From: Cyclobacteriaceae bacterium
GTDB lineage: Bacteria; Bacteroidota; Bacteroidia; Cytophagales; Cyclobacteriaceae
Direction of reading: 5' to 3'
Assembly: GCA_026989535.1 (NCBI GenBank)
Contig: JALSJD010000096.1
Location: 1-64,000 of the forward strand
DNA length: 64,000 bases
This document shows, in pieces, positions 1 to 64,000 of this stretch. How positions within the stretch are numbered: position 1 is the first letter of the stretch; each line of letters starts with the position of its first letter. The notes under the pieces were generated by a model that worked only from the letters and a program-made list of their open reading frames with translations, ran no database searches and was not told the DNA's origin. A program made the position numbers and the translations under genes.

Positions 1-51
1 GAAAACATAAAACAATTGGCAAGTTTTGTGAGAAATTATAAATTGAATTAA
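1..51 (+). CDS. C-terminal tail of an upstream gene (partial)
   Basis: The first 51 bases read as 16 codons followed by TAA in the frame starting at base 1 (ENIKQLASFVRNYKLN). The same 51 bases recur at 157-207, which argues that this is the real end of a gene whose body lies before the window and that the end was copied in a tandem duplication. The family cannot be judged from 16 residues. Confidence 0.45.
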   Translation, partial: ENIKQLASFVRNYKLN

Positions 52-141
52 CCACAAAGTACACGGAGTTACCTCACAAAGGTCACAGAGGCTTTGTGAA
101 CTTTGTGCCTTCTTTGTGAACTCTGTGGTTAAATATAAGAT

Positions 142-207
142 ATGAATTCAGCCCTAGAAAACATAAAACAATTGGCAAGTTTTGTGAGAAATTATAAATT
201 GAATTAA
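142..207 (+). CDS. Chimeric 21-codon mini-ORF made by the duplication
   Basis: The duplication junction places the hemN start (Met-Asn-Ser) in frame with the duplicated upstream tail, giving a 21-residue frame with its own stop. It sits where a hemN leader would be. Nothing shows that it is translated. It is most simply a by-product of the duplication, though it could influence translation of hemN by occupying ribosomes upstream. Confidence 0.25.
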   Translation: MNSALENIKQLASFVRNYKLN

Positions 208-321
208 CCACAAAGTACACGGAGTTACCTCACAAAGGTCACAGAGGCTTTGTGAACTTTGTGCCTTCTTTGTGAACTCTGTGCCTGCCTGCCGGCAAGG
301 CAGGGTTAAATAAAAAGTACT

Positions 322-1686
322 ATGAATTCAACTCTCATTCAAAAATACAACGTACCTGGTCCACGCTACACCAGCTACCCCACCGTGCCTTTTTGGGATA
401 AAGAAGGCATTGCGCAAACAGACTGGGAGCAAACAGTAATCCGTGCTTTTAACGAAAGCAACGATTCTGAAGGAATAAGCCTCTACATTCACTTACCTTA
501 TTGCGAAAGTATGTGCACGTTTTGTGCCTGCCATAAACATATCACCAAACGCCACGAAGTAGAAGACCCCTACATATCAACTGTTTTAAAGGAGTGGAAT
601 TTATATGTTGATTTATTGCCGAATCGCCCACAAATTAAAGAGGTTCATTTAGGCGGAGGAACACCTACTTTCTTTTCACCCGATAATTTGAAGGAATTAA
701 TAAACGGCATATTTAAATCGGCTGACCGCTGCGAAGAGTACGAGTTTAGCTTTGAAGGCCACCCCAATAATACAAGCAAGGAACACCTCCAGGCTTTATA
801 CGAAGTGGGCTTTCGTAGATGTAGCTTTGGTATTCAGGATTACGACCCCATTGTGCAAAAAGCGGTGAATCGCATACAATCTTTTGAAGCTGTAAAAACA
901 GTAACCGAAACAGCTCGTGCCATTGGCTATACCTCTGTAAGCCACGATTTAATTTTTGGCCTGCCCTTTCAGCACGAAAGCAGCATTCGCGATACCATTG
1001 CAAAAACCATTGCCCTAATGCCCGACCGCATCGCCTATTACAGCTATGCCCACGTGCCGTGGATCAAAGGAGTTGGTCAGCGTGGGTTTGATGAAAACGA
1101 CTTGCCCAAAGATGACGAAAAGCGGCATTTATACGAGTTAGGCAAGCAGTTATTCTTTGATAATGGCTATGTAGAAATTGGGATGGATCATTTTGCCTTA
1201 CCCACCGATTCGCTTTATAAAGCGATGAAAAGTAAAAAGCTTCACCGAAACTTTATGGGCTACTCTGCAGGTAAAACCAAGCTAATGATTGGCTTGGGTG
1301 CCTCCTCCATCAGCGATTCGTGGTATAGCTTTGGGCAAAACGAAAAATCAATTGCTGATTATACCAATGCTGTAAACGAAGGTCGCATTCCCATTTTTCG
1401 TGGTCACTTGCTTACCAAAGCCGACTTGATTGTACGACAGCATATTTTAAATTTAATGTGCCAGTTAGAGACGAATTGGATAGATGAGGATTTAAGCATT
1501 ACTGATTTAGAAGATAGCCTTGGCAGGCTTAAAGAAATGGAATCCGATGGTTTGCTAACCATTGGAGAAAAAAGCATTAATGTATCCGAAGAAGGAAGAA
1601 TGTACATCCGCAATGTGTGTATGGCACTCGACCGAAGGCTAATTGATAATAAACCTGAGACTAGAATATTTTCGATGACGATTTAA
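322..1686 (+). CDS. hemN: Oxygen-independent coproporphyrinogen III oxidase (radical SAM)
   Basis: This cytosolic radical-SAM enzyme decarboxylates two propionates of coproporphyrinogen III to vinyl groups in haem synthesis without oxygen. The 454-residue length matches E. coli HemN. The N-terminal YNVPGPRYTSYPT stretch is typical of true HemN rather than the HemW/HutW relatives. The CxxxCxxCxC cluster (C61, C65, C68, C70) binds the 4Fe-4S centre and the GGGTPT motif (about 111-116) contacts SAM. The start is the ATG at 322, with MNSTLIQKYN leading straight into the family N-terminus. It stands alone; the leader was remodelled by the tandem duplication upstream. No other haem genes are in the window. 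Confidence 0.95.
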   Translation: MNSTLIQKYNVPGPRYTSYPTVPFWDKEGIAQTDWEQTVIRAFNESNDSEGISLYIHLPYCESMCTFCACHKHITKRHEVEDPYISTVLKEWNLYVDLLPNRPQIKEVHLGGGTPTFFSPDNLKELINGIFKSADRCEEYEFSFEGHPNNTSKEHLQALYEVGFRRCSFGIQDYDPIVQKAVNRIQSFEAVKTVTETARAIGYTSVSHDLIFGLPFQHESSIRDTIAKTIALMPDRIAYYSYAHVPWIKGVGQRGFDENDLPKDDEKRHLYELGKQLFFDNGYVEIGMDHFALPTDSLYKAMKSKKLHRNFMGYSAGKTKLMIGLGASSISDSWYSFGQNEKSIADYTNAVNEGRIPIFRGHLLTKADLIVRQHILNLMCQLETNWIDEDLSITDLEDSLGRLKEMESDGLLTIGEKSINVSEEGRMYIRNVCMALDRRLIDNKPETRIFSMTI

Positions 1687-1814
1687 GAAATGGCCACGAT
1701 TATCGTCATTATCGAGTGCCAGCCTTGCCAGCTCTGCTAGCAAAAAAGAGGCTATTTAAAGAGAAGAAAACACAGTTTTGAATTAGTTTTGCCAAAATCT
1801 AACTCTTATACCCA

Positions 1815-3140
1815 ATGCTCCTAAAATCTGCTACACTAGTTAACGAAGGCAAAGAAATTGAAGCTGATGTCCTCATTAAAAACGGTCGAATCGAAAAAAT
1901 AGCGTCCTCTATTTCCGCAACCAACGAAGAAGTAGTTGATGCCTCTGGCAAATACCTTTTTCCGGGAATTATTGACGACCAAGTACATTTTAGAGAGCCA
2001 GGCCTAACTCATAAAGCCAACATTTTTACCGAATCAAGAGCTGCGGTGGCAGGGGGTGTTACCTCTTTTATGGAAATGCCCAACACCGTACCAAATGCGC
2101 TTACCCAAGAATTACTAGCCGATAAATATGCCATTGGAGCAAAAGATTCCTTGGCTAATTATTCTTTTTTTATGGGAGCCTCCAACGATAACATCGAAGA
2201 GGTTCTTAAAACAAACCCAGCAGAAGTATGCGGATTAAAAATATTTATGGGGGCTTCCACGGGCAATATGTTGGTGGATGAAGAAAAAACACTGGAAGGG
2301 CTTTTTTCCAAAGTAGAGATGCTTATTGCCACACATTGCGAAGATGAAGCTACTATCAGAAAAAACACAGCAGCAGCCAAAACCCGGTTTGGTGAGGAAG
2401 TACCCATAGAGCAACACCCAGTTATTCGAAGTGCCGAAGCTTGTTATTTATCCTCTTCGATGGCCGTAGGCTTGGCCAAAAAGCATGGCACAAAACTGCA
2501 TATTTTACATATTTCCACCGCCAAAGAAATTGAGCTGTTCGACAATACACTTCCATTAGCCGAAAAGAAAATTACAGCCGAAGCCTGTATCCATCATTTG
2601 TGGTTTAATAATGCTGACTATAAAGAGAAAGGGGCTTTGATTAAATGGAATCCTGCTGTAAAAACAGCAAGTGACCAAAAGGCTATTTTGGAGGCAGTGC
2701 TTTCAGGAAAGATTGATGTAATTGCTACGGATCATGCTCCTCATACATTAGAAGAAAAACAAAACAGCTATTTTAAAGCTCCTTCAGGAGGGCCATTAAT
2801 CCAACATGGTATGGTAGCCATGCTCGATTTTTACCACCAGGGGAAAATAACTTTACCTCAAATTGCTGAAAAAATGAGCCATAACCCCGCCATCCTTTTT
2901 AACATAAAGGAGCGCGGTTATATACGAGAAGGCTTTTATGCAGATTTAGTTTTGGTTGACCTTGCTCGCCCTTGGGTCGTAAACAAAGAAAATATTTTAG
3001 CTAAATGTGGTTGGTCTCCTTTTGAAGGGCATAAATTCAACGCTAGTATTACACATACCTTTGTGAATGGGAAACTGGCTTACGCCAATGGGGTTATTAA
3101 TGAAGTAGGCAGTGGCAGCCGGTTATTATTTGCTCGTTAA
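1815..3140 (+). CDS. pyrC: Dihydroorotase (type I)
   Basis: Catalyses reversible cyclisation of carbamoyl aspartate to dihydroorotate in pyrimidine synthesis. The 441 residues form an amidohydrolase barrel. Visible metal-site residues are D54/H58, the lysine expected to be carboxylated (K142, in GLKIFMGAS), H174 (ATHCEDE), H232 (LHIS) and D306 (ATDHAPH). In the usual DxHxHxR strand the first histidine is glutamine here (DDQVHFREPG). I believe this is normal in Bacteroidetes dihydroorotases, but it could not be checked. A TAGTTTTG box at 1784-1791 may be its -7 element. The gene is not part of a pyr operon here. Confidence 0.93.
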   Translation: MLLKSATLVNEGKEIEADVLIKNGRIEKIASSISATNEEVVDASGKYLFPGIIDDQVHFREPGLTHKANIFTESRAAVAGGVTSFMEMPNTVPNALTQELLADKYAIGAKDSLANYSFFMGASNDNIEEVLKTNPAEVCGLKIFMGASTGNMLVDEEKTLEGLFSKVEMLIATHCEDEATIRKNTAAAKTRFGEEVPIEQHPVIRSAEACYLSSSMAVGLAKKHGTKLHILHISTAKEIELFDNTLPLAEKKITAEACIHHLWFNNADYKEKGALIKWNPAVKTASDQKAILEAVLSGKIDVIATDHAPHTLEEKQNSYFKAPSGGPLIQHGMVAMLDFYHQGKITLPQIAEKMSHNPAILFNIKERGYIREGFYADLVLVDLARPWVVNKENILAKCGWSPFEGHKFNASITHTFVNGKLAYANGVINEVGSGSRLLFAR

Positions 3141-3158
3141 AATTACTTGCTTAAGCGA

Positions 3159-3188
3159 TTGCAATTATTAATTGAAGCAATATATTTG
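3159..3188 (+). promoter_or_regulatory. Bacteroidetes-type promoter for the tRNA-His unit
   Basis: TTG at 3159-3161 is followed after exactly 19 bases by TATATTTG at 3181-3188, which fits the Bacteroidetes primary sigma consensus (TTG-N19-TAnnTTTG). Transcription would start near 3195 and run through the broken tRNA copy and then the intact tRNA-His. Confidence 0.65.
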
Positions 3189-3224
3189 CACTCCAATTCG
3201 CCCAATGGCGAATAAAAAGTACAC

Positions 3225-3265
3225 GGTGGTTGTAGCTCTCCCGGTAGTTATCGGGATGGTTAGAG
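3225..3265 (+). pseudogene. Broken 5' copy of tRNA-His with a palindrome in the D-loop
   Basis: GGTGGTTGTAGCTC at 3225-3238 and TGGTTAGAG at 3257-3265 repeat the acceptor and D-arm of the real tRNA-His that starts about 50 bases later. Between them an 18-base palindrome-like insert (TCCCGGTAGTTATCGGGA, stem TCCCG/CGGGA) replaces AGT of the D-loop. There is no anticodon arm or 3' half, so this cannot be a working tRNA. Confidence 0.75.
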
Positions 3266-3274
3266 TAATACATG

Positions 3275-3348
3275 GTGGTTGTAGCTCAGTTGGTTAGAGC
3301 ATCGGTTTGTGGTACCGAGGGTCGCGGGTTCGAGTCCCGTCTTCCACC
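3275..3348 (+). tRNA. tRNA-His (GTG)
   Basis: A complete cloverleaf can be drawn: D-stem GCTC/GAGC, anticodon stem TCGGT/ACCGA around the loop TTGTGGT with anticodon GTG, and T-arm GCGGG-TTCGAGT-CCCGT. A G at 3274 can pair with discriminator C73, the identity mark of tRNA-His. The acceptor stem GTGGTTG/CTTCCAC shows two T-T mismatches (5-68 and 6-67). The bases after the discriminator are CAT, so CCA is not fully encoded. The minus-strand ORF 3260..3508 is an antisense artefact of this gene. Confidence 0.93.
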
Positions 3349-3362
3349 CATCTTGTTTAATT

Positions 3363-3396
3363 AACCCCTTGATATTCAATATCTTGGGGTTTTTTA
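3363..3396 (+). terminator. Terminator after tRNA-His
   Basis: AACCCC (3363-3368) pairs with GGGGTT (3386-3391), with an inner GATAT/ATATC stem, followed by a run of T. It lies 15 bases after the tRNA and has the form of a Rho-independent terminator. Confidence 0.7.
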
Positions 3397-3564
3397 TTTT
3401 CTTTACCGTAAACATGTAGTAAACAAACATCTGTTTAACACACGTTTTACCTAGTATAATAGTATTTTTTCTATCTATACTAATAGTTTTATTTGGTATA
3501 GCCTCCACTTTAGTGGTGTTACAATTAAGTTTTATAACCTAGTTTTGTGAACAAATAAACCATA

Positions 3565-4449
3565 ATGGGTAAAACTGCCACCAATACTATCAAGCAAATA
3601 CAACACTTAAAAGATAGAGGTATGGATTTGGATTATGAAGAATCCAAAATCAAAGAATTTCTTTTAGATATTGGCTATTACCGATTAGGTTTTTACTGGA
3701 ATCCCTTTGAAAAGGATGATGAACACAATTTTATTGATGGCACAAAATTTTCTACTGTTATAAAACTATATTATATGGATGTAGATTTAAGAAACATCCT
3801 ATCAAGATACATAAACCGAATTGAAATAAACTTTAGAACTAAGTTAGTTTATTATGTTTCTAATGCTAATAAAAACTCCCCAACTTGGTTTGCAGACCCA
3901 ACTATTGTAGGCACTGATTTTACTGATAAAATTGATGAATATTATGATGATAAATTTAAACGGTATAACAAAACCATAAAAACCCACCACACTAAATATA
4001 TCAATGATAAATATGCCCCTGCTTGGAAAACACTTGAGTTTTTTACATTTGGTGTAATTTATAATATTTATAATAATGTGAAAGATGAAAATATTAAAAC
4101 AAGGATTTCAAAAGAGTTTGGAGTTTATAATTATACTAAATTCAAAAACTTAATCGAAACAATTATTTTGGTTCGAAACATTTGTGCACACGGTGATGTG
4201 TTATTCGATTTAAAAACACCTAAAGGGATTTCAATTATCCCTGAATTTAGTTTTAATAATAATGATAGAAGTTCATTAGATTCATGTATAAAGGTTGTTT
4301 ACTATTTTTTGGGGCAAATTTCAAAAAACCGCCAAAAGGATATGAAAAGAGATATTGAGGAGGTTTTTGAAGGCGTTAAAGCGAACCCTGATTTAAAAGA
4401 TATCGTTACTGGTTCTATTAATTATAATTATCATATTTTGCTAACATAG
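3565..4449 (+). CDS. Abi family protein (Abi_2, HEPN-like)
   Basis: A 294-residue protein of the AbiD/AbiF group (Pfam Abi_2), soluble and without a signal peptide. Family marks are the N-terminal stretch with GYYRLGFYW (about 37-45), the central RIEINFRTKLVYYV (about 85-98) and the HEPN motif R-x4-H in RNICAHG (R204, H209), which is the RNA-cutting site in HEPN nucleases. Such proteins abort phage infection or act as toxins, but many are uncharacterised. It is a single gene between the tRNA-His terminator and another strong terminator, very AT-rich compared with its neighbours, and therefore probably acquired next to a tRNA. No antitoxin gene and no integrase or att repeat was found. The phage-defence role is inferred from the family. 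Confidence 0.82.
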   Translation: MGKTATNTIKQIQHLKDRGMDLDYEESKIKEFLLDIGYYRLGFYWNPFEKDDEHNFIDGTKFSTVIKLYYMDVDLRNILSRYINRIEINFRTKLVYYVSNANKNSPTWFADPTIVGTDFTDKIDEYYDDKFKRYNKTIKTHHTKYINDKYAPAWKTLEFFTFGVIYNIYNNVKDENIKTRISKEFGVYNYTKFKNLIETIILVRNICAHGDVLFDLKTPKGISIIPEFSFNNNDRSSLDSCIKVVYYFLGQISKNRQKDMKRDIEEVFEGVKANPDLKDIVTGSINYNYHILLT

Positions 4450-4529
4450 AAGTATTTCGTACCTTTGTGGCATAGTGCACTGCTATTCATCTTATGCTTT
4501 AGTTTCTGCACTCAAAAATAATAAATATA

Positions 4530-4556
4530 AAACCTAGGCTTTGCCCTAGGTTTTTT
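4530..4556. terminator. Terminator after the Abi gene
   Basis: AACCTAGG (4531-4538) pairs with CCTAGGTT around a short loop and is followed by TTTTTT. The A-run on the left side means it could also work on the opposite strand. Confidence 0.75.
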
Positions 4557-4661
4557 GCTTTAATTACTTCACTTCTAACGCTTCTTAATATTTTGGAAAG
4601 CCTTAGGCAAAACTCAGGTTAAAAAATAATCTTATATTTACGCCCCTTAATCATCTACTCT

Positions 4662-5717
4662 ATGGCGTTAATTGGGTACTCCCTGTTATTATTAATATCA
4701 TTTTACATTTTAGCAGAAATCGGGGACAAGTATTTTGTTCCTTCTCTTGACAGAATATCTAAAGTTTTAAACTTATCGCATGATATGGCAGGAGCCACTT
4801 TAATGGCTGCAGGCTCCAGTGCGCCCGAAATATTTGTGGCAATTATGGCCGTATTTAAACCGGGTAATCATGGAGACCTTGGTGTTGGAACTATTGTGGG
4901 ATCGGCTATTTTTAATTTGTTAGCCATCATTGGAGTTGCTGGTATCGTTAAAAAATCAACCATTGCCTGGCAGCCTGTAGTCCGAGATTTATTGTTTTAC
5001 GCCATTTCAATAATTGCTTTTTACCTCGTGCTAGAAAATGAAAAAATCACCTTATTCGAGTCCATCGCTTTTATTATTATGTATGTCTTTTATGTGTACT
5101 CGGTAATTAATTGGAAAAAATGGTTTAAATACGAAGAGGTAGATTTAGAGCCTATTTATCAACAAGAAACGACATCAAAATATTGGTGGCGGTCTGTTTT
5201 TAAACCTATTGACCTTATTATAAAACTAATTGTTCCCAAGCCAGAGAGGTATTTTCAAGTATTCACAGTTTCTATTATGTTAATTGCAGCCACCTGCTGG
5301 GTACTTGTTGAAAGTGCGGTACATGTTTCTGCTATTTTAGGTGTTCCAGAAATGGTTATTGCGCTTATCGTGCTTGGCATAGGCACTTCTGTGCCAGACA
5401 TTGTTTCGTCTGCCATTGTTGCCAAGCAAGGCAGGGGCGGCATGGCCGTGAGCAATGCTGTTGGCTCCAATATTTTCGATATTTTTATAGGGCTTGGTTT
5501 GCCATGGTTTTTAAAGTATGCAATACTTCAAGAGGAAGTAACTACCCATATAGAAGGCTTAGAAGTAGCCGTTGGCCTACTACTTGGCTCGGTTCTACTT
5601 ATTTTATTTGCGTTAATATATCGAAAATGGGAACTCAATAAACAGTTAGGTTACATTCTAATCCTCCTATACATTTTGTTTGTAATTTACGAAATTGTGG
5701 ATCTTTACGTATTATAG
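4662..5717 (+). CDS. Ca2+/Na+ (or cation) antiporter, CaCA superfamily
   Basis: A 351-residue inner-membrane exchanger with about ten hydrophobic segments. The two alpha repeats that form the ion site are clear: DMAGATLMAAGSSAPE (about 41-56) followed by GTIVGSAIFN, and LGIGTSVPDIVSSAIVA (about 237-253) followed by NAVGSNIFDIFIGLG. This is the YrbG/NCKX-like branch, which exports Ca2+ in exchange for Na+ and sometimes K+. It stands alone; TATATTTA at 4633-4640 could be a -7 element, but no good -33 was found. The ion specificity is inferred from the family only. Confidence 0.88.
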   Translation: MALIGYSLLLLISFYILAEIGDKYFVPSLDRISKVLNLSHDMAGATLMAAGSSAPEIFVAIMAVFKPGNHGDLGVGTIVGSAIFNLLAIIGVAGIVKKSTIAWQPVVRDLLFYAISIIAFYLVLENEKITLFESIAFIIMYVFYVYSVINWKKWFKYEEVDLEPIYQQETTSKYWWRSVFKPIDLIIKLIVPKPERYFQVFTVSIMLIAATCWVLVESAVHVSAILGVPEMVIALIVLGIGTSVPDIVSSAIVAKQGRGGMAVSNAVGSNIFDIFIGLGLPWFLKYAILQEEVTTHIEGLEVAVGLLLGSVLLILFALIYRKWELNKQLGYILILLYILFVIYEIVDLYVL

Positions 5718-5723
5718 TTTAGT

Positions 5724-5900
5724 ACCTATCCTGAATTATTAGATTAATGTGGAGGCGAGGCGTCAAAAACATCGCTGGCCGCCCTTGGCGGGCATATTTT
5801 GAAAAACAACTACTAAAAATGGCATAAATAATGGGTTTTTAAAGCTTGAGGTTGGTTTTGGGTTTGTGTTCAAAATGTTTATGAATAATTCAGGTTAGGT
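5724..5900. repeat. Inverted-repeat-bounded element, about 177 bp
   Basis: ACCTATCCTGAATTATT (5724-5740) and AATAATTCAGGTTAGGT (5884-5900) are inverse complements with one mismatch in 17. They enclose 143 bases without an ORF. No target duplication can be seen outside the ends. It accounts for most of the gene-free stretch 5718-6017. The remaining part holds nothing recognised apart from a weak AAGCC/GGCTT hairpin near 5960. Confidence 0.5.
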
Positions 5901-6017
5901 CGAACTCGGGTTGATAATTAAATTATCGTCTCTCTCATTAGAAGCCCATGTATAATGAGGTTGGCTTTTTCCATTTATTATCAATATTTTTATAGTGCAT
6001 AAATATGATACTAAGCT

Positions 6018-6359
6018 ATGACAGATTATACGATAAGACTGCATAACATAATTTGCTATTTGCCAGATGAAAGCACAGATGAAGTGTATTTAATGTGCAA
6101 TGGCAAAAAAATTTGGCCTAAAGCCGAAAAGTATAACTCCATGAACCAAGGTGATACGGCTACACTAAAAGTAGAAACTTCACTGGTGCGCGGTGCTTCT
6201 ATTAAGGTTGAGTTATGGGAGTTTGACGACCTTTCTCCTGACGATTACTTAGGAAAATTTATTTTAGAAGCAGACAAAATCGGAGGGCCCTACACCTCTG
6301 ATATGATAAAGGAAGATAAGGTAAAAGCAAAATATGCTATAAGCTGGGAGGTACGATAG
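6018..6359 (+). CDS. Small protein with a C2-like beta-sandwich pattern
   Basis: A 113-residue soluble protein without signal peptide or cysteine cluster; I do not recognise a named family. Its second half, with VELWEFDDLSPDDYLGKF at about 75-92, resembles the final strands of C2 domains, where a V-x-V/L-W-D-x-D followed by DDFLG pattern is typical. That would suggest a Ca2+, lipid or protein contact module. It is flanked by gene-free DNA on both sides and is not in an operon. The acidic loop residues fit a C2 reading, but the match rests on a short motif only. Confidence 0.6.
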   Translation: MTDYTIRLHNIICYLPDESTDEVYLMCNGKKIWPKAEKYNSMNQGDTATLKVETSLVRGASIKVELWEFDDLSPDDYLGKFILEADKIGGPYTSDMIKEDKVKAKYAISWEVR

Positions 6360-6571
6360 CTGGGTTCTCGATTAACCCTGCCTTTTGCAGCACTCTCCGT
6401 TGCTGCTTTATTGTGTGGCTAAAAAAACACTAAAAAAGCTACAAACACAAAAGAGAGCAAAGCAAATTCGTCAACTTATTTTATAGACCCCTTTAAATGT
6501 AAGGCAAAATTGCAAAGAAAACATCTACTATAAGTTTATCCCAAACTTTGGGCAAGGAGCATTGGATACTA

Positions 6572-7975
6572 CTAGTTTAACGCTCTGCCCAACGCATACA
6601 TTGTGGTTAGTTTGGCCTTTCTGTTTTGGGTTAATAGCTCAATAAACGTTAGCTGTGTTTTAATAAAACCCACCTCTCGTGTGTTTACCATAAATAAAGA
6701 GCTTTCGCCTATATTAAATAGTTGGCGCTCCCCTTCCAATAAATTGCCTGCATCCTCAACCGTTTGTGCATACAATTCAATTTGTTCTTTGGTGGTACTC
6801 CATTGGTTCCAAGCAGCGATAACCTTATACCTTAATACTTGTTGCTTATTGTTTAGCTTAAGGTTGTTCTCCTGTATTTTTAAATCTGTTAGCTTAAGCA
6901 GCCCTCTTTCTTTTCTTAAAAAAAGAGGCATCTGAAACTCCAACCCCCACGTGTAATTATTAATAGAAAAGTTTGCCATTGATTCGCCCCCTACATACTC
7001 TGTGATGGGGTTGTATTTTAAATTTAGCATTGGCAATAGCTGGTTCTTTTTTAGGCGTTTATCTATTTCTAACTGGTTAATTACATAACGCGATTGGTTT
7101 AACTCTGGGTGGGTATTAATGAGCGAATCTATTTGTACAAAAGGGGGAGGGTTCGTATTTAACCCCATCGTGTTGCTAATAGATACGGGAACGGTGCCTG
7201 CTGCCAACTCTAATGGAACAACGCCTTCTGCCCATAAATAAACGGATAATAAGACCGTGGCATTTTTAAATTCAACTTCTGACTGCTGTAAACCAAGCAT
7301 TCTGTTTTGCACTTGTATGCCTGCTTCTAATGTATCAATAGCTGGGCGATCGCCTATGGCTGCCCCTAGCTTTACGGCATCAAACCTTTCTTTGGCCAGC
7401 CGATAGCCCTCTTTATACACAAACAACGAATTATAGGCTTTAAACCATTCCCAGTAGGTGGTACCCGCCCTGTAAACCAATTCGTTAAGTATAAGTTGTT
7501 GTTCCATCTCAGACACTTGTTGAAACAATCGCGCTTTTTTAAGTTCTGCTCTTCGTTTATCTATTAATAAACCCCTACCTACAGGAAACGATATGCCCGC
7601 ATGCACCAACCCGCTTCCAGGGGTGGTATTTTCTGGATTAAGAAATACTCCTTGGGTTTGTTCATACCCTCCTTTAAGCTCAACCCCAAACCAAGTGGGT
7701 ATTTTTAGCCCTCCATTAATTAAACTGTAATATTGGTTTTCTTTAAAATACTTTTGACTTATATCTGTATAAATTTTAGGGTCAAAGGCTCCTTTGGCGT
7801 ATAATAACGTGGCTTCGCCTTCATAAATTTTTATGTCGGCTTGTTTGGTATATGGGTGTTCTTTTTTTACTATTTCAATAAATTCTTGATAGCTTAAAGT
7901 AACCGTGCTGTCGCTTTGTGCCTGCACATAAAAACAACTGTTTAATACAAACAATGTAGTAATAAGGGCTTTCAT
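6572..7975 (-). CDS. TolC-family outer membrane efflux protein
   Basis: A 467-residue protein with a signal peptide (MKALITTLFVLNSCFYVQAQ) and the heptad-rich helical layout of the OEP/TolC family. It should form the outer-membrane and periplasmic channel of the export machine encoded directly upstream. It is the last gene of the ABC-HlyD-TolC operon, starting 8 bases after the HlyD-type gene ends. The substrate is unknown; no peptide with a double-glycine leader and no C39 peptidase was found nearby. Confidence 0.85.
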   Translation of the reverse strand: MKALITTLFVLNSCFYVQAQSDSTVTLSYQEFIEIVKKEHPYTKQADIKIYEGEATLLYAKGAFDPKIYTDISQKYFKENQYYSLINGGLKIPTWFGVELKGGYEQTQGVFLNPENTTPGSGLVHAGISFPVGRGLLIDKRRAELKKARLFQQVSEMEQQLILNELVYRAGTTYWEWFKAYNSLFVYKEGYRLAKERFDAVKLGAAIGDRPAIDTLEAGIQVQNRMLGLQQSEVEFKNATVLLSVYLWAEGVVPLELAAGTVPVSISNTMGLNTNPPPFVQIDSLINTHPELNQSRYVINQLEIDKRLKKNQLLPMLNLKYNPITEYVGGESMANFSINNYTWGLEFQMPLFLRKERGLLKLTDLKIQENNLKLNNKQQVLRYKVIAAWNQWSTTKEQIELYAQTVEDAGNLLEGERQLFNIGESSLFMVNTREVGFIKTQLTFIELLTQNRKAKLTTMYALGRALN

Positions 7976-7983
7976 TGTGCGTA

Positions 7984-9351
7984 TTACTTTGATTTTGTAT
8001 TGGTTGTCGATGGTGATATTGCTGTCGTTATGTCTTTATAATAATCGGGTGGAAAACCATTTATCTTTCGCCACAACTCATACCAAATAAAAACATCTTT
8101 AAGTAAAACCATATTTTTTGTGCCCGCCCCTACTCTTAGTGCATCGGGCCAGAGGTAGTCATTGGGGTCTTGTGCTACCATAATACGATACAGTCCGTTT
8201 TTACTAATGAAATTATCAATGGCAAATACAGTGCCTCCATAAGTGCCATGGCTGGTATTAGGCCAACCCGAAAATACAATGGCTGGCCAACCATCAAACT
8301 GAATACGAACATGCTGCCCCATCTCTAATAACGGAAGATCAATGGGTTTTATATACATTTCTATTGCCAAGTCATATACTGCGGGCATTATGCTCACTAT
8401 TTCTGCTCCTGCTTTTATGGTTTCGCCTATGCCCGATTGCATCGCCTTGGTAATATATCCGCTTTGTGGTGCGGTTATGTAATACATGCCCGAGCGTAAC
8501 GTGTAGTTTGCAAATTGGTTTTGTAGTTTAGTAACTACGGCTTCGGCATCGTACATATTAGAAAGTGCCGTGTATTTTTCTGATTTGGCCTTGGAAATTT
8601 TATCTATGTACTGTGCGTGAATGGATGTTCTTTCTACTTTTGCATTAATTACCTTGTTTTTGCTGGTAAGCATTTTGTTCTTTTTCGAAATCATTCCGGC
8701 CTGTGCTTTTTGCAAAGTCTGATTTCGCTTTTCTAAATCAGTTAGCGATTTTAACCCGTCTTTATACAGTTGCTCCATTCGAACATACTGTGTTTTTGCA
8801 ATGGTATAATTAATGCTGGCAGCCTCATAGGCTATGCTGTCGCTTGTAACCATTAAATGGGCTTGTTCTAACTTGTTTTTTGCTTGTTCTCTTTTAAGAT
8901 TGCTTGTTTTAAGCAAGGCATCAATCTGGCTGTCGAGCGCCTTTATTTTTTCCATATAAGAAAAAACCGAGCTTTCCTTTGCTTTTAACTGGTTTTCTGT
9001 TCTGTTTAATAGGTTGGGGTCTAGGTATTCGTTTTTTATTTCTGAAATAAAAAGTACGGTATCTCCTTTGTTTACAAAGTCGCCTTCTCGCACATACCAT
9101 TTCTCAATTCTGCCCGATATAATGGATTGAATGGTTTGTGGTCGCTGTTCAGGCTTAAGTGTAGTAACGGCTCCTCTAGATTGTATGTTTTGAGTCCAGG
9201 GCAAAAACATTATAAATAAAAACAACCCAGACATAGCCCCTATTAAACGTATTAAAACATTGCCAGATTTCCGTTTTTCAACATTTACAAGCGATTGGTA
9301 TTTTTCTTTTGCTACCGATTTACCTATTGTCTGCTTTGAAATATTAAGCAT
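7984..9351 (-). CDS. HlyD-family membrane fusion protein
   Basis: A periplasmic adaptor linking the ABC protein to the TolC-like channel. I place the start at the ATG at 9351 (MLNISKQTIGKS) rather than at 9375, because this gives an 8-base overlap with the end of the ABC gene, typical of coupled translation. One membrane helix lies at about residues 40-60. It is followed by a lipoyl-type half (SGRIEKWYVREGDFVNKGD), long coiled coils, and the second lipoyl half with TAPQSGYITKAMQSGIGE. The length of 455 residues is usual. Type-I secretion or efflux is the inferred role; the cargo is not evident. Confidence 0.88.
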   Translation of the reverse strand: MLNISKQTIGKSVAKEKYQSLVNVEKRKSGNVLIRLIGAMSGLFLFIMFLPWTQNIQSRGAVTTLKPEQRPQTIQSIISGRIEKWYVREGDFVNKGDTVLFISEIKNEYLDPNLLNRTENQLKAKESSVFSYMEKIKALDSQIDALLKTSNLKREQAKNKLEQAHLMVTSDSIAYEAASINYTIAKTQYVRMEQLYKDGLKSLTDLEKRNQTLQKAQAGMISKKNKMLTSKNKVINAKVERTSIHAQYIDKISKAKSEKYTALSNMYDAEAVVTKLQNQFANYTLRSGMYYITAPQSGYITKAMQSGIGETIKAGAEIVSIMPAVYDLAIEMYIKPIDLPLLEMGQHVRIQFDGWPAIVFSGWPNTSHGTYGGTVFAIDNFISKNGLYRIMVAQDPNDYLWPDALRVGAGTKNMVLLKDVFIWYELWRKINGFPPDYYKDITTAISPSTTNTKSK

Positions 9352-11068
9352 TTTTATTGGCTTTAAAGTGTACAATATCTTTTAGTTCGTTGTATGTACC
9401 GGTGTGCTGTATTTTACCTGATTTTAATACCACTATTTTGTCTGATGATTTTGCCAAATATGTATTGGATGAAACGGCCACCATTGACCATCTATTTTGT
9501 TTATTGGTTAAAAACTTCATTATCTTTTTTCCCGAAACCTCATCCAGGTGTTCAAATGTGTTTTCTAGCAATAAAAGTTTTGGCTTAGAAGCAATGCTTC
9601 GAGCCAGTAATAGTTTTGTAACTATGCTTTCGGGCAATCTTTTGCCTTGGGCATTAAGCATTGTATTATAGCCTTGGGGTAGCGTTTTTATAAATTCGGT
9701 TAGTTCTAATTCTTCTACAGCCCATTTTACATTTTTAAACGTAGCGGCTTCTCTTCCTAAGGTAATATTATCAAGTACAGTGCCTTCAAAAAGGCGCTCC
9801 ATTGTCATGTGGCTACCTACTTGTTCTCTAATTGAGTTCAAAGAAAGGTTTCCAGCTGGCAGTTTATTATACGATACTGTGCCTTCCTGCACTTGGTACA
9901 AACCTGCCAATATGTATAATAGTGTGCTTTTGCCCGAATTGCTATCGCCTGTTATTAACAGTATTTCGCCTTTATTAACAGATACCGAAATATTATTAAG
10001 TGTTTTTTGATTTGCATCTGGGTAGGTGAAACTTACGTTTTCTATGGCTATTTCTATGCCAGCATCCTCGGGGTTAACCTCTACATTTATCCCGTTTTCC
10101 CGCTCCAACTCTAAATCTGTAACTTGGCCAATTTTTTCTAGTGATGTGAGTATATCATAAATAGACTCAATGCTAAGTATTAATTTTTCAACAGAAGCGA
10201 TAACCGTAAGTACTATAATTTCTGCTGCAATAAACTGACCTATGTTCATCTGCTGATCCATAACAAGAATTCCGCCAATGGCCAGTAAGCCCATAGCTAC
10301 CAAAACTTTAAAGGCTACCATTAAAGAATATTGCTGTACCAAAACTTTAAAGTGGTTTTCGCGGGCCTCTAGATAGCCCTCTACACATTTATCTGTTTTT
10401 TCTAAAGGCAATTCAGATCTGCCTCCCAATTTAAAGGTTGTTGCTGTACGCGACAGCTCTTCTAACCAATGGGCCACTTTATATTTAAATTTCGACTCAA
10501 CCAAACTTGTCCTCATTCCTTTGGCCGCTGTATATCTAAATATGGTATAAACCAACATTAGTAAAGCTATACTAAATAAAATGAAAAATGGATGGTAAAA
10601 CGAAAGCAATAACAAACTAAAAACAACTATAAAAAAAGCAGCTGAAAAATCAATTAATATCTTTGAAAGCCCTTTTTGAACCGTAACAATATCAAAAAAC
10701 CGATTCATTAGCTCTGGCGCATAATGACGGTAAAGTACTTCCATTCTAATTTTTGGAACCCGGTACGAAAACTCAAATGCTGCACGGGTAAAAATTTTTT
10801 GCTGTAGGTTTTCAGTAATACGTAACTGAAATATTTGAAGAACGCCTACTACTGCTATTCCAAGTACTACAAATATTACCAATATTATCCAAGAGGTGTT
10901 TATCTGCCCCCCTTGAATAAGGTTTACAATGGTTTGGATACCTAGTGGTAATGATAAACTAATCAATCCGCTAAATATAGAGTATATATAAACATTGCGT
11001 ACTTCTTTGCTATCTGGTTTTAGCAATTTCCAAAAGCGCTGAACTGGGGTTATTGGGTCGTTATCCAT
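9344..11068 (-). CDS. ABC exporter with a degenerate ATPase domain
   Basis: A 574-residue half-transporter with an N-terminal six-helix membrane domain (about 20-310) and a C-terminal nucleotide-binding domain (about 335-574). Walker A is intact (GDSNSGKST). The other ATPase motifs are altered: the Q-loop glutamine is absent (VGSHMTMERLF), the LSGGQ signature reads LPESI, the Walker B DE pair is EN (LLLLENTFEHLD), and the H-loop histidine is serine (AVSSNTY). There is no C39 peptidase domain. It is the first gene of the operon with HlyD and TolC partners. The reading frame is intact and the neighbours are coupled to it, so this is not simple decay. It may be a slow ATPase, a nucleotide-gated switch or a partner in a heterodimer. 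Confidence 0.88.
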   Translation of the reverse strand: MDNDPITPVQRFWKLLKPDSKEVRNVYIYSIFSGLISLSLPLGIQTIVNLIQGGQINTSWIILVIFVVLGIAVVGVLQIFQLRITENLQQKIFTRAAFEFSYRVPKIRMEVLYRHYAPELMNRFFDIVTVQKGLSKILIDFSAAFFIVVFSLLLLSFYHPFFILFSIALLMLVYTIFRYTAAKGMRTSLVESKFKYKVAHWLEELSRTATTFKLGGRSELPLEKTDKCVEGYLEARENHFKVLVQQYSLMVAFKVLVAMGLLAIGGILVMDQQMNIGQFIAAEIIVLTVIASVEKLILSIESIYDILTSLEKIGQVTDLELERENGINVEVNPEDAGIEIAIENVSFTYPDANQKTLNNISVSVNKGEILLITGDSNSGKSTLLYILAGLYQVQEGTVSYNKLPAGNLSLNSIREQVGSHMTMERLFEGTVLDNITLGREAATFKNVKWAVEELELTEFIKTLPQGYNTMLNAQGKRLPESIVTKLLLARSIASKPKLLLLENTFEHLDEVSGKKIMKFLTNKQNRWSMVAVSSNTYLAKSSDKIVVLKSGKIQHTGTYNELKDIVHFKANKNA

Positions 11069-11272
11069 CTTTTTATTTTATATTCCTCTTTATCCTAAAA
11101 AACGATATTGTGAAATAAGTTTTAAACTACTTGTAGCTATATGTTAGGCTTTTTTTGGTTCTATCATTTCTACTAAATTGGTGTTCTCTTTTCTAATTTT
11201 CGAAATTAATTAATATTTTGGTGGTCATTAGCTGTTCTTGGGTATCTTTTGTTTGTGTGTTCATTATAAAAA

Positions 11273-12109
11273 TTAAGATGCTTGCCCCATTATTAAAACA
11301 GGAATATCAATATTGTTTATAAATTCTTTTGTGGATTGGTGTTGGCTAAACAAATTTGCAAAAAAGGATGTTTTTAAACGCTTTCTTGCAATACAAACCA
11401 GCTCTATTTTTTCATCTAGTATATGCTTCTTAATGCTATCTATAGTAGAAAAACAGTGTTTCGTTTTATAACATATTTTAAAGTTTGCTTTTTTAAGTTC
11501 AGCCCAGTTTTTAGGCAAAGATACCTCCTTTAAAACTGTTTTTTTATGATTAATAAAAACACATATAGGGGGGGTCGTTTTTTCATTTAACCAAAGTAAA
11601 AAATCCGACCCCTGATCGTTTAGCGACTCTCCATTACCCTCCATTGAAATTTGTGTGTCTTCTCTAAACTCGTGGTCGCCACTAATAATAAGCACATTAC
11701 CATTATTCTGATTAAGTAAATATTCCGTTGCTTCGCCAAGTTGGTTTGTGCTGTTTTTGCTTTTGCCCAATACAACTAAGTTTGGCTCAAACAACGTTGT
11801 ACACTCATCTAGTTTTGTGCGAAAGTTACCAGTTGTATTTATATACTCTGCGCTTAATTTCTCGGCTTCAATCATTTCAATAATTGACTTCAATTGTGCC
11901 TCGGCTTTATTTTTATCAATTTTTTGTGTTTTTAAACCAGCGGAATAATTTTTATCGTTTACTAACTCTCTTGGTAAAACAACATAGAGTAAAATTATTT
12001 TACCATTAATTACTTTGGCTAAAGAAATTGCATACTTTAAGGCTCTATACGAGATTTTTGTAAAGTCGATAAGAACTAAAAGCTTTTGCTTATGCTGTTT
12101 TTTCTTCAT
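11273..12109 (-). CDS. Universal stress protein, tandem UspA-like
   Basis: A 278-residue cytosolic protein with a clear N-terminal UspA half (LLVLIDFTKISYRALKYAIS, then INGKIILLYVV) and a weaker C-terminal half ending in NIDIPVLIMGQAS. The ATP-binding loop G-2x-G-9x-G-S/T is only partly kept, so nucleotide binding is doubtful. It starts 15 bases after the SulP transporter gene stops and is probably co-transcribed with it. Usp proteins next to SulP or other ion transporters are common in bacteria and may modulate the transporter; this is inferred. Confidence 0.82.
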   Translation of the reverse strand: MKKKQHKQKLLVLIDFTKISYRALKYAISLAKVINGKIILLYVVLPRELVNDKNYSAGLKTQKIDKNKAEAQLKSIIEMIEAEKLSAEYINTTGNFRTKLDECTTLFEPNLVVLGKSKNSTNQLGEATEYLLNQNNGNVLIISGDHEFREDTQISMEGNGESLNDQGSDFLLWLNEKTTPPICVFINHKKTVLKEVSLPKNWAELKKANFKICYKTKHCFSTIDSIKKHILDEKIELVCIARKRLKTSFFANLFSQHQSTKEFINNIDIPVLIMGQAS

Positions 12110-12124
12110 TAGGTGTTTGCTAAT

Positions 12125-13696
12125 CTAGTAATCTGCCGTTTGCTCGTCTCCACGGTTGATGAGCGTTACCGTTACCCCTCTGCTTTCTGCCGTTTGTTTG
12201 TAGTTATCAATAATCTCCAACACATCATAATCTATATGTGCCGATTTACTCATATCTATGGTTAATTGGGTTTCTTTTGGGAGGCTGTTTAATTCTTTTA
12301 AAATGGCTCCTTTATTTAAAAAGGTTACTTCTTCTGCTAGTGTCATTTTTACTTTATGAAACCCATTATCCACCACTTTTTTATGTAAGAAATGCGAATT
12401 TTTAATGCTATTTCTCAAAATCATTAATACACCAACGGTTAATCCAATACCAATCCCTTTTAATAAATCAGTAAAAACAATTCCTAAAATTGTAATGATA
12501 AAAGGTAAGAACTGTGCCATGCCAAGCTTATACATTTGCTTAAATAAACTCGGTTTTGCTAATTTATACCCTACTACAAATAACACACTTGCAAGCACAG
12601 CCAAAGGAATCATATTAAGAACAAAAGGAATTGAAAACACACATAACAGTAAAAAAACACCGTGCATTATGGCCGAAAGTTTGGTACGACCTCCTGATTG
12701 GATATTGGCCGAACTACGCACAATTACTTGTGTAATAGGCAAGCCTCCTAACAAACCAGAAATCATATTGCCCGTACCTTGTGCCATTAATTCTCGGTTG
12801 GTGTTCGTGGTTCTTTTAAGAGGGTCTAGTTTATCGGTAGCTTCAACACTAAGCAGCGTTTCTAAACTTGCAACAATGGCTATGGTAAATGCCACCACCC
12901 AAACATCGCTGCTAAAAAAGTGGCTAAAGCTAGGAAAAGCAAATAGCGAAGCAAAGCCTGCAAGGCTATCGGCTACAGGAACGCTAACCAAATGCTCTGC
13001 ATTAATGCCATATACTGGAAAATATGCTGAAGCTAGTGTATGATAAAGTATCCCAAAAGCTACCGCCACAATAGGCCCTTGAATAAGCTGAAATACCTTA
13101 TGTTTCTTTGCCAAAATATTATCCCAAGTTAAAAGTATTAATAAGGAAACAACACTTACAATTAATGCCCCTGGCGAAATATGGTCTAACATTTTAAATA
13201 GTTCGGTAAATGTGTTTTCGCCATCTTTTTGCCAAAAAGACAGGTTTCCTTCATAATCGGCATCGTAGCCAAAGGCGTGAGGAATCTGCTTTAAAAAGAT
13301 GATAATACCAATACCGGCCAACATCCCTTTAATCACCGCTGAAGGAAAGTAGTACGCAATTACACCTCCTTTTAAAAAGCCCATTAATATTTGAATGGCT
13401 CCTGCAATAACAACAGCAACTAGGAATATCTCAAAAGCACCAAGCGACTCGATGGAGTTAAGTACTATTACAGCTAACCCTGCTGCCGGCCCACTAACTC
13501 CTAGAGATGAATTACTTAAACTCCCTACCACTATTCCTCCTATAATTCCTGCTATTAAGCCTGAAAAAAGAGAAGCTCCACTTGCTAATGCTATACCTAA
13601 ACAAAGTGGTATCGCTACAAATAGTACTACAATACTTGCTGGTAAGTCTTGTTTTATGTTTTTAAACAAGCCCCCGTTACTACTGTCTTCACTCAT
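12125..13696 (-). CDS. SulP-family anion transporter with short STAS-like tail
   Basis: An inner-membrane SLC26/SulP transporter. The start is set at ATG 13696 (MSEDSSNGG), since the ORF-track start at 13717 is a TTG codon. SulP marks are the N-terminal QDLPASIVVLFVAIPLCLGIALASG region, GVSGPAAGLAVIV (about 65-77) and the segment with EATDKLDPLKRTTNTNRELMAQG (split by the helix turn). The final 80 residues (TLAEEVTFLNKGAI to the end) look like a compact STAS domain. The substrate may be bicarbonate or sulfate and is not decided by the sequence; the sequence resembles Bacteroidetes SulP proteins often placed beside carbonic anhydrase or Usp genes. The Usp gene follows directly. Confidence 0.87.
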   Translation of the reverse strand: MSEDSSNGGLFKNIKQDLPASIVVLFVAIPLCLGIALASGASLFSGLIAGIIGGIVVGSLSNSSLGVSGPAAGLAVIVLNSIESLGAFEIFLVAVVIAGAIQILMGFLKGGVIAYYFPSAVIKGMLAGIGIIIFLKQIPHAFGYDADYEGNLSFWQKDGENTFTELFKMLDHISPGALIVSVVSLLILLTWDNILAKKHKVFQLIQGPIVAVAFGILYHTLASAYFPVYGINAEHLVSVPVADSLAGFASLFAFPSFSHFFSSDVWVVAFTIAIVASLETLLSVEATDKLDPLKRTTNTNRELMAQGTGNMISGLLGGLPITQVIVRSSANIQSGGRTKLSAIMHGVFLLLCVFSIPFVLNMIPLAVLASVLFVVGYKLAKPSLFKQMYKLGMAQFLPFIITILGIVFTDLLKGIGIGLTVGVLMILRNSIKNSHFLHKKVVDNGFHKVKMTLAEEVTFLNKGAILKELNSLPKETQLTIDMSKSAHIDYDVLEIIDNYKQTAESRGVTVTLINRGDEQTADY

Positions 13697-13865
13697 CGTT
13701 ATCGTATTTTTAGGCAATAATAAGAACGTGGTATTAGAGTGAGATTAAAGCCACATTAAAATGAGATTAGAATTTGGCATCATACAAGTAATCCTGTAAA
13801 CTGTTTTTTAGGAATACCCCTCTTAAAGGGAAGAAAAAGAGGGGTTTTTTGGCTTTTAAAAACTA

Positions 13866-13913
13866 TTTCATCCTAGTCTGATTATTTATAAATTAATCAG
13901 GCTAGGATGAAAA
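13866..13913 (-). terminator. Hairpin terminator overlapping the histidine kinase stop
   Basis: TTTCATCCTAG-CTGATTA and its inverse TAATCAG-CTAGGATGAAA form a long stem that contains the kinase stop codon. In the minus direction it is followed by TAGTTTTT, giving a plausible terminator. A second hairpin at 13816-13845 (ACCCCTCTT/AAGAGGGGT plus T-run) points the other way. Confidence 0.6.
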
Positions 13914-15254
13914 CAGAGGAAGCCTTATCTCAACGGCTGTTCCTTCGCCCAGCTCTGATTGTATATGAAGGGTCCCTTGGTGCAGCGAAATAATTTTATC
14001 AGTTAAGGATAACCCTATACCAGACCCTTTTATTTGCACGGTATTATTGCCTCGGTAAAAAGGGGCTTTTATTTTAGTAATATCTGTTTTTGAAATGCCA
14101 ATACCATGGTCTGCTATCTCTATCATTAATTGATTTTTAGAAGCAGATAGAGAAATATAAACTACTCCGTTGGATGAAAATTTGCAGGCATTATCTAGCA
14201 TATTAAATATGGCCGCTTTTAACAAGCTCTTATTGCCCCATATCATAATACTTGTATTTGCACCCTTGATATCGACCACTATTTTATTCCCTGGTGTTAC
14301 AAAATCGAAACTGGTTTTTACTTCCTTTAAAAAAGCAATAAATTCGAGTTTTTCGAACTGCACCCCATCTTCATTAGCCGTAATTTTTGATAGTTGCAGC
14401 AGATTTGTCACCGTTGTGTTTAAGGTTTCCGCCTCTGTTAAAATGTGGTTTAACGACTCCATATACTCGGCAGGTGTACGAGTTTTGCTTGCAGCAACCT
14501 CGGCCTCGCCCATAATGGCGGTTAACGGGTTTTTTATTTCGTGCGAAGCATTGGATATAAATGCCTTTTGAGCTTCAAACGAATCCTCGAGGCGGTCTAA
14601 AAGGTTGTTAAATGCAATGGCTAGTTTGCCTATTTCGTCTTCGGAGTTAATTACCGTTAATCGTTGATGTAAACTAGAGATGCCAATCTCATTGGCGCGT
14701 GTAATTTTTTGGGTTAATGGCGCCAATGCTTTTTTAGTAATAACAAAACTGCCTATAAGTAACAGAGGGATTCCTATGCCTATAAGCAGCATAATTCTGT
14801 TTTTTAGAAACAGTAGATTTTTGAGCCCTGTTTCATCTACCGCAGCAACAATAATTACATATTCTTTCCCTTTAATTTTAAACTGTTTGCTAAGCCCCTG
14901 TATGGTCTCATATTCAAAAAAATAGGTGTCCTTTAATCGAAAGTTATCAGCAATAAGTTGTGGGTAGTTTTGCTTAAATCCAAGCTGTTGCCCTTTTTGT
15001 ATTTCTATTACTTCTTCCGTTTCGTTTGGGAGTGTGTTTGAAAATTGCTTTTTTATGAGGTCGAACTCGCTTTTACTAAAAGACTCTTTTTCTAAATAAA
15101 TTTTCTCCGTAATCAGTACCCGCTCATGCAGCCTTTCTCTAAACTCAGATATTCGATGGTTTGAGGCAAACCAATACACACTAACCCCAAACACTATAAA
15201 AATAGTGCTTGCAATAAGCGAAAAAGCCAACGAAAGTCGTGTGCTAATTTTCAT
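13902..15254 (-). CDS. Two-component sensor histidine kinase
   Basis: A 450-residue inner-membrane kinase of the OmpR-partner type. It has an N-terminal helix (about 7-29), a periplasmic sensor of about 120 residues, a second helix (about 152-172) and a HAMP linker. The phosphoacceptor helix carries FISNASHEIKNPLTAI, with the histidine at about 238. The catalytic domain shows the N-box (FNMLDNACKFSS), DHGIGIS and GSGIGLSL. It follows its response regulator by three bases, which makes the pairing nearly certain. The signal is unknown. Confidence 0.93.
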   Translation of the reverse strand: MKISTRLSLAFSLIASTIFIVFGVSVYWFASNHRISEFRERLHERVLITEKIYLEKESFSKSEFDLIKKQFSNTLPNETEEVIEIQKGQQLGFKQNYPQLIADNFRLKDTYFFEYETIQGLSKQFKIKGKEYVIIVAAVDETGLKNLLFLKNRIMLLIGIGIPLLLIGSFVITKKALAPLTQKITRANEIGISSLHQRLTVINSEDEIGKLAIAFNNLLDRLEDSFEAQKAFISNASHEIKNPLTAIMGEAEVAASKTRTPAEYMESLNHILTEAETLNTTVTNLLQLSKITANEDGVQFEKLEFIAFLKEVKTSFDFVTPGNKIVVDIKGANTSIMIWGNKSLLKAAIFNMLDNACKFSSNGVVYISLSASKNQLMIEIADHGIGISKTDITKIKAPFYRGNNTVQIKGSGIGLSLTDKIISLHQGTLHIQSELGEGTAVEIRLPLFSS

Positions 15255-15257
15255 CTG

Positions 15258-15935
15258 TTAACCCTTAATAATATAGCCCATTCCAATAACGGTTTCAATC
15301 AGTTTTGTGGGGAAACCTTGGCCTGCTTTTTTTCGTAAATAATTAATATATACATCAATTACATTGGTGCCTAAATCAAAATCTACTTCCCATACATTTT
15401 CTAAAATATTTGTTCTGGAAACAACCCTGTTCTTGTTTTTTAAAAGATATTCCAATAATTTAAATTCTCTGGCCGTAAGCTTTATTGGCAACCCTTTTCG
15501 ACTTACCTCTTTGGTGGTTAAATTCATTGTTAGGCCTTGTGCCTCCAATATTTCAACCGGTGTGTTTGCTAGTTGTTTTCTTCGGTTTAAGGCTTTAAGT
15601 CGAGCAAGTAATTCTTTAAACTTAAACGGTTTGGTTAAATAATCATCAGCACCCGTTTCAAGACCAAGCACCACATCGTCTGTAGTGCCTAAAGCCGTAA
15701 GCATTAAAATAGGTGTTGCAATTTTATAGTGCTTTTTTAATTGGTTGCATACCTCAATGCCATTCATAATGGGCATAACCACGTCTAAAATAATTACATC
15801 AAACGCATGTTGGCAGGCCAAATTTAATCCTGTTTGACCATCAAATGCTTGCGTAACCTCTTCCCCTTGTTCTTCTAACCCCTTCTTTACAAAAGAAGAA
15901 ACACGAACCTCATCTTCAATTAGTAAAATTTTCAT
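15258..15935 (-). CDS. OmpR/PhoB-family response regulator
   Basis: The ORF track starts at 15986, but the receiver domain begins at MKILLIEDEVRVSSF, so the ATG at 15935 is the likely start (225 residues). The receiver has the acidic pair ED, the phosphoacceptor Asp (VIILDVVMP, about residue 51 from this start) and the conserved Lys (LTKPFKFKELLARL). The C-terminal winged helix (EVSRKGLPIKLTAREFKLLEYL) binds DNA. It forms a unit with the following kinase. CusR-like and ArlR-like branches look similar, so the target genes cannot be named. Confidence 0.93.
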   Translation of the reverse strand: MKILLIEDEVRVSSFVKKGLEEQGEEVTQAFDGQTGLNLACQHAFDVIILDVVMPIMNGIEVCNQLKKHYKIATPILMLTALGTTDDVVLGLETGADDYLTKPFKFKELLARLKALNRRKQLANTPVEILEAQGLTMNLTTKEVSRKGLPIKLTAREFKLLEYLLKNKNRVVSRTNILENVWEVDFDLGTNVIDVYINYLRKKAGQGFPTKLIETVIGMGYIIKG

Positions 15936-15988
15936 TATGGCAAAGAAACATGATAATTTGTGATATTCACGAATTGCCCTACGCAACT

Positions 15989-16906
15989 CTATTCTTTAGC
16001 CTGAACGAGCCCTTGCTCAAACCATTCTGCAATTATAGGAATATACGATACGGGCACTTTATGGCCTCCTTTAAAAAGTATTAATCGGTTTTGGTCTCCA
16101 CCAATTGTATTAAAAAGTTGAGTGGCCGAACCTGGTGTGTAATACCCATCACTATCGCCCATAATCATTAAAATAGGCTTTGTTTTAATACGTGGCGTAA
16201 AATTATAGGCATTTACAAGGCTATATTCGTTTCCATACACTACCGCCACGCCCACTGCGGCTGTTTTAATTCTTTGCTCTAGCCCTGTTAAAATAAACGT
16301 AACCGCACCTCCCATACTTAAGCCATATACTCCTATCTTATTCGTGTCAATATCTTCTCGTGTTTCGAGGTAGTCTAAACCACGCCTGTAATCTTGCACC
16401 GTGTGCCTAATTATATCTCGAACTGTGTACATTAAGTCGTTTTTTCGAAGTGTTAGCGGTTTTGGAAAAACGCCTGTGGTGTCAAATCGTTCTCCGTGCA
16501 TAGCAGCATCAATGGTAAAAACGGCAAACCCTTTTTCTATTAATGCCTCCACCGTTTCTAGTCCATTAGGCCAATTATCCTCTTTAAACCATCGGTTTTT
16601 TGAGCCGCCCATGCCATCAATTAATACTACTACAGGAAAAGGCGCATCTCCTGTGGTTGGTATCGCTAAGTAACCACCAACTCTTTCGTAAACGCCTGTA
16701 AAATAAAGTTCTGCTCTTGTATAAGTTGCAAACTCCTGTGTTTCGGTAATGGTTGTGTTTAATGGCAACGATTTATCGTATGAGTAGGCCTCTTTAATAA
16801 CCGAAAACCCTTCTTCTCCAATAGAGGGCTGGCCAATTCCAACAAAGAAACCATGGAGGGCAACCAAAAAAATCAGTGTAATTTTAGCCGTTTTCTTTAA
16901 CTTCAT
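15989..16906 (-). CDS. Secreted alpha/beta hydrolase, dienelactone-hydrolase-like
   Basis: The start is set at ATG 16906 (MKLKKTAKITLIFLV); the ORF-track start is a TTG two codons earlier. An N-terminal hydrophobic signal is followed by an alpha/beta hydrolase fold. The nucleophile is in GVYGLSMGGA (Ser about 198), the acid is probably in IMGDSDGYY (about 253) and the histidine in FKGGHKVP (about 284). This arrangement fits acetyl xylan esterase/dienelactone hydrolase relatives acting on small esters in the periplasm. The start overlaps the DUF4136 gene by 23 bases, so the two are translated together, upstream of the two-component genes. Confidence 0.82.
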   Translation of the reverse strand: MKLKKTAKITLIFLVALHGFFVGIGQPSIGEEGFSVIKEAYSYDKSLPLNTTITETQEFATYTRAELYFTGVYERVGGYLAIPTTGDAPFPVVVLIDGMGGSKNRWFKEDNWPNGLETVEALIEKGFAVFTIDAAMHGERFDTTGVFPKPLTLRKNDLMYTVRDIIRHTVQDYRRGLDYLETREDIDTNKIGVYGLSMGGAVTFILTGLEQRIKTAAVGVAVVYGNEYSLVNAYNFTPRIKTKPILMIMGDSDGYYTPGSATQLFNTIGGDQNRLILFKGGHKVPVSYIPIIAEWFEQGLVQAKE

Positions 16907-17408
16907 TCTCAATTCGATTAAACATTTTTTTTATTATATGCGGAATGGTCGATTTAAATTTTTTAGGATTCCTATCCATAACGCTCTCTAACTGAGACTG
17001 TGCAAGAATATTGCCTGTTTTATCGTCCATAAGAACAAGTGTAAATGCTCCTTCGGTATAGTTAAAGCTATCTTGCTGGGTATCCACCCACGGCTTGTAA
17101 ATTACAGCAGAGTCTATGCGCGGATCCACCCTGTCTCTAATTAATAAAGTATAAGTAATAATTAAATCTGATTTTGATTGATTTTGAACCAGCCCCCAGC
17201 CTGTTAGTTCTTCGATAATGGCGCTATTAATGAGTTGTCTGTTTTCTGCGTTATCATATTCGGGCTGTGTAATGTTTATTTGCTGTGGAAACTCAACCAG
17301 CCTAAATGTTTGGTAGTTTTCAAACGTAGTGCCAGGGGCAACAATCGTAGTAAATGACGAAACCTTGCACCCAGCTAAAATCAAAAAAAGAAACCACTTT
17401 TTCTTCAT
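16884..17408 (-). CDS. DUF4136 lipoprotein
   Basis: A 174-residue protein with a lipoprotein signal (LILAGC, cysteine at about 14) and the DUF4136 pattern: FENYQTFRLVEFP early and DIIITYTL-like (SDLIITYTLLI) in the middle, with TGNILAQSQLESVMDRNPKK near the end. These lipoproteins are anchored in the envelope and have no proven role. It is the first gene of a minus-strand unit whose next member, the hydrolase, overlaps it. Confidence 0.82.
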   Translation of the reverse strand: MKKKWFLFLILAGCKVSSFTTIVAPGTTFENYQTFRLVEFPQQINITQPEYDNAENRQLINSAIIEELTGWGLVQNQSKSDLIITYTLLIRDRVDPRIDSAVIYKPWVDTQQDSFNYTEGAFTLVLMDDKTGNILAQSQLESVMDRNPKKFKSTIPHIIKKMFNRIENEVKENG

Positions 17409-17599
17409 AATCTAATATACAATATTTACTGGTGTCTCTAAGAAAACAGGTCTTTTTTTATAAAACGGATTATTATTAATGAGGTTTTTTTAGAGGCACT
17501 AGAGCCTGTCCATAAAGTAACTGTTTTTGAAAAGCACAATTATCAAAAAGCAGTTATTTAATCGGTTTGAATTTTTTATTGTTGAGGTTTATTTGTTAT

Positions 17600-17641
17600 T
17601 TGATTTTTGTTTATTGGAGTTTATAGACAAACACTAATTAG
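17600..17641. repeat. Dispersed 3'-end repeat, copy A
   Basis: The stretch containing TTTATTGGAGTTTATAGACA recurs at 44111-44147 and 48841-48882 with few changes. Each copy lies at or just after the stop of a minus-strand gene. Copy A contains the stop of the ROK gene. Confidence 0.65.
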
Positions 17642-18600
17642 TTTTTAGCTAGTTCTTTCCAAGCCAATGAGCTTGCACCCAATACAGCCGCATTTTTATT
17701 TTGTAATCCTGAAACTAATAGTTTTACTTTCCCTTTAAAGTTGCGAAGCATATTATCTTCCATATGGTACTTGGCAGGTTTTAATAAATGATCGCCTGCA
17801 TTAACCAAACCACCAAATAGAAAGATGGCCTCGGGACTAAAATGAACTACGGTGTCGGCTAGTTTCATACCAAAAACTCTGCCGGTGTATTCAAAGGCTT
17901 GTTGTGCAATAAAATCTCCTCGCAAGGCCGCTTCCGTAATCATGTGACCCGAAAGGTCATTAAAAGAAACGCCTCTTAGTTCACTGTCGCACATATAATC
18001 TGCTAATAATTTGTAAACGGTACGTTTTATTCCTGTGGCAGATACGTAAGTTTCTAAACAGCCCTTGCGCCCACAGCCACAAGTTCTACCAAACACATTT
18101 ACCAGTGTATGTCCTATTTCGCCCGCAAACCCATCCGCACCATAAATAACTTCTCCATTGGCTACAATGCCACTGCCAAGCCCTGTGCCTAATGTAAAAA
18201 CAATAAAGTCTTTCATTCCTTTTGCACTACCAAATGTCATTTCACCAATTGCAGCAGCATTTGCATCATTGGTTAAAATAATAGGCATATCAGCAAAATA
18301 ATCTTTTAGCTGTTCTGTAAAGTAAACGGTTCCTTTCCACTCTAAATTAGTTGCTTCTTCAATGGTGCCTCTGTAATAATTACCATTAGGAGCTCCAACT
18401 CCAACACCCATCAGTTTATGTTCTGGTAGTTTAGCTCTTGCTTCCTCTACATTTAACATTAAATGAGAGAGGTAGTCTTTAAAAACAGGATACCCTTTGG
18501 TTTTGCACGAGCCCTCTGCTATAATTTCTCCTTGCTTATTTACCAGCCCAAACTTGGTGTTGGTTCCTCCTACGTCAATACCTAAAACTAATTCTTGCAT
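17638..18600 (-). CDS. ROK-family sugar kinase (glucokinase-like)
   Basis: A 320-residue cytosolic ROK protein without a DNA-binding extension, so a kinase rather than a repressor. The ATP loop is GIDVGGTNTKFGLV (about 5-18). The zinc and ROK signature is CGCGRKGCLE (about 174-183) and the catalytic Asp is probably in TNDANAAAIGE (about 108). Most relatives phosphorylate glucose, N-acetylmannosamine or similar sugars; the sequence does not fix the substrate. It is monocistronic or follows the TPR gene upstream by 18 bases, so co-transcription with it is likely. Confidence 0.88.
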   Translation of the reverse strand: MQELVLGIDVGGTNTKFGLVNKQGEIIAEGSCKTKGYPVFKDYLSHLMLNVEEARAKLPEHKLMGVGVGAPNGNYYRGTIEEATNLEWKGTVYFTEQLKDYFADMPIILTNDANAAAIGEMTFGSAKGMKDFIVFTLGTGLGSGIVANGEVIYGADGFAGEIGHTLVNVFGRTCGCGRKGCLETYVSATGIKRTVYKLLADYMCDSELRGVSFNDLSGHMITEAALRGDFIAQQAFEYTGRVFGMKLADTVVHFSPEAIFLFGGLVNAGDHLLKPAKYHMEDNMLRNFKGKVKLLVSGLQNKNAAVLGASSLAWKELAKN

Positions 18601-18618
18601 CTGTTCTTAACTGGTAAA

Positions 18619-19761
18619 TTATTTACACTTTTCTTTTAATTCTTTTTTTGCTTCTACCATGCCTAGTTCAACTGCCTTTTTTAAATCTAAACAGCCATCA
18701 AATTTATTGTTTAGTTCAAACTTTGCTTGCGATCTGAAATAATAATTTTCTGGGTTAATAGGCTCTAAATCAATTGCCACTGTATAATCTTGCGCAGCTT
18801 CTATAAATTTTCCGCTCTCAAAATAGGCGGCTCCTCTGTTTTCGTATAATAATGGAGCCGAAGGCTCTAGGTCTAACGCAAGGTTATAGTCTTGGATGGC
18901 TAGCTCGTATTGTTGCGAATTATAATAAACCACCCCTCTTAGGTTATAAAGTTCCGGGTCAGGCTCATATTTTTCTTCAAATAATTGAATAGCAACGGTA
19001 TAGTCTTTAATAGCCTCTTGATAAAGTTCGAGTTCGTTAAATACAAGCGCTCGACTTGCATATTTGAGCTCGTCCAAAGAATCGAGCAAAATGGCTTTGG
19101 TGTAATCGTTGAGCGCATAGTCTAATGCCCCTATTTCAAATTCGGCATCGGCACGCAATTGAAAAGTTTCGGCATCCAGCGAATCAAGTTCTATCGATCG
19201 ATTAAAATCATCAATCGCACCCACATACTCTTCTAAATCTGATCGAACAAAACCTCTGTTATAGTATAAATCTGCACTTTTAGGATTTAATTCAATGGCT
19301 TTTGAAAAATCGAAATACGCATTTTCATTAGCTCCAATCGCATAGTAAGCAAACCCTCGATTGCTGTATGCATCTATATAAGTTGGGTTAAGTTCAATGG
19401 CTTTTGAAAAATACTCAATGGCCAAATCGGGGTCTCCATTATAATGAATGGCAAGACCTTTCATATTAAAAGCTTCGGCAAAATTATTGTCAAGCTCTAT
19501 TGCAAATCCAAAATCACCTGCAGCACCGTAATAATCACCCCTCATAAACCGGAGCTGCCCTCTTTCAAAAAACAACTCCTTAGATAAGCCATTGTTTTTA
19601 ATCGCTTGGGTTAGAAGGCTGTCTGCTTCTTTAAACTTATTATTTTCGATTAGCTCTTTAGCCAAAGAGCTAACTTCTTTGGATTGTGCCAAAACTATAG
19701 TTGGCAATAAAAAGCCAAGTATTATAAGAGTAGCTGAAAAACGATTTGTAGATTTTGTCAT
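18619..19761 (-). CDS. Secreted tetratricopeptide-repeat protein
   Basis: The ATG at 19761 (MTKSTNRFSATLIILGFLLP) is chosen because it begins a proper signal peptide; the track start at 19845 adds 28 residues without signal character. The mature part consists of about ten TPR units of 34 residues, for example AIELNPTYIDAYSNRGFAYY and AIDLEPINPENYYFRSQAKF. It is likely a periplasmic scaffold. Its partners are not evident. The ROK gene begins shortly after it on the same strand. Confidence 0.85.
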   Translation of the reverse strand: MTKSTNRFSATLIILGFLLPTIVLAQSKEVSSLAKELIENNKFKEADSLLTQAIKNNGLSKELFFERGQLRFMRGDYYGAAGDFGFAIELDNNFAEAFNMKGLAIHYNGDPDLAIEYFSKAIELNPTYIDAYSNRGFAYYAIGANENAYFDFSKAIELNPKSADLYYNRGFVRSDLEEYVGAIDDFNRSIELDSLDAETFQLRADAEFEIGALDYALNDYTKAILLDSLDELKYASRALVFNELELYQEAIKDYTVAIQLFEEKYEPDPELYNLRGVVYYNSQQYELAIQDYNLALDLEPSAPLLYENRGAAYFESGKFIEAAQDYTVAIDLEPINPENYYFRSQAKFELNNKFDGCLDLKKAVELGMVEAKKELKEKCK

Positions 19762-20062
19762 TTTATTAAAGTAAGATAAATCAACAAATTCAAATTTAGG
19801 TCTAAATAAATTTGCGCCCATACTTTCGCTATAAATTAAGTGCAATTGTGGTTAATAATCTCCAATTTTAGACCAAATAGCACATAAATTCGATTTTTTT
19901 TATCATTTATTGAGCATTTCTTGGACATAATTAGTATTTTGCTTTTTCTTTGGCAATTAAATAGGTGCTTTATGCGTTTGTAGCTTAAAAATACATCGTA
20001 AAACCTGTTGAAATAATATGCCTAAGGAAGGTATTTAACAACTGAAAGAGAAAACAATTTTG

Positions 20063-21313
20063 ATGAAAAAAACAGTATATATGAAATCTATTCATAGTGT
20101 ATCAAAAGCATTGGCTATACTAAGCCTTTCGGCATTGATATTTGTGGCTTGTGGTAAAGGAGGCGGTCAACCAAACAGTGAGTATCCGGGGCAGTTTAGT
20201 ACTTCAACAGGTTTGGCATACAGCCAAGATTATGAAGACTCTGCCGGTTATAAAACATTCCCTTTTCATGGACAGCCAGAAGGACCAAACCTTGTTTTTA
20301 TAGAAGGAGGTAGAATGGTGCTTGGTTCTTTTGAAGAAGATGTTATTATGGCGAGAGATAATATTGAAAGAACAGTAACCGTTGCTTCGTTTTATATGGA
20401 TGAAACCGAAGTTGCGAATATTCACTGGTTAGAATATATGTATTATATAGAAGCTTCAGATTCTTCTGCCGCATTTAAAGCAACCATTAACCCTGACCAA
20501 GAAGTATGGAAAGCCCGGTTAGCATTTAACGATCCTTATGCAGAGCATTACTTAAAATACCCAGGGTTTCGTTACTTTCCTGTAGTTGGCGTTAGCTGGC
20601 GACAAGCAACTGATTATTCTGAATGGAGAACAAATGCTGTAAATATGGGATTAGAAGATATAGCCATCGATAATGGCGATTGGGATCCCGATTTAATGGC
20701 AGAAGCAGAATCGGATGGAAGAATTCCATTGGAGTCTGGCATTATCCTTCCTGATTATAGATTGCCTTCTGAGGCCGAGTGGGAGTATGCAGCTCAAGCA
20801 CTTATTGGAACTCAATGGTTAGATGAAAACCAAACCCATAATAGACTATACCCATGGGATGGTCACTCTTTAAGAAATCCTTACGGTAAAGAAATGGGCT
20901 ATTTTTTAGCCAACTTTAAAAGAGGCAGGGGTGATTATGCAGGCGTTGCCGGTAAATTAAATGATGGTGCAATGATTACCGCTTACGTTTATGAATACCC
21001 TCCAAACGATTATGGCCTTTATAATATGGCAGGTAATGTAAATGAGTGGGTACAAGATTTATACCGTCCTCTTTCTTTTCAAGATATGGATGATTTAAAC
21101 CCGATGCGTAGAGATGATTTTCTTGATAATGTAGATAAGTATGATCCGCTAAAGCAATTGATAACAAATACTTCTCGTGTTTATAAAGGGGGTTCTTGGA
21201 AGGATGTTGCTTACTGGTTATCACCAGGAACAAGACGATACTTAGATCAAGATTCTGCCACAGCCACTATCGGTTTTAGATGTGCAATGATTAGAGCAGG
21301 CTCTAATTACTAA
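20063..21313 (+). CDS. gldJ: Gliding-motility lipoprotein GldJ-like (formylglycine-enzyme fold)
   Basis: About 416 residues; the track start is a TTG, so ATG 20063 or the later ATG at 20081 (MKSIHSVSKALAI) is preferred. The lipobox LIFVACG places it in the envelope. The body is an SUMF1/FGE-like domain: GPNLVFIEGGRMVLG, then SFYMDETEVANIHWLEYMYYI, DYRLPSEAEWEYAA, NEWVQDLYRP and a C-terminal GFRCAMIR. The combination of GG-x-M-x-LG with DETEVANIHW is the pattern of GldJ rather than GldK. In Flavobacterium GldJ is needed for gliding and the type IX secretion system. Cytophagales can carry several paralogues, so the exact role is inferred. It lacks other gld genes beside it. Confidence 0.8.
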   Translation: MKKTVYMKSIHSVSKALAILSLSALIFVACGKGGGQPNSEYPGQFSTSTGLAYSQDYEDSAGYKTFPFHGQPEGPNLVFIEGGRMVLGSFEEDVIMARDNIERTVTVASFYMDETEVANIHWLEYMYYIEASDSSAAFKATINPDQEVWKARLAFNDPYAEHYLKYPGFRYFPVVGVSWRQATDYSEWRTNAVNMGLEDIAIDNGDWDPDLMAEAESDGRIPLESGIILPDYRLPSEAEWEYAAQALIGTQWLDENQTHNRLYPWDGHSLRNPYGKEMGYFLANFKRGRGDYAGVAGKLNDGAMITAYVYEYPPNDYGLYNMAGNVNEWVQDLYRPLSFQDMDDLNPMRRDDFLDNVDKYDPLKQLITNTSRVYKGGSWKDVAYWLSPGTRRYLDQDSATATIGFRCAMIRAGSNY

Positions 21314-21330
21314 AGCTTAAAAAAAATTAC

Positions 21331-21358
21331 AAGGTGCTGCTTTCGTAGCACCTTTTTT
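21331..21358. terminator. Bidirectional terminator between gldJ and comF
   Basis: AAGGTGCT and AGCACCTT form a hairpin followed by a T-run, with an A-run before it, between convergent genes. A second palindrome (AACCTGA/TCAGGTT, 21375-21393) touches the comF stop. Confidence 0.75.
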
Positions 21359-21391
21359 TATGCCCTCTTTTTTTAACCTGAGCTATTCAGG

Positions 21392-22084
21392 TTAAGCCAA
21401 TGCTAAACAGGCTATACTCAGCTTTTGTGCCCCTGCATTTAATATTGCCTGCCCGCAGCTTTCGAGTGTAGCCCCTGTTGTAATCACATCATCAACCAAT
21501 AATATATGTTTATTTTTAACTTTCTCTTCTAAATAAGGATCTGGTGATACACCAAATATATGTTCTACATTTTTCCATCGCTCCATTCGGTTTTTCTTGG
21601 TTTGGGTAGCTGTTTTAATTTTTCGAATAACGCAGTTTTGGTTATACGGTTTCTCCAACCCCTTGCTCATTCCTTCAGCAATTAAAGCACTTTGGTTAAA
21701 CCCTCTAAACCTAAGTTTGCTTTTATGAAGAGGGACAGGAACTATCAAATCAACACCTGAATACATTGATAAAGCTTTGCATTGGATTCCAAACAAAAGC
21801 CCCAGTTCTATTGCTAATGCTTGGTTGCCCTTATACTTTATAGCGTGAAGTAAGTTTTGCGTAAGTCCTTTTCGTTTAAACAATAAGAAAGCATGGGCTT
21901 CAGCTAGTGTTAACCTCCCATAAAATCGCTGCATTAAATCTTTACTCTTTAAACTTAACCTTACAGGTAGGTTTGATAAACAATGTAAGCAAATGGTTTT
22001 TTCTGTATTAAGCAAGGCTCGGCTACACCCTGCACACGTTTCAGGAAAAACCAAACTGATAATATCGGTAATATAATTGAACAC
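21392..22084 (-). CDS. comF: ComF-family phosphoribosyltransferase-like protein
   Basis: A 230-residue cytosolic protein. Two CxxC pairs (C17/C20 and C32/C35) form the N-terminal zinc ribbon. The C-terminal half has the PRPP-binding motif ILLVDDVITTGATLESC. ComF proteins are linked to DNA uptake in Gram-positive species, while in Gram-negative species (GntX) the role is not settled. The start appears to be GTG at 22084; no upstream ATG is available, and the next ATG lies after the zinc ribbon. Confidence 0.85.
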   Translation of the reverse strand: MFNYITDIISLVFPETCAGCSRALLNTEKTICLHCLSNLPVRLSLKSKDLMQRFYGRLTLAEAHAFLLFKRKGLTQNLLHAIKYKGNQALAIELGLLFGIQCKALSMYSGVDLIVPVPLHKSKLRFRGFNQSALIAEGMSKGLEKPYNQNCVIRKIKTATQTKKNRMERWKNVEHIFGVSPDPYLEEKVKNKHILLVDDVITTGATLESCGQAILNAGAQKLSIACLALA

Positions 22085-22189
22085 AAAAACAAGATATGCG
22101 ATTTAGATGAATAATAAAAATGTAGCATAAGACTATATTTGTTAAATTGGTAACAAGCCCAACTATTTTAACCATAGATGTGGGTTAAC

Positions 22190-22350
22190 TATTCAGCCAA
22201 TATAGTACCCTTTTTAGCCACAGCGTAGCGAAGACACCAAGGCTCAAAGTTTCACGAAATATTTTGCATTTTAAATGCTGATTTAGTGGTTCTTAGAGTC
22301 TTAAAGCCCTCGCCTCGCTGTGAGCACGTGTTTTTTTGCTGAATACATAC
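22190..22350. repeat. Diverged ACCACAAAG-type palindromic repeat
   Basis: CACAGCG (about 22219) and CGCTGTG (about 22315) pair, and ATTCAGC (22191-22197) pairs with GCTGAAT (22338-22344). The inner part GAAGACACCAAGGCTCAAAG resembles the imperfect palindromes seen before hemN. It fills most of the 334-base gap between comF and the next gene; no ORF is seen in it. Confidence 0.4.
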
Positions 22351-22418
22351 GGTGCGGGTTAAAGAATTATAGAAAAAATGAATGAGGGTATCTTCCGCTT
22401 AGGAATTTATAAACTATA

Positions 22419-22778
22419 ATGATAAAAAAAGATTTAGAACTTGAACGTTATTGGCAGCGCCTTCGGTTAGCTTTAAAAGAGGCTGTGGGCAAAAAGCCTC
22501 GCGACCTTAATAGTATTTTACTTTTAATTGGCGTACAAGAACTTGGCAAAGGCACCATCGAGTTTAGTAAAGAGCAAAAACAAGATTTAATGCATATTGC
22601 CATTTGCAAAGTGTTAAGCCTTTCGGGTTATTACGTGCTCGAAGGTTTGGATGAAGATGGGTGGCCACATTGGAAAAATGTAAAACCGTTACCTCATTTT
22701 GATTTGATGGAGCAAGAACAGTTATTAAAAATGCATATCTTAGAATATTTTGAAGACGAAATTAACCTAGCATTTTAA
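22419..22778 (+). CDS. Conserved-looking small protein, function unknown
   Basis: A 119-residue soluble, charged protein with no signal peptide, rich in Leu, Glu and Lys and predicted mostly helical. The sequence has the even composition of a real gene (for example GVQELGKGTIEFSKEQKQD in the middle and GLDEDGWPHWKNV later) and has good codon use. I do not recognise a family. It stands before xth, with 126 bases between them, and may be a separate unit. Confidence 0.65.
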   Translation: MIKKDLELERYWQRLRLALKEAVGKKPRDLNSILLLIGVQELGKGTIEFSKEQKQDLMHIAICKVLSLSGYYVLEGLDEDGWPHWKNVKPLPHFDLMEQEQLLKMHILEYFEDEINLAF

Positions 22779-22904
22779 ACATGAAACTGGCATAGCCGTA
22801 ACATATTAAGAACATACACCTGTGTGCAGAAGCGCTTTGGTGCGCAGGCACAAAGGCATGATTAAGTGTTCTGGCATATTAACAGGTTTCGCAAAATATA
22901 AACA

Positions 22905-23669
22905 ATGAAAATTATATCATATAACGTTAACGGTATTAGGGCTGCTATTAAAAAAGGTCTGTACGAATGGATCAAAAACGAGAACCCGGATGTGGTTTGC
23001 ATCCAAGAACTAAAGGCAAGGCAAGAACAGGTAGATACCACCGAATTGGAGGGTATGGGGTATAAACACTACTGGATGTCGGCTGAGAAGCCAGGTTACA
23101 GTGGGGTTGCCATTTTTTCTAAAATTGAACCAAAACACGTAGAATATGGCTGTGGGATAGGAAAATACGACTTAGAAGGTAGAATTATCAGAGCCGATTA
23201 CGCTGGAGGATCCGTTATTTGCACCTATATGCCCTCGGGTACGAGTGGAGACGAACGTCAAGCCTTTAAAATGCAGTGGTTAGCTGACTTTCAAGACTAT
23301 ATTGATGAACTTAAAAAAACAATTCCGAACTTGGTAATTGTGGGTGACTATAATATTGCTCACGAAGAAATTGATATTCATAACCCAAAAGGTAACAAAA
23401 AGAATTCTGGCTTTTTACCAGAAGAGCGTGCTTGGGTCTCCTCATTTTTAGAAACTGGATTTGTGGATAGTTTTCGAAAAATGCATAGCGAACTAGGTAA
23501 ATATAGCTGGTGGACGTATCGGTTCAACGCCCGAAAAAATAATAAGGGGTGGCGGATTGATTACCAAATGGTAACAACCCCACTCGAAGAAAAAATAATA
23601 GATGCTGATATTTGTAACGAAGCCTTTCATTCGGATCATTGTCCTACCTTTCTCGAAATTGATTTATAA
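22905..23669 (+). CDS. xth: Exodeoxyribonuclease III / AP endonuclease
   Basis: A 254-residue base-excision-repair enzyme that cuts at abasic sites and trims 3' ends. Motifs of the EEP fold are in order: NVNGIRAA (about 8-15), the metal ligand Glu in VVCIQELKA (about 35), YMPSGTSG (about 108), VGDYNIAH (Asp and Asn of the active site, about 149-156) and the C-terminal SDHCPTFLEI with the catalytic His. Length and motifs are usual. It begins a plus-strand run toward mnmG. Confidence 0.95.
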   Translation: MKIISYNVNGIRAAIKKGLYEWIKNENPDVVCIQELKARQEQVDTTELEGMGYKHYWMSAEKPGYSGVAIFSKIEPKHVEYGCGIGKYDLEGRIIRADYAGGSVICTYMPSGTSGDERQAFKMQWLADFQDYIDELKKTIPNLVIVGDYNIAHEEIDIHNPKGNKKNSGFLPEERAWVSSFLETGFVDSFRKMHSELGKYSWWTYRFNARKNNKGWRIDYQMVTTPLEEKIIDADICNEAFHSDHCPTFLEIDL

Positions 23670-23710
23670 CCGCAATCAAACTAGCACCCATTAAATTCGT
23701 TATATAAAAA

Positions 23711-26700
23711 GTGAACTCTTCTTATTCACATATTGAAACTAAGCTTCGTCAATTTAAACACCGAGCTCTCAAGGTTAGGTTAATTAAAGGAAGTATAATT
23801 TGGGCTACCTTATTTATTGGGCTGGCTTTGCTTATAAGTATTACGGAGTGGTTAGGTGAGCTGAGTGCCTTTAGCAGAACCATTATTGTTAGTACATTTT
23901 TGCTTGTTTCACTTCTCTCATTTATTTATTTCATCATTAAGCCCATTATAGAATTATTACAAACAAATAAATCAATTAAAGATTTTGATGCCGCCAAAAC
24001 GATTGGTGATTATTTTCCTTCCATCAGTGATAAACTGATAAATTTTTTAGAACTAGCCCAGCAAAACAAACAAGCTAATTCCCTGAACGAAGCAAGCCTA
24101 AGCCAAAGGGCTGCCAAGCTCGATTCCTTTGAGTTTGTTGAAGCTGTTGATGCTTCTGAAACAAAAAAACCATTTAAAGTATTTATTCCTTTAATTGCAA
24201 TTATACTGCTTATTTTACTAGTTGCTCCTAAAGAATTTGCTTCAAGCACCACTAGAATTATCAATTTTAGAAAGGAATATATACCCGAAGCTCCTTTTGA
24301 GTTTAAAATAGTGGAGGAGCTAAAGGCGTATAAGCACGAAGATGTTGAATTAACCCTGCAATTAACAGGAAGCACCATACCTACAGAAGCCTATTTGGTA
24401 GAAAATAGTACAAGAACAAAGATGTCTTCCAGCCAATTAGGCACTTTCCAGCTGCTTTTTTCAAGAGTTCAGCAATCCAAAGATTTTTACATAGAGGCAT
24501 CCGGCTATAAATCAAAACCATATCGCTTAGAAGTAGTTGCACGCCCATCAATGAATTTGCTATCAGCCAATATTAAATACCCTCGGTATTTGAATAGAAA
24601 AGCAGAATTTGTAAACCCGGTGGGCGAATTAGAATTGCCAGAAGGAACCAGTGTTACTTGGATGCTTAAAGCTCAACACACCAATAATGTAGCTTTTTAC
24701 TATAATGGTGACACCTCGTCAATAAATAAAATAGGTGCGGATAGTTTTTCTACAAACCAAAAAATAACTTCCTCTGGTTTTTATGGTTTTTTCTTAACCG
24801 ATGGAGAAGCTGTTCAAAAAGGTAAAATCGAATATGCCATTCGCGCCATCCCAGATGAAAAACCAACCATTCAAGTACAGAGTTTTGCAGATACCTTATT
24901 GTATAAGTCAATTACCATCGGTGGCGAAATAGCTGATGACTATGGAATAACCAAACTATTACTAGTCTATCAAAAAGAAAACCGTACGGAGAATTTTGTT
25001 GAACTACCCTTTAACAAAAGCACTAATGGGCAACAAGTATATATTTATTGGCCCATAGATTCATTAAAACTCGCATCAGGTGAAAACCTGTCTTATTATT
25101 TACAAGTATTTGATAATGACCAAGTTAATGGAAACAAATCGAGTAAATCGAGTCTGATGCATTTAAAGTTGCCCTCTAAAAAAGAGCTTGAAGAAAGATT
25201 GAGCAAAGGGGAGAGTGCTGAAAAGTCGGACATTAATAAGGCTAAAAATAAAGCGGCCGAACTGAGAGAAAAACTAGATAAAGCGGTTGAAGAAATTAAA
25301 GGAAAGAAAGAACTAACCTGGGAAGACAAACAAAATATTAAGAACCTTTTAAAGGAGAAGGAAAAACTTACTGAAAAAATAGAAGACCTTAAAAAGCAAA
25401 ATGAGTTATTAAACCTACAACGCAATGAAATACAAAAGCCAAGTGAGGAGTTAGAGCAAAAAGCAAATCAATTACAAAACCTAATGAACGAGTTGCTTGA
25501 CGAAGAAACCAAAAAGCTCTACGAAGAACTCCAAAAATTATTGGAAGATCAAGCCGAAGCAGATAAGGTACAATCGATGTTAAACGACATCCAAAACAAA
25601 GAAATGAATTTGGAAGAAGAGCTTGAGCGCACACTCGAACTTTTTAAACGTTTGCAAGTTGAACAAAACTTAGAAAAGCTTACCGAAGATTTAAACGAGT
25701 TGGCAAATAAGCAAGATAGTTTGGCCAATGAAACTCAAAATAAAAAGAATAGCACAGAAGGTTTAAAGAAAAATCAGGAAGAAATAGAAAAGGTATTTGA
25801 AGACATTAAAGAAAAACTAGAGGAAACAAAAGAACAAAATAGTGAACTAAAACGACCAGAATCTTTCGAAGATACAGCAGGGGAAGAAGAAGATATAAAA
25901 AAGGAAATATCTGAGTCAAAAGAAAATTTAGATAAAAATAATAGGAAGAAATCTTCACAAAACCAAAAGAATTCGAGTAATAATATGAAGAAACTTGCAA
26001 AAAAATTAGAACAAATGCAAGGAGGTATGCAAATGGAGCAAATGCAGGAAGATGTGAACAATTTGCGAGCTATACTCGAAAACCTTATTACCTTATCCTA
26101 CACCCAAGAAAAAGTAATGGTTGATTTTAGAGCCGTTAACCAAAGCAATCCTCAATTTGTTAGTTTATCGGAACAACAGCTTAAAATTAAAGATGATTCT
26201 AAAATTATTAAAGACAGCTTGCTTTCGTTGGCCAGCAGAGTAATGTCCATTTCTTCCTTTGTTACGCGAGAATTAAACGAAATGGATGCTCAGCTCGATA
26301 AAAGTTCAAATGCAATTAAAGACAGAAAAAAAGCAGAGGCCGGTAAATACCAGCAATACTCTATGACCTCTATGAACAACTTAGCTTTAATGTTAGACAA
26401 CGTACTGCAACAAATGCAAGAAAGTATGGCCGATGCCATGGGTAAGGGCAAGGGAGATAAAAAACAACCGATGCCCGGCATGTCAGAATTGCAAGAACAA
26501 TTGAATAAAGAAATACGAGAATTGCAAAAAAGTGGGAAATCAGGGAAAGAATTATCACAAGAATTAGCTAAACTGGCTGCACAGCAAGAAATGATTCGAA
26601 AAGCCTTGCGAGATGCGGAAGAAAAACTTGGCAATAAACCCGGTGAAAAAAAAGGAGCAAGCCCCGGAAATTTAGGCAACCTACAAAAGCAAATGGAGCA

Positions 26701-26998
26701 AACCGAGCTTGATTTAGTGAATAAAAACCTATCCAGAGACTTGCAACGTAGGCAACAACAGATTCTAACTCGATTGCTCGAAGCTGAAAAAGCGTTAAGA
26801 GAACAGGAAATGGATTTGAAACGTGAATCAAAATCAGCCGTTCAGTATGAAAAAGAGCTACCCAAAGCCTTTGAAGAATATTTGAAACAAAAAGAGAAGG
26901 AAATCGAACTAATAAAAACAATACCTCCTAAATTGCATCCTTATTATAAAAATGAAGTAAACGAATACTTTAATCGATTGAAAAATAGAGATAACTAA
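23711..26998 (+). CDS. DUF4175 large coiled-coil membrane protein
   Basis: A 1095-residue protein starting at a GTG (23711) 41 bases after xth. Two membrane helix regions lie near the N-terminus (about 27-75) and a further helix at about 155-172. A beta-rich extracytoplasmic part follows (about 190-480), and then several hundred residues of charged coiled coil rich in Lys, Glu and Gln (about 490-780 and 900-1080). This matches the DUF4175 group found across Bacteroidetes. The function is not known; the architecture suggests an envelope-spanning scaffold. Many minus-strand ORFs inside it are shadows. Confidence 0.85.
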   Translation: MNSSYSHIETKLRQFKHRALKVRLIKGSIIWATLFIGLALLISITEWLGELSAFSRTIIVSTFLLVSLLSFIYFIIKPIIELLQTNKSIKDFDAAKTIGDYFPSISDKLINFLELAQQNKQANSLNEASLSQRAAKLDSFEFVEAVDASETKKPFKVFIPLIAIILLILLVAPKEFASSTTRIINFRKEYIPEAPFEFKIVEELKAYKHEDVELTLQLTGSTIPTEAYLVENSTRTKMSSSQLGTFQLLFSRVQQSKDFYIEASGYKSKPYRLEVVARPSMNLLSANIKYPRYLNRKAEFVNPVGELELPEGTSVTWMLKAQHTNNVAFYYNGDTSSINKIGADSFSTNQKITSSGFYGFFLTDGEAVQKGKIEYAIRAIPDEKPTIQVQSFADTLLYKSITIGGEIADDYGITKLLLVYQKENRTENFVELPFNKSTNGQQVYIYWPIDSLKLASGENLSYYLQVFDNDQVNGNKSSKSSLMHLKLPSKKELEERLSKGESAEKSDINKAKNKAAELREKLDKAVEEIKGKKELTWEDKQNIKNLLKEKEKLTEKIEDLKKQNELLNLQRNEIQKPSEELEQKANQLQNLMNELLDEETKKLYEELQKLLEDQAEADKVQSMLNDIQNKEMNLEEELERTLELFKRLQVEQNLEKLTEDLNELANKQDSLANETQNKKNSTEGLKKNQEEIEKVFEDIKEKLEETKEQNSELKRPESFEDTAGEEEDIKKEISESKENLDKNNRKKSSQNQKNSSNNMKKLAKKLEQMQGGMQMEQMQEDVNNLRAILENLITLSYTQEKVMVDFRAVNQSNPQFVSLSEQQLKIKDDSKIIKDSLLSLASRVMSISSFVTRELNEMDAQLDKSSNAIKDRKKAEAGKYQQYSMTSMNNLALMLDNVLQQMQESMADAMGKGKGDKKQPMPGMSELQEQLNKEIRELQKSGKSGKELSQELAKLAAQQEMIRKALRDAEEKLGNKPGEKKGASPGNLGNLQKQMEQTELDLVNKNLSRDLQRRQQQILTRLLEAEKALREQEMDLKRESKSAVQYEKELPKAFEEYLKQKEKEIELIKTIPPKLHPYYKNEVNEYFNRLKNRDN

Positions 26999-27016
26999 CT
27001 GATTATCAATTAGATA

Positions 27017-27418
27017 ATGGACACTATTAATATACAGATACCATCATTAACCGAGAACCTTCGCATTGTGGAGAGTTTTATTGATAACGTTAAAGAAAAG
27101 TTTAACCTTAATGATGACATCTATGGTAATATTATGATTTCTGTTACCGAGTCTGTTAATAATGCCATTCACCACGGCAACGGCCAAGATAAATCTAAGT
27201 TGGTTTCCATTACCTTGCTGTTAAATGATAATCAAATAAAATTTGCCATTACCGACCAAGGTACTGGCTTTGATTATAATGATTTACCCGACCCAACCGC
27301 GCCAGATAACATAGGAAAAATTGGCGGACGAGGCATTTTTCTAATGAAGAACTTGGCAGACGAAGTTCATTTTAAGGAGGAGGGGAGAGAGGTAGAGTTA
27401 GTTTTTTACATTAACTAA
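27017..27418 (+). CDS. HATPase anti-sigma-type (RsbW-like) ATP-binding protein
   Basis: A 133-residue GHKL-fold protein alone, without a histidine phosphoacceptor. It shows the N-box (VTESVNNAIHHGN), the G1 box (DQGTGFDYNDLPD) and the G2 box (GGRGIFLMKNLAD). Such small kinases phosphorylate an anti-anti-sigma partner in partner-switching, but no STAS partner or sigma gene is near. It sits between DUF4175 and ybeY; ybeY starts two bases after it stops, so co-translation is likely. Confidence 0.88.
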   Translation: MDTINIQIPSLTENLRIVESFIDNVKEKFNLNDDIYGNIMISVTESVNNAIHHGNGQDKSKLVSITLLLNDNQIKFAITDQGTGFDYNDLPDPTAPDNIGKIGGRGIFLMKNLADEVHFKEEGREVELVFYIN

Positions 27419-27419
27419 C

Positions 27420-27851
27420 ATGAACATTGCTTTTTTTACAGAAGATATTGATTCCAATATTTTTGCACTTACGTTAAATCAGAAAAAAAGTGTTCAATCT
27501 TGGGTTTCTGGCATAATAAAAGCCGAAGGGTACGAGCTTGCTCAACTTAACTATATTTTTTGTACTGATGCGTACCTCTACCAAATAAATCAGGAATATT
27601 TAAACCACGATACGTTTACGGATATTATTACGTTTGATAACTCAGACCAAGAGAAAACTATTGAATCTGATATTTTTATTAGTATAGATCGTGTGCGAGA
27701 AAACAGCCAATTACAAAACACGTTGTTTGAAGACGAGCTAGCCAGGGTGTTAATTCATGGGGTTTTACACCTTATGGGCTGGAGCGATAAAACCAATGCC
27801 CTCAAAAAAGAAATGCGATTAAAAGAAGAGGCTTGTTTATCTTTACGCTAA
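27420..27851 (+). CDS. ybeY: Endoribonuclease YbeY (rRNA maturation)
   Basis: A 143-residue zinc-dependent RNase needed for 16S rRNA 3' processing and ribosome quality control. The active-site motif reads HGVLHLMGWSD, with His ligands H113 and H117; where E. coli has the third His, this protein has Asp (D123). I believe Bacteroidetes YbeY commonly differ at this position. The preceding TFTDIITFD stretch is also typical. It is directly coupled to the RsbW-like gene in front. Confidence 0.92.
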   Translation: MNIAFFTEDIDSNIFALTLNQKKSVQSWVSGIIKAEGYELAQLNYIFCTDAYLYQINQEYLNHDTFTDIITFDNSDQEKTIESDIFISIDRVRENSQLQNTLFEDELARVLIHGVLHLMGWSDKTNALKKEMRLKEEACLSLR

Positions 27852-27867
27852 TTTAAAAATCACCCCT

Positions 27868-28686
27868 ATGAAATCTTTATACTTATTACTTATACCACTT
27901 ATTTTATTTTCGTGTAGTAATACAAGTCCAGAAATGGATATGATGTATGCAGATAATGTGATGAGAGAGGTGGCTGACGACATTGAAACAGACCTTGCGC
28001 CAGTTCAACAAACCAACAATGCTGAACTAACCAAAAAACTTATTAAAACTGGTACCATTCATTTTCAATCAGAAAGCATTGCCCAAGATTATGAAAAAAT
28101 TAAACGCATCCTTTCTAAATACGATTCATACATCGGCTCTGAAAATGAAACCAATACTGGCTATCAAATAAGGTACGATATTTCTATTCGAGTAGCCTCT
28201 AAAAACTACGATAGCCTCTTTAATAAATTAAGTCTATTATCAAATAACGTTGAGTTTAAGTCTTCTAATATTGAAGATGTAACCGAGCGTTACTACGATC
28301 TTAAAACTAGAATTAGGAATGAAAAGTTACTGGAAGATAAATACATTGCTCTTTTAAAGAGAGCTGCTACTATAAAAGATGTACTTGAAATTGAACGCAG
28401 CATAAATGAAATTAGAAATGAAATTGAATCCGCTGAAGGCAGTTTTAAATACTTAAGCAAGCAAATTTCATACAGCACAATTCAGTTAAACTTTTATGAA
28501 ACATTGCCTGATTATTATAAGCCTGATGGCTTTTGGTCTCGGGTTTCAAATGCTATTGGCGGTGGTTGGCAGGAGTTTCTTTCCTTTTTAGTAGTATTAG
28601 CCCAAGGTTGGCCATTTATCATTCTGGTTGTTTTAGGTATTTATATTTTTAGAAAAAGAAGATCCTTCAAACTTAATAAAAAATAG
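27868..28686 (+). CDS. DUF4349 lipoprotein
   Basis: A 272-residue lipoprotein (LILFSCSN, cysteine at about 16). The mature part carries the DUF4349 pattern: KLIKTGTIHFQSES, YDISIRVASKNYDSLF, then a coiled coil containing KDVLEIERSINEIRNEIE. One C-terminal membrane helix (about 240-258) ends in a basic tail. The role is unknown; the family is often found in envelopes. It begins 17 bases after ybeY stops and belongs to the same run of genes. Confidence 0.87.
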   Translation: MKSLYLLLIPLILFSCSNTSPEMDMMYADNVMREVADDIETDLAPVQQTNNAELTKKLIKTGTIHFQSESIAQDYEKIKRILSKYDSYIGSENETNTGYQIRYDISIRVASKNYDSLFNKLSLLSNNVEFKSSNIEDVTERYYDLKTRIRNEKLLEDKYIALLKRAATIKDVLEIERSINEIRNEIESAEGSFKYLSKQISYSTIQLNFYETLPDYYKPDGFWSRVSNAIGGGWQEFLSFLVVLAQGWPFIILVVLGIYIFRKRRSFKLNKK

Positions 28687-28702
28687 GTTTAAATGTTTTT
28701 AA

Positions 28703-28745
28703 CGTTCCACGTGGAACACTAACAAAATATGTTTCACGTGGAACA
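28703..28745. promoter_or_regulatory. parS: Two parS-like ParB sites before mnmG
   Basis: CGTTCCACGTGGAACA (28703-28718) and TGTTTCACGTGGAACA (28730-28745) match the widespread bacterial parS palindrome TGTTNCACGTGNAACA at 15-16 positions. Centre-to-centre spacing is 27 bases. They lie in the gap between DUF4349 and mnmG, ending 6 bases before the mnmG start. ParB is expected to load here to organise the origin region. parA and parB are not in the window. Confidence 0.75.
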
Positions 28746-28751
28746 TTTGCT

Positions 28752-30629
28752 ATGTTTAAAAAATACGATGTAATTATAGTAGGTGCCGGGCACGCAGGTT
28801 GCGAGGCAGCAGCCGCAGCAGCCAATATGGGTTCGAGCGTATTACTGGTAACCATGAATATGGCTACCATTGCACAAATGAGCTGCAACCCTGCCATGGG
28901 TGGTGTGGCCAAGGGACAAATTGTGCGAGAGATTGATGCACTTGGTGGCTTGTCGGGCATAATATCTGATAAGTCGATGATTCAATTTAGGATGCTCAAC
29001 AAATCGAAAGGCCCTGCGATGTGGAGCCCTCGAACCCAAAACGACAGAATGCTGTTTGCTCAGGAGTGGAGGCTTGCCTTAGAAAAAATTAAAAACCTCG
29101 ATTTTTGGCAAGAGATGGTGAAAGAAATTACCGTTGAAGAGGGGAGGGTAACCGGTGTTATTACAGGAATGGGGCATACTATAAAAGGCAAATCCGTAAT
29201 ACTAACCAACGGCACTTTTTTAAATGGCATCATCCATATTGGCGAAAAGCAATTTGGCGGTGGGCGCACAGCCGAACACGCAGCCACTGGTTTAACCGAA
29301 CAATTGGTTTCGTTAGGGTTTGAGTCTGGTAGAATGAAAACAGGAACTCCCCCAAGAGTGGATGGCCGCTCACTCAATTATGAGTTAATGGAAGAGCAAG
29401 CAGGAGATGAAAACCCAAGTAAGTTTTCTTACACTAATACCAAACCCTTAGCTAAGCAAAGAAGCTGTTATATTACTTACACCAATACCAAAGTACACGA
29501 AATTCTAGAAACTGGCTTTGAGCAATCGCCTATGTTTGCCGGTAGAATACAAGGCATTGGCCCTCGCTATTGCCCATCTATCGAAGATAAAATAAACCGA
29601 TTTGCTGATAAAGACCGACACCAACTATTTGTAGAACCCGAAGGATGGGATACAGTAGAAATATATGTGAATGGTTTTTCTACATCGTTGCCAGAAGATG
29701 TGCAACTAAAAGCACTCAAGCAAATTAAAGGGTTTGAAAATGTGAAAATGTTTCGCCCTGGCTATGCCATCGAATACGATTATTTTCCACCCACTCAACT
29801 TAACCTTACCTTAGAAACCAAACTCATTAAAAATTTATTTTTTGCAGGGCAGATAAACGGAACTACTGGCTACGAAGAAGCAGCAGGCCAAGGCATGATG
29901 GCTGGCATAAATGCCCATCATAAAATCAATAAGTTAGAACCTTTTATCCTTTCCAGATCCGAAGCGTACATTGGTGTGCTCATTGATGACCTTATTAATA
30001 AAGGCACGGAAGAACCCTACCGAATGTTTACCTCAAGAGCAGAGTTTAGAATATTATTAAGGCAGGATAATGCCGATATTCGATTAACCGAAAAAGGGCA
30101 TCGTCTTGGGTTGGCCACTAAAGAAAGCTTGGATAGAGTAGCCACTAAAATTAAACAAGTTGCTGAACTTGAAAAGCTCATTACTACTACCAAAGTAAAA
30201 CCATCGCAAGTAAATACAGCACTTAAAAACATTGGTAGTGCCCAATTAAAAGAAGGCTCGAGTATGGAAAAATTACTTAAAAGACCAGAGCTAGGAATTG
30301 CTCAACTACGAACGTTAGATGAAAACTTTAATAAAAAGCTAACCTCCTACACAAATGAGGTTTTAGAACAAGCCGAAATTAAAATTAAATACGCTTCGTA
30401 TATCGATAAGGAATCGCAATTGGCAGGCAAACTAGAAACGATGGATTTGAAAAAAATACCTGAAGGATTTGACTATAATTCCATCGCTGCTTTATCGGCA
30501 GAGTCGAGAGAAAAGCTATTTAAAATTAAACCTAAAACCTTGGGGCAAGCAAGCAGAATTAGTGGGGTAACCCCTGCAGATATTTCTGTGCTGCTTGTTT
30601 ATTTAAATAATAGAGACTCCCTAAAATAA
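28752..30629 (+). CDS. mnmG: tRNA uridine-5-carboxymethylaminomethyl modification enzyme MnmG
   Basis: A 625-residue FAD enzyme that works with MnmE to make the cmnm5 modification at the wobble uridine of several tRNAs. The FAD Rossmann motif is GAGHAGCEAAAAAANMG (about 12-28). The conserved CNPAMGGVAKG, EIDALGG and GQINGTTGYEEAAGQG motifs are all present, and the C-terminal helical region (SRISGVTPADISVLL) is complete. mnmE is not in the window. Its start lies beside parS-like sites, and in many bacteria mnmG is near oriC. The next gene's ATG overlaps its stop. Confidence 0.97.
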   Translation: MFKKYDVIIVGAGHAGCEAAAAAANMGSSVLLVTMNMATIAQMSCNPAMGGVAKGQIVREIDALGGLSGIISDKSMIQFRMLNKSKGPAMWSPRTQNDRMLFAQEWRLALEKIKNLDFWQEMVKEITVEEGRVTGVITGMGHTIKGKSVILTNGTFLNGIIHIGEKQFGGGRTAEHAATGLTEQLVSLGFESGRMKTGTPPRVDGRSLNYELMEEQAGDENPSKFSYTNTKPLAKQRSCYITYTNTKVHEILETGFEQSPMFAGRIQGIGPRYCPSIEDKINRFADKDRHQLFVEPEGWDTVEIYVNGFSTSLPEDVQLKALKQIKGFENVKMFRPGYAIEYDYFPPTQLNLTLETKLIKNLFFAGQINGTTGYEEAAGQGMMAGINAHHKINKLEPFILSRSEAYIGVLIDDLINKGTEEPYRMFTSRAEFRILLRQDNADIRLTEKGHRLGLATKESLDRVATKIKQVAELEKLITTTKVKPSQVNTALKNIGSAQLKEGSSMEKLLKRPELGIAQLRTLDENFNKKLTSYTNEVLEQAEIKIKYASYIDKESQLAGKLETMDLKKIPEGFDYNSIAALSAESREKLFKIKPKTLGQASRISGVTPADISVLLVYLNNRDSLK

Positions 30630-31510
30630 TGGCATTAGAAAATTTAACCAATTGTCCAGTCTGTAATTCGACCGAATCTAAATTGCACAAAACGGTAAAA
30701 GACTACACGGTTTCGCAAGAGGAGTTCAATATTATGCAATGCAAAAATTGTTCTTTCCTTTATACAAACCCACGGCCTACACCAGATTCATTAGGTGCCT
30801 ATTATAAATCCGATGATTATATATCGCATACCAATAAGAGCAATAGTCCTATACATTTAATTTATAAATTAGCCCGTACCCAAACCCTGCGTTGGAAGTA
30901 TAATTTGGTTAAAAAATCTAAACCCAAATTGCTCTTAGATTACGGCTGTGGTACAGGTCATTTTCTTACCTATTGTAAAAAGAAAGGATTAGAAGTAAAT
31001 GGATTTGAACCTGATCAACAGGCAAGATTAATCGCTAAACAAACACTGGGAGAATCTATTTTTTCATCCACTACTACTATCAAAAGCAAGTTTGATGTTA
31101 TTACTTTATGGCATGTATTAGAACATATACCAAATCTAAATGAAGTAGTTGATTGGCTAAAAAACCACCTTGCCGAAAATGGGCGTTTGGTTATTGCCGT
31201 ACCTAATCCAAACGCTTACGATGCCAAAATGTATGATAAATATTGGGCCGCTTATGATGTACCCCGCCATTTATATCACTTTACAAAAAAAACATTAACA
31301 AAATTAGCAGATAGGCATAGTTTTAGTGTAGAGTCTATCCATCCTATGAAATTAGATTCATTTTACGTAAGCTTATTGAGCAATAAACATAAACATAACC
31401 AAACCAAACCTATAAATTCTTTTTTAAATGGTTTAAAATCAAATAGTTACGCAAATAAAAAGATGGAATACTCAAGCCTTATTTATGTATTAAAACATAC
31501 CAATGTATAG
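30629..31510 (+). CDS. SAM methyltransferase with N-terminal zinc ribbon
   Basis: A 293-residue class I methyltransferase. An N-terminal zinc ribbon (C9/C12 and C38/C41, CPVC and CKNC) precedes motif I (LLLDYGCGTGHFL, about 108-120) and the acidic motif II (GFEPDQ). The HVLEH motif is at about 164. This layout fits methyltransferases that act on sugars, lipids or glycoconjugates; the substrate cannot be named. ATG overlaps the mnmG stop by one base, and the following Ig-like gene starts 8 bases before it ends. Confidence 0.86.
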   Translation: MALENLTNCPVCNSTESKLHKTVKDYTVSQEEFNIMQCKNCSFLYTNPRPTPDSLGAYYKSDDYISHTNKSNSPIHLIYKLARTQTLRWKYNLVKKSKPKLLLDYGCGTGHFLTYCKKKGLEVNGFEPDQQARLIAKQTLGESIFSSTTTIKSKFDVITLWHVLEHIPNLNEVVDWLKNHLAENGRLVIAVPNPNAYDAKMYDKYWAAYDVPRHLYHFTKKTLTKLADRHSFSVESIHPMKLDSFYVSLLSNKHKHNQTKPINSFLNGLKSNSYANKKMEYSSLIYVLKHTNV

Positions 31511-33254
31511 ATTACTCACTGCAATTGCCATTTTGTTAATTTGGAGTGCTTGTGCCAACCGAGTGCCGCCAACAGGTGGCCCTAAAGATGAGACTCCACC
31601 AAAGTTAATTGCTTCCATTCCTAAAGATGGAAACACCAATGTAAGAACTAGAGAAATTACGTTACTCTTTGATGAATTAGTAGTAACTAAAAACATCAAA
31701 AAAGAATTGCTGATTACCCCAAGAATAGATTTTGATTACGAGTACAAAACCAAAAAGAATACTATTATTCTAACACTGGAGGAGTCCTTAGATTCTGCTA
31801 CCACATATACCTTTAATTTTAGAAAATCGCTTGTTGATATAACCGAAGCCAACCCGGCTGTTGATATGGTACTGGCTTTTAGTACAGGTCCTATACTTGA
31901 TACCCTCGAACTTAGCGGCAATATTAACGAGCTTTTTACAGAGAAACCAGTAGAAGAATTAATGGTTGGCTTATACAAGGCCAACGACACATTAAATTTA
32001 TTTAACAGTCCTCCTTATTATTTAGCACAAACCGATGAAAAAGGTGATTATCTTTTCAGAAATTTAAAACCTGATACATACGTACTTAATGCACTTGAAG
32101 ATAGCAATAATAATTTAATTTGTGAGTCTGGCAGGGAGGCTTATGCTTTTTTAGAACACCCTATCCGGCTCGATTCAACAATGATAGCCGATACCTTAAA
32201 ATTACACTCACTAAATATAGACACCTTGCAGCTTAAAAGAACCAGAAACAGTGGTCAATATTTTATAGCCGTTGCCAGTAAATATTTAACAAGTGTAACC
32301 CTTAAAGCTGCTAACGACAGCACACTTTGGTACACCTTAGATAAAGAGCATAAAGAAATAAACGTATATAATACCTTTAACATCAAAGACAGTTTATTGG
32401 TTAAATTGTCAATGACCGATTCACTCAACTCCTCAGTCATTGATACTTTCTATTTAAAATTCCCAGCCAGCGAACGAAAGTACGATACCTACGATACTAA
32501 ACTTAGTGAAGTAACTGTATTTCCTGAAACACGAAAAATTTCATTTAACATTAGCACCTCTAAACCCAGTAAGTTTATTTATAAAGATAGCATTTATATA
32601 AAGGTCGATACCCTGACTACCATACCATTCGACTCCACGTGGAACATTACCATTAACCCAACTAATACGCTATTTGAATTTAGTAATTATTTACCACAAC
32701 CTTATTTAGATTCCATACATGTTAATGATGATGTGGATAGGTCTGCCAGTAGAGGTAGAGGATCCGATAGAGTTTCTCTTTCTGCTGCTAACTTAAAAGA
32801 CAAAGCAAAAGTAGCTGAACCTAAAAACACACAAAGTAGCAGCAAAAATCTCACGTATGCATTGCAAATAGCAGCAGCAAGTTTCCAATCCGTTGAGTCA
32901 GATTCTTCCAAATTACTCACAGATAACTTAAAACCTAAATACGCCAAAGATTTTGGTATTCTTATGGGAGAAATTAATACCTCCTACACCCATTATTTTA
33001 TTCAATTAATAGATGAAAACTTTAAGGTAATAAACGAAATTCCTCAAGCTGATAAATATAAATTTACAAATGTAATTCCTGGTGATTACCTCATTCGAAT
33101 ATTAATTGATAGTAATAAAAATGGAAAATGGGATGCAGGTAATATTTTACTAAACCAATTACCAGAGCCAATTATCATCTATAAAAACGAAGAAGGTATT
33201 AGCAAAACAAGCCTAAGAGCTAACTGGATAGTTAACTTTGATCTTACTTTTTAA
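31503..33254 (+). CDS. Ig-like domain lipoprotein
   Basis: A 583-residue lipoprotein (LLIWSACANR, cysteine at about 17) followed by PPTGGPKDETPP, a motif typical of Bacteroidetes SbsA-type Ig-like surface proteins. An Ig-like domain (about 30-125) is followed by repeated beta segments and a C-terminal domain ending in LLNQLPEPIIIY. It is probably exposed on the outer membrane. A degenerate parS-like sequence lies inside at 32631-32646. The stop precedes the putative origin by only two bases. Confidence 0.82.
   Translation: MYRLLTAIAILLIWSACANRVPPTGGPKDETPPKLIASIPKDGNTNVRTREITLLFDELVVTKNIKKELLITPRIDFDYEYKTKKNTIILTLEESLDSATTYTFNFRKSLVDITEANPAVDMVLAFSTGPILDTLELSGNINELFTEKPVEELMVGLYKANDTLNLFNSPPYYLAQTDEKGDYLFRNLKPDTYVLNALEDSNNNLICESGREAYAFLEHPIRLDSTMIADTLKLHSLNIDTLQLKRTRNSGQYFIAVASKYLTSVTLKAANDSTLWYTLDKEHKEINVYNTFNIKDSLLVKLSMTDSLNSSVIDTFYLKFPASERKYDTYDTKLSEVTVFPETRKISFNISTSKPSKFIYKDSIYIKVDTLTTIPFDSTWNITINPTNTLFEFSNYLPQPYLDSIHVNDDVDRSASRGRGSDRVSLSAANLKDKAKVAEPKNTQSSSKNLTYALQIAAASFQSVESDSSKLLTDNLKPKYAKDFGILMGEINTSYTHYFIQLIDENFKVINEIPQADKYKFTNVIPGDYLIRILIDSNKNGKWDAGNILLNQLPEPIIIYKNEEGISKTSLRANWIVNFDLTF
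32631..32646. promoter_or_regulatory. Degenerate parS-like site inside the Ig-like gene
   Basis: GACTCCACGTGGAACA agrees with the palindrome TGTTCCACGTGGAACA at 13 of 16 bases. It lies 600 bases from the putative origin. With three mismatches in one arm it may be a weak ParB site or chance. Confidence 0.35.
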
Positions 33255-33728
33255 CTGTGGATAACTACAAAACTAACTGTTAACAAACTACAAGTTATAA
33301 ACAGCCACTTTAAAAACACTGCATATTTTAGATATGTTAGCACCACCACTGTAATTAACTTTGGTAAGTACTAAGTTATAAAGATTTAATAAACAGTTAA
33401 TCACCAAAAAGTTTTCAACACAACCAAAAGTGTATAACTTATGGATAAAATTAATAAATTGATTTTCAATAAATTAACTGTTTTATAAAATAGAGTAATC
33501 CACAAAAACGGGTATATTTATAAACAATTGATTTAATAAAATAGTAGCATAAAAACTTATGCACAAATTCACATAGCTAATAATTAATAATAGATATTTA
33601 TATATATATAATAATAATATATAGTTGAATAAATACGTGGATAACCCAGTAACGTTTTATATTCGTTAATAAAATTCCGTAAAGGTTAGGGAATTAAACC
33701 AAAAGGGTAATAGCCCTGCGATTAAATT
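33255..33728. other. oriC: Putative chromosomal replication origin (oriC)
   Basis: This 474-base gene-free stretch is strongly AT-rich. It contains one perfect DnaA box (TGTGGATAA, 33256-33264) and four boxes with one mismatch: TATGGATAA (33440-33448), TAATCCACA (33496-33504), TTATGCACA (33557-33565) and CGTGGATAA (33636-33644). A weaker TTTTCAACA is at 33412. A run of almost pure A/T at 33580-33635 would serve as an unwinding element. Two parS-like sites lie about 4.5 kb to the left beside mnmG. dnaA is not in the window, and the flanking genes on both sides point the same way, which is a caveat. Confidence 0.7.
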
Positions 33729-35552
33729 ATGAAGTCATTTTTTCAAATTATTTTAATAGGCATATTTATTACCTTAAATACCAAAGTAATAGCACAAAAA
33801 ACAAGCATTAATTTAGCGCAGCAATACTATGCCAATGGCGAATTAGATAAAGCCTTGGATACCTATAATAAATTAGCAAAAAACCAATCAAACTGGGCAA
33901 TTATTCATACACAATATTTTTCGCTACTTATCCAATTAAATGAGTTTCAAAAAGCGAATAAATACATTACTAAAATTAGTAGAGCATATCCAAAAAACAC
34001 GCATTATAAAATTGATAAAGGCAGCTTAATTCTTGCTGAAAAAGGAGAGGCTAGAAAAAAGCAATATTTCGAAAGTTTAAGAAAGCAATTTTCGGAAGAC
34101 CCTTTTACCTCACGCAAGGCTGCTCAGTATTATCTTCAAAAAGGAGAGCGAAACGAGGCTGTTGCTGTGTTAATTTTGGCCAGAGAAAAATCTGGAGACC
34201 CTGCATTATTTGCCTTAGACCTTGCCAATATTTATAGGTATATAAATAAAAAACAATTGATGATTGAAGAGTATATTTTATTTGCCAACACCAATCCAAC
34301 GAATGTAAGGTATGTAAAAAATTCGTTGCAAGTAACGCTAACAAAACCAGCAGACATTCAGAACTTAGAAAGCTATCTTTTTAGCAAAATACAAGACGAC
34401 CCTGAAAATAGTGTATACATAGAATTGCTTATTTGGGCTAACATTCAAAACAAAAATTTTGGGAGTGCTTTTATTCAGGCACGTGCCCTCGATAGGCGTT
34501 TGTTGCAGGGAGGAAAACCGCTATTAGAAATTGGAAAAATGGCTTTATCTAATCAAGATTATAGTTCGGCTCAAAAAATTTACGCCTACATTATGGCCAC
34601 TTATCCTGGCAGTAATATTGGTATTAAAGCAGAACTGTGGAATATTACCACCAAAGAAGAACAAATTAAAAACACCTACCCTGTAAGCGAAGAATCGTTA
34701 TTGCAACTAACCAAGTTGTATAAAAATTACATTGGGCAATATCCTACCAATAAATTGGCTTACAAAGCGCAGCTTCAACTCGCATTAATTGAAGGATATT
34801 ATCTTAATAGAAAAGCAGAAGCAATTATATCCTTACAGCAATTAATAGAAAACCCACGAGTAAATTCACAATTAAAATCGGAGGCCAAACTCACCTTGGC
34901 AGATATTTATTTATTAAATGAAGAACCGTGGGAATCGACTTTGCTTTATGCCCAAGTGGATAAAACCATGAAAGAAACGCCCATTGGTTATAAGGCTAAA
35001 ATAAAGCGAGCAAAACTTGCCTATTACCAAGGCGAGTTTGAGTTAGCACAGGCAATATTAGATATTTTAAAATTGGCCACTAGTAGAGAAATTGCCAACG
35101 ATGCCCTCGACCTTAGTATTTTTATTAAAGAAAACACCGTATTTGATAGCACTCATGCTGCATTAAAAACGTATGCTGCCATAGAATTATTATTATACCA
35201 ACATAAAAACGAGCAAGTATTAGCAACGATTGATACGGTGATTAATTATTTTAAAGGGCAAAGTTTAGAAGACAACTTTATAATGCTAAAAGCAACTGAG
35301 CTTAAAAAGAGTGGCGATTTTAATGGTGCAGCAACTAATTATGCTCAAATTGTAAACAATTTTCCAATGGGTGTGCTAGCCGATAAAGCGTTGTTTTTAC
35401 AAGCCAGCCTTTACCACAATAATTTGCATAATTATGAAAAGGCACAAGAACTCTATGTGCGTCTGCTAAAAGAATATCCCGGTAGTGTGTATGTAGCCGA
35501 GGCGCGAAAACAGTTTCGGATTCTTCGTGGCGATTTTGAACCCTCGAGCTAA
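33729..35552 (+). CDS. Secreted TPR protein
   Basis: A 607-residue protein with a signal peptide (MKSFFQIILIGIFITLNTKVIAQ) and TPR-like helical repeats along its length. Examples are AQQYYANGELDKALDTYNKL near the N-terminus and YEKAQELYVRLLKEYPGSVY near the C-terminus. A YfgL/BamD-like role in the envelope or a scaffold role is possible, but nothing specific is visible. It is the first gene to the right of the putative origin and is followed by a 240-base gap. Confidence 0.83.
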   Translation: MKSFFQIILIGIFITLNTKVIAQKTSINLAQQYYANGELDKALDTYNKLAKNQSNWAIIHTQYFSLLIQLNEFQKANKYITKISRAYPKNTHYKIDKGSLILAEKGEARKKQYFESLRKQFSEDPFTSRKAAQYYLQKGERNEAVAVLILAREKSGDPALFALDLANIYRYINKKQLMIEEYILFANTNPTNVRYVKNSLQVTLTKPADIQNLESYLFSKIQDDPENSVYIELLIWANIQNKNFGSAFIQARALDRRLLQGGKPLLEIGKMALSNQDYSSAQKIYAYIMATYPGSNIGIKAELWNITTKEEQIKNTYPVSEESLLQLTKLYKNYIGQYPTNKLAYKAQLQLALIEGYYLNRKAEAIISLQQLIENPRVNSQLKSEAKLTLADIYLLNEEPWESTLLYAQVDKTMKETPIGYKAKIKRAKLAYYQGEFELAQAILDILKLATSREIANDALDLSIFIKENTVFDSTHAALKTYAAIELLLYQHKNEQVLATIDTVINYFKGQSLEDNFIMLKATELKKSGDFNGAATNYAQIVNNFPMGVLADKALFLQASLYHNNLHNYEKAQELYVRLLKEYPGSVYVAEARKQFRILRGDFEPSS

Positions 35553-35793
35553 AAACCTAAACCCGATTAATACTACTCACCACAAATCATTAAAAACTCC
35601 ATTTATAAGGTAGTTTTGTTAAAGTTAGGATTAACAGGGTTCATACAAAACACCTTTTTTGGTAATTATCTGCGTTCTTAAAATCTATCATCAAATTTTT
35701 TTTGTAGATTGAGGCAATTTCTTTCTGGAGCTAAATTTTGTTGAGAACAACAATTTAAAGTTCCGTTGTTTACGAACCAAAAAAACTTAACCT

Positions 35794-37554
35794 ATGGAAA
35801 TTACCCGATTATTTGATGTTATACCCTATCAGTTGGAAAATTACCCAACCGATAAATGCCTTAGTATAAAAAACGGAAACGAATGGAAATCATATTCTAC
35901 ACAAGATGTAATTGATGAAGCCAATAAACTTAGTGCAGGGCTTATAAAAAAAGGAATTAAGCCTGGAGATAAAGTGGCACTGGTTTCTTTTAACCGCCCA
36001 GAATGGATTTTTGTGGATATGGCAATAGAGCAGATTGGAGCCATCAGTATTCCGCTTTATCCTAACATTACAGTTAAAGATTATTATTATACCATAGAAC
36101 AATCGGGTGCTAAATTAGCATTTGTAGAAGGCAAAGATCTTTTTGATAAAGTTTCTGAAGCAATTGTAGATACCCCAACTTGCGAAGCCATTTATACATT
36201 TGATAAAGTTGATGATGCTAATCATTGGTCATCAATTCAAACAGATTATGAATCGGAAGCCGAGGAAATTGAAAAGCGAAAAGCCGCAATTAAACCCGAT
36301 GATTTAGCAACCATTATTTACACTAGTGGAACTACGGGGTTTCCGAAAGGGGTGATGCTTACCCATCGAAACATTTTAAGTAATTCTGAAGGTGTTGCAG
36401 AGCGTTTTAATGCAATCGAATCAGGCTATAGAGCACTAAGCTTTTTACCACTTTGCCACATTTTTGAGCGTACCGCCAGTTACACTCATATGCGCTTAGG
36501 GGTTGAAGTCTATTTTACTTCTATTGAAACCATTGGCGAAGCAATGAAAGAAATTAAGCCTCATTACTTTGCAACGGTGCCTCGCTTGCTCGAAAAAGTA
36601 TATGATAAAATTGTTAAAAAAGGCTATGACTTAACTGGAGTTAAAAAGAACCTGTTTTTTTGGGCACTAAAACTAGGAGAAAAATATGACCCTAATAAAG
36701 ACAATGGCTGGTGGTATAATAAACAACTAAAACTGGCAAACAAACTTATATTTAGCAAATGGCGCGAAGCACTTGGAGGCAATATTCTTTTTATTATATC
36801 TGGAGCTGCCGCTTTGCAACCAAGGCTGGCGCGTGTATTTTGGGCAGCACAAATTCCTTTGCTCGAAGCATACGGATTAACCGAAACATCACCAGGCATT
36901 AGCTTTTCAAAAATTGAACCAGGCGGATATCGACTTGGGTGCGTAGGTCCTTTATTAAAAGATGTAAAAGTTCGAATTGCCGATGATGGGGAAATCCAAG
37001 TTGCCGGGCCAGGCATTATGCAAGGCTATTATAAGTTGCCTGAGCAAACAGCCGAAGTATTAAAAGATGGCTGGTTTAACACGGGCGATATTGGCGAGTA
37101 TAAAGATGGATTCTTAAAAATTACTGATCGTAAAAAAGAAATATTTAAAACCTCGGGCGGCAAATACATTGCTCCGCAGCAAATGGAAAATAAGTTTAAG
37201 GAGAGTATGTACATCGAGCAAATTATGGTGGTGGGCGAGTCCCAAAAACACCCAGCGGCATTAATTGTACCCGATTATGAATCTGTAGCTGAATGGTGTA
37301 AAATCCACCATTCTTCGTGTGCCACTATTGAAGAAATGCTTAAGAGCGAAAAAGTAAGGGCAAAGTTTGATAAAGAAATGGCTCATTACAACAAGGAATT
37401 TGCTAATTACGAACAGGTAAAAAAATACACCTTAATGGCAGAGGCTTGGAGTATTGAAGGAGGCGAACTGACACCCACCTTAAAACTTAAACGCAAAAAC
37501 ATTTTGGCAAAATATAAAACGGAGGTAGCTGATTTTTATAAGGAAGAGGTGTAG
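35794..37554 (+). CDS. Long-chain acyl-CoA synthetase (AMP-forming)
   Basis: A 586-residue ANL-superfamily ligase that adenylates a fatty acid and transfers it to CoA. The AMP-binding P-loop is IIYTSGTTGFPKGVM (about 176-190), the adenylate motif includes EAYGLTETSPG (about 360), and the C-terminal hinge is GWFNTGDIGEYKDGFLKITDR. The lysine of the C-terminal domain lies near GELTPTLKLKRK. It belongs to the long-chain branch found in Bacteroidetes. It is a single gene with a possible -7 element TAGTTTTG at 35611-35618. Confidence 0.9.
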   Translation: MEITRLFDVIPYQLENYPTDKCLSIKNGNEWKSYSTQDVIDEANKLSAGLIKKGIKPGDKVALVSFNRPEWIFVDMAIEQIGAISIPLYPNITVKDYYYTIEQSGAKLAFVEGKDLFDKVSEAIVDTPTCEAIYTFDKVDDANHWSSIQTDYESEAEEIEKRKAAIKPDDLATIIYTSGTTGFPKGVMLTHRNILSNSEGVAERFNAIESGYRALSFLPLCHIFERTASYTHMRLGVEVYFTSIETIGEAMKEIKPHYFATVPRLLEKVYDKIVKKGYDLTGVKKNLFFWALKLGEKYDPNKDNGWWYNKQLKLANKLIFSKWREALGGNILFIISGAAALQPRLARVFWAAQIPLLEAYGLTETSPGISFSKIEPGGYRLGCVGPLLKDVKVRIADDGEIQVAGPGIMQGYYKLPEQTAEVLKDGWFNTGDIGEYKDGFLKITDRKKEIFKTSGGKYIAPQQMENKFKESMYIEQIMVVGESQKHPAALIVPDYESVAEWCKIHHSSCATIEEMLKSEKVRAKFDKEMAHYNKEFANYEQVKKYTLMAEAWSIEGGELTPTLKLKRKNILAKYKTEVADFYKEEV

Positions 37555-37587
37555 CCTCGCCAATTTGAAGAACAGAAAATGAATTAG

Positions 37588-37677
37588 CAGCCACCCTCTT
37601 TTACTAAAGAAGAGTTTAATAGTGATACACCCATAATTAGCCAAATTGTAAAAGCAGGAGAAAGATTAATTTTTTAA
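37588..37677 (+). pseudogene. Possible remnant of a nucleotidyltransferase C-terminus
   Basis: An open frame of 29 codons begins after a stop and ends in TAA. Its residues, including SDTPIISQIVKAGERLIF, resemble the end of MNT/KNTase-type nucleotidyltransferases from toxin-antitoxin pairs (pattern ...P-x-I-x-x-I-x-x-x-G-x-x-L-[FY]). The rest of the gene is absent. The evidence is one short match. Confidence 0.3.
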
Positions 37678-37780
37678 ACTGTTATATGAACACCATAACA
37701 CACAAAAAATACAATTACCTAATCATCAAATCATTAAGATTTTGATATTAGCCCTGTTGATTTAAGTATATATCGTTTAT

Positions 37781-37981
37781 TAGAGGTAGGCATTTACGTA
37801 CATATTTAATTTAGGTGTTTTTCTTACTTAATGGTAACACTCAAATTTTATAGCCGTCATTCCTGCGTAGGCAGGAATCCGTACATATGGTTAAGTTATG
37901 GAATTGAAAAATTTTGTACCTTAATATTCCATATTGACATATTTATCGCTATTGGTGTATGTATATAAATGCCTACCTCTA
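37781..37981. mobile_element. MITE-like element with 8-bp target duplication
   Basis: The ends TAGAGGTAGGCATTTA and its inverse complement are perfect over 16 bases, and 22 of 24 match when extended inward. TCGTTTAT directly flanks both ends (37773-37780 and 37982-37989), as expected of an 8-bp target duplication. The 201-base element has no transposase ORF. It contains a perfect hairpin (ATTCCTGC-GTAG-GCAGGAAT, 37859-37878) of a widespread repeat type. It sits between the acyl-CoA ligase and the next gene, and the region 37678-37772 to its left holds nothing recognised. Confidence 0.75.
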
Positions 37982-38083
37982 TCGTTTATAATGCAGGCTA
38001 AGAAGAACAGGTTTTTTTTAAATCGTCAAACTTGCTTTGCTCACAAATTCTTTTTATCTTGAATACCCTTTAAAAAAACTGAT

Positions 38084-38470
38084 ATGAGCACCTTACGAAA
38101 AACAATTTGGATTGCCTTTGCCATTTTTATGTTAGTTCAACTAGGCAGCTCTTACCTTACCCATAAAAACCAAGATAACCTCAGTTTTTTAATGGAAATG
38201 CAAAGCTATATTCCATATATGCTTTATTTTTCGCTTATTGGTATTGTTCTTTTTATACTCAGTTTTATGGTGTACCAATTGGATGGAAGGAAAAAGAAAA
38301 AACAAATTGCTCGGCTTGAGCAAGATAAAAATGAGCTCAAGGCAAAGCTGTTTGATATGCAAGAAGCCAAATCCTCTAAAGATTTGCCTGCACTAAAAAC
38401 TAGCCCTCAAACAGAACCTAGACAAGAGATAGGTTCTGCAGAGGAAACCTCTAGCCCTGACACCGAATAA
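38084..38470 (+). CDS. Small two-helix membrane protein before comM
   Basis: A 128-residue protein with a first membrane helix (about 7-27), a second (about 44-65) and a highly charged cytoplasmic tail rich in Lys, Glu and Ser. No family was recognised. Its TAA overlaps the start of the ComM-type gene (TAATG), so the two are translationally coupled, and the role may relate to the ComM-type ATPase. Confidence 0.68.
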   Translation: MSTLRKTIWIAFAIFMLVQLGSSYLTHKNQDNLSFLMEMQSYIPYMLYFSLIGIVLFILSFMVYQLDGRKKKKQIARLEQDKNELKAKLFDMQEAKSSKDLPALKTSPQTEPRQEIGSAEETSSPDTE

Positions 38471-40011
38471 TGCTTTCCAAAACTTTTGGTAGTGCCGTTT
38501 ATGGGGTAGAAGCTACCCAAATAGATATTGAAGTTAATGTGTTGCAAGGCACTAAGGTGTGGATGAGCGGCCTGCCCGATAATGCGGTAAAAGAAAGCGC
38601 TCACCGGATAGAGTCTGCCATTAAGCACTACGGATATTTTTTCCCTCGGCAAAAAGTGGTGGTTAATATGGCACCTGCCGATGTTAAAAAAGAAGGCTCT
38701 GCCTACGACTTGCCCATTGGCTTAGGTGTACTTAAAGCATCAGGTCAAATAGAAGCACCAGCAATAGAAAAGTATTTAATTATGGGTGAGCTTGCTCTGG
38801 ATGGAGTGTTGCGCCCCATCAAAGGGGTTTTGCCCATTGCCATTGATGCCCGCAAGCAAGGGTTTAAAGGCATAATGCTACCTATGCAAAATACCACCGA
38901 AGCCGCCATAGTAAACGATTTGGAGGTAATAGGCGTAGCTAATATAAAGGAGGCTATTGATTTTTTGGATGGTAATTTGGAAATCGAGCCAGTTGAAATG
39001 GATACCCGAGATATGTTTATGTCGGAGCTTAATAATTACGAATCTGATTTTAGCGATGTACAAGGGCAAGAAAATATTAAACGCGCTTTAGAAATAGCTG
39101 CAGCTGGGAGCCATAATGTAATTTTGATAGGTCCTCCAGGGGCAGGCAAAACGATGTTGGCCAAAAGGCTGCCCTCCATTTTACCTCCCCTCTCCTTACA
39201 CGAAGCATTAGAAACCACCAAAATTCATTCTGTCGCTGGTCGGTTAGGCGATAATGCCGCATTAATGACCACCAGGCCGTACCGTAGTCCTCATCACACC
39301 ATTTCAGACGTGGCATTAGTTGGAGGCGGAGGGTTTCCATCGCCCGGAGAAATTTCGTTGGCGCATAATGGCGTGTTATTTTTAGATGAACTGCCAGAGT
39401 TTAAGCGTACCGCATTAGAAGTAATGCGCCAACCCATGGAAGACCGAAAAGTAACCATTTCTCGTGCCAAAATTTCCTTAGATTTTCCGGCCAATTTTAT
39501 GTTGCTGGCCAGTATGAATCCCTGCCCTTGCGGGTATTATAACCACCCCGACAAAGAATGTGTGTGTGGACCGGGCATTGTTCAAAAATACTTAAACAAA
39601 GTAAGCGGCCCCTTGCTCGATCGCATTGATATTCACGTAGAAGTTACGCCCGTTTCATTCGATCAAATGACGGGCAATGTAAAATCCGAATCGAGCGAAG
39701 TAATTCGTGGGCGCGTTATCAAAGCGCGAACCATCCAAACTAATCGGTTTAAAGAGTTGGGAGACGTGCACTCCAATGCCTTAATGCATTCGCAGCAAGT
39801 AAAAGAAGTGTGCGAAATAAACTCAGCAGGAAAAGTTTTGCTTAAAACCGCCATGGAAAAACTTGGCCTTTCTGCCCGTGCTTATGATCGTATTTTAAAA
39901 GTAGCCCGCACCATTGCTGATTTAGCAAACTCGGAAGACATAAAAGTGGAGCATTTGGCCGAGGCCATTCAGTACCGAAGTTTAGATAGAGAGGGCTGGG
40001 CAAATGGCTAG
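38470..40011 (+). CDS. comM: ComM/YifB-family Mg-chelatase-like AAA+ ATPase
   Basis: A 513-residue hexameric AAA+ protein. The N-terminal ChlI/Lon-like domain (about 1-170) is followed by Walker A (GPPGAGKTMLAKRLP, about 219-233), Walker B (GVLFLDELPEF) and the ComM zinc-like cluster CPCGYYNHPDKECVC. The C-terminal lid contains SARAYDRILKVARTIADL. In naturally competent bacteria ComM promotes branch migration during transformation. A comF-type gene also occurs in the window, but this alone does not establish competence. Confidence 0.93.
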   Translation: MLSKTFGSAVYGVEATQIDIEVNVLQGTKVWMSGLPDNAVKESAHRIESAIKHYGYFFPRQKVVVNMAPADVKKEGSAYDLPIGLGVLKASGQIEAPAIEKYLIMGELALDGVLRPIKGVLPIAIDARKQGFKGIMLPMQNTTEAAIVNDLEVIGVANIKEAIDFLDGNLEIEPVEMDTRDMFMSELNNYESDFSDVQGQENIKRALEIAAAGSHNVILIGPPGAGKTMLAKRLPSILPPLSLHEALETTKIHSVAGRLGDNAALMTTRPYRSPHHTISDVALVGGGGFPSPGEISLAHNGVLFLDELPEFKRTALEVMRQPMEDRKVTISRAKISLDFPANFMLLASMNPCPCGYYNHPDKECVCGPGIVQKYLNKVSGPLLDRIDIHVEVTPVSFDQMTGNVKSESSEVIRGRVIKARTIQTNRFKELGDVHSNALMHSQQVKEVCEINSAGKVLLKTAMEKLGLSARAYDRILKVARTIADLANSEDIKVEHLAEAIQYRSLDREGWANG

Positions 40012-40029
40012 TTGTAAAAGTTGAATATA

Positions 40030-40175
40030 ACCTAGATTGAGCGATTCAGTAAAGATGAGAAAGCCTGTCTGCCTTTTGGCTGGTGCTAAGAGGTTTTTGA
40101 AGCCTCTTTAACTCAGCACATTAATGCCTTGCTAGCCAGCCGGCTTATCGCTGTAACGAATCACTCAATTTAGGT
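40030..40175. repeat. Inverted-repeat element with nested hairpins
   Basis: ACCTAGATTGAGCGATTC (40030-40047) and GAATCACTCAATTTAGGT (40158-40175) are inverse complements with two differences in 18, both of which keep G-T pairing. Inside, GTGCT-AGAGG ... CCTCT-AGCAC and GGCTGG/CCAGCC form further hairpins. No target duplication is visible. A related end (TTGCTCAATCTAGG) occurs alone near 49781-49794. Confidence 0.5.
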
Positions 40176-40651
40176 GTAAGTGAGCCTCGCAAAAGAATAA
40201 CTTTTCGCTTATAAACGATTCGTTTAAAATAAGTAAACCATTGTTTATGAGCAGCAATAGCAGATAAACCAAGGTGTTGTAAGGAATTGGCATCAGCAGT
40301 CTAAAAAGGAAAGAGTGTATAATGTTCTTTGTTGAACCAAACACCTACGGGGAAGGATACCCAATCCACATAAAATTAGTAATTTTAGGGTTTAAATTAT
40401 AATTATTAAACAATAAAAAACTTTAAAAAAGCCAAGAGCTGGTAAAAGTACAGCTAAACCGCAAAGCCGAAGGATTGTTGCTAAAAGTGTTTTATGGAGA
40501 GCAAAAACCATCGTTGAGGCTTTTTTATGAAAGTATTTTGGCTATTCGGTTTCTTTATTACCCTTCTTCGTGGCAATGTTTTTTCGGCTGAATAGTTACA
40601 AATAATAACACTTTTAAATAAATAATACCTTTGTGGGGCTAATAATTTTTT
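40176..40651. other. Gene-free stretch before the DUF4421 gene
   Basis: This 476-base stretch shows no ORF above 60 codons in the track and no hairpin array or RNA gene that I recognise. TACCTTTG at 40626-40633 may be the -7 element of the following gene. A minus-strand stop-free run of about 45 codons (about 40155-40300) could be decayed coding sequence, but there is no recognisable match. Confidence 0.4.
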
Positions 40652-41695
40652 ATGCATGTAATTAGGTTCGTTTTTCTAGTAGGCTTTATAGCTATTTCGC
40701 AATACATAAGTGCTCAAAATGAGGGAATTCACATTTCAAAAATAGAGGTCTATGAATATGATACTAATTATATTGAAAGCTATAATTCTAAACTAGCATT
40801 GCGGCTTGTGATACCTAAAAGGTTCGATCGGTTTGTGCTTAAAAATACCATTACAAATAAAAAATATGTGTATAAAGCCAATGAACACTATGGCTTTGGC
40901 ATAGGAATTACCTATAAATGGCTTGCTGTTGATTTAGCATTAAACCCTGCATTTACACAGCCCGATACGGATATTTTTGGTAAAACCGATGAGTTTAATT
41001 TAAAGGGTAGTGCGTACTTAAGACGGCATGTAATTGATGGTTATTTACGAAGGTATAAAAGCTATTATGTTTCAAATGTCACAGAGGTTATTCCAGACTG
41101 GTCGCCCGATGCACCATCATATCCAATACGATCAGATATTTCAACCGTAAGCTGGGGGTTTAATTATACCATTCCGTTTAATTGGAAAAAATATTCGCCT
41201 AAAGTAATTTTTGTGTTAGATGGAGAGTTAAAAAAAAGTGCTGGGTCTTTTATGGCGGTTTCTTCACTTTATTTTTACCACCTAAGAGCCGACTCGAGCA
41301 TTGTAGATGCTACCTTTAGCCCTGAAGCACAAATAAACAGCTTTAATTTGGCTTTGGTTGGGCAGTTGTTTGGGTACTCATACACCTATGTGTATAAAAA
41401 GTTTTACGCTTCTGCTTCTCTTTTGCCGGGCATTACGTATGCCATCGGCACGGTTTATAGCGAAGCTGGTGCATACAACCCTCGGTTTACGGCTAACTTT
41501 AAGCTAATGGTGCGAGCAGGTGTTGGCTATAATTCTAAACGTTGGTACTCCGGAGCTTATCTAATTTTAGATAATAATCAAATTATATTACCCTCAAATT
41601 TGGCACTGGGTAATGCACTAGGGGAGTTTAGGCTTTTTGTGGGCTACCGCATAAAGGCTCCTAAAATTGTGGACAATGTAATGGATAGGCTATAA
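40652..41695 (+). CDS. DUF4421 outer-membrane-like protein
   Basis: A 347-residue protein with a signal peptide (FLVGFIAISQYISAQ) and alternating aromatic/hydrophobic strands typical of an outer-membrane beta-barrel. The stretch ANEHYGFGIGITYKWLAVDL fits DUF4421. Function unknown. Its 3' end overlaps the convergent phoH-type gene by six bases, which leaves no room for a shared terminator. Confidence 0.84.
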   Translation: MHVIRFVFLVGFIAISQYISAQNEGIHISKIEVYEYDTNYIESYNSKLALRLVIPKRFDRFVLKNTITNKKYVYKANEHYGFGIGITYKWLAVDLALNPAFTQPDTDIFGKTDEFNLKGSAYLRRHVIDGYLRRYKSYYVSNVTEVIPDWSPDAPSYPIRSDISTVSWGFNYTIPFNWKKYSPKVIFVLDGELKKSAGSFMAVSSLYFYHLRADSSIVDATFSPEAQINSFNLALVGQLFGYSYTYVYKKFYASASLLPGITYAIGTVYSEAGAYNPRFTANFKLMVRAGVGYNSKRWYSGAYLILDNNQIILPSNLALGNALGEFRLFVGYRIKAPKIVDNVMDRL

Positions 41696-43030
41696 CAACT
41701 CATTGGCTAAATTAGCCAATTCGGAGCGCTCCCCCTTTTCGAGCGTAATATGCGCATACAGTGGGTGGCTACCTACCCTATCAATTAAATAAGAAAGCCC
41801 ATTACTTTGAGAATCTAAATAAGGGGTGTCTATTTGATTTACATCGCCTGTTAAAATAATTTTGCAGTTTTCGCCTGCACGGGTAATAATGGTTTTTACT
41901 TCGTGAGGAGTAAGATTTTGGGCTTCATCCACAATAAAAATAATATTTGAAAAACTACGGCCTCTAATAAACGCCAAAGGCGTAATCACAAGTTTTTCTT
42001 GATTTACCATATCCGTAATTTTACCATACTCCTTGTCGGTTTCATTCCATTGGTTCTGAATAAATTTTAGATTGTCCCAAAGGGGCTCCATATATGGGTT
42101 AACCTTCGTTTTAAAATCACCGGGCAAATAACCAATGTCTTTATTGCTCAATGGCACAATGGGGCGAGCCAAATAAATTTGTTTAAACTCTTTTTTTTGC
42201 TCCATAGCAGCAGCTAGGGCTATCAATGTTTTACCAGTACCGGCAACACCACTAATGGTTACTAATTTTATATCTGTATTTAAAATGGCATTAATGGCAA
42301 ACGCCTGTTCTGCATTTCTTGGTTTTATACCATAAACTGTGCGTTTATCAACCCGTTCAATTAAATTATCAATGGGGTTTTTATAGGCCAAAACAGATTT
42401 TTTTCCATTTTTAAGAATGAGGTATTCGTTGTCTTTCAGGGTATGTTTAGGCAAAAGCTTATCTTGGGCAACACCCTTGGTTTCATAAATTTGATTGATT
42501 AGCGCTGTATTTACCTTTTGGTGGGTGCTTTTGCCCGTGTAAAGCGAGCTTACATTTTTAATTTTGCCTGTGGTGTAATCTTCGGCTGTTAAGTTTAACG
42601 ATTTTGCCTTTAACCTTAAATTAATATCCTTAGTTACAAGAATTACCTTTTTTAAAGGTTCCTCTTCTTGCAACTGTAAAGCAGCATTAAGTATGCGATG
42701 GTCGGGTTTGTCTTCTCCAAAAATTTCACTCGCATTTACAGTACTCTCCGATGACATTAACACTTTAAATACCCCTTTTTTAGCGGAGCCATTTAGTGGA
42801 ATCCAGTCTTGTAAGCCATACTCTTTCGAAAGTTTATCTAATAGCCTTGTAAACTCCCGAGCTTCATAATTACGCGTGTCGTTTCCTTTTTTAAAGGTGT
42901 CTAACTCCTCCAAAACTGTAATCGGAATACCCACATCATGCTCCTCAAAATTTAAGATGGAATTGTGTTCGTATAAAATTACACTTGTGTCTAGCACAAA
43001 TATTTTCTTCTCTTTTTTCTTAGCTGTCAT
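41690..43030 (-). CDS. phoH: PhoH-family protein with N-terminal PIN domain (PhoH2)
   Basis: A 446-residue protein. The N-terminal PIN domain (FVLDTSVILYEHNS, about 10-23) carries a ribonuclease-type acidic centre. The C-terminal PhoH ATPase shows Walker A (ISGVAGTGKTLIALAAAM, about 260-277) and Walker B (IIFIVDEAQNLTPHE). PIN-PhoH fusions are known to combine RNA helicase and nuclease activity. It is monocistronic and convergent with the DUF4421 gene. Confidence 0.93.
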   Translation of the reverse strand: MTAKKKEKKIFVLDTSVILYEHNSILNFEEHDVGIPITVLEELDTFKKGNDTRNYEAREFTRLLDKLSKEYGLQDWIPLNGSAKKGVFKVLMSSESTVNASEIFGEDKPDHRILNAALQLQEEEPLKKVILVTKDINLRLKAKSLNLTAEDYTTGKIKNVSSLYTGKSTHQKVNTALINQIYETKGVAQDKLLPKHTLKDNEYLILKNGKKSVLAYKNPIDNLIERVDKRTVYGIKPRNAEQAFAINAILNTDIKLVTISGVAGTGKTLIALAAAMEQKKEFKQIYLARPIVPLSNKDIGYLPGDFKTKVNPYMEPLWDNLKFIQNQWNETDKEYGKITDMVNQEKLVITPLAFIRGRSFSNIIFIVDEAQNLTPHEVKTIITRAGENCKIILTGDVNQIDTPYLDSQSNGLSYLIDRVGSHPLYAHITLEKGERSELANLANELL

Positions 43031-43444
43031 TGTCTATATTGCGCTATTACATTAAGATGAATGTATTGACTTAAAAAAGGAAACCATAAAGGTTTCACAT
43101 ATTAATGATAAATTTACCTAATTCACTTTGAAACCTTTCAAAGAAGTGTCTTTTTTATAAGCATAACTAACATTTAATGCCATTTGAAACAATTACTTAC
43201 AATTGTGCTATTTCTCTTGTTTGGTTTTTCATTTTAATCCATTGTTTCTAAATAATTTTATGCCTGTTTCTTCGATTGGCTTTGTTTCTAAAAACATATC
43301 GGTTAATAACCACATACTTGTTCTTCTTGAGGAAGACCAGTTGATGTTAGCATCTGTTATAATAACTGCGATTGAGCCCATTCAAATTTGCATGTTGACA
43401 TATATTTTTGTTACTTGCCTTAATATTAAATAAATACGAATTCT
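43031..43444. other. Divergent gap between phoH and the next gene
   Basis: This 414-base stretch has a track ORF (43203..43433), and only part of it (VLLEEDQLMLASVIITAIE) resembles the start of a receiver domain. TATTTTTG (43403-43410) may be the -7 box of the gene at 43445. Nothing else was recognised. Confidence 0.35.
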
Positions 43445-44026
43445 ATGAAATTGTCAGTCCTAATTACTGCGATACTTTTAAATGCCTTCTCTGCTAACTC
43501 TCAGGATGCAGACATAAGTTTATCTCCAGATGTTAAAAACATTGGCTATATACTAACGCAAGATGGAGATACAATTCCTAAGCTTATAAGTATTATGAGC
43601 AGCACAAAAATTATTACTTATGACCTAGAGGGCAATAAAAAAAGTAAAGAAGTCTATAAGGCATCGAAATTAACAGCTTTTAATGTTGGAAATTATTATT
43701 TTGAGGCTCATAAATATAAAAATGTTGATATAGTTAATGCTTCTGCTGCAAGTCTAGCCGCACCTCCTAAATACTATTTTATGCTAAAAATACTTACAGG
43801 AAAAATCAACGTGCTACAGCACACTTATGCTGATGCTGATGGGAATACATTGGGTAAATTTCTTCTTAAAAAAGGAGATGATAAACTACGTACAAGAGCC
43901 AAGCTCCTAGAACTGGTTAGTGATTGTTCGGAGGTTTATACTAAAGTTGAAAACATGAAAGACTTTTCGATAACTGACGAGCAAATAATAGAAACTGCAA
44001 TGGATTATAATAATAACTGTAAGTAA
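43445..44026 (+). CDS. Secreted protein of unknown family
   Basis: A 193-residue protein with a signal peptide (MKLSVLITAILLNAFSANSQ). The mature part begins DADISLSPDVKNIGYILTQDGDTI and contains mixed helical and beta segments, ending in DYNNNCK. No family was recognised. It is a single gene with a -7-like box upstream. The pattern of a short secreted protein with a plain fold is common in Bacteroidetes and does not point to a function. Confidence 0.72.
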   Translation: MKLSVLITAILLNAFSANSQDADISLSPDVKNIGYILTQDGDTIPKLISIMSSTKIITYDLEGNKKSKEVYKASKLTAFNVGNYYFEAHKYKNVDIVNASAASLAAPPKYYFMLKILTGKINVLQHTYADADGNTLGKFLLKKGDDKLRTRAKLLELVSDCSEVYTKVENMKDFSITDEQIIETAMDYNNNCK

Positions 44027-44110
44027 TCATTCAAAGCACTTAAACTCAATTCTATTTCCTATTCTTTTCTCATATTTTACTGTTTAATTTTTCACAAATG
44101 CTACTCTTTA

Positions 44111-44147
44111 ATTTTTGTTTATTGGAATTTATAGATGAACACTAATT
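44111..44147. repeat. Dispersed 3'-end repeat, copy B
   Basis: A copy of the repeat described at 17600-17641, differing by a few bases (ATTGGAATTTATAGATGAAC). It contains the stop of the minus-strand gene that ends at 44142. Confidence 0.6.
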
Positions 44148-44651
44148 CATGCCTTCTCTCACAAATTTTAGTAGCAATTCTGTCTGGTCTTCTCCCAACC
44201 GTTGCCCTATTTGCGAGGCAATAAACACAGCTAAGATTCCTACTGCGCAGCCAAGGGCGTACCATATTAAGCTTGTAGGCTGATTAAGCATCATTTGCGA
44301 AGTGCCATACACAACAAAACTTAAGCAAGCAAGCCCTAACCCAATATAGGCAAAAACAAAAAAGGTCCAAATAGCAGGTTTAGGACTTATATAACCACGA
44401 ACCAACGTAGGCTCTTGGTGGCTGGCAAACTCATCGCCTTTCATTGGGTTTTCTACTACTTCCAACGTCATTTCGGGCGACCAAAATGCCTGCTTATCGT
44501 TATAGTTTTTTACCACTAAATGATGTTCGATTATTTTAGCTTGAAAGGGGTATTTTTTTGAGTTGATAATATTTTTAAATTTATCAATCACTACTTCTTG
44601 CGAGAGGTTGGTAAACTCTCTAATGCGAGGGCGTATGCGGATACTAAACAT
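44142..44651 (-). CDS. Membrane protein of unknown family
   Basis: A 169-residue protein. The first 90 residues are soluble and charged (VVIDKFKNIINSKKYPFQAK and onward), and two hydrophobic helices follow (about 94-117 and 127-148). The end (GEDQTELLLKFVREGMN) is amphipathic. I do not recognise a family. It is likely an inner-membrane protein with a small cytosolic head. Confidence 0.7.
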   Translation of the reverse strand: MFSIRIRPRIREFTNLSQEVVIDKFKNIINSKKYPFQAKIIEHHLVVKNYNDKQAFWSPEMTLEVVENPMKGDEFASHQEPTLVRGYISPKPAIWTFFVFAYIGLGLACLSFVVYGTSQMMLNQPTSLIWYALGCAVGILAVFIASQIGQRLGEDQTELLLKFVREGMN

Positions 44652-44817
44652 GGGTTGTTATTAAAGTTAACCCTGAAAGTAAGAAAAATATGGGAATAAC
44701 CCCACCTTCTTATGTCTTTCTACCATATACTTGTTGGCCTTGGTGCTTACGCATATTATTATATTGGTTTGGTTATAAAGCTCACCCGCTAAACCAAACA
44801 TCGATGTTTTGTACAAG

Positions 44818-44901
44818 CTATTTATACTTTTTACGAACCCAGTTAGCCACTACCGCAAGCACAACTAGGAGAAGAAAGCCCCACCAATTTATGTTTTCCA
44901 T
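44818..44901 (-). CDS. 27-residue single-helix membrane protein
   Basis: The minus strand carries an ATG-initiated frame, too short for the track, that encodes MENINWWGFLLLVVLAVV followed by ANWVRKKYK and a stop. It has a short polar start, an uninterrupted hydrophobic helix of about 15 residues with a tryptophan belt on each side, and a strongly basic cytoplasmic tail, the standard layout of bacterial small membrane proteins. It lies alone in the 355-base gap between the gene ending at 44142 and mscS. The composition is far from random, but expression is unproven. Confidence 0.5.
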   Translation of the reverse strand: MENINWWGFLLLVVLAVVANWVRKKYK

Positions 44902-45006
44902 TACTTATATTAATTTTATTGTAGATAACAATAGTTGCCAATCAAAGTTGCAACAATTTTATTTCTTCTTTTAAAGTTATAAGTTTGAAAAAAAAAATAA
45001 ATAGTT

Positions 45007-45843
45007 ATGAATTCTGAAGAAATTACATCTGACGCATTAAAGTATAAGGGCCTTGCTATGGACTTTATTATGGATTATGGGCCAAAGCTTATTGGAGCCA
45101 TAGTTGTTCTTATTATTGGCCTTTGGGTTATTAAAATAATTACCAAAGCAATCGACCGCATACTGGTAAAATCCAATGTTGATGATTCGCTTAGGCCTTT
45201 TATGAAAAGCCTGTTTGGGTCTCTGTTAAAAGTAATGCTTGTAATTAGTATCATGGGCATGATGGGCATTGAAATGACATCGTTTATTGCCATACTGGGT
45301 GCGCTTGGTTTGGCAGTTGGCATGGCCCTTTCGGGTACCTTACAAAACTTTGCCGGTGGAGTAATGATTCTTGTTTTTAAACCATTTAAAGTAGGCGATG
45401 TGATTGAAGCCCAAGGCTATACCGGTGCAGTAAAAGAAATACAAATTTTTGTAACTATTTTAACTACTCCAGATAACAAAACCATCATTATTCCAAATGG
45501 AGGACTCTCAAATGGCTCTATGATTAATTACAGCACCCAAGCTAACCGTAGGGTTGATTGGGTAGTTGGGGTTTCGTATGGCGAAGACATTGAAAAAGTT
45601 AGAGGGGTTATTGACAGGCTTATTGGGGCGGACCAACGCATTTTAAAAGACCCTGAACCTTTTATAAAAGTAGGCGAACTGGCAGATAGCTCGGTAAACT
45701 TTACGGTAAGAGTTTGGGTAAATGCTGCCGATTATTGGGATGTGTTTTTTGATATGAACGAAAATGTTTACACAACATTTGAAAAAGAAGGAATAGGCAT
45801 TCCATTTCCACAAATGGATGTTCATGTGAATAATATTAAATAA
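45007..45843 (+). CDS. mscS: Small-conductance mechanosensitive channel, MscS family
   Basis: A 278-residue inner-membrane channel that opens under membrane tension to release solutes. Three membrane helices (about 20-45, 66-85 and 95-118) are followed by the MscS beta domain. The pore helix shows the glycine/alanine pattern ILGALGLAVGMALSGTLQNFAGG (cited in two parts: about 94-104 and 105-117), and the beta domain has FKVGDVIEAQGYTG and IIIPNGGLSNGSMINYS. TAAGTTTG at 44980-44987 is a likely -7 box. The DUF3078 gene begins 15 bases after its stop. Confidence 0.94.
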   Translation: MNSEEITSDALKYKGLAMDFIMDYGPKLIGAIVVLIIGLWVIKIITKAIDRILVKSNVDDSLRPFMKSLFGSLLKVMLVISIMGMMGIEMTSFIAILGALGLAVGMALSGTLQNFAGGVMILVFKPFKVGDVIEAQGYTGAVKEIQIFVTILTTPDNKTIIIPNGGLSNGSMINYSTQANRRVDWVVGVSYGEDIEKVRGVIDRLIGADQRILKDPEPFIKVGELADSSVNFTVRVWVNAADYWDVFFDMNENVYTTFEKEGIGIPFPQMDVHVNNIK

Positions 45844-45857
45844 TTAATACCATCAAT

Positions 45858-46760
45858 ATGTTAAAAAAAATACATCTAATCGTTGTTGCTATAGGCATAA
45901 GTACCATAGCAATGGCTCAGAGTACCGATACTACTACGGTAGCAAAAGACACCATTTGGAGAGTAGGGGGAGCTTTTGGTTTTAAATTTAACCAAGTGGC
46001 ACTTACCAATTGGACTGCTGGTGGGCAAAACTCATTGGCTTGGAATACCACCTTTGATTTTACGGCCAATTATGCTAAAGATAAATGGAAATGGGACAAT
46101 ATAGTGCATTTAGGATATGGCATATCTAAACAAGGCGAAGACCCCCTAAATAAAACGGATGATCAGATTTTACTTAACACAAATTTAGGGTACGAACTCA
46201 AAGGCCCTTGGTATGCTACCTTAAGTGCTAACTTTAGAACACAGTTTGTAAATGGTTACGATTTACCAAACGACTCGGTAGTAATATCAACTTTTATGGC
46301 ACCGGGCTACTTGGTTGCCAGTGTAGGTGTTGAGTTTAAACCCAATGATAATTTTGTTTTTTCTGCAAGTCCTGTATCTAATAAAACCACCTTTGTAATG
46401 GACGATGTTCTTGCGGCACAAGGAGCTTATGGGGTAGATTCTGCCTCTAATATTAGGGCAGAATTTGGTGCATTTGCCTCCTTATTTTACAAAAAGGAGA
46501 TAGTTAAAAATGTAACTTTTACAACCCTCTACACTATGTTTGGCAATTATGAAGATTTAGCTGTTTGGGATATAAACTGGGATTTAATTCTTGATTTTAA
46601 GATAAACTCGTTTCTGGAAGCTAACTTAACAACCAATTTAATTTACGATCAGGATATTGCTATTCCGGTAGATAATACGGGGGATGGAATTAAAGAAAGC
46701 GTTGGCCCCAGAGTGCAATTCAGGCAAGCCTTAGGCATTGGATTTACAGCTAAGTTTTAG
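45858..46760 (+). CDS. DUF3078 outer-membrane protein
   Basis: A 300-residue protein with a signal peptide (HLIVVAIGISTIAMAQ) and the DUF3078 pattern WRVGGAFGFKFNQVALTNWT, with many alternating beta strands ending in a phenylalanine (LGIGFTAKF) as expected for a barrel inserted by BAM. The function is unknown. It follows mscS by 14 bases and ends in a strong bidirectional terminator. Confidence 0.88.
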   Translation: MLKKIHLIVVAIGISTIAMAQSTDTTTVAKDTIWRVGGAFGFKFNQVALTNWTAGGQNSLAWNTTFDFTANYAKDKWKWDNIVHLGYGISKQGEDPLNKTDDQILLNTNLGYELKGPWYATLSANFRTQFVNGYDLPNDSVVISTFMAPGYLVASVGVEFKPNDNFVFSASPVSNKTTFVMDDVLAAQGAYGVDSASNIRAEFGAFASLFYKKEIVKNVTFTTLYTMFGNYEDLAVWDINWDLILDFKINSFLEANLTTNLIYDQDIAIPVDNTGDGIKESVGPRVQFRQALGIGFTAKF

Positions 46761-46770
46761 GAAAAATGTT

Positions 46771-46806
46771 AGACCTGAGACTATTTTCTAATAGTCTCAG
46801 GTCTTT
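46771..46806. terminator. Bidirectional terminator with 15-bp stem
   Basis: AGACCTGAGACTATT and its perfect inverse complement AATAGTCTCAGGTCT surround a TTCT loop, with a T-run to the right. It serves the convergent DUF3078 and sulfatase genes. Confidence 0.85.
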
Positions 46807-46807
46807 T

Positions 46808-48739
46808 TTAATACGTTTCTACCGTTAATCTATCATCAATCATTCGGTTGTTATATTGTTGGATAACCGCTTTGATTTTTAGGGTCATTTTTTCCTGAAT
46901 TTTAGGTTTCTTGTTTACTAGGTTGTTGGCCATTACTGGGTCTTCCTTTAGGTTAAACAAGCCCACCACTTTTTTTAAATCATATTGTAATACCCAGTCA
47001 TCCATTATTAGTTGATAAGCATTTCCATAATAGCTTATGGCAAACTTATCTTCGGTAGGATGAAGCATATCTTCGCCAAACGCAAAGTATGGCTTATCGT
47101 AATTTAAATAGGTTAGAACAGTTGGCATAATATCTATCTGCTGAACCACGGTACTATCAACACCAACTAAATTACTACCCGGTTGAAATAGTATGATTGG
47201 AACCGTATAAGCTCCAACGGCTGTTTGATACTCAGGGTAGTAGGAGGTACACGTATGATCTCCGGTTATTATAAAAAGAGTATTTTGGTACCAACTTTTT
47301 GTTTTTGCAGTTGCAAATAGCTCGCGAAGTGCATAATCTGCATAGCCAATGCTCTTGTGCATTTTAATTTTACCATCTGGGATTTGTGCATCTATAGATT
47401 TTGGTATTTTATGTGGGTGATGTGACGAAACCGAAAATATAGTACTTAAAAAAGGTTGACTAAACCCATCTATTGTGTTAATGGCATAGGGTAGAAACAA
47501 ATGATCCCAAATTCCCCAAACGCCATCATAGTCATCGTTATTCCCATACTCATCTAACCCAATATAATGCTCTACCCCTGCCTGTACAACAAAAGAGTTA
47601 AGCCCTAACGAACCATTGGGTGCGCCATGAAAAAAAGAGGTATGGTATCCTTTGCCTTTAAGTTCAGTTGCAAGTGTATTAATTTCGTTTCCTGAGTAAT
47701 TAGAAACCGTAAAAGATTCTTGAAGTGATGGAATACTTGCCAGAGCTGCCGGAGTACCTTCGATAGACCTACGGCTGTTAGCATAAGAGTTAACAAAAAT
47801 AAGAGAATGGCTAGCAAGGGAATCAAGAAAAGGTGTATAACCCGTATAATTGCCACCGTCTAAGTTTTTATTAAAAGCACCAACAGGCTCACGCCCCAAA
47901 CTTTCAATTAATAATAACACAACATTAAGTGGTTTAAAGGCGGTAGTATCTTGTGGTATTTTAAGTAAAGGGTATTCATGCTCTACCGTGGCACTATCAA
48001 AATAGGTTATTTTGGGTAAAACAGGTTTGTCTAGCGACATCATCATGGTAAATGGCGTGTTTTGTACTAACACAATATCTCCAGGATTTTTAACATATTG
48101 TCCTGCATCTGAGGGCGATAATGGAAAATCTTGTTTGGGGGGCAATCCACTTCGCATGCCCAGTATTGAAAGGCCAGCATAGAGTATGAAAAGGGTAGCT
48201 TGTAAAAGAAAAGTTTTAACGGACTCGATTTTTTGTAATGGTGTAGCCCACTTTTTACTGATAGCAATAAGCGCAGCCACAAGCAATAGAAATAGTATAA
48301 TAATATAGAAATAGTCAACCGCCATATTATAGGCTAATTGAGAAAAGTTTACTTCATTGGCAAACTCCTCAAACACGGTTATGGTTGTTCGCTTAGATGT
48401 AAATTTATAATAAGCAAAATCTATACAGTTAAAAGCCAGTGCTACTGTGTTTGTAATGTAAAAAAGGTAGTTTGTTATTCCACGGTAAGCAGGGTGGTTT
48501 TTGCCGTTTACCGGAACTAACATTAAGATGGCATACAGCGAATTTATATACAGAATAGCTGATAAATCAAACCTTAAACCTCCTAAAAAAATAACGGCAA
48601 GCTGAGATAGTGTCGTGGTATGAAAACTATTTAGATTAAACAAATAAAATAATAAGCGGGTAATCGTATATAAAATCATCACGAGCCCCAGCCGTGATAA
48701 AACTTCTATAAAGGGGTATGAGCGAATTGATTTAATCAT
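46808..48739 (-). CDS. LTA-synthase-family sulfatase-like membrane phosphotransferase
   Basis: A 643-residue protein with five N-terminal membrane helices (about 10-200) and a large periplasmic sulfatase/alkaline-phosphatase-type domain. The motif NVVLLLIESLGREPVG (about 268-283) holds the metal-site residues, and PAALASIPSLQES holds the nucleophile context. FIITGDHT and SSHHPHKIP supply further metal ligands. The family includes LtaS of Gram-positives and the Gram-negative OpgB/EptA-like group. In a Bacteroidetes cell a role on lipid A or periplasmic glycans is more likely than lipoteichoic acid; this is inferred. Confidence 0.87.
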   Translation of the reverse strand: MIKSIRSYPFIEVLSRLGLVMILYTITRLLFYLFNLNSFHTTTLSQLAVIFLGGLRFDLSAILYINSLYAILMLVPVNGKNHPAYRGITNYLFYITNTVALAFNCIDFAYYKFTSKRTTITVFEEFANEVNFSQLAYNMAVDYFYIIILFLLLVAALIAISKKWATPLQKIESVKTFLLQATLFILYAGLSILGMRSGLPPKQDFPLSPSDAGQYVKNPGDIVLVQNTPFTMMMSLDKPVLPKITYFDSATVEHEYPLLKIPQDTTAFKPLNVVLLLIESLGREPVGAFNKNLDGGNYTGYTPFLDSLASHSLIFVNSYANSRRSIEGTPAALASIPSLQESFTVSNYSGNEINTLATELKGKGYHTSFFHGAPNGSLGLNSFVVQAGVEHYIGLDEYGNNDDYDGVWGIWDHLFLPYAINTIDGFSQPFLSTIFSVSSHHPHKIPKSIDAQIPDGKIKMHKSIGYADYALRELFATAKTKSWYQNTLFIITGDHTCTSYYPEYQTAVGAYTVPIILFQPGSNLVGVDSTVVQQIDIMPTVLTYLNYDKPYFAFGEDMLHPTEDKFAISYYGNAYQLIMDDWVLQYDLKKVVGLFNLKEDPVMANNLVNKKPKIQEKMTLKIKAVIQQYNNRMIDDRLTVETY

Positions 48740-48840
48740 TAAGTGACAGGTTTACAGAATAATCGAAGTTAGTTTGTGTAATAATCAAACTCTTAGTAGG
48801 TTTGAAATTATTGTGCTGATAATTATCGGGATTGGTGTCA

Positions 48841-48882
48841 TTTGATTTTTGTTTCCTAGAGTTTACAGACGACCGCTAACCA
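48841..48882. repeat. Dispersed 3'-end repeat, copy C
   Basis: A more diverged copy of the repeat at 17600-17641 and 44111-44147 (TTTGATTTTTGTTTCCTAGA and onward), lying between two minus-strand genes. Confidence 0.5.
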
Positions 48883-48973
48883 AGGGGGTCTTTTTCAAAG
48901 AAGCCTGCTTTGCCAGTTGGTATAGGACAAAAAGGGCAACGTTTGGTTTGGCTAAAGTATGATCGACTTAACA

Positions 48974-49375
48974 CTAACCAACAAAATCGCCACTGAGCTT
49001 ACGGCAGTCCTTTTTCTTTTTATTTACGCGCAGTTTCCACCAAGGCCAAGCTGTAAAAAATAACGCTGTTTTTGTGCCAGCATTATGAAAAAAACGAGCA
49101 GGACCATTAAGGCTACCCGAACTTTTTTTATTTTGTACTGCGTACTGAAACCCTATGCTTTGCGTAAATTCTTCAAAGCATTTATTGCCGTATAAAATAC
49201 CCTTGGTGTCGTTTTTAATAATTGTTTTATAACGTGGTTTATCTGGTCGTTCTTTCTTTTTATCAATCTTAGCATTTACATCAATGGAGTTAGTTTTGGG
49301 CATTGGTTCTTGTGCAAGCAAAGTACTCGAAATTAAAAGACCAACCAATAATAAATAAAGTAACCTAAGGCTCAT
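48974..49375 (-). CDS. Secreted protein of unknown family
   Basis: The ATG at 49375 (MSLRLLYLLLVGLLISSTLLAQ) starts a signal peptide; the track start at 49462 adds a segment without signal character. The mature part is about 110 residues and very basic (KIDKKKERPDKPRYKTIIKN, then the middle KCFEEFTQSIGFQYAVQ). No family was recognised. Two of its cysteines could form a disulfide. Confidence 0.7.
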   Translation of the reverse strand: MSLRLLYLLLVGLLISSTLLAQEPMPKTNSIDVNAKIDKKKERPDKPRYKTIIKNDTKGILYGNKCFEEFTQSIGFQYAVQNKKSSGSLNGPARFFHNAGTKTALFFTAWPWWKLRVNKKKKDCRKLSGDFVG

Positions 49376-49462
49376 AGATGTGATTTTAAGCAAAATAAAA
49401 CATTCTAACCTTACCAACGTACTTTCGATAGAATTATGTGCAAAAAATACAACTCCGAGCAT

Positions 49463-49963
49463 TAAGATTTTTCATACCATTCAAAATGATGGGGTTATAT
49501 TCAAAACATCCTCCTTTCGAGAATTAATGCAATACTCCCTTAAAAATGCAACAGCTTTGTTTGGAGGCGGTTACATTTTGTATTTGCAGCCACCTTCAAG
49601 TTTAATCAAGGCGGCAAACTGTATTTTTACTTCAACTTGTTTTTTTGCTATGCCTGTATTCGGTGGCATAAAATGAATACTTCAAAAATTGTTAATCGAT
49701 GTTCGGTATTTTAAAAACACACACGTGTCGCTTCGCAACCGCTAAAGCTTTTAGCGAATGCGGTGAAGTTTTAGCCTCAATTGCTCAATCTAGGTTAAAA
49801 CCTCATCACGAACCCTATTGCATAATTCGGGTTGAATTGCCTCATTTATACTAATATTGCATTCCAAAAAAACGTCATTCCTCCCAAGTACTTGGGAGGA
49901 ACTTGTTAATGTGGGTATGCTTGTTCGTCATTCCTGCCTTTGCAAGAATGACGAACAGGTAGG
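49463..49963. other. Gene-free stretch with palindromes
   Basis: The track ORF 49380..49676 has poor composition and is not accepted. The stretch holds a perfect 24-base palindrome centred on CCCAAGTACTTGGG (49878-49901), then a hairpin GTTCGTCATTC/GAATGACGAAC (49923-49956) directly before the methyltransferase start. A related end of the 40030 element occurs at 49781-49794. A 32-codon minus-strand frame at 49571-49669 is unconvincing. Confidence 0.5.
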
Positions 49964-50731
49964 ATGAAGCACATAATAAGTTTTTTAATACGATACATAC
50001 CACGCAAACACCTTCAGCTATTTAGCCACTGGGGGCTAAAAATGGTGTCAGTTTTTTATATAGGCAATAAAGTTAATTGCCCTGTATGCAACCATAATTT
50101 TAGAACTTTTTTGCCTTACGGTAGAAAAGCTAGGAGCAATGCCTTATGCCCCAATTGTTTGAGTTTGGAACGCCATCGTATGATGTGGTTGTTTTTAAAA
50201 AACGAAACGTCTTTTTTTAAGGATAAATTAGACGTTCTTCACATAGCTCCTGAAATATGTTTTATTGAAAGGTTTGAAAAAATACATCAAGAAAAATACA
50301 TTACAGCAGATATTGAATCTCCTTTGGCCAAGGTAAAATTAGATGTGCACAATATTCCTTTTGAAAAAGCTAAGTTTGATGTCGTTTTTTGCAACCATGT
50401 AATGGAGCACGTAGAAGATGATTATAAGGCGATGAGTGAAATTTACCGTGTATTAAAGGCTGGTGGTTTTGCTATTTTACAGGTGCCCCTTTTCTATCCT
50501 TTGCTTGATAATACTTACGAAGACTCTTCCATTACATCCCCTACAGCTCGTGAAAGAGCCTTTGGTCAAAGTGACCACGTGCGTATGTATGGCAAGGACT
50601 ATGCCGACCGTTTGCGGTCTGTTGGCTTTAAGGTAGATGAAAACAGGTATTTTGAAAAACTACCCATAGAGGAAGTAAAACGATACGCATTACCTATGGA
50701 TGAGCCTGTTTTTTATTGTAGGAAAGAGTAG
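49964..50731 (+). CDS. SAM-dependent methyltransferase with CxxC zinc motifs
   Basis: A 255-residue protein with two CxxC pairs (CPVC and CPNC, about 39-42 and 66-69) and a class I methyltransferase fold in the middle (VLHIAPEICFIERF is the first strand region; HVMEHVEDDYKAMSEIYRVLK is the later signature). The order is a zinc module, then an SAM domain, similar to methyltransferases found in sugar or cell-surface pathways. The start directly follows the palindrome cluster, so its promoter may have been altered. Confidence 0.82.
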   Translation: MKHIISFLIRYIPRKHLQLFSHWGLKMVSVFYIGNKVNCPVCNHNFRTFLPYGRKARSNALCPNCLSLERHRMMWLFLKNETSFFKDKLDVLHIAPEICFIERFEKIHQEKYITADIESPLAKVKLDVHNIPFEKAKFDVVFCNHVMEHVEDDYKAMSEIYRVLKAGGFAILQVPLFYPLLDNTYEDSSITSPTARERAFGQSDHVRMYGKDYADRLRSVGFKVDENRYFEKLPIEEVKRYALPMDEPVFYCRKE

Positions 50732-50907
50732 TAACCTGAACCCTAATAAAAGTTTGAGAAAAGGAGGGTATCGCAAAAAGGGATACTAAAAAAATGTTTT
50801 CATAACAGTGCAATTAGTAGGCTTATAACGTGCCAATGCTCTTGTTGGCTAATTAATTTTTCTATTTTGCCATATTTTTAATTGGGTAGAAGCAATGAAA
50901 ATGTCAG

Positions 50908-52605
50908 TTATTCCATAGAAACTACTACCGCAACCCCTTTTACAAACACTACTCGGTTCTTTTTGTCTTCCGGTATTAGCCCAAGGGCGTTAACTAAAAT
51001 TGCTTCTTCAGCTATTCCTTTCGTTTTAAGGTGCTGTACAAGCGTTTTGGCATAATGGGGGGTTCTATCATTATGATATACTGGAACTTTTTCCCAGGTT
51101 TCAATCGAATCTACACCGCTCATTCTAGCTTGATAATCGTTGGCAATAAGCGTGTCTTCCACGGTGGTGTTACCGAGCGAATCGTTCATTTCCATGAGCA
51201 AGGAGTCTTTTTGAGTGTTATCCATACTATCGATTTCAATCGGAGGTAACATTACCTTAATGCTATCATATTTTACCTCCGTCAACCAATCAAGTTGAAT
51301 ACTATCTTGATGGTAGCTTTCTTGATAAATATCAATACTAAATGTTAGGTCTTTATGTTGCTTCATCAGTCGTGCAAGTCGTAACATTTCAAAATTTGAG
51401 GAAGCCGTAATGGTACTTGAAAGCGTATCAAATACAATGCCTCCCACATTAAAGGTGGCCCCTGGTTTTACAGTTACCAACTCCACCATAGGGTATTCCC
51501 TTCGTGAACTCCTCAACTCCTCCACATTAATAATTTCTGTTTTAAAAGCTAATTTGCCCGACCTATCTTCATAGGTAATTTCAAAAGTGCTTCCTTCGGT
51601 TAAAACTGCCACAAAATCACCTGTTTCTTTCTCAGATATTACCCGTGAAACCAATTTTCTGGTTCCTAAATCATTAATTCTAATATCTAATGAATGTGGG
51701 TTTCCTTGGTCATCCATCACCTTACCCATTAGCATAATTACATCTTTGGGTCTAAACTTTTCAGGCACTTTGGCTTTTACAATGCCATTAAACCCGCTGC
51801 TATTTTTGCGAGTAAAATAAGTGTAATCCGTTCTAAACGACATGCTCATATAGCGATCGTCATCTACAGTATTTGCAAAATCAACATTTACTGGCTGGCT
51901 CCACACGCCTGCTTCTAAAGTTGACATCCACAGGTCTAACCCTCCTTTTCCACCTGGTCGGTCGGAGGCAAACACCAAGGTTTTATTATCGCTTAATATA
52001 CGCGGAGATAGGGTGTTGCCTACATTTAAGTAATCAGGCAGTTTTACGGCTTCTTTCCAAGGCAGCCCTCGGCCTTTATTCCTTTCGCTTACATAAATTT
52101 GGCAACCTTTGGCTGTTTTAGGCGCAATTCTGCTGCACCGCATAAAATAAAGCTTTTGATTATCCGGGCTAATGGAAGGGTCGCCCTCATCCATATTGGT
52201 ATTTAATGGTTTGCCAGGGTTTTTCGCTCGTCCCCAACTCGAACCGCCTTTTTGGGTCACCCAAATATCATAACCGCCAAGCCCATCGGGTTTACGAGAT
52301 GAAAACCAAATAGCTTCTCCGGTATTGTCTAAAAAATAGCCTCCGGCATTATTGAGTCGCATTGGGTTAAGTACCGAAATCTCTTTTGGGTCATCCCATC
52401 GACCTGCTTTATAATGGGTCATTTCCATCACCATTTCGCCAGAGTTAGAATAATCTGTAAGGTAAATCATCGTTTTTCCATTGCCACTAATGGCGGGTAT
52501 AATATTGTTTTTAGAAGCATGGTTAATGTTTCGATGCAAAAATTCTTCTTGCGCAAAAAGCGATACTGAACTACATAAGAAAAGCAATAGAATCAATTTG
52601 TTCAT
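50908..52605 (-). CDS. PD40/WD40-like beta-propeller protein with OmpA-like end
   Basis: A 565-residue secreted protein with a signal peptide (MNKLILLLFLCSSVSLFAQ). PD40-type propeller blades are clear, for example GDPSISPDNQKLYFMRCS and ILSDNKTLVFASDRPGGKGG. The last 190 residues resemble an OmpA C-terminal domain (NVGGIVFDTLSSTITASSNF), but the usual GHTD motif is absent (FSIDIYQESYHQDS) and about 65 residues are inserted before VQHLKTKGIAEEAI. The design is close to the PorE/peptidoglycan-binding lipoproteins of type IX secretion, but whether it binds peptidoglycan is unclear. Confidence 0.83.
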   Translation of the reverse strand: MNKLILLLFLCSSVSLFAQEEFLHRNINHASKNNIIPAISGNGKTMIYLTDYSNSGEMVMEMTHYKAGRWDDPKEISVLNPMRLNNAGGYFLDNTGEAIWFSSRKPDGLGGYDIWVTQKGGSSWGRAKNPGKPLNTNMDEGDPSISPDNQKLYFMRCSRIAPKTAKGCQIYVSERNKGRGLPWKEAVKLPDYLNVGNTLSPRILSDNKTLVFASDRPGGKGGLDLWMSTLEAGVWSQPVNVDFANTVDDDRYMSMSFRTDYTYFTRKNSSGFNGIVKAKVPEKFRPKDVIMLMGKVMDDQGNPHSLDIRINDLGTRKLVSRVISEKETGDFVAVLTEGSTFEITYEDRSGKLAFKTEIINVEELRSSRREYPMVELVTVKPGATFNVGGIVFDTLSSTITASSNFEMLRLARLMKQHKDLTFSIDIYQESYHQDSIQLDWLTEVKYDSIKVMLPPIEIDSMDNTQKDSLLMEMNDSLGNTTVEDTLIANDYQARMSGVDSIETWEKVPVYHNDRTPHYAKTLVQHLKTKGIAEEAILVNALGLIPEDKKNRVVFVKGVAVVVSME

Positions 52606-52707
52606 AAGCCTAAGGGTTTTAAGATAGCTAAATTACGTATTTCAAAGGAACAATTAAAAACTCTAACTAACTCTTTGCTATTTTTGCTATCCTAAATTTA
52701 AGTAAGT

Positions 52708-54396
52708 ATGAGCAAACAATTAATAGAGTGCGTTCCTAATATTAGTGAAGGCCGTGATGAACAAAAAATCAAAGCCATAACAGATGTAGTGGAAACCATA
52801 GAAGGGGTTAAGTTATTAGATGTTGATCCTGGCAAGGCAACCAATCGTACGGTAATCACTTTTGTGGGTGAGCCCGAAAAAGTGATTGAGGCCGCATTTC
52901 TATTAATTAAAAAAGCAGCCGAGCTTATAGATATGAGCAAGCATGCGGGTGAGCATCCACGATTTGGCGCAACCGATGTATGCCCACTGGTACCTATTGC
53001 CAATATTACGATGGATGAAACGGTAACGTATGCCCATAAATTGGGTAAACGTGTGGGCGATGAACTGGGCATTCCAGGTTACTTTTACGAAAATGCAGCT
53101 GCCTCCGAAGAACGAAAAAACTTAGCCAACTGCCGTGCAGGTGAGTATGAAGGCTTAGCTGATAAACTCACTAATCCACATTGGGCTCCTGATTTTGGTC
53201 CTGCCGAATATGTTAAAGCTAAAACCACAGGCGTTACCGCCATTAGTGCGCGCGATTTTTTAGTGGCTTATAATGTAAATTTAAATACTACTTCTCCACG
53301 AAAGGCAAATGCCATTGCCTTTGATATTCGTGAGCGTGGCCGAGTAAAAAGAGAAGGTGGAACCCTTACAGGCAAAATCATAAAAGATGAGAATGGAGAA
53401 CCAATGAGTACTCCGGGAAGCTTAAAAGCCGTGAAAGGCATTGGTTGGTATATTGAAGAGTATGGCATTGCGCAACTCTCGCTAAACCTTACCAATATTA
53501 ACATTACTCCAATGCATATTGCTTTTGACGAAGCATTAAAAAAAGCACAAGCCAGAGGGGTACGAGTAACAGGGTCAGAATTGGTTGGGTTGGTGCCATT
53601 ACAAGCAATGCTGGATGCAGGAAAACACTTTTTGAAAAAGCAAGAACGCTCATTAGGCATTGCAGATGAAGAAATTATAAAAATTGCCATTAAGTCGATG
53701 GGGCTTGATGACCTAAAACCATTTAACCCTCGAGAGCGAATTATTGAGTACCTTATCGAAGATAAAGCACCAAAGCTTATCGATATGGATTTAAAAGCCT
53801 TTGCAGATGAAACGGCCTCAGAATCTCCTGCTCCTGGGGGCGGATCAATTGCCGCTTATGTGGGTGTTTTAGGCGTGTCGTTGGGTACAATGGTGGCTAA
53901 TTTATCGGCACATAAACGAGGCTGGGACAACCGGTGGGAAGAGTTTTCGGATTGGGCCGAAAAAGGAATGGGCTACCAAAAACAATTGCTTGCATTGGTG
54001 GACGAAGACACCAATGCTTTTAATAAAATTATGGGGGCTTTTGGCCTGCCCAAAGGTAGCGATGAAGAAAAGGCCGCACGAAAGCAAGCCATCCAAGAGG
54101 CCACCAAATATGCTACTGAAGTGCCTTTAAAAGTGGTGGAGGTTTCTCTACAATCGATGGAAGTGATGAAGGCCATGGCCGAAATTGGCAACCCTAACTC
54201 GGTTACCGATGCAGGTGTGGGCGCATTATGTGCCAGAACAGCCGTTAGAGGAGCCTTGCTAAACGTAAAAATTAATGCAGGAGACTTAGACGATAAAGAA
54301 GTGGCCAACGCATTGGTTTCTAAAGGAGAGGCTTTTGCTGCCCAAGCCCTTGCCTTGGAGGAGGAAATTATGAAAGTGGTGGAAGGAAAGATATAA
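52708..54396 (+). CDS. ftcD: Glutamate formimidoyltransferase - formimidoyltetrahydrofolate cyclodeaminase fusion
   Basis: A 562-residue bifunctional enzyme of histidine breakdown and folate one-carbon metabolism. The N-terminal transferase (about 1-300) includes ECVPNISEGRD and GEHPRFGATDVCPLVPI. The C-terminal cyclodeaminase (about 345-562) carries SPAPGGGSIAAYVG and the helical bundle that follows. It should transfer formimino groups to tetrahydrofolate and then release ammonia, giving methenyl-THF. No hut genes are in the window. The pab genes that follow by 44 bases supply folate precursors, so the cluster is folate-related. Confidence 0.94.
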   Translation: MSKQLIECVPNISEGRDEQKIKAITDVVETIEGVKLLDVDPGKATNRTVITFVGEPEKVIEAAFLLIKKAAELIDMSKHAGEHPRFGATDVCPLVPIANITMDETVTYAHKLGKRVGDELGIPGYFYENAAASEERKNLANCRAGEYEGLADKLTNPHWAPDFGPAEYVKAKTTGVTAISARDFLVAYNVNLNTTSPRKANAIAFDIRERGRVKREGGTLTGKIIKDENGEPMSTPGSLKAVKGIGWYIEEYGIAQLSLNLTNINITPMHIAFDEALKKAQARGVRVTGSELVGLVPLQAMLDAGKHFLKKQERSLGIADEEIIKIAIKSMGLDDLKPFNPRERIIEYLIEDKAPKLIDMDLKAFADETASESPAPGGGSIAAYVGVLGVSLGTMVANLSAHKRGWDNRWEEFSDWAEKGMGYQKQLLALVDEDTNAFNKIMGAFGLPKGSDEEKAARKQAIQEATKYATEVPLKVVEVSLQSMEVMKAMAEIGNPNSVTDAGVGALCARTAVRGALLNVKINAGDLDDKEVANALVSKGEAFAAQALALEEEIMKVVEGKI

Positions 54397-54440
54397 TATT
54401 TACCTAGTTCTGAAAATATTCTGAACGGAGTCTGCTCCAA

Positions 54441-55412
54441 ATGTACACCAAGCACCAAGCAATAGAATTAATGAATAAATGGGGAGGGCAAGGGTTGCCC
54501 TTCTTTTTTATGATAGACTTTGAGTTGCAAAAGCCCGTACTCTACTTGCTAGAGGAGCTTCCAAAAGCTATTTCATTTGATATAAATGGAGTAAAAAGAA
54601 ATGCCCCCCCTCAAACGGTAAAAAAACCATTTACGTTTGAGCCAAGACCTGTTCCGTTTCAAACGTACAAAAAGGCATTTGATAAAGTAATAAGTGAACT
54701 GGATTACGGCAACTCCTATCTATTAAACCTAACACTCCCAACACCACTTCATACTAACCTCGATTTAGCATCCATCTTTTACCGAAGCAAAGCTCCTTAT
54801 AAATTATTAATAAAAAACGAGTTGGTCGTATTCTCTCCTGAACCCTTTGTAAAAATTAAGGAGGGTGTTATCTCAAGCTATCCGATGAAGGGCACCATAG
54901 ATGCCTCTTTGCTAAATGCCGAGCACCTATTACTAAACAACCCCAAAGAGGAAGCAGAGCATGCTACCATTGTTGATTTAATAAGAAATGACTTAAGCAA
55001 AGTGGCTACGAAAGTAAAGGTGGCTAATTATCGGTATGTTGAAAAAGTAAAAACCTCTCGAAAAGAATTATTGCAAGTATCTTCTAAAATAGAAGGAAAA
55101 CTGCCTAATAAATATCAATCAAAACTAGGTGATATTATATTTTCATTATTACCCGCAGGCTCCATTTCTGGGGCTCCTAAAAAGAAAACGGTTGAAATTA
55201 TAAAAAAGATTGAATCTAACGAAAGGGGGTACTTTACAGGAATAGTTGGAATATTTGACGGCTTAATACTTGACAGTGGTGTATTAATTCGTTATATTGA
55301 ACAAAAAAATGATGAATTTGTATTTAGAAGCGGAGGAGGAGTAACAGCCCAAAGTAACAGCCGCACAGAATACCAAGAATTATTAGATAAAGTGTATGTT
55401 CCTTTTAATTGA
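54441..55412 (+). CDS. pabB: Aminodeoxychorismate synthase component I (PabB), short form
   Basis: A 323-residue enzyme that aminates chorismate with help from a PabA glutaminase, the first step toward p-aminobenzoate and folate. The chorismate-binding core is present: SYPMKGTID (about 150-158), EEAEHATIVDLIRNDLSKV, LLPAGSISGAPKKKT and GYFTGIVGIFDG. The N-terminal domain of longer PabB/TrpE is missing, so it is about 120 residues shorter than E. coli PabB. I believe short forms are usual in Bacteroidetes. pabC overlaps it by 17 bases. Confidence 0.88.
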   Translation: MYTKHQAIELMNKWGGQGLPFFFMIDFELQKPVLYLLEELPKAISFDINGVKRNAPPQTVKKPFTFEPRPVPFQTYKKAFDKVISELDYGNSYLLNLTLPTPLHTNLDLASIFYRSKAPYKLLIKNELVVFSPEPFVKIKEGVISSYPMKGTIDASLLNAEHLLLNNPKEEAEHATIVDLIRNDLSKVATKVKVANYRYVEKVKTSRKELLQVSSKIEGKLPNKYQSKLGDIIFSLLPAGSISGAPKKKTVEIIKKIESNERGYFTGIVGIFDGLILDSGVLIRYIEQKNDEFVFRSGGGVTAQSNSRTEYQELLDKVYVPFN

Positions 55413-55992
55413 AACCATTGCTTGCGTTGATGGAAAATTGCAAAATTTATTTTGGCATACGCTAAGAGTAAATAAGAGCCGTTCTATTTTATTTAATGCT
55501 ACCAATAAACTTTCGCTCGAAAAAACGCCACTGCCAGATTTTGTGCAAAAAGGGAAATGGAAGTGCAGGATATTATACGACCAAAAAATTAATGGCGTAA
55601 GCTTTGAACCCTATATTCCCAAAAAGGTAAAAACCTTAAAATTAATTGAAAGTGATATTGAGTACTCCCATAAATACCAAGATAGAAGTGCCATTGACGA
55701 ACTATTTGCACAAAAAGGCGAGGCAGATGAAATTATTATTATAAAAAATGGGCTTGTAACCGACTCTAGTATTGCCAATATTTTATTATTTGATGGGCGA
55801 GGTTGGCTAACCCCAGATACTCCCTTGCTAGAAGGCATAATGCGCGCTCAGCTTATTAGTAAAAAGGTGGTTAAACCTAAAAAAATTAAAGCATCCGACC
55901 TCTTTAAATACAAAAAAATTATGTTGATAAATGCGCTGAACCCATTTAATGAATCCAACGCAATAAATTTACCGAAGGCATTGGTGCGTTAA
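55396..55992 (+). CDS. pabC: Class IV aminotransferase, probable 4-amino-4-deoxychorismate lyase
   Basis: A 198-residue PLP protein of the branched-chain aminotransferase/lyase fold, much shorter than the roughly 270-residue E. coli PabC. Typical pieces are KCRILYDQKINGVSF, KADEIIIIKNGLVTD-like (EADEIIIIKNGLVTDSSIANI) and ACGGG-type end replaced by LLEGIMRAQLI. By position it should split aminodeoxychorismate into p-aminobenzoate and pyruvate. It overlaps pabB. Its stop (TAA) overlaps the restored stop of the interrupted WXXGXW gene on the other strand. Confidence 0.8.
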   Translation: MFLLIETIACVDGKLQNLFWHTLRVNKSRSILFNATNKLSLEKTPLPDFVQKGKWKCRILYDQKINGVSFEPYIPKKVKTLKLIESDIEYSHKYQDRSAIDELFAQKGEADEIIIIKNGLVTDSSIANILLFDGRGWLTPDTPLLEGIMRAQLISKKVVKPKKIKASDLFKYKKIMLINALNPFNESNAINLPKALVR

Positions 55993-56023
55993 CCTCTGCG
56001 CCAGTAACCCGGGTTCCAAATAT

Positions 56024-56187
56024 GAGTCCACTCCGAAAACAGACAATTTTCAAAAAAGAGTTATTTTGGAGTAGATTTTCATTTTTTGAGATTCGTTGAT
56101 GCCTGGGTATCAACGGATTGAAAAAGGTGAAAAGATGCCCATCCGCCAGTTGGCGGGATTGGTTTTAGGTGTTTTCGGAGTGGACTC
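56024..56187. mobile_element. MITE-like element, 164 bp, with 18-bp inverted ends
   Basis: GAGTCCACTCCGAAAACA (56024-56041) and its perfect inverse complement TGTTTTCGGAGTGGACTC (56170-56187) bound the element. AAATAT directly flanks both sides (56018-56023, 56188-56193), read as a 6-bp target duplication. The inside holds a further imperfect hairpin (CGTTGAT ... ATCAACG) but no credible gene. A third copy of the end, 17 of 18 bases, lies alone at 56798-56815. The track ORF 56096..56293 crosses the element and is rejected. Confidence 0.8.
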
Positions 56188-56453
56188 AAATATGACCTCT
56201 ATGTGGCACCCTAGCCCAATAGCCTTGCGTGTACCTATACCCTCTTCTATTTTTTACATAATACCCGTTAACCCAAACATACGAATGCGTTGATTTCTTC
56301 CATCGCCAATGCCCTTTTACCCATGTGTGATGTGGCCTGGCTTTAACAGGCTTAACCACTGCTCTATGTTGTGGTTTAACCCTAACAACTACTTGAGCCT
56401 CGGACTGGAAACTTGCCCCCGTTAAAAGGAATACGATTATTGCGATTGCTATA

Positions 56454-56715
56454 GGACACCTCTATTAATTGATTTTGCCCTCTGTTAGAAATAAAGTGCT
56501 TAGATGCAAGGCAGAATCGACAGAGAAGGCTGGTTGCCTTTTTGTCGATTATAACGAAGCAGATAAGTGCTTTAATCTAACCCAAAGGGGCTTTTTCTGA
56601 GGCTCGTGCTCTTCGTTGTGGTTTCTAGTCAGGCGACCAGCCTGCCTTCGAAACCACGCCTCAATCAAAAACCTCAGAAAAAGCCAGAGGGTACAAGCAA
56701 TTAATAGAGGTGTCC
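56454..56715. mobile_element. MITE-like element, 262 bp, with nested hairpins
   Basis: The ends GGACACCTCTATTAATTG (56454-56471) and CAATTAATAGAGGTGTCC (56698-56715) are perfect inverse complements, with CCCTCTG/CAGAGGG a few bases inside. TATA flanks both sides (56450-56453, 56716-56719). Inside are AATCGACA/TGTCGATT with inner AAGGC/GCCTT (56515-56550) and a long compound hairpin from GGCTTTTTCTGAGG (56589) to CCTCAGAAAAAGCC (56685), with GTGGTTTC/GAAACCAC and CAGGC/GCCTG inside it. No ORF was found. The frame of the interrupted gene supports a 4-bp target duplication. Confidence 0.85.
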
Positions 56716-56797
56716 TATATTTAACTTTTTCATCTTGCTATGTGTTTGTTTGGTAGTAAGACTTAAAGAAGACAAAAAGGTTTAACCTGATAACTTT

Positions 56798-56815
56798 TGT
56801 TTTAGGAGTGGACTC
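56798..56815. repeat. Solo copy of the 56024 element end
   Basis: TGTTTTAGGAGTGGACTC matches the right terminal inverted repeat of the 164-base element at 17 of 18 bases. It ends one base before the stop codon of the S1/P1 nuclease gene. No partner end is seen nearby. Confidence 0.65.
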
Positions 56816-56816
56816 A

Positions 56817-57581
56817 TTACTTATAAATCTCATTTATCACACCCGCCAATCGAACTCCTGCTTCTTTTAATCTTCTATGCACTTGTGCCTTGTGGTCATA
56901 TACATAGCGATAGGTTAAATTGTCTTTTCCTTTGGTGTCATACACCGATGCACGTAAGGCTTTCGACTCGTTTGCCCAATCTAATGGCGTTGAGTTTTGG
57001 AGCTTTTCAATTTCACCCTTTGTATTATGGTCTAACATGCTCGCAAACTCCGTAAAGCTTAATTTCTCTCCATCAATCATACCCGAATCCCATACTCGGT
57101 GGAGGTTTGAGCTTTGCCAAAAAAACTTTAATTTTACATCATTTCCGCCTCTATCTTCTCCATTACCTACGTGTAAGGGTTGGTGAATGTCTCCCACCAA
57201 ATGAATAAGTACCCTTAAAGCAAGCCGCTCTTCATCTAATGTTAATGTATCAGATTTTAACTGACCCGTAAAATTAGTAATCGCCCAAATAATGTCCTTT
57301 TCTTCGGGTGTACCTGCTTCAGCATAGGTTTTGCCATCGGGTATGGTACAATAATGCCATGGTTTCATATAGTTATAACTCGATTCAGATTTTACAAAAT
57401 CCATCCAATTGGCATTGTGGGCTAAGCCTTGATGCCCAAAAACACGCTGTAAATTCTTTTTGGCTTTGTTGCTAAGGTGTTTTTGAGCAATTTCCCCAAC
57501 TACTCTATGCCCTGTTAATCCCCAACTAATGGCATTAAAAGATATGAATAAGGCTATTATTAAAGTTACTTTTTTAATCAT
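56817..57581 (-). CDS. S1/P1-type nuclease, secreted
   Basis: The ATG at 57581 (MIKKVTLIIALFISFNAIS) gives a signal peptide that ends just before Trp, which in this family becomes the first mature residue and a zinc ligand (WGLTGHRVVGEIA). The other ligands are visible: MDFVKSES region (Asp), KPWHYCTIP (His), LVGDIHQPLHVG (His, Asp, His) and FWQSSNLHRVWD (His, Asp). It should be a periplasmic trinuclear-zinc enzyme cutting single-stranded nucleic acid. The track start at 57629 adds 16 residues and is not preferred. Length and motifs are usual. Confidence 0.93.
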   Translation of the reverse strand: MIKKVTLIIALFISFNAISWGLTGHRVVGEIAQKHLSNKAKKNLQRVFGHQGLAHNANWMDFVKSESSYNYMKPWHYCTIPDGKTYAEAGTPEEKDIIWAITNFTGQLKSDTLTLDEERLALRVLIHLVGDIHQPLHVGNGEDRGGNDVKLKFFWQSSNLHRVWDSGMIDGEKLSFTEFASMLDHNTKGEIEKLQNSTPLDWANESKALRASVYDTKGKDNLTYRYVYDHKAQVHRRLKEAGVRLAGVINEIYK

Positions 57582-57678
57582 GGCAATCAAATTATTAATT
57601 ATGGCGTAAATATAAGACCATCTCAACACTCGATTGAGTTTATCCTAGTATTTTTAAGCTTTAAAAGCGCATTAAGTT

Positions 57679-58338
57679 ATGTCAAATTACAACCCCTCTA
57701 AATTATCAAAAGTTAAACGAGGTAGCAAGAGAGCCTCCTACGATAAGGCTACAGTTTTTAACATACTAGACAGCCATTTTATATGCCATGTGCCATACGT
57801 TTTTGATGAAACACCCATCACTATTCCAATGGCTTATGCTAGGTCGGGCGAAACTATTTATTTGCATGGAGCCACAGGCAACCGAATGCTACAATCAATT
57901 GCCGACCTTAAAAAAATGAGCCTTACAATAACCCATTTAGATGGGTTGGTGCTGGCGCGTTCAGCCTTTCATCACTCTGTAAATTACCGTTCAGTGGTGG
58001 TTTTTGGCACCCCAAGAATTGTAACAGAAGAAGAGGAGAAAAGAAATGCCTTTGAAATGCTTTTAGAACAGATGGCCAAAGGAAGATCAAAAGAAGTGCG
58101 CCCAACAAATGAAAAGGAACTAAAAATTACTAAAGTGTTGGCCTTAGACATTACAGAGGCTTCGGCAAAGGTAAGAACGGGGCCTCCGGTGGATGATGAA
58201 GATGATTATAACCTAGAATTATGGGCGGGCGTAGTTCCGATAAAACACTGGTATGAAAAAGAAGTTGCAGACCCTAACTTAGTATTTGATTTAGCTATTC
58301 CTCCATCGGTAAAAAAATTAACTAAAAATGACCAATGA
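57679..58338 (+). CDS. FMN-binding pyridoxamine-5'-phosphate-oxidase-like protein
   Basis: A 219-residue flavin-fold protein of the NimA/PNPOx-like group. Conserved pieces are ATVFNILDSHFICHVPYVF (about 25-42), TIPMAYARSGETIYLHGATGNRML and the strand HHSVNYRSVVVFGTPRIV. Known members reduce nitro groups or bind FMN with unknown substrates; the present sequence does not decide. It ends 11 bases after the decarboxylase gene begins, so the two are translationally coupled, which suggests a shared pathway. Confidence 0.85.
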   Translation: MSNYNPSKLSKVKRGSKRASYDKATVFNILDSHFICHVPYVFDETPITIPMAYARSGETIYLHGATGNRMLQSIADLKKMSLTITHLDGLVLARSAFHHSVNYRSVVVFGTPRIVTEEEEKRNAFEMLLEQMAKGRSKEVRPTNEKELKITKVLALDITEASAKVRTGPPVDDEDDYNLELWAGVVPIKHWYEKEVADPNLVFDLAIPPSVKKLTKNDQ

Positions 58339-59749
58339 ACATTTCCGAAAATCGGCTCATGAAATAGTAGATTGGATGGCCGACTACATGGAAAACGTAG
58401 AGCAACTTCCTGTTAAATCACAGGTTGAGCCAGGCGAAATTAAAGCGAAATTACCAAGTACTCCACCTCAAGCAGGAGAAGAAATGGACGCTATTTTTAA
58501 TGATTTTAAAAAAATTATTATGCCCGGAATTACGCATTGGCAACACCCGTCTTTTCATGCTTACTTCCCCGGCAACAGCAGCAAGCCCTCTGTGTTAGCC
58601 GAAATGCTTACCGCCACCCTTGGAGTACAAGCTATGATTTGGAACACCTCCCCCTCGGCAGCAGAGTTGGAAGAGCAAATGATGGAGTGGTTTAAAAGTA
58701 TGATGGCTTTGCCAAGTAATTGGACAGGCAGTATTCAAAATGGCGCTTCCGACTCAACCCTAAATGCTATTTTAACAGCTCGCGAAAAAATAAGTGGGTT
58801 TACCACCAACAAAGAAGGCATAACCCATAATAAGCTGAGGGTGTATTGCTCCGAGCAAGCACATTCATCGGTTGACAAGGCTATGGCCATTGCAGGGTTG
58901 GGCAAAAACAATTTGGTAAAAATTGCTGTGGATGAAACCTTTGCTCTTAACCCGATTGAGTTAGAAAAGAGCATTCAACAAGATGTAACCAATGGTTTAA
59001 CTCCTTTAATGGTGGTTGCGGCTATTGGCACCACTGGCACCACCGCCATCGACCCTTTGCCCAAAATTGCTTTAATAACCGAGAAGCATAAACTGTGGTT
59101 GCATATTGATGCAGCCTTAGCGGGTACGGCTCTTATTTTACCCGAAATGCGATGGATGGTACAGGGACTGGAAAAAGCCGACTCTTTGGTTTTTAATCCG
59201 CATAAATGGATGTTTACCAATTTTGATGCTTCGGTCTATTTTGTCAAAGATAAAGCCGCCCTTATTAATACATTTGCCGAATCGCCTGAGTATTTAAAAA
59301 CAAAAGAAGACAGCCAAGTAACCAATTATAGAGACTGGGGCGTGCCACTTGGCAGGCGATTTAGAGCGCTTAAACTATGGTTTGTGATTAGAAACTTTGG
59401 CGTAGAAAAACTGCAAAAAAAGATTCGGTTGCATTTGCAGTTAAGCCAAAACTTTAAAAAATGGATAGAGGAATTTCCTCAATTGGAGTTGATGGCACCT
59501 GTAGATTTAAACACCATTTGTTTTAGATTTGCTGACCTGAGCAAAACAAAAGAAGAACTGAATGTATTAAGTGAGCAACTCTTAGAACAAATAAACGACT
59601 CCGGCAAAGCCTATTTAACACATACAAAATTGAACGATTGGTTTACAATTAGGTTAGTTATTGGACAAACCAATGTAACCTCAACACATATTAGCAATAT
59701 TAAAAAGTTAATAAGCGAGCTAGTAGAATCAACTGTTTTTCAAACCTAA
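58328..59749 (+). CDS. Pyridoxal-dependent aromatic-type amino acid decarboxylase
   Basis: A 473-residue group II decarboxylase. The PLP lysine is in VFNPHKWMFTNFD (about 295-307). The cofactor-binding region includes HWQHPSFHAYFPGNSSKPSVLAEM (cited in two pieces), HIDAALAGTA (the Asp that binds the PLP nitrogen) and SPSAAELEEQMMEW. The closest general class is aromatic L-amino-acid/tyrosine decarboxylase, which yields amines such as tyramine or tryptamine. It overlaps the FMN protein by 11 bases. The TPR sensor protein starts 3 bases later. Confidence 0.9.
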   Translation: MTNEHFRKSAHEIVDWMADYMENVEQLPVKSQVEPGEIKAKLPSTPPQAGEEMDAIFNDFKKIIMPGITHWQHPSFHAYFPGNSSKPSVLAEMLTATLGVQAMIWNTSPSAAELEEQMMEWFKSMMALPSNWTGSIQNGASDSTLNAILTAREKISGFTTNKEGITHNKLRVYCSEQAHSSVDKAMAIAGLGKNNLVKIAVDETFALNPIELEKSIQQDVTNGLTPLMVVAAIGTTGTTAIDPLPKIALITEKHKLWLHIDAALAGTALILPEMRWMVQGLEKADSLVFNPHKWMFTNFDASVYFVKDKAALINTFAESPEYLKTKEDSQVTNYRDWGVPLGRRFRALKLWFVIRNFGVEKLQKKIRLHLQLSQNFKKWIEEFPQLELMAPVDLNTICFRFADLSKTKEELNVLSEQLLEQINDSGKAYLTHTKLNDWFTIRLVIGQTNVTSTHISNIKKLISELVESTVFQT

Positions 59750-59752
59750 TTT

Positions 59753-61246
59753 ATGACTAGATTTTTCCGTTTTTTATATACTCATTTATTAATTCTTGTG
59801 GCAGTTTCTGCTTTGGGGCAATCTGCCAAAGGTGTTATAAGCCACGATAGCTTAATGGCATTAAATGAGAAGGCATTTACGCTTATTTTTAGCGACCTAA
59901 AAAAAGCAGATAGCCTGAGTAATATAGCTTATAATATGGCTTTATATCAAAAGGATTCGGTCGCTATTGCCAGAGCCGCATCGGTAAAAGGAAGTGTAAA
60001 CTGGGCCTCTGCAAAGTATAACCTTTCGCTAAAATGGTACTTTAATGCACTTACACGCTATGAAGTGTTACAAGATACTATCGGCATAATTAGTAATTAT
60101 AATAACATTGCGGAGGTCTATAAAAAATTGCAGTATCACAAAAACTCTTTACGCTACTTACGGAAGACCCGACATTTAATCAAGGCATATTCAAAAACAG
60201 ATAATACCATATTAAACAATTTAAATATAGCGCAGGTATTTATTAATATGAATGTTAACGACTCTGCCAGCTTCTACCTCGATTTAGCCAAAAAATTGCC
60301 TGAAAAAAGCGTAAACATTAAAATGACCTCATTTATGAATTATTTGTTTGCGAAACTCAAAAAAAACCAAGGTTATTATGAAGAGGCTATTGTGTACATA
60401 GAGCAAAGTATTTATTTTGCAGGTTTGATTAATAATGCATTGCGCTTAGCTGAGGCTCACCTTCTTTTATCGGGATTACATACAATTGTAAATAATTTAA
60501 ATGAGGCAGCAATAGAATTAGATAAAACACTTGCAATGGCTCAAAAATACGGGTACGAACATATAGAGTTAGAAACCTATAAAAACCTTTACCAATTAGC
60601 TTTGAAGGAAGGGGATACCACTCAGGCTTTTAATAATTTGCTTCTGTATTCTAACCTTAAAGACAATATTTACAACCTATCTGTTTCAAGACAAGCAACT
60701 GAATTTGAAATGGTTTACCAACTTGAAAAGATGGAAAAGGAAAACAGTCTCCTTCAACAAAAACACGATAGCAGTAGCAATACTATTAAGTACCAAGTAG
60801 CCATTATAGCAGGAGCTATTTTTGCCTTACTGGTTGCTATTTACCTCTTGGTTGCCATAAATAAGCAGCGGAAATCATTAAAAATAGCCCTGTCCGAACT
60901 TGAAGTAAAAAGCAGATTAGTTGAATCTCAAAAACATAAACTTGAAAAACAATCGAAGACTACCGATGTGCTCAATAAAGAGCTAACGCTACTCAACAAA
61001 AATCTCGACTCAAGGGCACAAGAGATTGCACGTGAAATGGAGGTGAAAAATAAAAAAATGAACAAATATGCGTTTATGAATGCGCATAAATTGAGAGCCC
61101 CAATTGCAAGCATCCTTGGTCTTATTAATCTTTTTGGTAAAAACATTAGTGCAGAAGACGAAGAAACGATGATTCAGATGTTAAAAGAATCGGCTCATAA
61201 ATTAGATAATGTAGTGCACGAAATTAAGGATGTGATTGATGAATAA
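59753..61246 (+). CDS. TPR sensor protein with phosphoacceptor helices but no ATPase domain
   Basis: A 497-residue protein. A signal peptide or N-terminal helix (about 5-22) leads to TPR repeats (about 40-320), one membrane helix (about 345-368), a coiled coil (about 375-435), and then the DHp-type helix FMNAHKLRAPIASILGLINLF. Here the chain ends at VVHEIKDVIDE, about 25 residues after the second helix. There is no N-box or G-box, and the DNA after the stop does not encode them. It is not frameshifted. The histidine is kept, so the helix could be a phosphate acceptor or a dimer partner for another kinase. Confidence 0.85.
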   Translation: MTRFFRFLYTHLLILVAVSALGQSAKGVISHDSLMALNEKAFTLIFSDLKKADSLSNIAYNMALYQKDSVAIARAASVKGSVNWASAKYNLSLKWYFNALTRYEVLQDTIGIISNYNNIAEVYKKLQYHKNSLRYLRKTRHLIKAYSKTDNTILNNLNIAQVFINMNVNDSASFYLDLAKKLPEKSVNIKMTSFMNYLFAKLKKNQGYYEEAIVYIEQSIYFAGLINNALRLAEAHLLLSGLHTIVNNLNEAAIELDKTLAMAQKYGYEHIELETYKNLYQLALKEGDTTQAFNNLLLYSNLKDNIYNLSVSRQATEFEMVYQLEKMEKENSLLQQKHDSSSNTIKYQVAIIAGAIFALLVAIYLLVAINKQRKSLKIALSELEVKSRLVESQKHKLEKQSKTTDVLNKELTLLNKNLDSRAQEIAREMEVKNKKMNKYAFMNAHKLRAPIASILGLINLFGKNISAEDEETMIQMLKESAHKLDNVVHEIKDVIDE

Positions 61247-61317
61247 TGTTGAGTTGGCTAAAATCATCTGAACCCGATTAATTCACATTTTGCTTTCTGT
61301 TATTTATAGTTTGATTA

Positions 61318-61349
61318 TTGGTGCTTCGGCAAGAGAACCACTACATTTG
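61318..61349 (+). promoter_or_regulatory. Promoter of glyA
   Basis: TTG (61318-61320) and TACATTTG (61342-61349) are separated by 21 bases, within the range of the Bacteroidetes sigma consensus. The glyA ATG lies 24 bases downstream. Confidence 0.6.
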
Positions 61350-61373
61350 CCAAAATTTTAATTTCTACTAGTT

Positions 61374-62663
61374 ATGCAGCGAGACGAAGCTATATTTAAC
61401 CTTATTGGGCAAGAAAGAGAAAGACAACAAAAAGGACTTGAACTAATTGCCTCCGAAAATTTTACCTCACCACAGGTAATGGAAGCAATGGGGAGTGTGC
61501 TCACCAATAAATATGCAGAGGGGCTTCCTAAAAAACGGTATTATGGCGGTTGCGAAATAGTAGATGAAATAGAACAGTTAGCCATTGACAGAGCAAAAGA
61601 ATTATATGGGGCTTCTTGGGCAAATGTGCAACCTCACTCGGGCGCACAAGCCAATGCCGCAGTTATGCTTGGTGTGCTCGAAGCCGCAGATAAAATTTTA
61701 GGATTTGATTTATCGCACGGTGGGCATTTAACTCACGGCTCGCCCGTTAATTTTTCGGGTAAACTATACAACACTTCGTTTTATGGCGTAGAAGAATCAA
61801 CAGGGCTTATTGATTGGGATAAACTGCGCGAAACGGCCCGTAAAGAGAAGCCAAAATTAATTATTTGTGGGGCATCGGCTTACAGCCGAGATTGGAATTA
61901 TGAGCATATTAGAGAAACGGCTGATGAGGTTGGCGCGCTCGTGTTAGCAGATATTTCGCACCCATCAGGCTTAATTGCACGAGGGCTTTTAAACGACCCC
62001 TTGGAGCATTGCCATATTATTACCACCACTACGCATAAAACGTTAAGAGGCCCCAGAGGAGGTATGATTATGTTGGGCGAAAATTTCGATAACCCTTGGG
62101 GTAAAACTACCCTAAAAGGAGTGGTTAAAAAGATGTCGGCTATTTTAGACAGTGCCGTTTTTCCTGGTACGCAAGGTGGCCCGCTAGAGCATGTTATTGC
62201 AGCCAAAGCCATTGCTTTTGGCGAAGCCTTAACTGATGAGTACTTAGAGTATGTAATTCAAGTGCAAAAAAATGCATATACGTTGGCAGAAGCGTTTAAT
62301 CAAAAAGGCTATAACTTAATTTCTGGAGGTACAGATAACCATATGATGCTTATTGACCTTAGAAATAAAAACGTAACTGGCAAACAAGCAGAAAATGCCC
62401 TCACAAAGGCGGATATCACTATCAACAAAAACATGGTGCCTTTCGATACCCAATCTCCATTTGTTACTTCAGGAATTCGTGTGGGCACGGCAGCGGTAAC
62501 CACACGTGGTTTGCTAGAGTCGGATATGGAAAGCATTGCTAACTTTATAGATAAAGTAATTATAAATATTGCAAATGAGGAGGCCCTTGGGGAGGTTAAA
62601 TCGGAAGTTAATCAGTGGATGAAGGCTTTTCCTCTCTACGCTAGTGCCCAGCTCATTTCTTAA
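61374..62663 (+). CDS. glyA: Serine hydroxymethyltransferase
   Basis: A 429-residue PLP enzyme that interconverts serine and glycine and feeds one-carbon units to tetrahydrofolate. Motifs in order are [21 protein letters not shown] (first part), [41 protein letters not shown], the PLP lysine in [14 protein letters not shown] (about 220-233) and [13 protein letters not shown]. Length is usual. It starts a short plus-strand unit with tatC, which begins 9 bases after its stop. Confidence 0.97.
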
Positions 62664-62671
62664 CAAAGCAA

Positions 62672-63511
62672 ATGTCCTTAGATCAAATAGAAGTTTATAA
62701 CGAAGATGAAGGTGAGAAGGAAATGACCTTTTTGGATCACTTGGAAGAATTGCGTTGGCATTTAATTAGAGCCGTTTCTTCCATTTTAATTTTGGCCGTT
62801 GTTGTTTTTCTTTCGAAAGATTTTGTGTGGCATAGCGTGATTTTAGCTCCCTCACGATTAGATTTTTGGACGTATCGTATGATGTGCGAAGCGGGTGAAT
62901 ACTTTAATTCCCCTGCACTTTGCATTCAAGATTTACCTTTCATTATTCAAAATCGAAAAATGACAGGGCAATTTACAATGCATATTACGTCCTCTGCTTT
63001 AATTGGTTTTTTAGTTTCCTTCCCCTATGTTTTTTGGGAGATATGGCGTTTTATTAAACCAGGATTACGTTCCGAAGAACAAAAACATTCCAGAGGCGCT
63101 GTGTTTTTTGTTAGCTTATTATTTACGCTAGGTGTTCTTTTTGGATACTATATAATTTCTCCACTTTCAGTTAATTTTTTAGCACATTACTCGGTAGATG
63201 GCTCCATTGCCAATGAGTTTGAACTGTCTAATTATGTATCTACTATATCAATGATTGTATTGGCAAGTGCCGTATTATTTCAATTGCCTATGGTGGTGTA
63301 TTTCCTCTCGAAAGCAGGATTAATCACACCACATATAATGAAACATTATAGACGCCACGCCATTGTGGTTATCTTAATTTTGGGTGCACTGCTTACCCCA
63401 CCTGACCCTATGAGCCAGGTACTAATTGCCATACCTTTGCTTGGTTTGTATCAAATAAGTATATTTATATCGGCAGCAGTACATCGAAATAAAGAAAAAA
63501 ACGCAGTTTAA
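62672..63511 (+). CDS. tatC: Twin-arginine translocase subunit TatC
   Basis: A 279-residue inner-membrane protein with six helices. The N-terminal FLDHLEELRWHLIRAVSSI carries the conserved E-LR motif that recognises the signal peptide, and PYVFWEIWRFIKPGLRSEEQ is the typical third segment. It forms the receptor of the Tat pathway for folded proteins. tatA/tatB are not in the window. glyA ends 9 bases before it and rpiB starts 17 bases after it, so the three probably form one operon. Confidence 0.95.
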   Translation: MSLDQIEVYNEDEGEKEMTFLDHLEELRWHLIRAVSSILILAVVVFLSKDFVWHSVILAPSRLDFWTYRMMCEAGEYFNSPALCIQDLPFIIQNRKMTGQFTMHITSSALIGFLVSFPYVFWEIWRFIKPGLRSEEQKHSRGAVFFVSLLFTLGVLFGYYIISPLSVNFLAHYSVDGSIANEFELSNYVSTISMIVLASAVLFQLPMVVYFLSKAGLITPHIMKHYRRHAIVVILILGALLTPPDPMSQVLIAIPLLGLYQISIFISAAVHRNKEKNAV

Positions 63512-63528
63512 CAAAAAACAATTCTATT

Positions 63529-63963
63529 ATGAGCTTGAATGTAGCAATTGGAGGAGACCATGCAGGGTACGGTTTAAAGAAAGTAATTGTTGAGTTATTG
63601 GAAAAAAAAGGGCATAAGGTCAAAGACTTTGGGCCTCATTCGGGCGACTCTGTGGATTATCCTGATTTTGCGCATCCGGTAGCAACAGGCGTGCACTCTG
63701 GCCAATACGATTTAGGTGTGGTAATTTGCGGTAGCGGCAATGGAGTTTGTATGACTGCCAATAAGCATGCTGATATTCGTGCTGCGCTTTGCTGGCAACC
63801 TGAGTTAGCCTCTTTAGCGCGCCAGCATAATAATGCCAATGTGCTTTGTATGCCAGCTCGCTATATTTCAGAAGCTGATGGCATTGCCATTACCAATGCT
63901 TTTTTAGAGGCTGAATTTGAAGGTGGAAGGCATCAAAAAAGAGTGAGCAAGATTAATTTGTAA
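63529..63963 (+). CDS. rpiB: Ribose-5-phosphate isomerase B
   Basis: A 144-residue cytosolic enzyme that interconverts ribose-5-phosphate and ribulose-5-phosphate. The substrate-binding GGDHAGYGLK (about 7-16), the active-site Cys in VICGSGNGVCMTANK (about 64-78) and the HNNANVLCMPARYI stretch are present. Length is usual. It follows tatC in the glyA unit. After its stop, the last 37 bases of the window show nothing. Confidence 0.94.
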   Translation: MSLNVAIGGDHAGYGLKKVIVELLEKKGHKVKDFGPHSGDSVDYPDFAHPVATGVHSGQYDLGVVICGSGNGVCMTANKHADIRAALCWQPELASLARQHNNANVLCMPARYISEADGIAITNAFLEAEFEGGRHQKRVSKINL

Positions 63964-64000
63964 TCAGCTTATTTTCTCTTTTTCAAGAGGCCAATTTCTT

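Follow-up and report, generated by a model that had tools for sequence, protein, structure and literature searches.

A probable chromosomal replication origin between an Ig-like and a TPR protein gene downstream of mnmG in a Cytophagales-type bacterium

The chromosomal replication origin, oriC, of Escherichia coli is flanked by gidA and mioC, and gidA (mnmG) is a classic gene of origin regions. The gidA–mioC placement of oriC is also found in Yersinia pestis (PMC10225481). In Bacteroidetes, oriC is commonly located far from dnaA (PMC4755523, citing DoriC; Prevotella intermedia), and for two Flavobacteriaceae, Mariniflexile litorale (PMC11278836) and strain KMM 8389T (PMC12843772), Ori-Finder 2022 has placed it at mnmG. 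Within the Cytophagales, oriC plasmids of Cytophaga hutchinsonii were reported by Xu et al. (2012), as cited in PMC5891637. Our literature search returned no paper holding both “Cyclobacteriaceae” and “oriC”; the origins of complete relatives are likely to have been predicted already in DoriC.

Here we analysed a gap of 474 bases at positions 33255–33728 of the window, by which we mean the whole 64-kb stretch of DNA. The gap almost certainly is the chromosomal replication origin of this Cytophagales-type bacterium. This assignment is based on computation: a conserved cluster of DnaA boxes, an unstable AT-rich stretch, a local skew minimum near the gap in relatives, and the location of parS sites. 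As is typical of an oriC, the gap combines an intergenic box cluster with an adjacent AT-rich predicted unwinding element, its position and boxes are conserved, and parS lies nearby. We infer that it is here that DnaA binds, the strands open, helicase is loaded and the forks start.

Gene neighbourhood and DnaA boxes of the gap

The gap is non-coding, extends from the stop codon of an Ig-like gene to a TPR gene, and has a G+C content of 24.5%. The gene order in this region is a DUF4349 gene, two parS-like sites, mnmG, a methyltransferase gene, the Ig-like (Big_5) gene, the gap, the TPR gene, an acyl-CoA ligase-like gene and a Mg-chelatase/ComM-like gene. Of these, mnmG and the methyltransferase, Ig-like and TPR genes lie on the + strand. 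The mnmG gene (28752–30629; TIGR00136, E = 2.4e-254) ends 2.6 kb upstream of the gap and is separated from it by two genes, which encode a methyltransferase-domain protein (30629–31510; Pfam Methyltransf_23) and the Ig-like protein of the left flank (31503–33254; Pfam). The complete relative G036 carries genes of 294 and 574 amino acids, respectively, at the same places. The right flank is formed by the TPR protein gene (33729–35552; Pfam TPR), which served as the anchor for locating the orthologous gap in other genomes. That the genes on both sides point the same way had been raised against an origin in the preliminary description. The arrangement is indeed co-directional, but it loses its force as an objection: in G036 the gap likewise lies between co-directional genes of matching sizes, and since the skew there supports an origin, co-direction is a trait of the family.

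The two parS-like sites, GTTCCACGTGGAAC at 28704–28717 and GTTTCACGTGGAAC at 28731–28744, are located upstream of mnmG, 4.5 kb from the gap, as had been proposed. Both fit the pattern GTTNCACGTGNAAC and are its sole matches in the 3.82-Mb, 252-contig draft genome, which encodes one ParB_N protein elsewhere (contig C209). Two further elements of the window were observed. A gene for a GldJ-type gliding-motility lipoprotein (TIGR03530) lies at 20060–21313, 13 kb from the origin, and a short palindrome, ccgtcattcctgcgtaggcaggaatccg, at 37857–37885 in a gene-poor region looks by eye like a small repeat element.

The count of one perfect and four near-perfect DnaA boxes given in the preliminary description was reproduced exactly, so that the gap holds five boxes with at most one mismatch. 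The perfect box, TTATCCACA, occupies 33256–33264 on the − strand, immediately past the upstream stop codon. Single mismatches are found in TTATCCATA (33440–33448, − strand), in TAATCCACA (33496–33504, + strand), in a box at 33557 that belongs to the tandem described below, and in TTATCCACG (33636–33644, − strand), which bounds the AT-rich stretch towards the TPR gene. Alignment with two genus-level relatives, loci L085 and L003, identified a further, degenerate box with two mismatches, TTTTCAACA, at 33412–33420 on the + strand; its position is kept in both, as TTTTCAACA in L085 and CTATCCACA in L003. In the same alignment a box likewise lies near the end of the Ig-like gene in both relatives, corresponding to that at 33256, and GTGGATAA at the 33636 box is retained in both. 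Box positions are thus kept despite sequence drift, with the tandem module the best kept of all. Genome G093, of the same genus, in which the gap is present at its TPR end only, stood outside this alignment.

Such a density is far above chance. When the gap was shuffled 20,000 times with its dinucleotides preserved, the shuffled sequences contained 0.15 boxes on average and never more than 3, and none reached 5. The gap is also the densest cluster in 436 kb of its own genome, DNA that had been picked largely for containing perfect boxes, and no other 465-bp stretch there has five. The fact that this genome has a single perfect box in the gap was counted against an origin. At 33464–33476 (+ strand) we read from the alignment a weak IHF/HU-like match, WATCAANNNNTTR, which differs at one position from the IHF/HU consensus and has counterparts in L003 and L085 with no mismatch; an IHF/HU-like site at this place is speculative. 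An Rfam search over the window returned a single tRNA and no match in the gap, which makes an RNA element there unlikely.

The AT-rich stretch and the tandem-box module

The nearly pure A/T stretch noted beside the boxes was borne out by a nearest-neighbour stability profile, in which no other 50 bp of the 64-kb window are as unstable as 33573–33623. The gap also contains the window's least stable DNA when the profile is calculated over 80, 100, 150, 300 or 474 bp. We therefore predict that 33573–33623 is the duplex-unwinding element.

Two tandem DnaA boxes on the + strand at 33557–33573, placed 8 bp apart, face this stretch: TTATGCACA, with its one mismatch, at 33557, and the degenerate AAATTCACA. 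After a 3-bp spacer they are followed by CTAATAATTAATAATAG (33577–33593, + strand), a run of triplets resembling a DnaA-trio, so that the complete module at 33557–33593 reads TTATGCACAAATTCACA, the spacer TAG, and then CTAATAATTAATAATAG. Around 55 Cytophagales loci show the same succession of two co-oriented boxes 8 bp apart, a short spacer, TAATAA-type triplets and AT-rich DNA; the spacer is G/C-rich in most relatives and TAG in the window. A strict version of the tandem-box pattern, searched in 59 genomes of the order, gave 2 matches and none in reversed controls, the pattern being too strict.

According to a published rule, a basal unwinding system (BUS) comprises one or more DnaA boxes and at least three 3′-NAN-5′ triplets within 16 bp (PMC8287927). 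The triplets that follow the tandem boxes and the 3-bp spacer in the window are CTA ATA ATT. Read by eye, and with a criterion that is loose in AT-rich DNA, they fit the rule only if the strand polarity that we assumed in reading 33577–33593 as a DnaA-trio is right.

The arrangement of these elements suggests how the origin might work. DnaA-ATP would bind the box array and, from the co-oriented boxes at 33557–33573, could spread over the 3-bp spacer onto the adjoining TAATA-rich strand. The AT-rich stretch at 33573–33623, between the tandem boxes and the inverted box at 33636, would then melt, helicase would be loaded, and two forks would depart in opposite directions. ParB bound to the pair of parS sites 4.5 kb from the gap may organise and segregate the newly copied origin.

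Evidence from relatives and alternative locations

The TPR orthologue was matched in 77 of 99 genomes of the family, most at E < 1e-100. Upstream of it, in up to 800 bases before the gene at each locus, 30 family genomes hold 174 boxes in 22.2 kb (7.8 per kb), compared with 41 boxes within the TPR genes (53.8 kb) and 13 in the downstream DNA (41.9 kb) at 30 loci (0.3–0.8 per kb). The comparison of the gap among relatives that had been suggested as a check thus finds that the orthologous gap keeps its box clusters throughout the family. When the AT-rich intergenic stretches of 150 bp or more in the fetched DNA (429 in all) were ranked by boxes, G092, G036 and G030 supplied the top three, in each case with their orthologous gap. 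An MnmG search returned loci from many Bacteroidota; its nearest named hits, L003 and L028, are both Cyclobacteriaceae MAGs, and the family name used here rests on them. Of the 46 best, Cytophagales-type loci (L003–L048), 33 have at least six boxes within 500 bp, in a cluster that lies 3.7–4.8 kb downstream from where mnmG starts. Most also carry parS directly upstream of mnmG, and in all seven whole genomes tested the parS pattern matches within 5 kb of the gap only. In several loci of Spirosomaceae type (Larkinella, Dyadobacter, Runella, Fibrella; L022, L025, L030, L033–L037, L042, L046 and L048) the box cluster linked to mnmG is retained but no GTTYCACGTGRAAC parS is seen near mnmG; some of the contigs end near the locus.

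Box clusters exist outside origins as well, and the gap might accordingly be a promoter under DnaA control or a site that titrates DnaA (datA- or DARS-like), with the true origin elsewhere. One such case is a second cluster 3′ of a ClC+CBS channel gene, at positions 10121–10227 of locus L246 in this genome (about 30121 of contig C212) and at 10068–10174 of locus L115 in G036 (about 650068 of contig C1). Its order is similar in both, with two + boxes 20 bp apart followed by an inverted TTGTCCACA. Among the matches listed, G028 and G014 have a perfect box 113–170 bp past the ClC orthologue, and G012 and G092 have none near it. In G036 and G028, roughly 190–260 kb separate the ClC site from the origin. 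Nevertheless, the local skew minimum of the relatives and the parS sites fall at the gap and not at the ClC site, and the gap has more boxes and an AT-rich unwinding stretch; a mere promoter cluster was rejected on the parS location together with the genome-wide skew fit and the box ranking in relatives. We consider a regulatory or titrating role in place of an origin very unlikely. The ClC-side cluster itself could be a datA- or DARS-like site. To our knowledge, no datA- or DARS-like initiation regulator has been described in Bacteroidota. It is possible, as a tentative extension, that the Cytophagales share one ancestral layout (parS, mnmG, two genes, a box array with the tandem-box and TAATA-triplet unwinding module, TPR) and that several relatives add a dedicated DnaA-box site 3′ of the ClC gene as a regulator of this kind. 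Another group of boxes in this genome, at positions 6831–6965 of locus L232 (contig C236), lies in the intergenic DNA that separates a PycTM (Pycsar effector-like) gene from a DUF7003 gene and consists of two perfect boxes 10 bp apart with a third, degenerate box.

GC skew, another check that had been proposed, was followed in five single-contig relatives as cumulative skew over 160–400 kb of contiguous DNA around the gap. In the stretches read, a local minimum lies within 44 kb of the orthologous gap in all five, at 44 kb in G036, 27 kb in G012, 15 kb in G092, 8 kb in G030 and 26 bp (0.03 kb) in G028. Of the refuting outcomes named in the preliminary description, neither a loss of the boxes from this gap nor a skew minimum elsewhere was seen in the relatives. 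The displacement of 8–44 kb in four of them was counted against an origin in the gap, and as it is always directed towards or beyond mnmG, replication might actually start tens of kb from the box gap in the direction of mnmG, the gap being a mere neighbour. The minimum of G028, however, is 26 bp from the TPR start, a small displacement is expected from gene orientation, and in four of the five relatives the 160–400 kb contain no further box cluster comparable to the gap, the fifth, G028, having one other three-box site 67 kb away. A displaced start is thus even less probable than a regulatory site, and the gap remains the preferred location. An unbiased two-breakpoint circular fit to 12–20 samples of 20 kb over each of the five chromosomes placed the origin in the interval of the gap in four; in G092 that interval ranked third (4036 vs 4570). 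On the window's own contig, part of the 252-contig draft, the skew reaches its window-wide minimum near 20 kb, and the position at 33.5 kb is a local minimum only, which was also counted against the gap. The third-codon-position skew, −0.11 and −0.06 left of the gap and 0.00 to its right, and the strands of the genes on the right (23 on + and 7 on −) agree with an origin, an agreement that is weak on its own.

An origin beside dnaA, with an incidental cluster in the gap, would match many bacteria and the fact that some relatives' assemblies begin at dnaA, but it has hardly any probability left: dnaA is on a separate contig here (C151), the 1.6 kb to each side of it contain no box with at most one mismatch, and in the five single-contig relatives dnaA is 0.86–2.4 Mb from the gap and its interval is outscored in the skew fit by that of the gap in every case, which refutes such an origin for them, in line with the distance between origin and dnaA in published Bacteroidetes (PMC4755523). 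The gap is accordingly not a dnaA-adjacent oriC, and the placement between the Ig-like and TPR genes given in the preliminary description is supported by the boxes, skew and parS of relatives.

Comparison with known origins

Fixing the replication start for this uncultured lineage and its family allows assemblies, which are often begun at dnaA, to be oriented correctly, growth rates to be derived from coverage, and oriC plasmids to be designed for Cytophagales. As Bacteroidetes origins are commonly distant from dnaA, the placement of the gap is no anomaly, and given the published Bacteroidetes and Flavobacteriaceae origins the type is already known; the gap is a new, well-supported example of it. 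With the Bacteroidota oriC regions predicted by DoriC and Ori-Finder it shares a box cluster at a GC-skew switch, far from dnaA. Whereas the Flavobacteriaceae origins lie next to mnmG, the gap is found 2.6 kb downstream, between the Ig-like and TPR genes. It resembles E. coli oriC in being near mnmG and in having DnaA boxes, an AT-rich unwinding element and, weakly, an IHF-like site, but differs in the two genes that separate it from mnmG and in the presence of parS sites. Within the Cytophagales, the oriC plasmids reported for C. hutchinsonii provide an experimental example of a chromosomal origin that works.

The tandem-box, spacer and TAATA module appears to resemble a Bacillus-type basal unwinding system. 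It shares with the B. subtilis BUS (PMC6669920, PMC8287927, PMC10721633) the co-oriented box pair, the short spacer, the triplet repeats and the AT-rich DNA. In contrast to that system, its triplets are of the TAATA type and less regular than the 3′-GAT-5′ consensus, and dnaA is not adjacent. Conserved as it is, it offers a defined substrate on which to test Bacillus-type unwinding in Bacteroidota.
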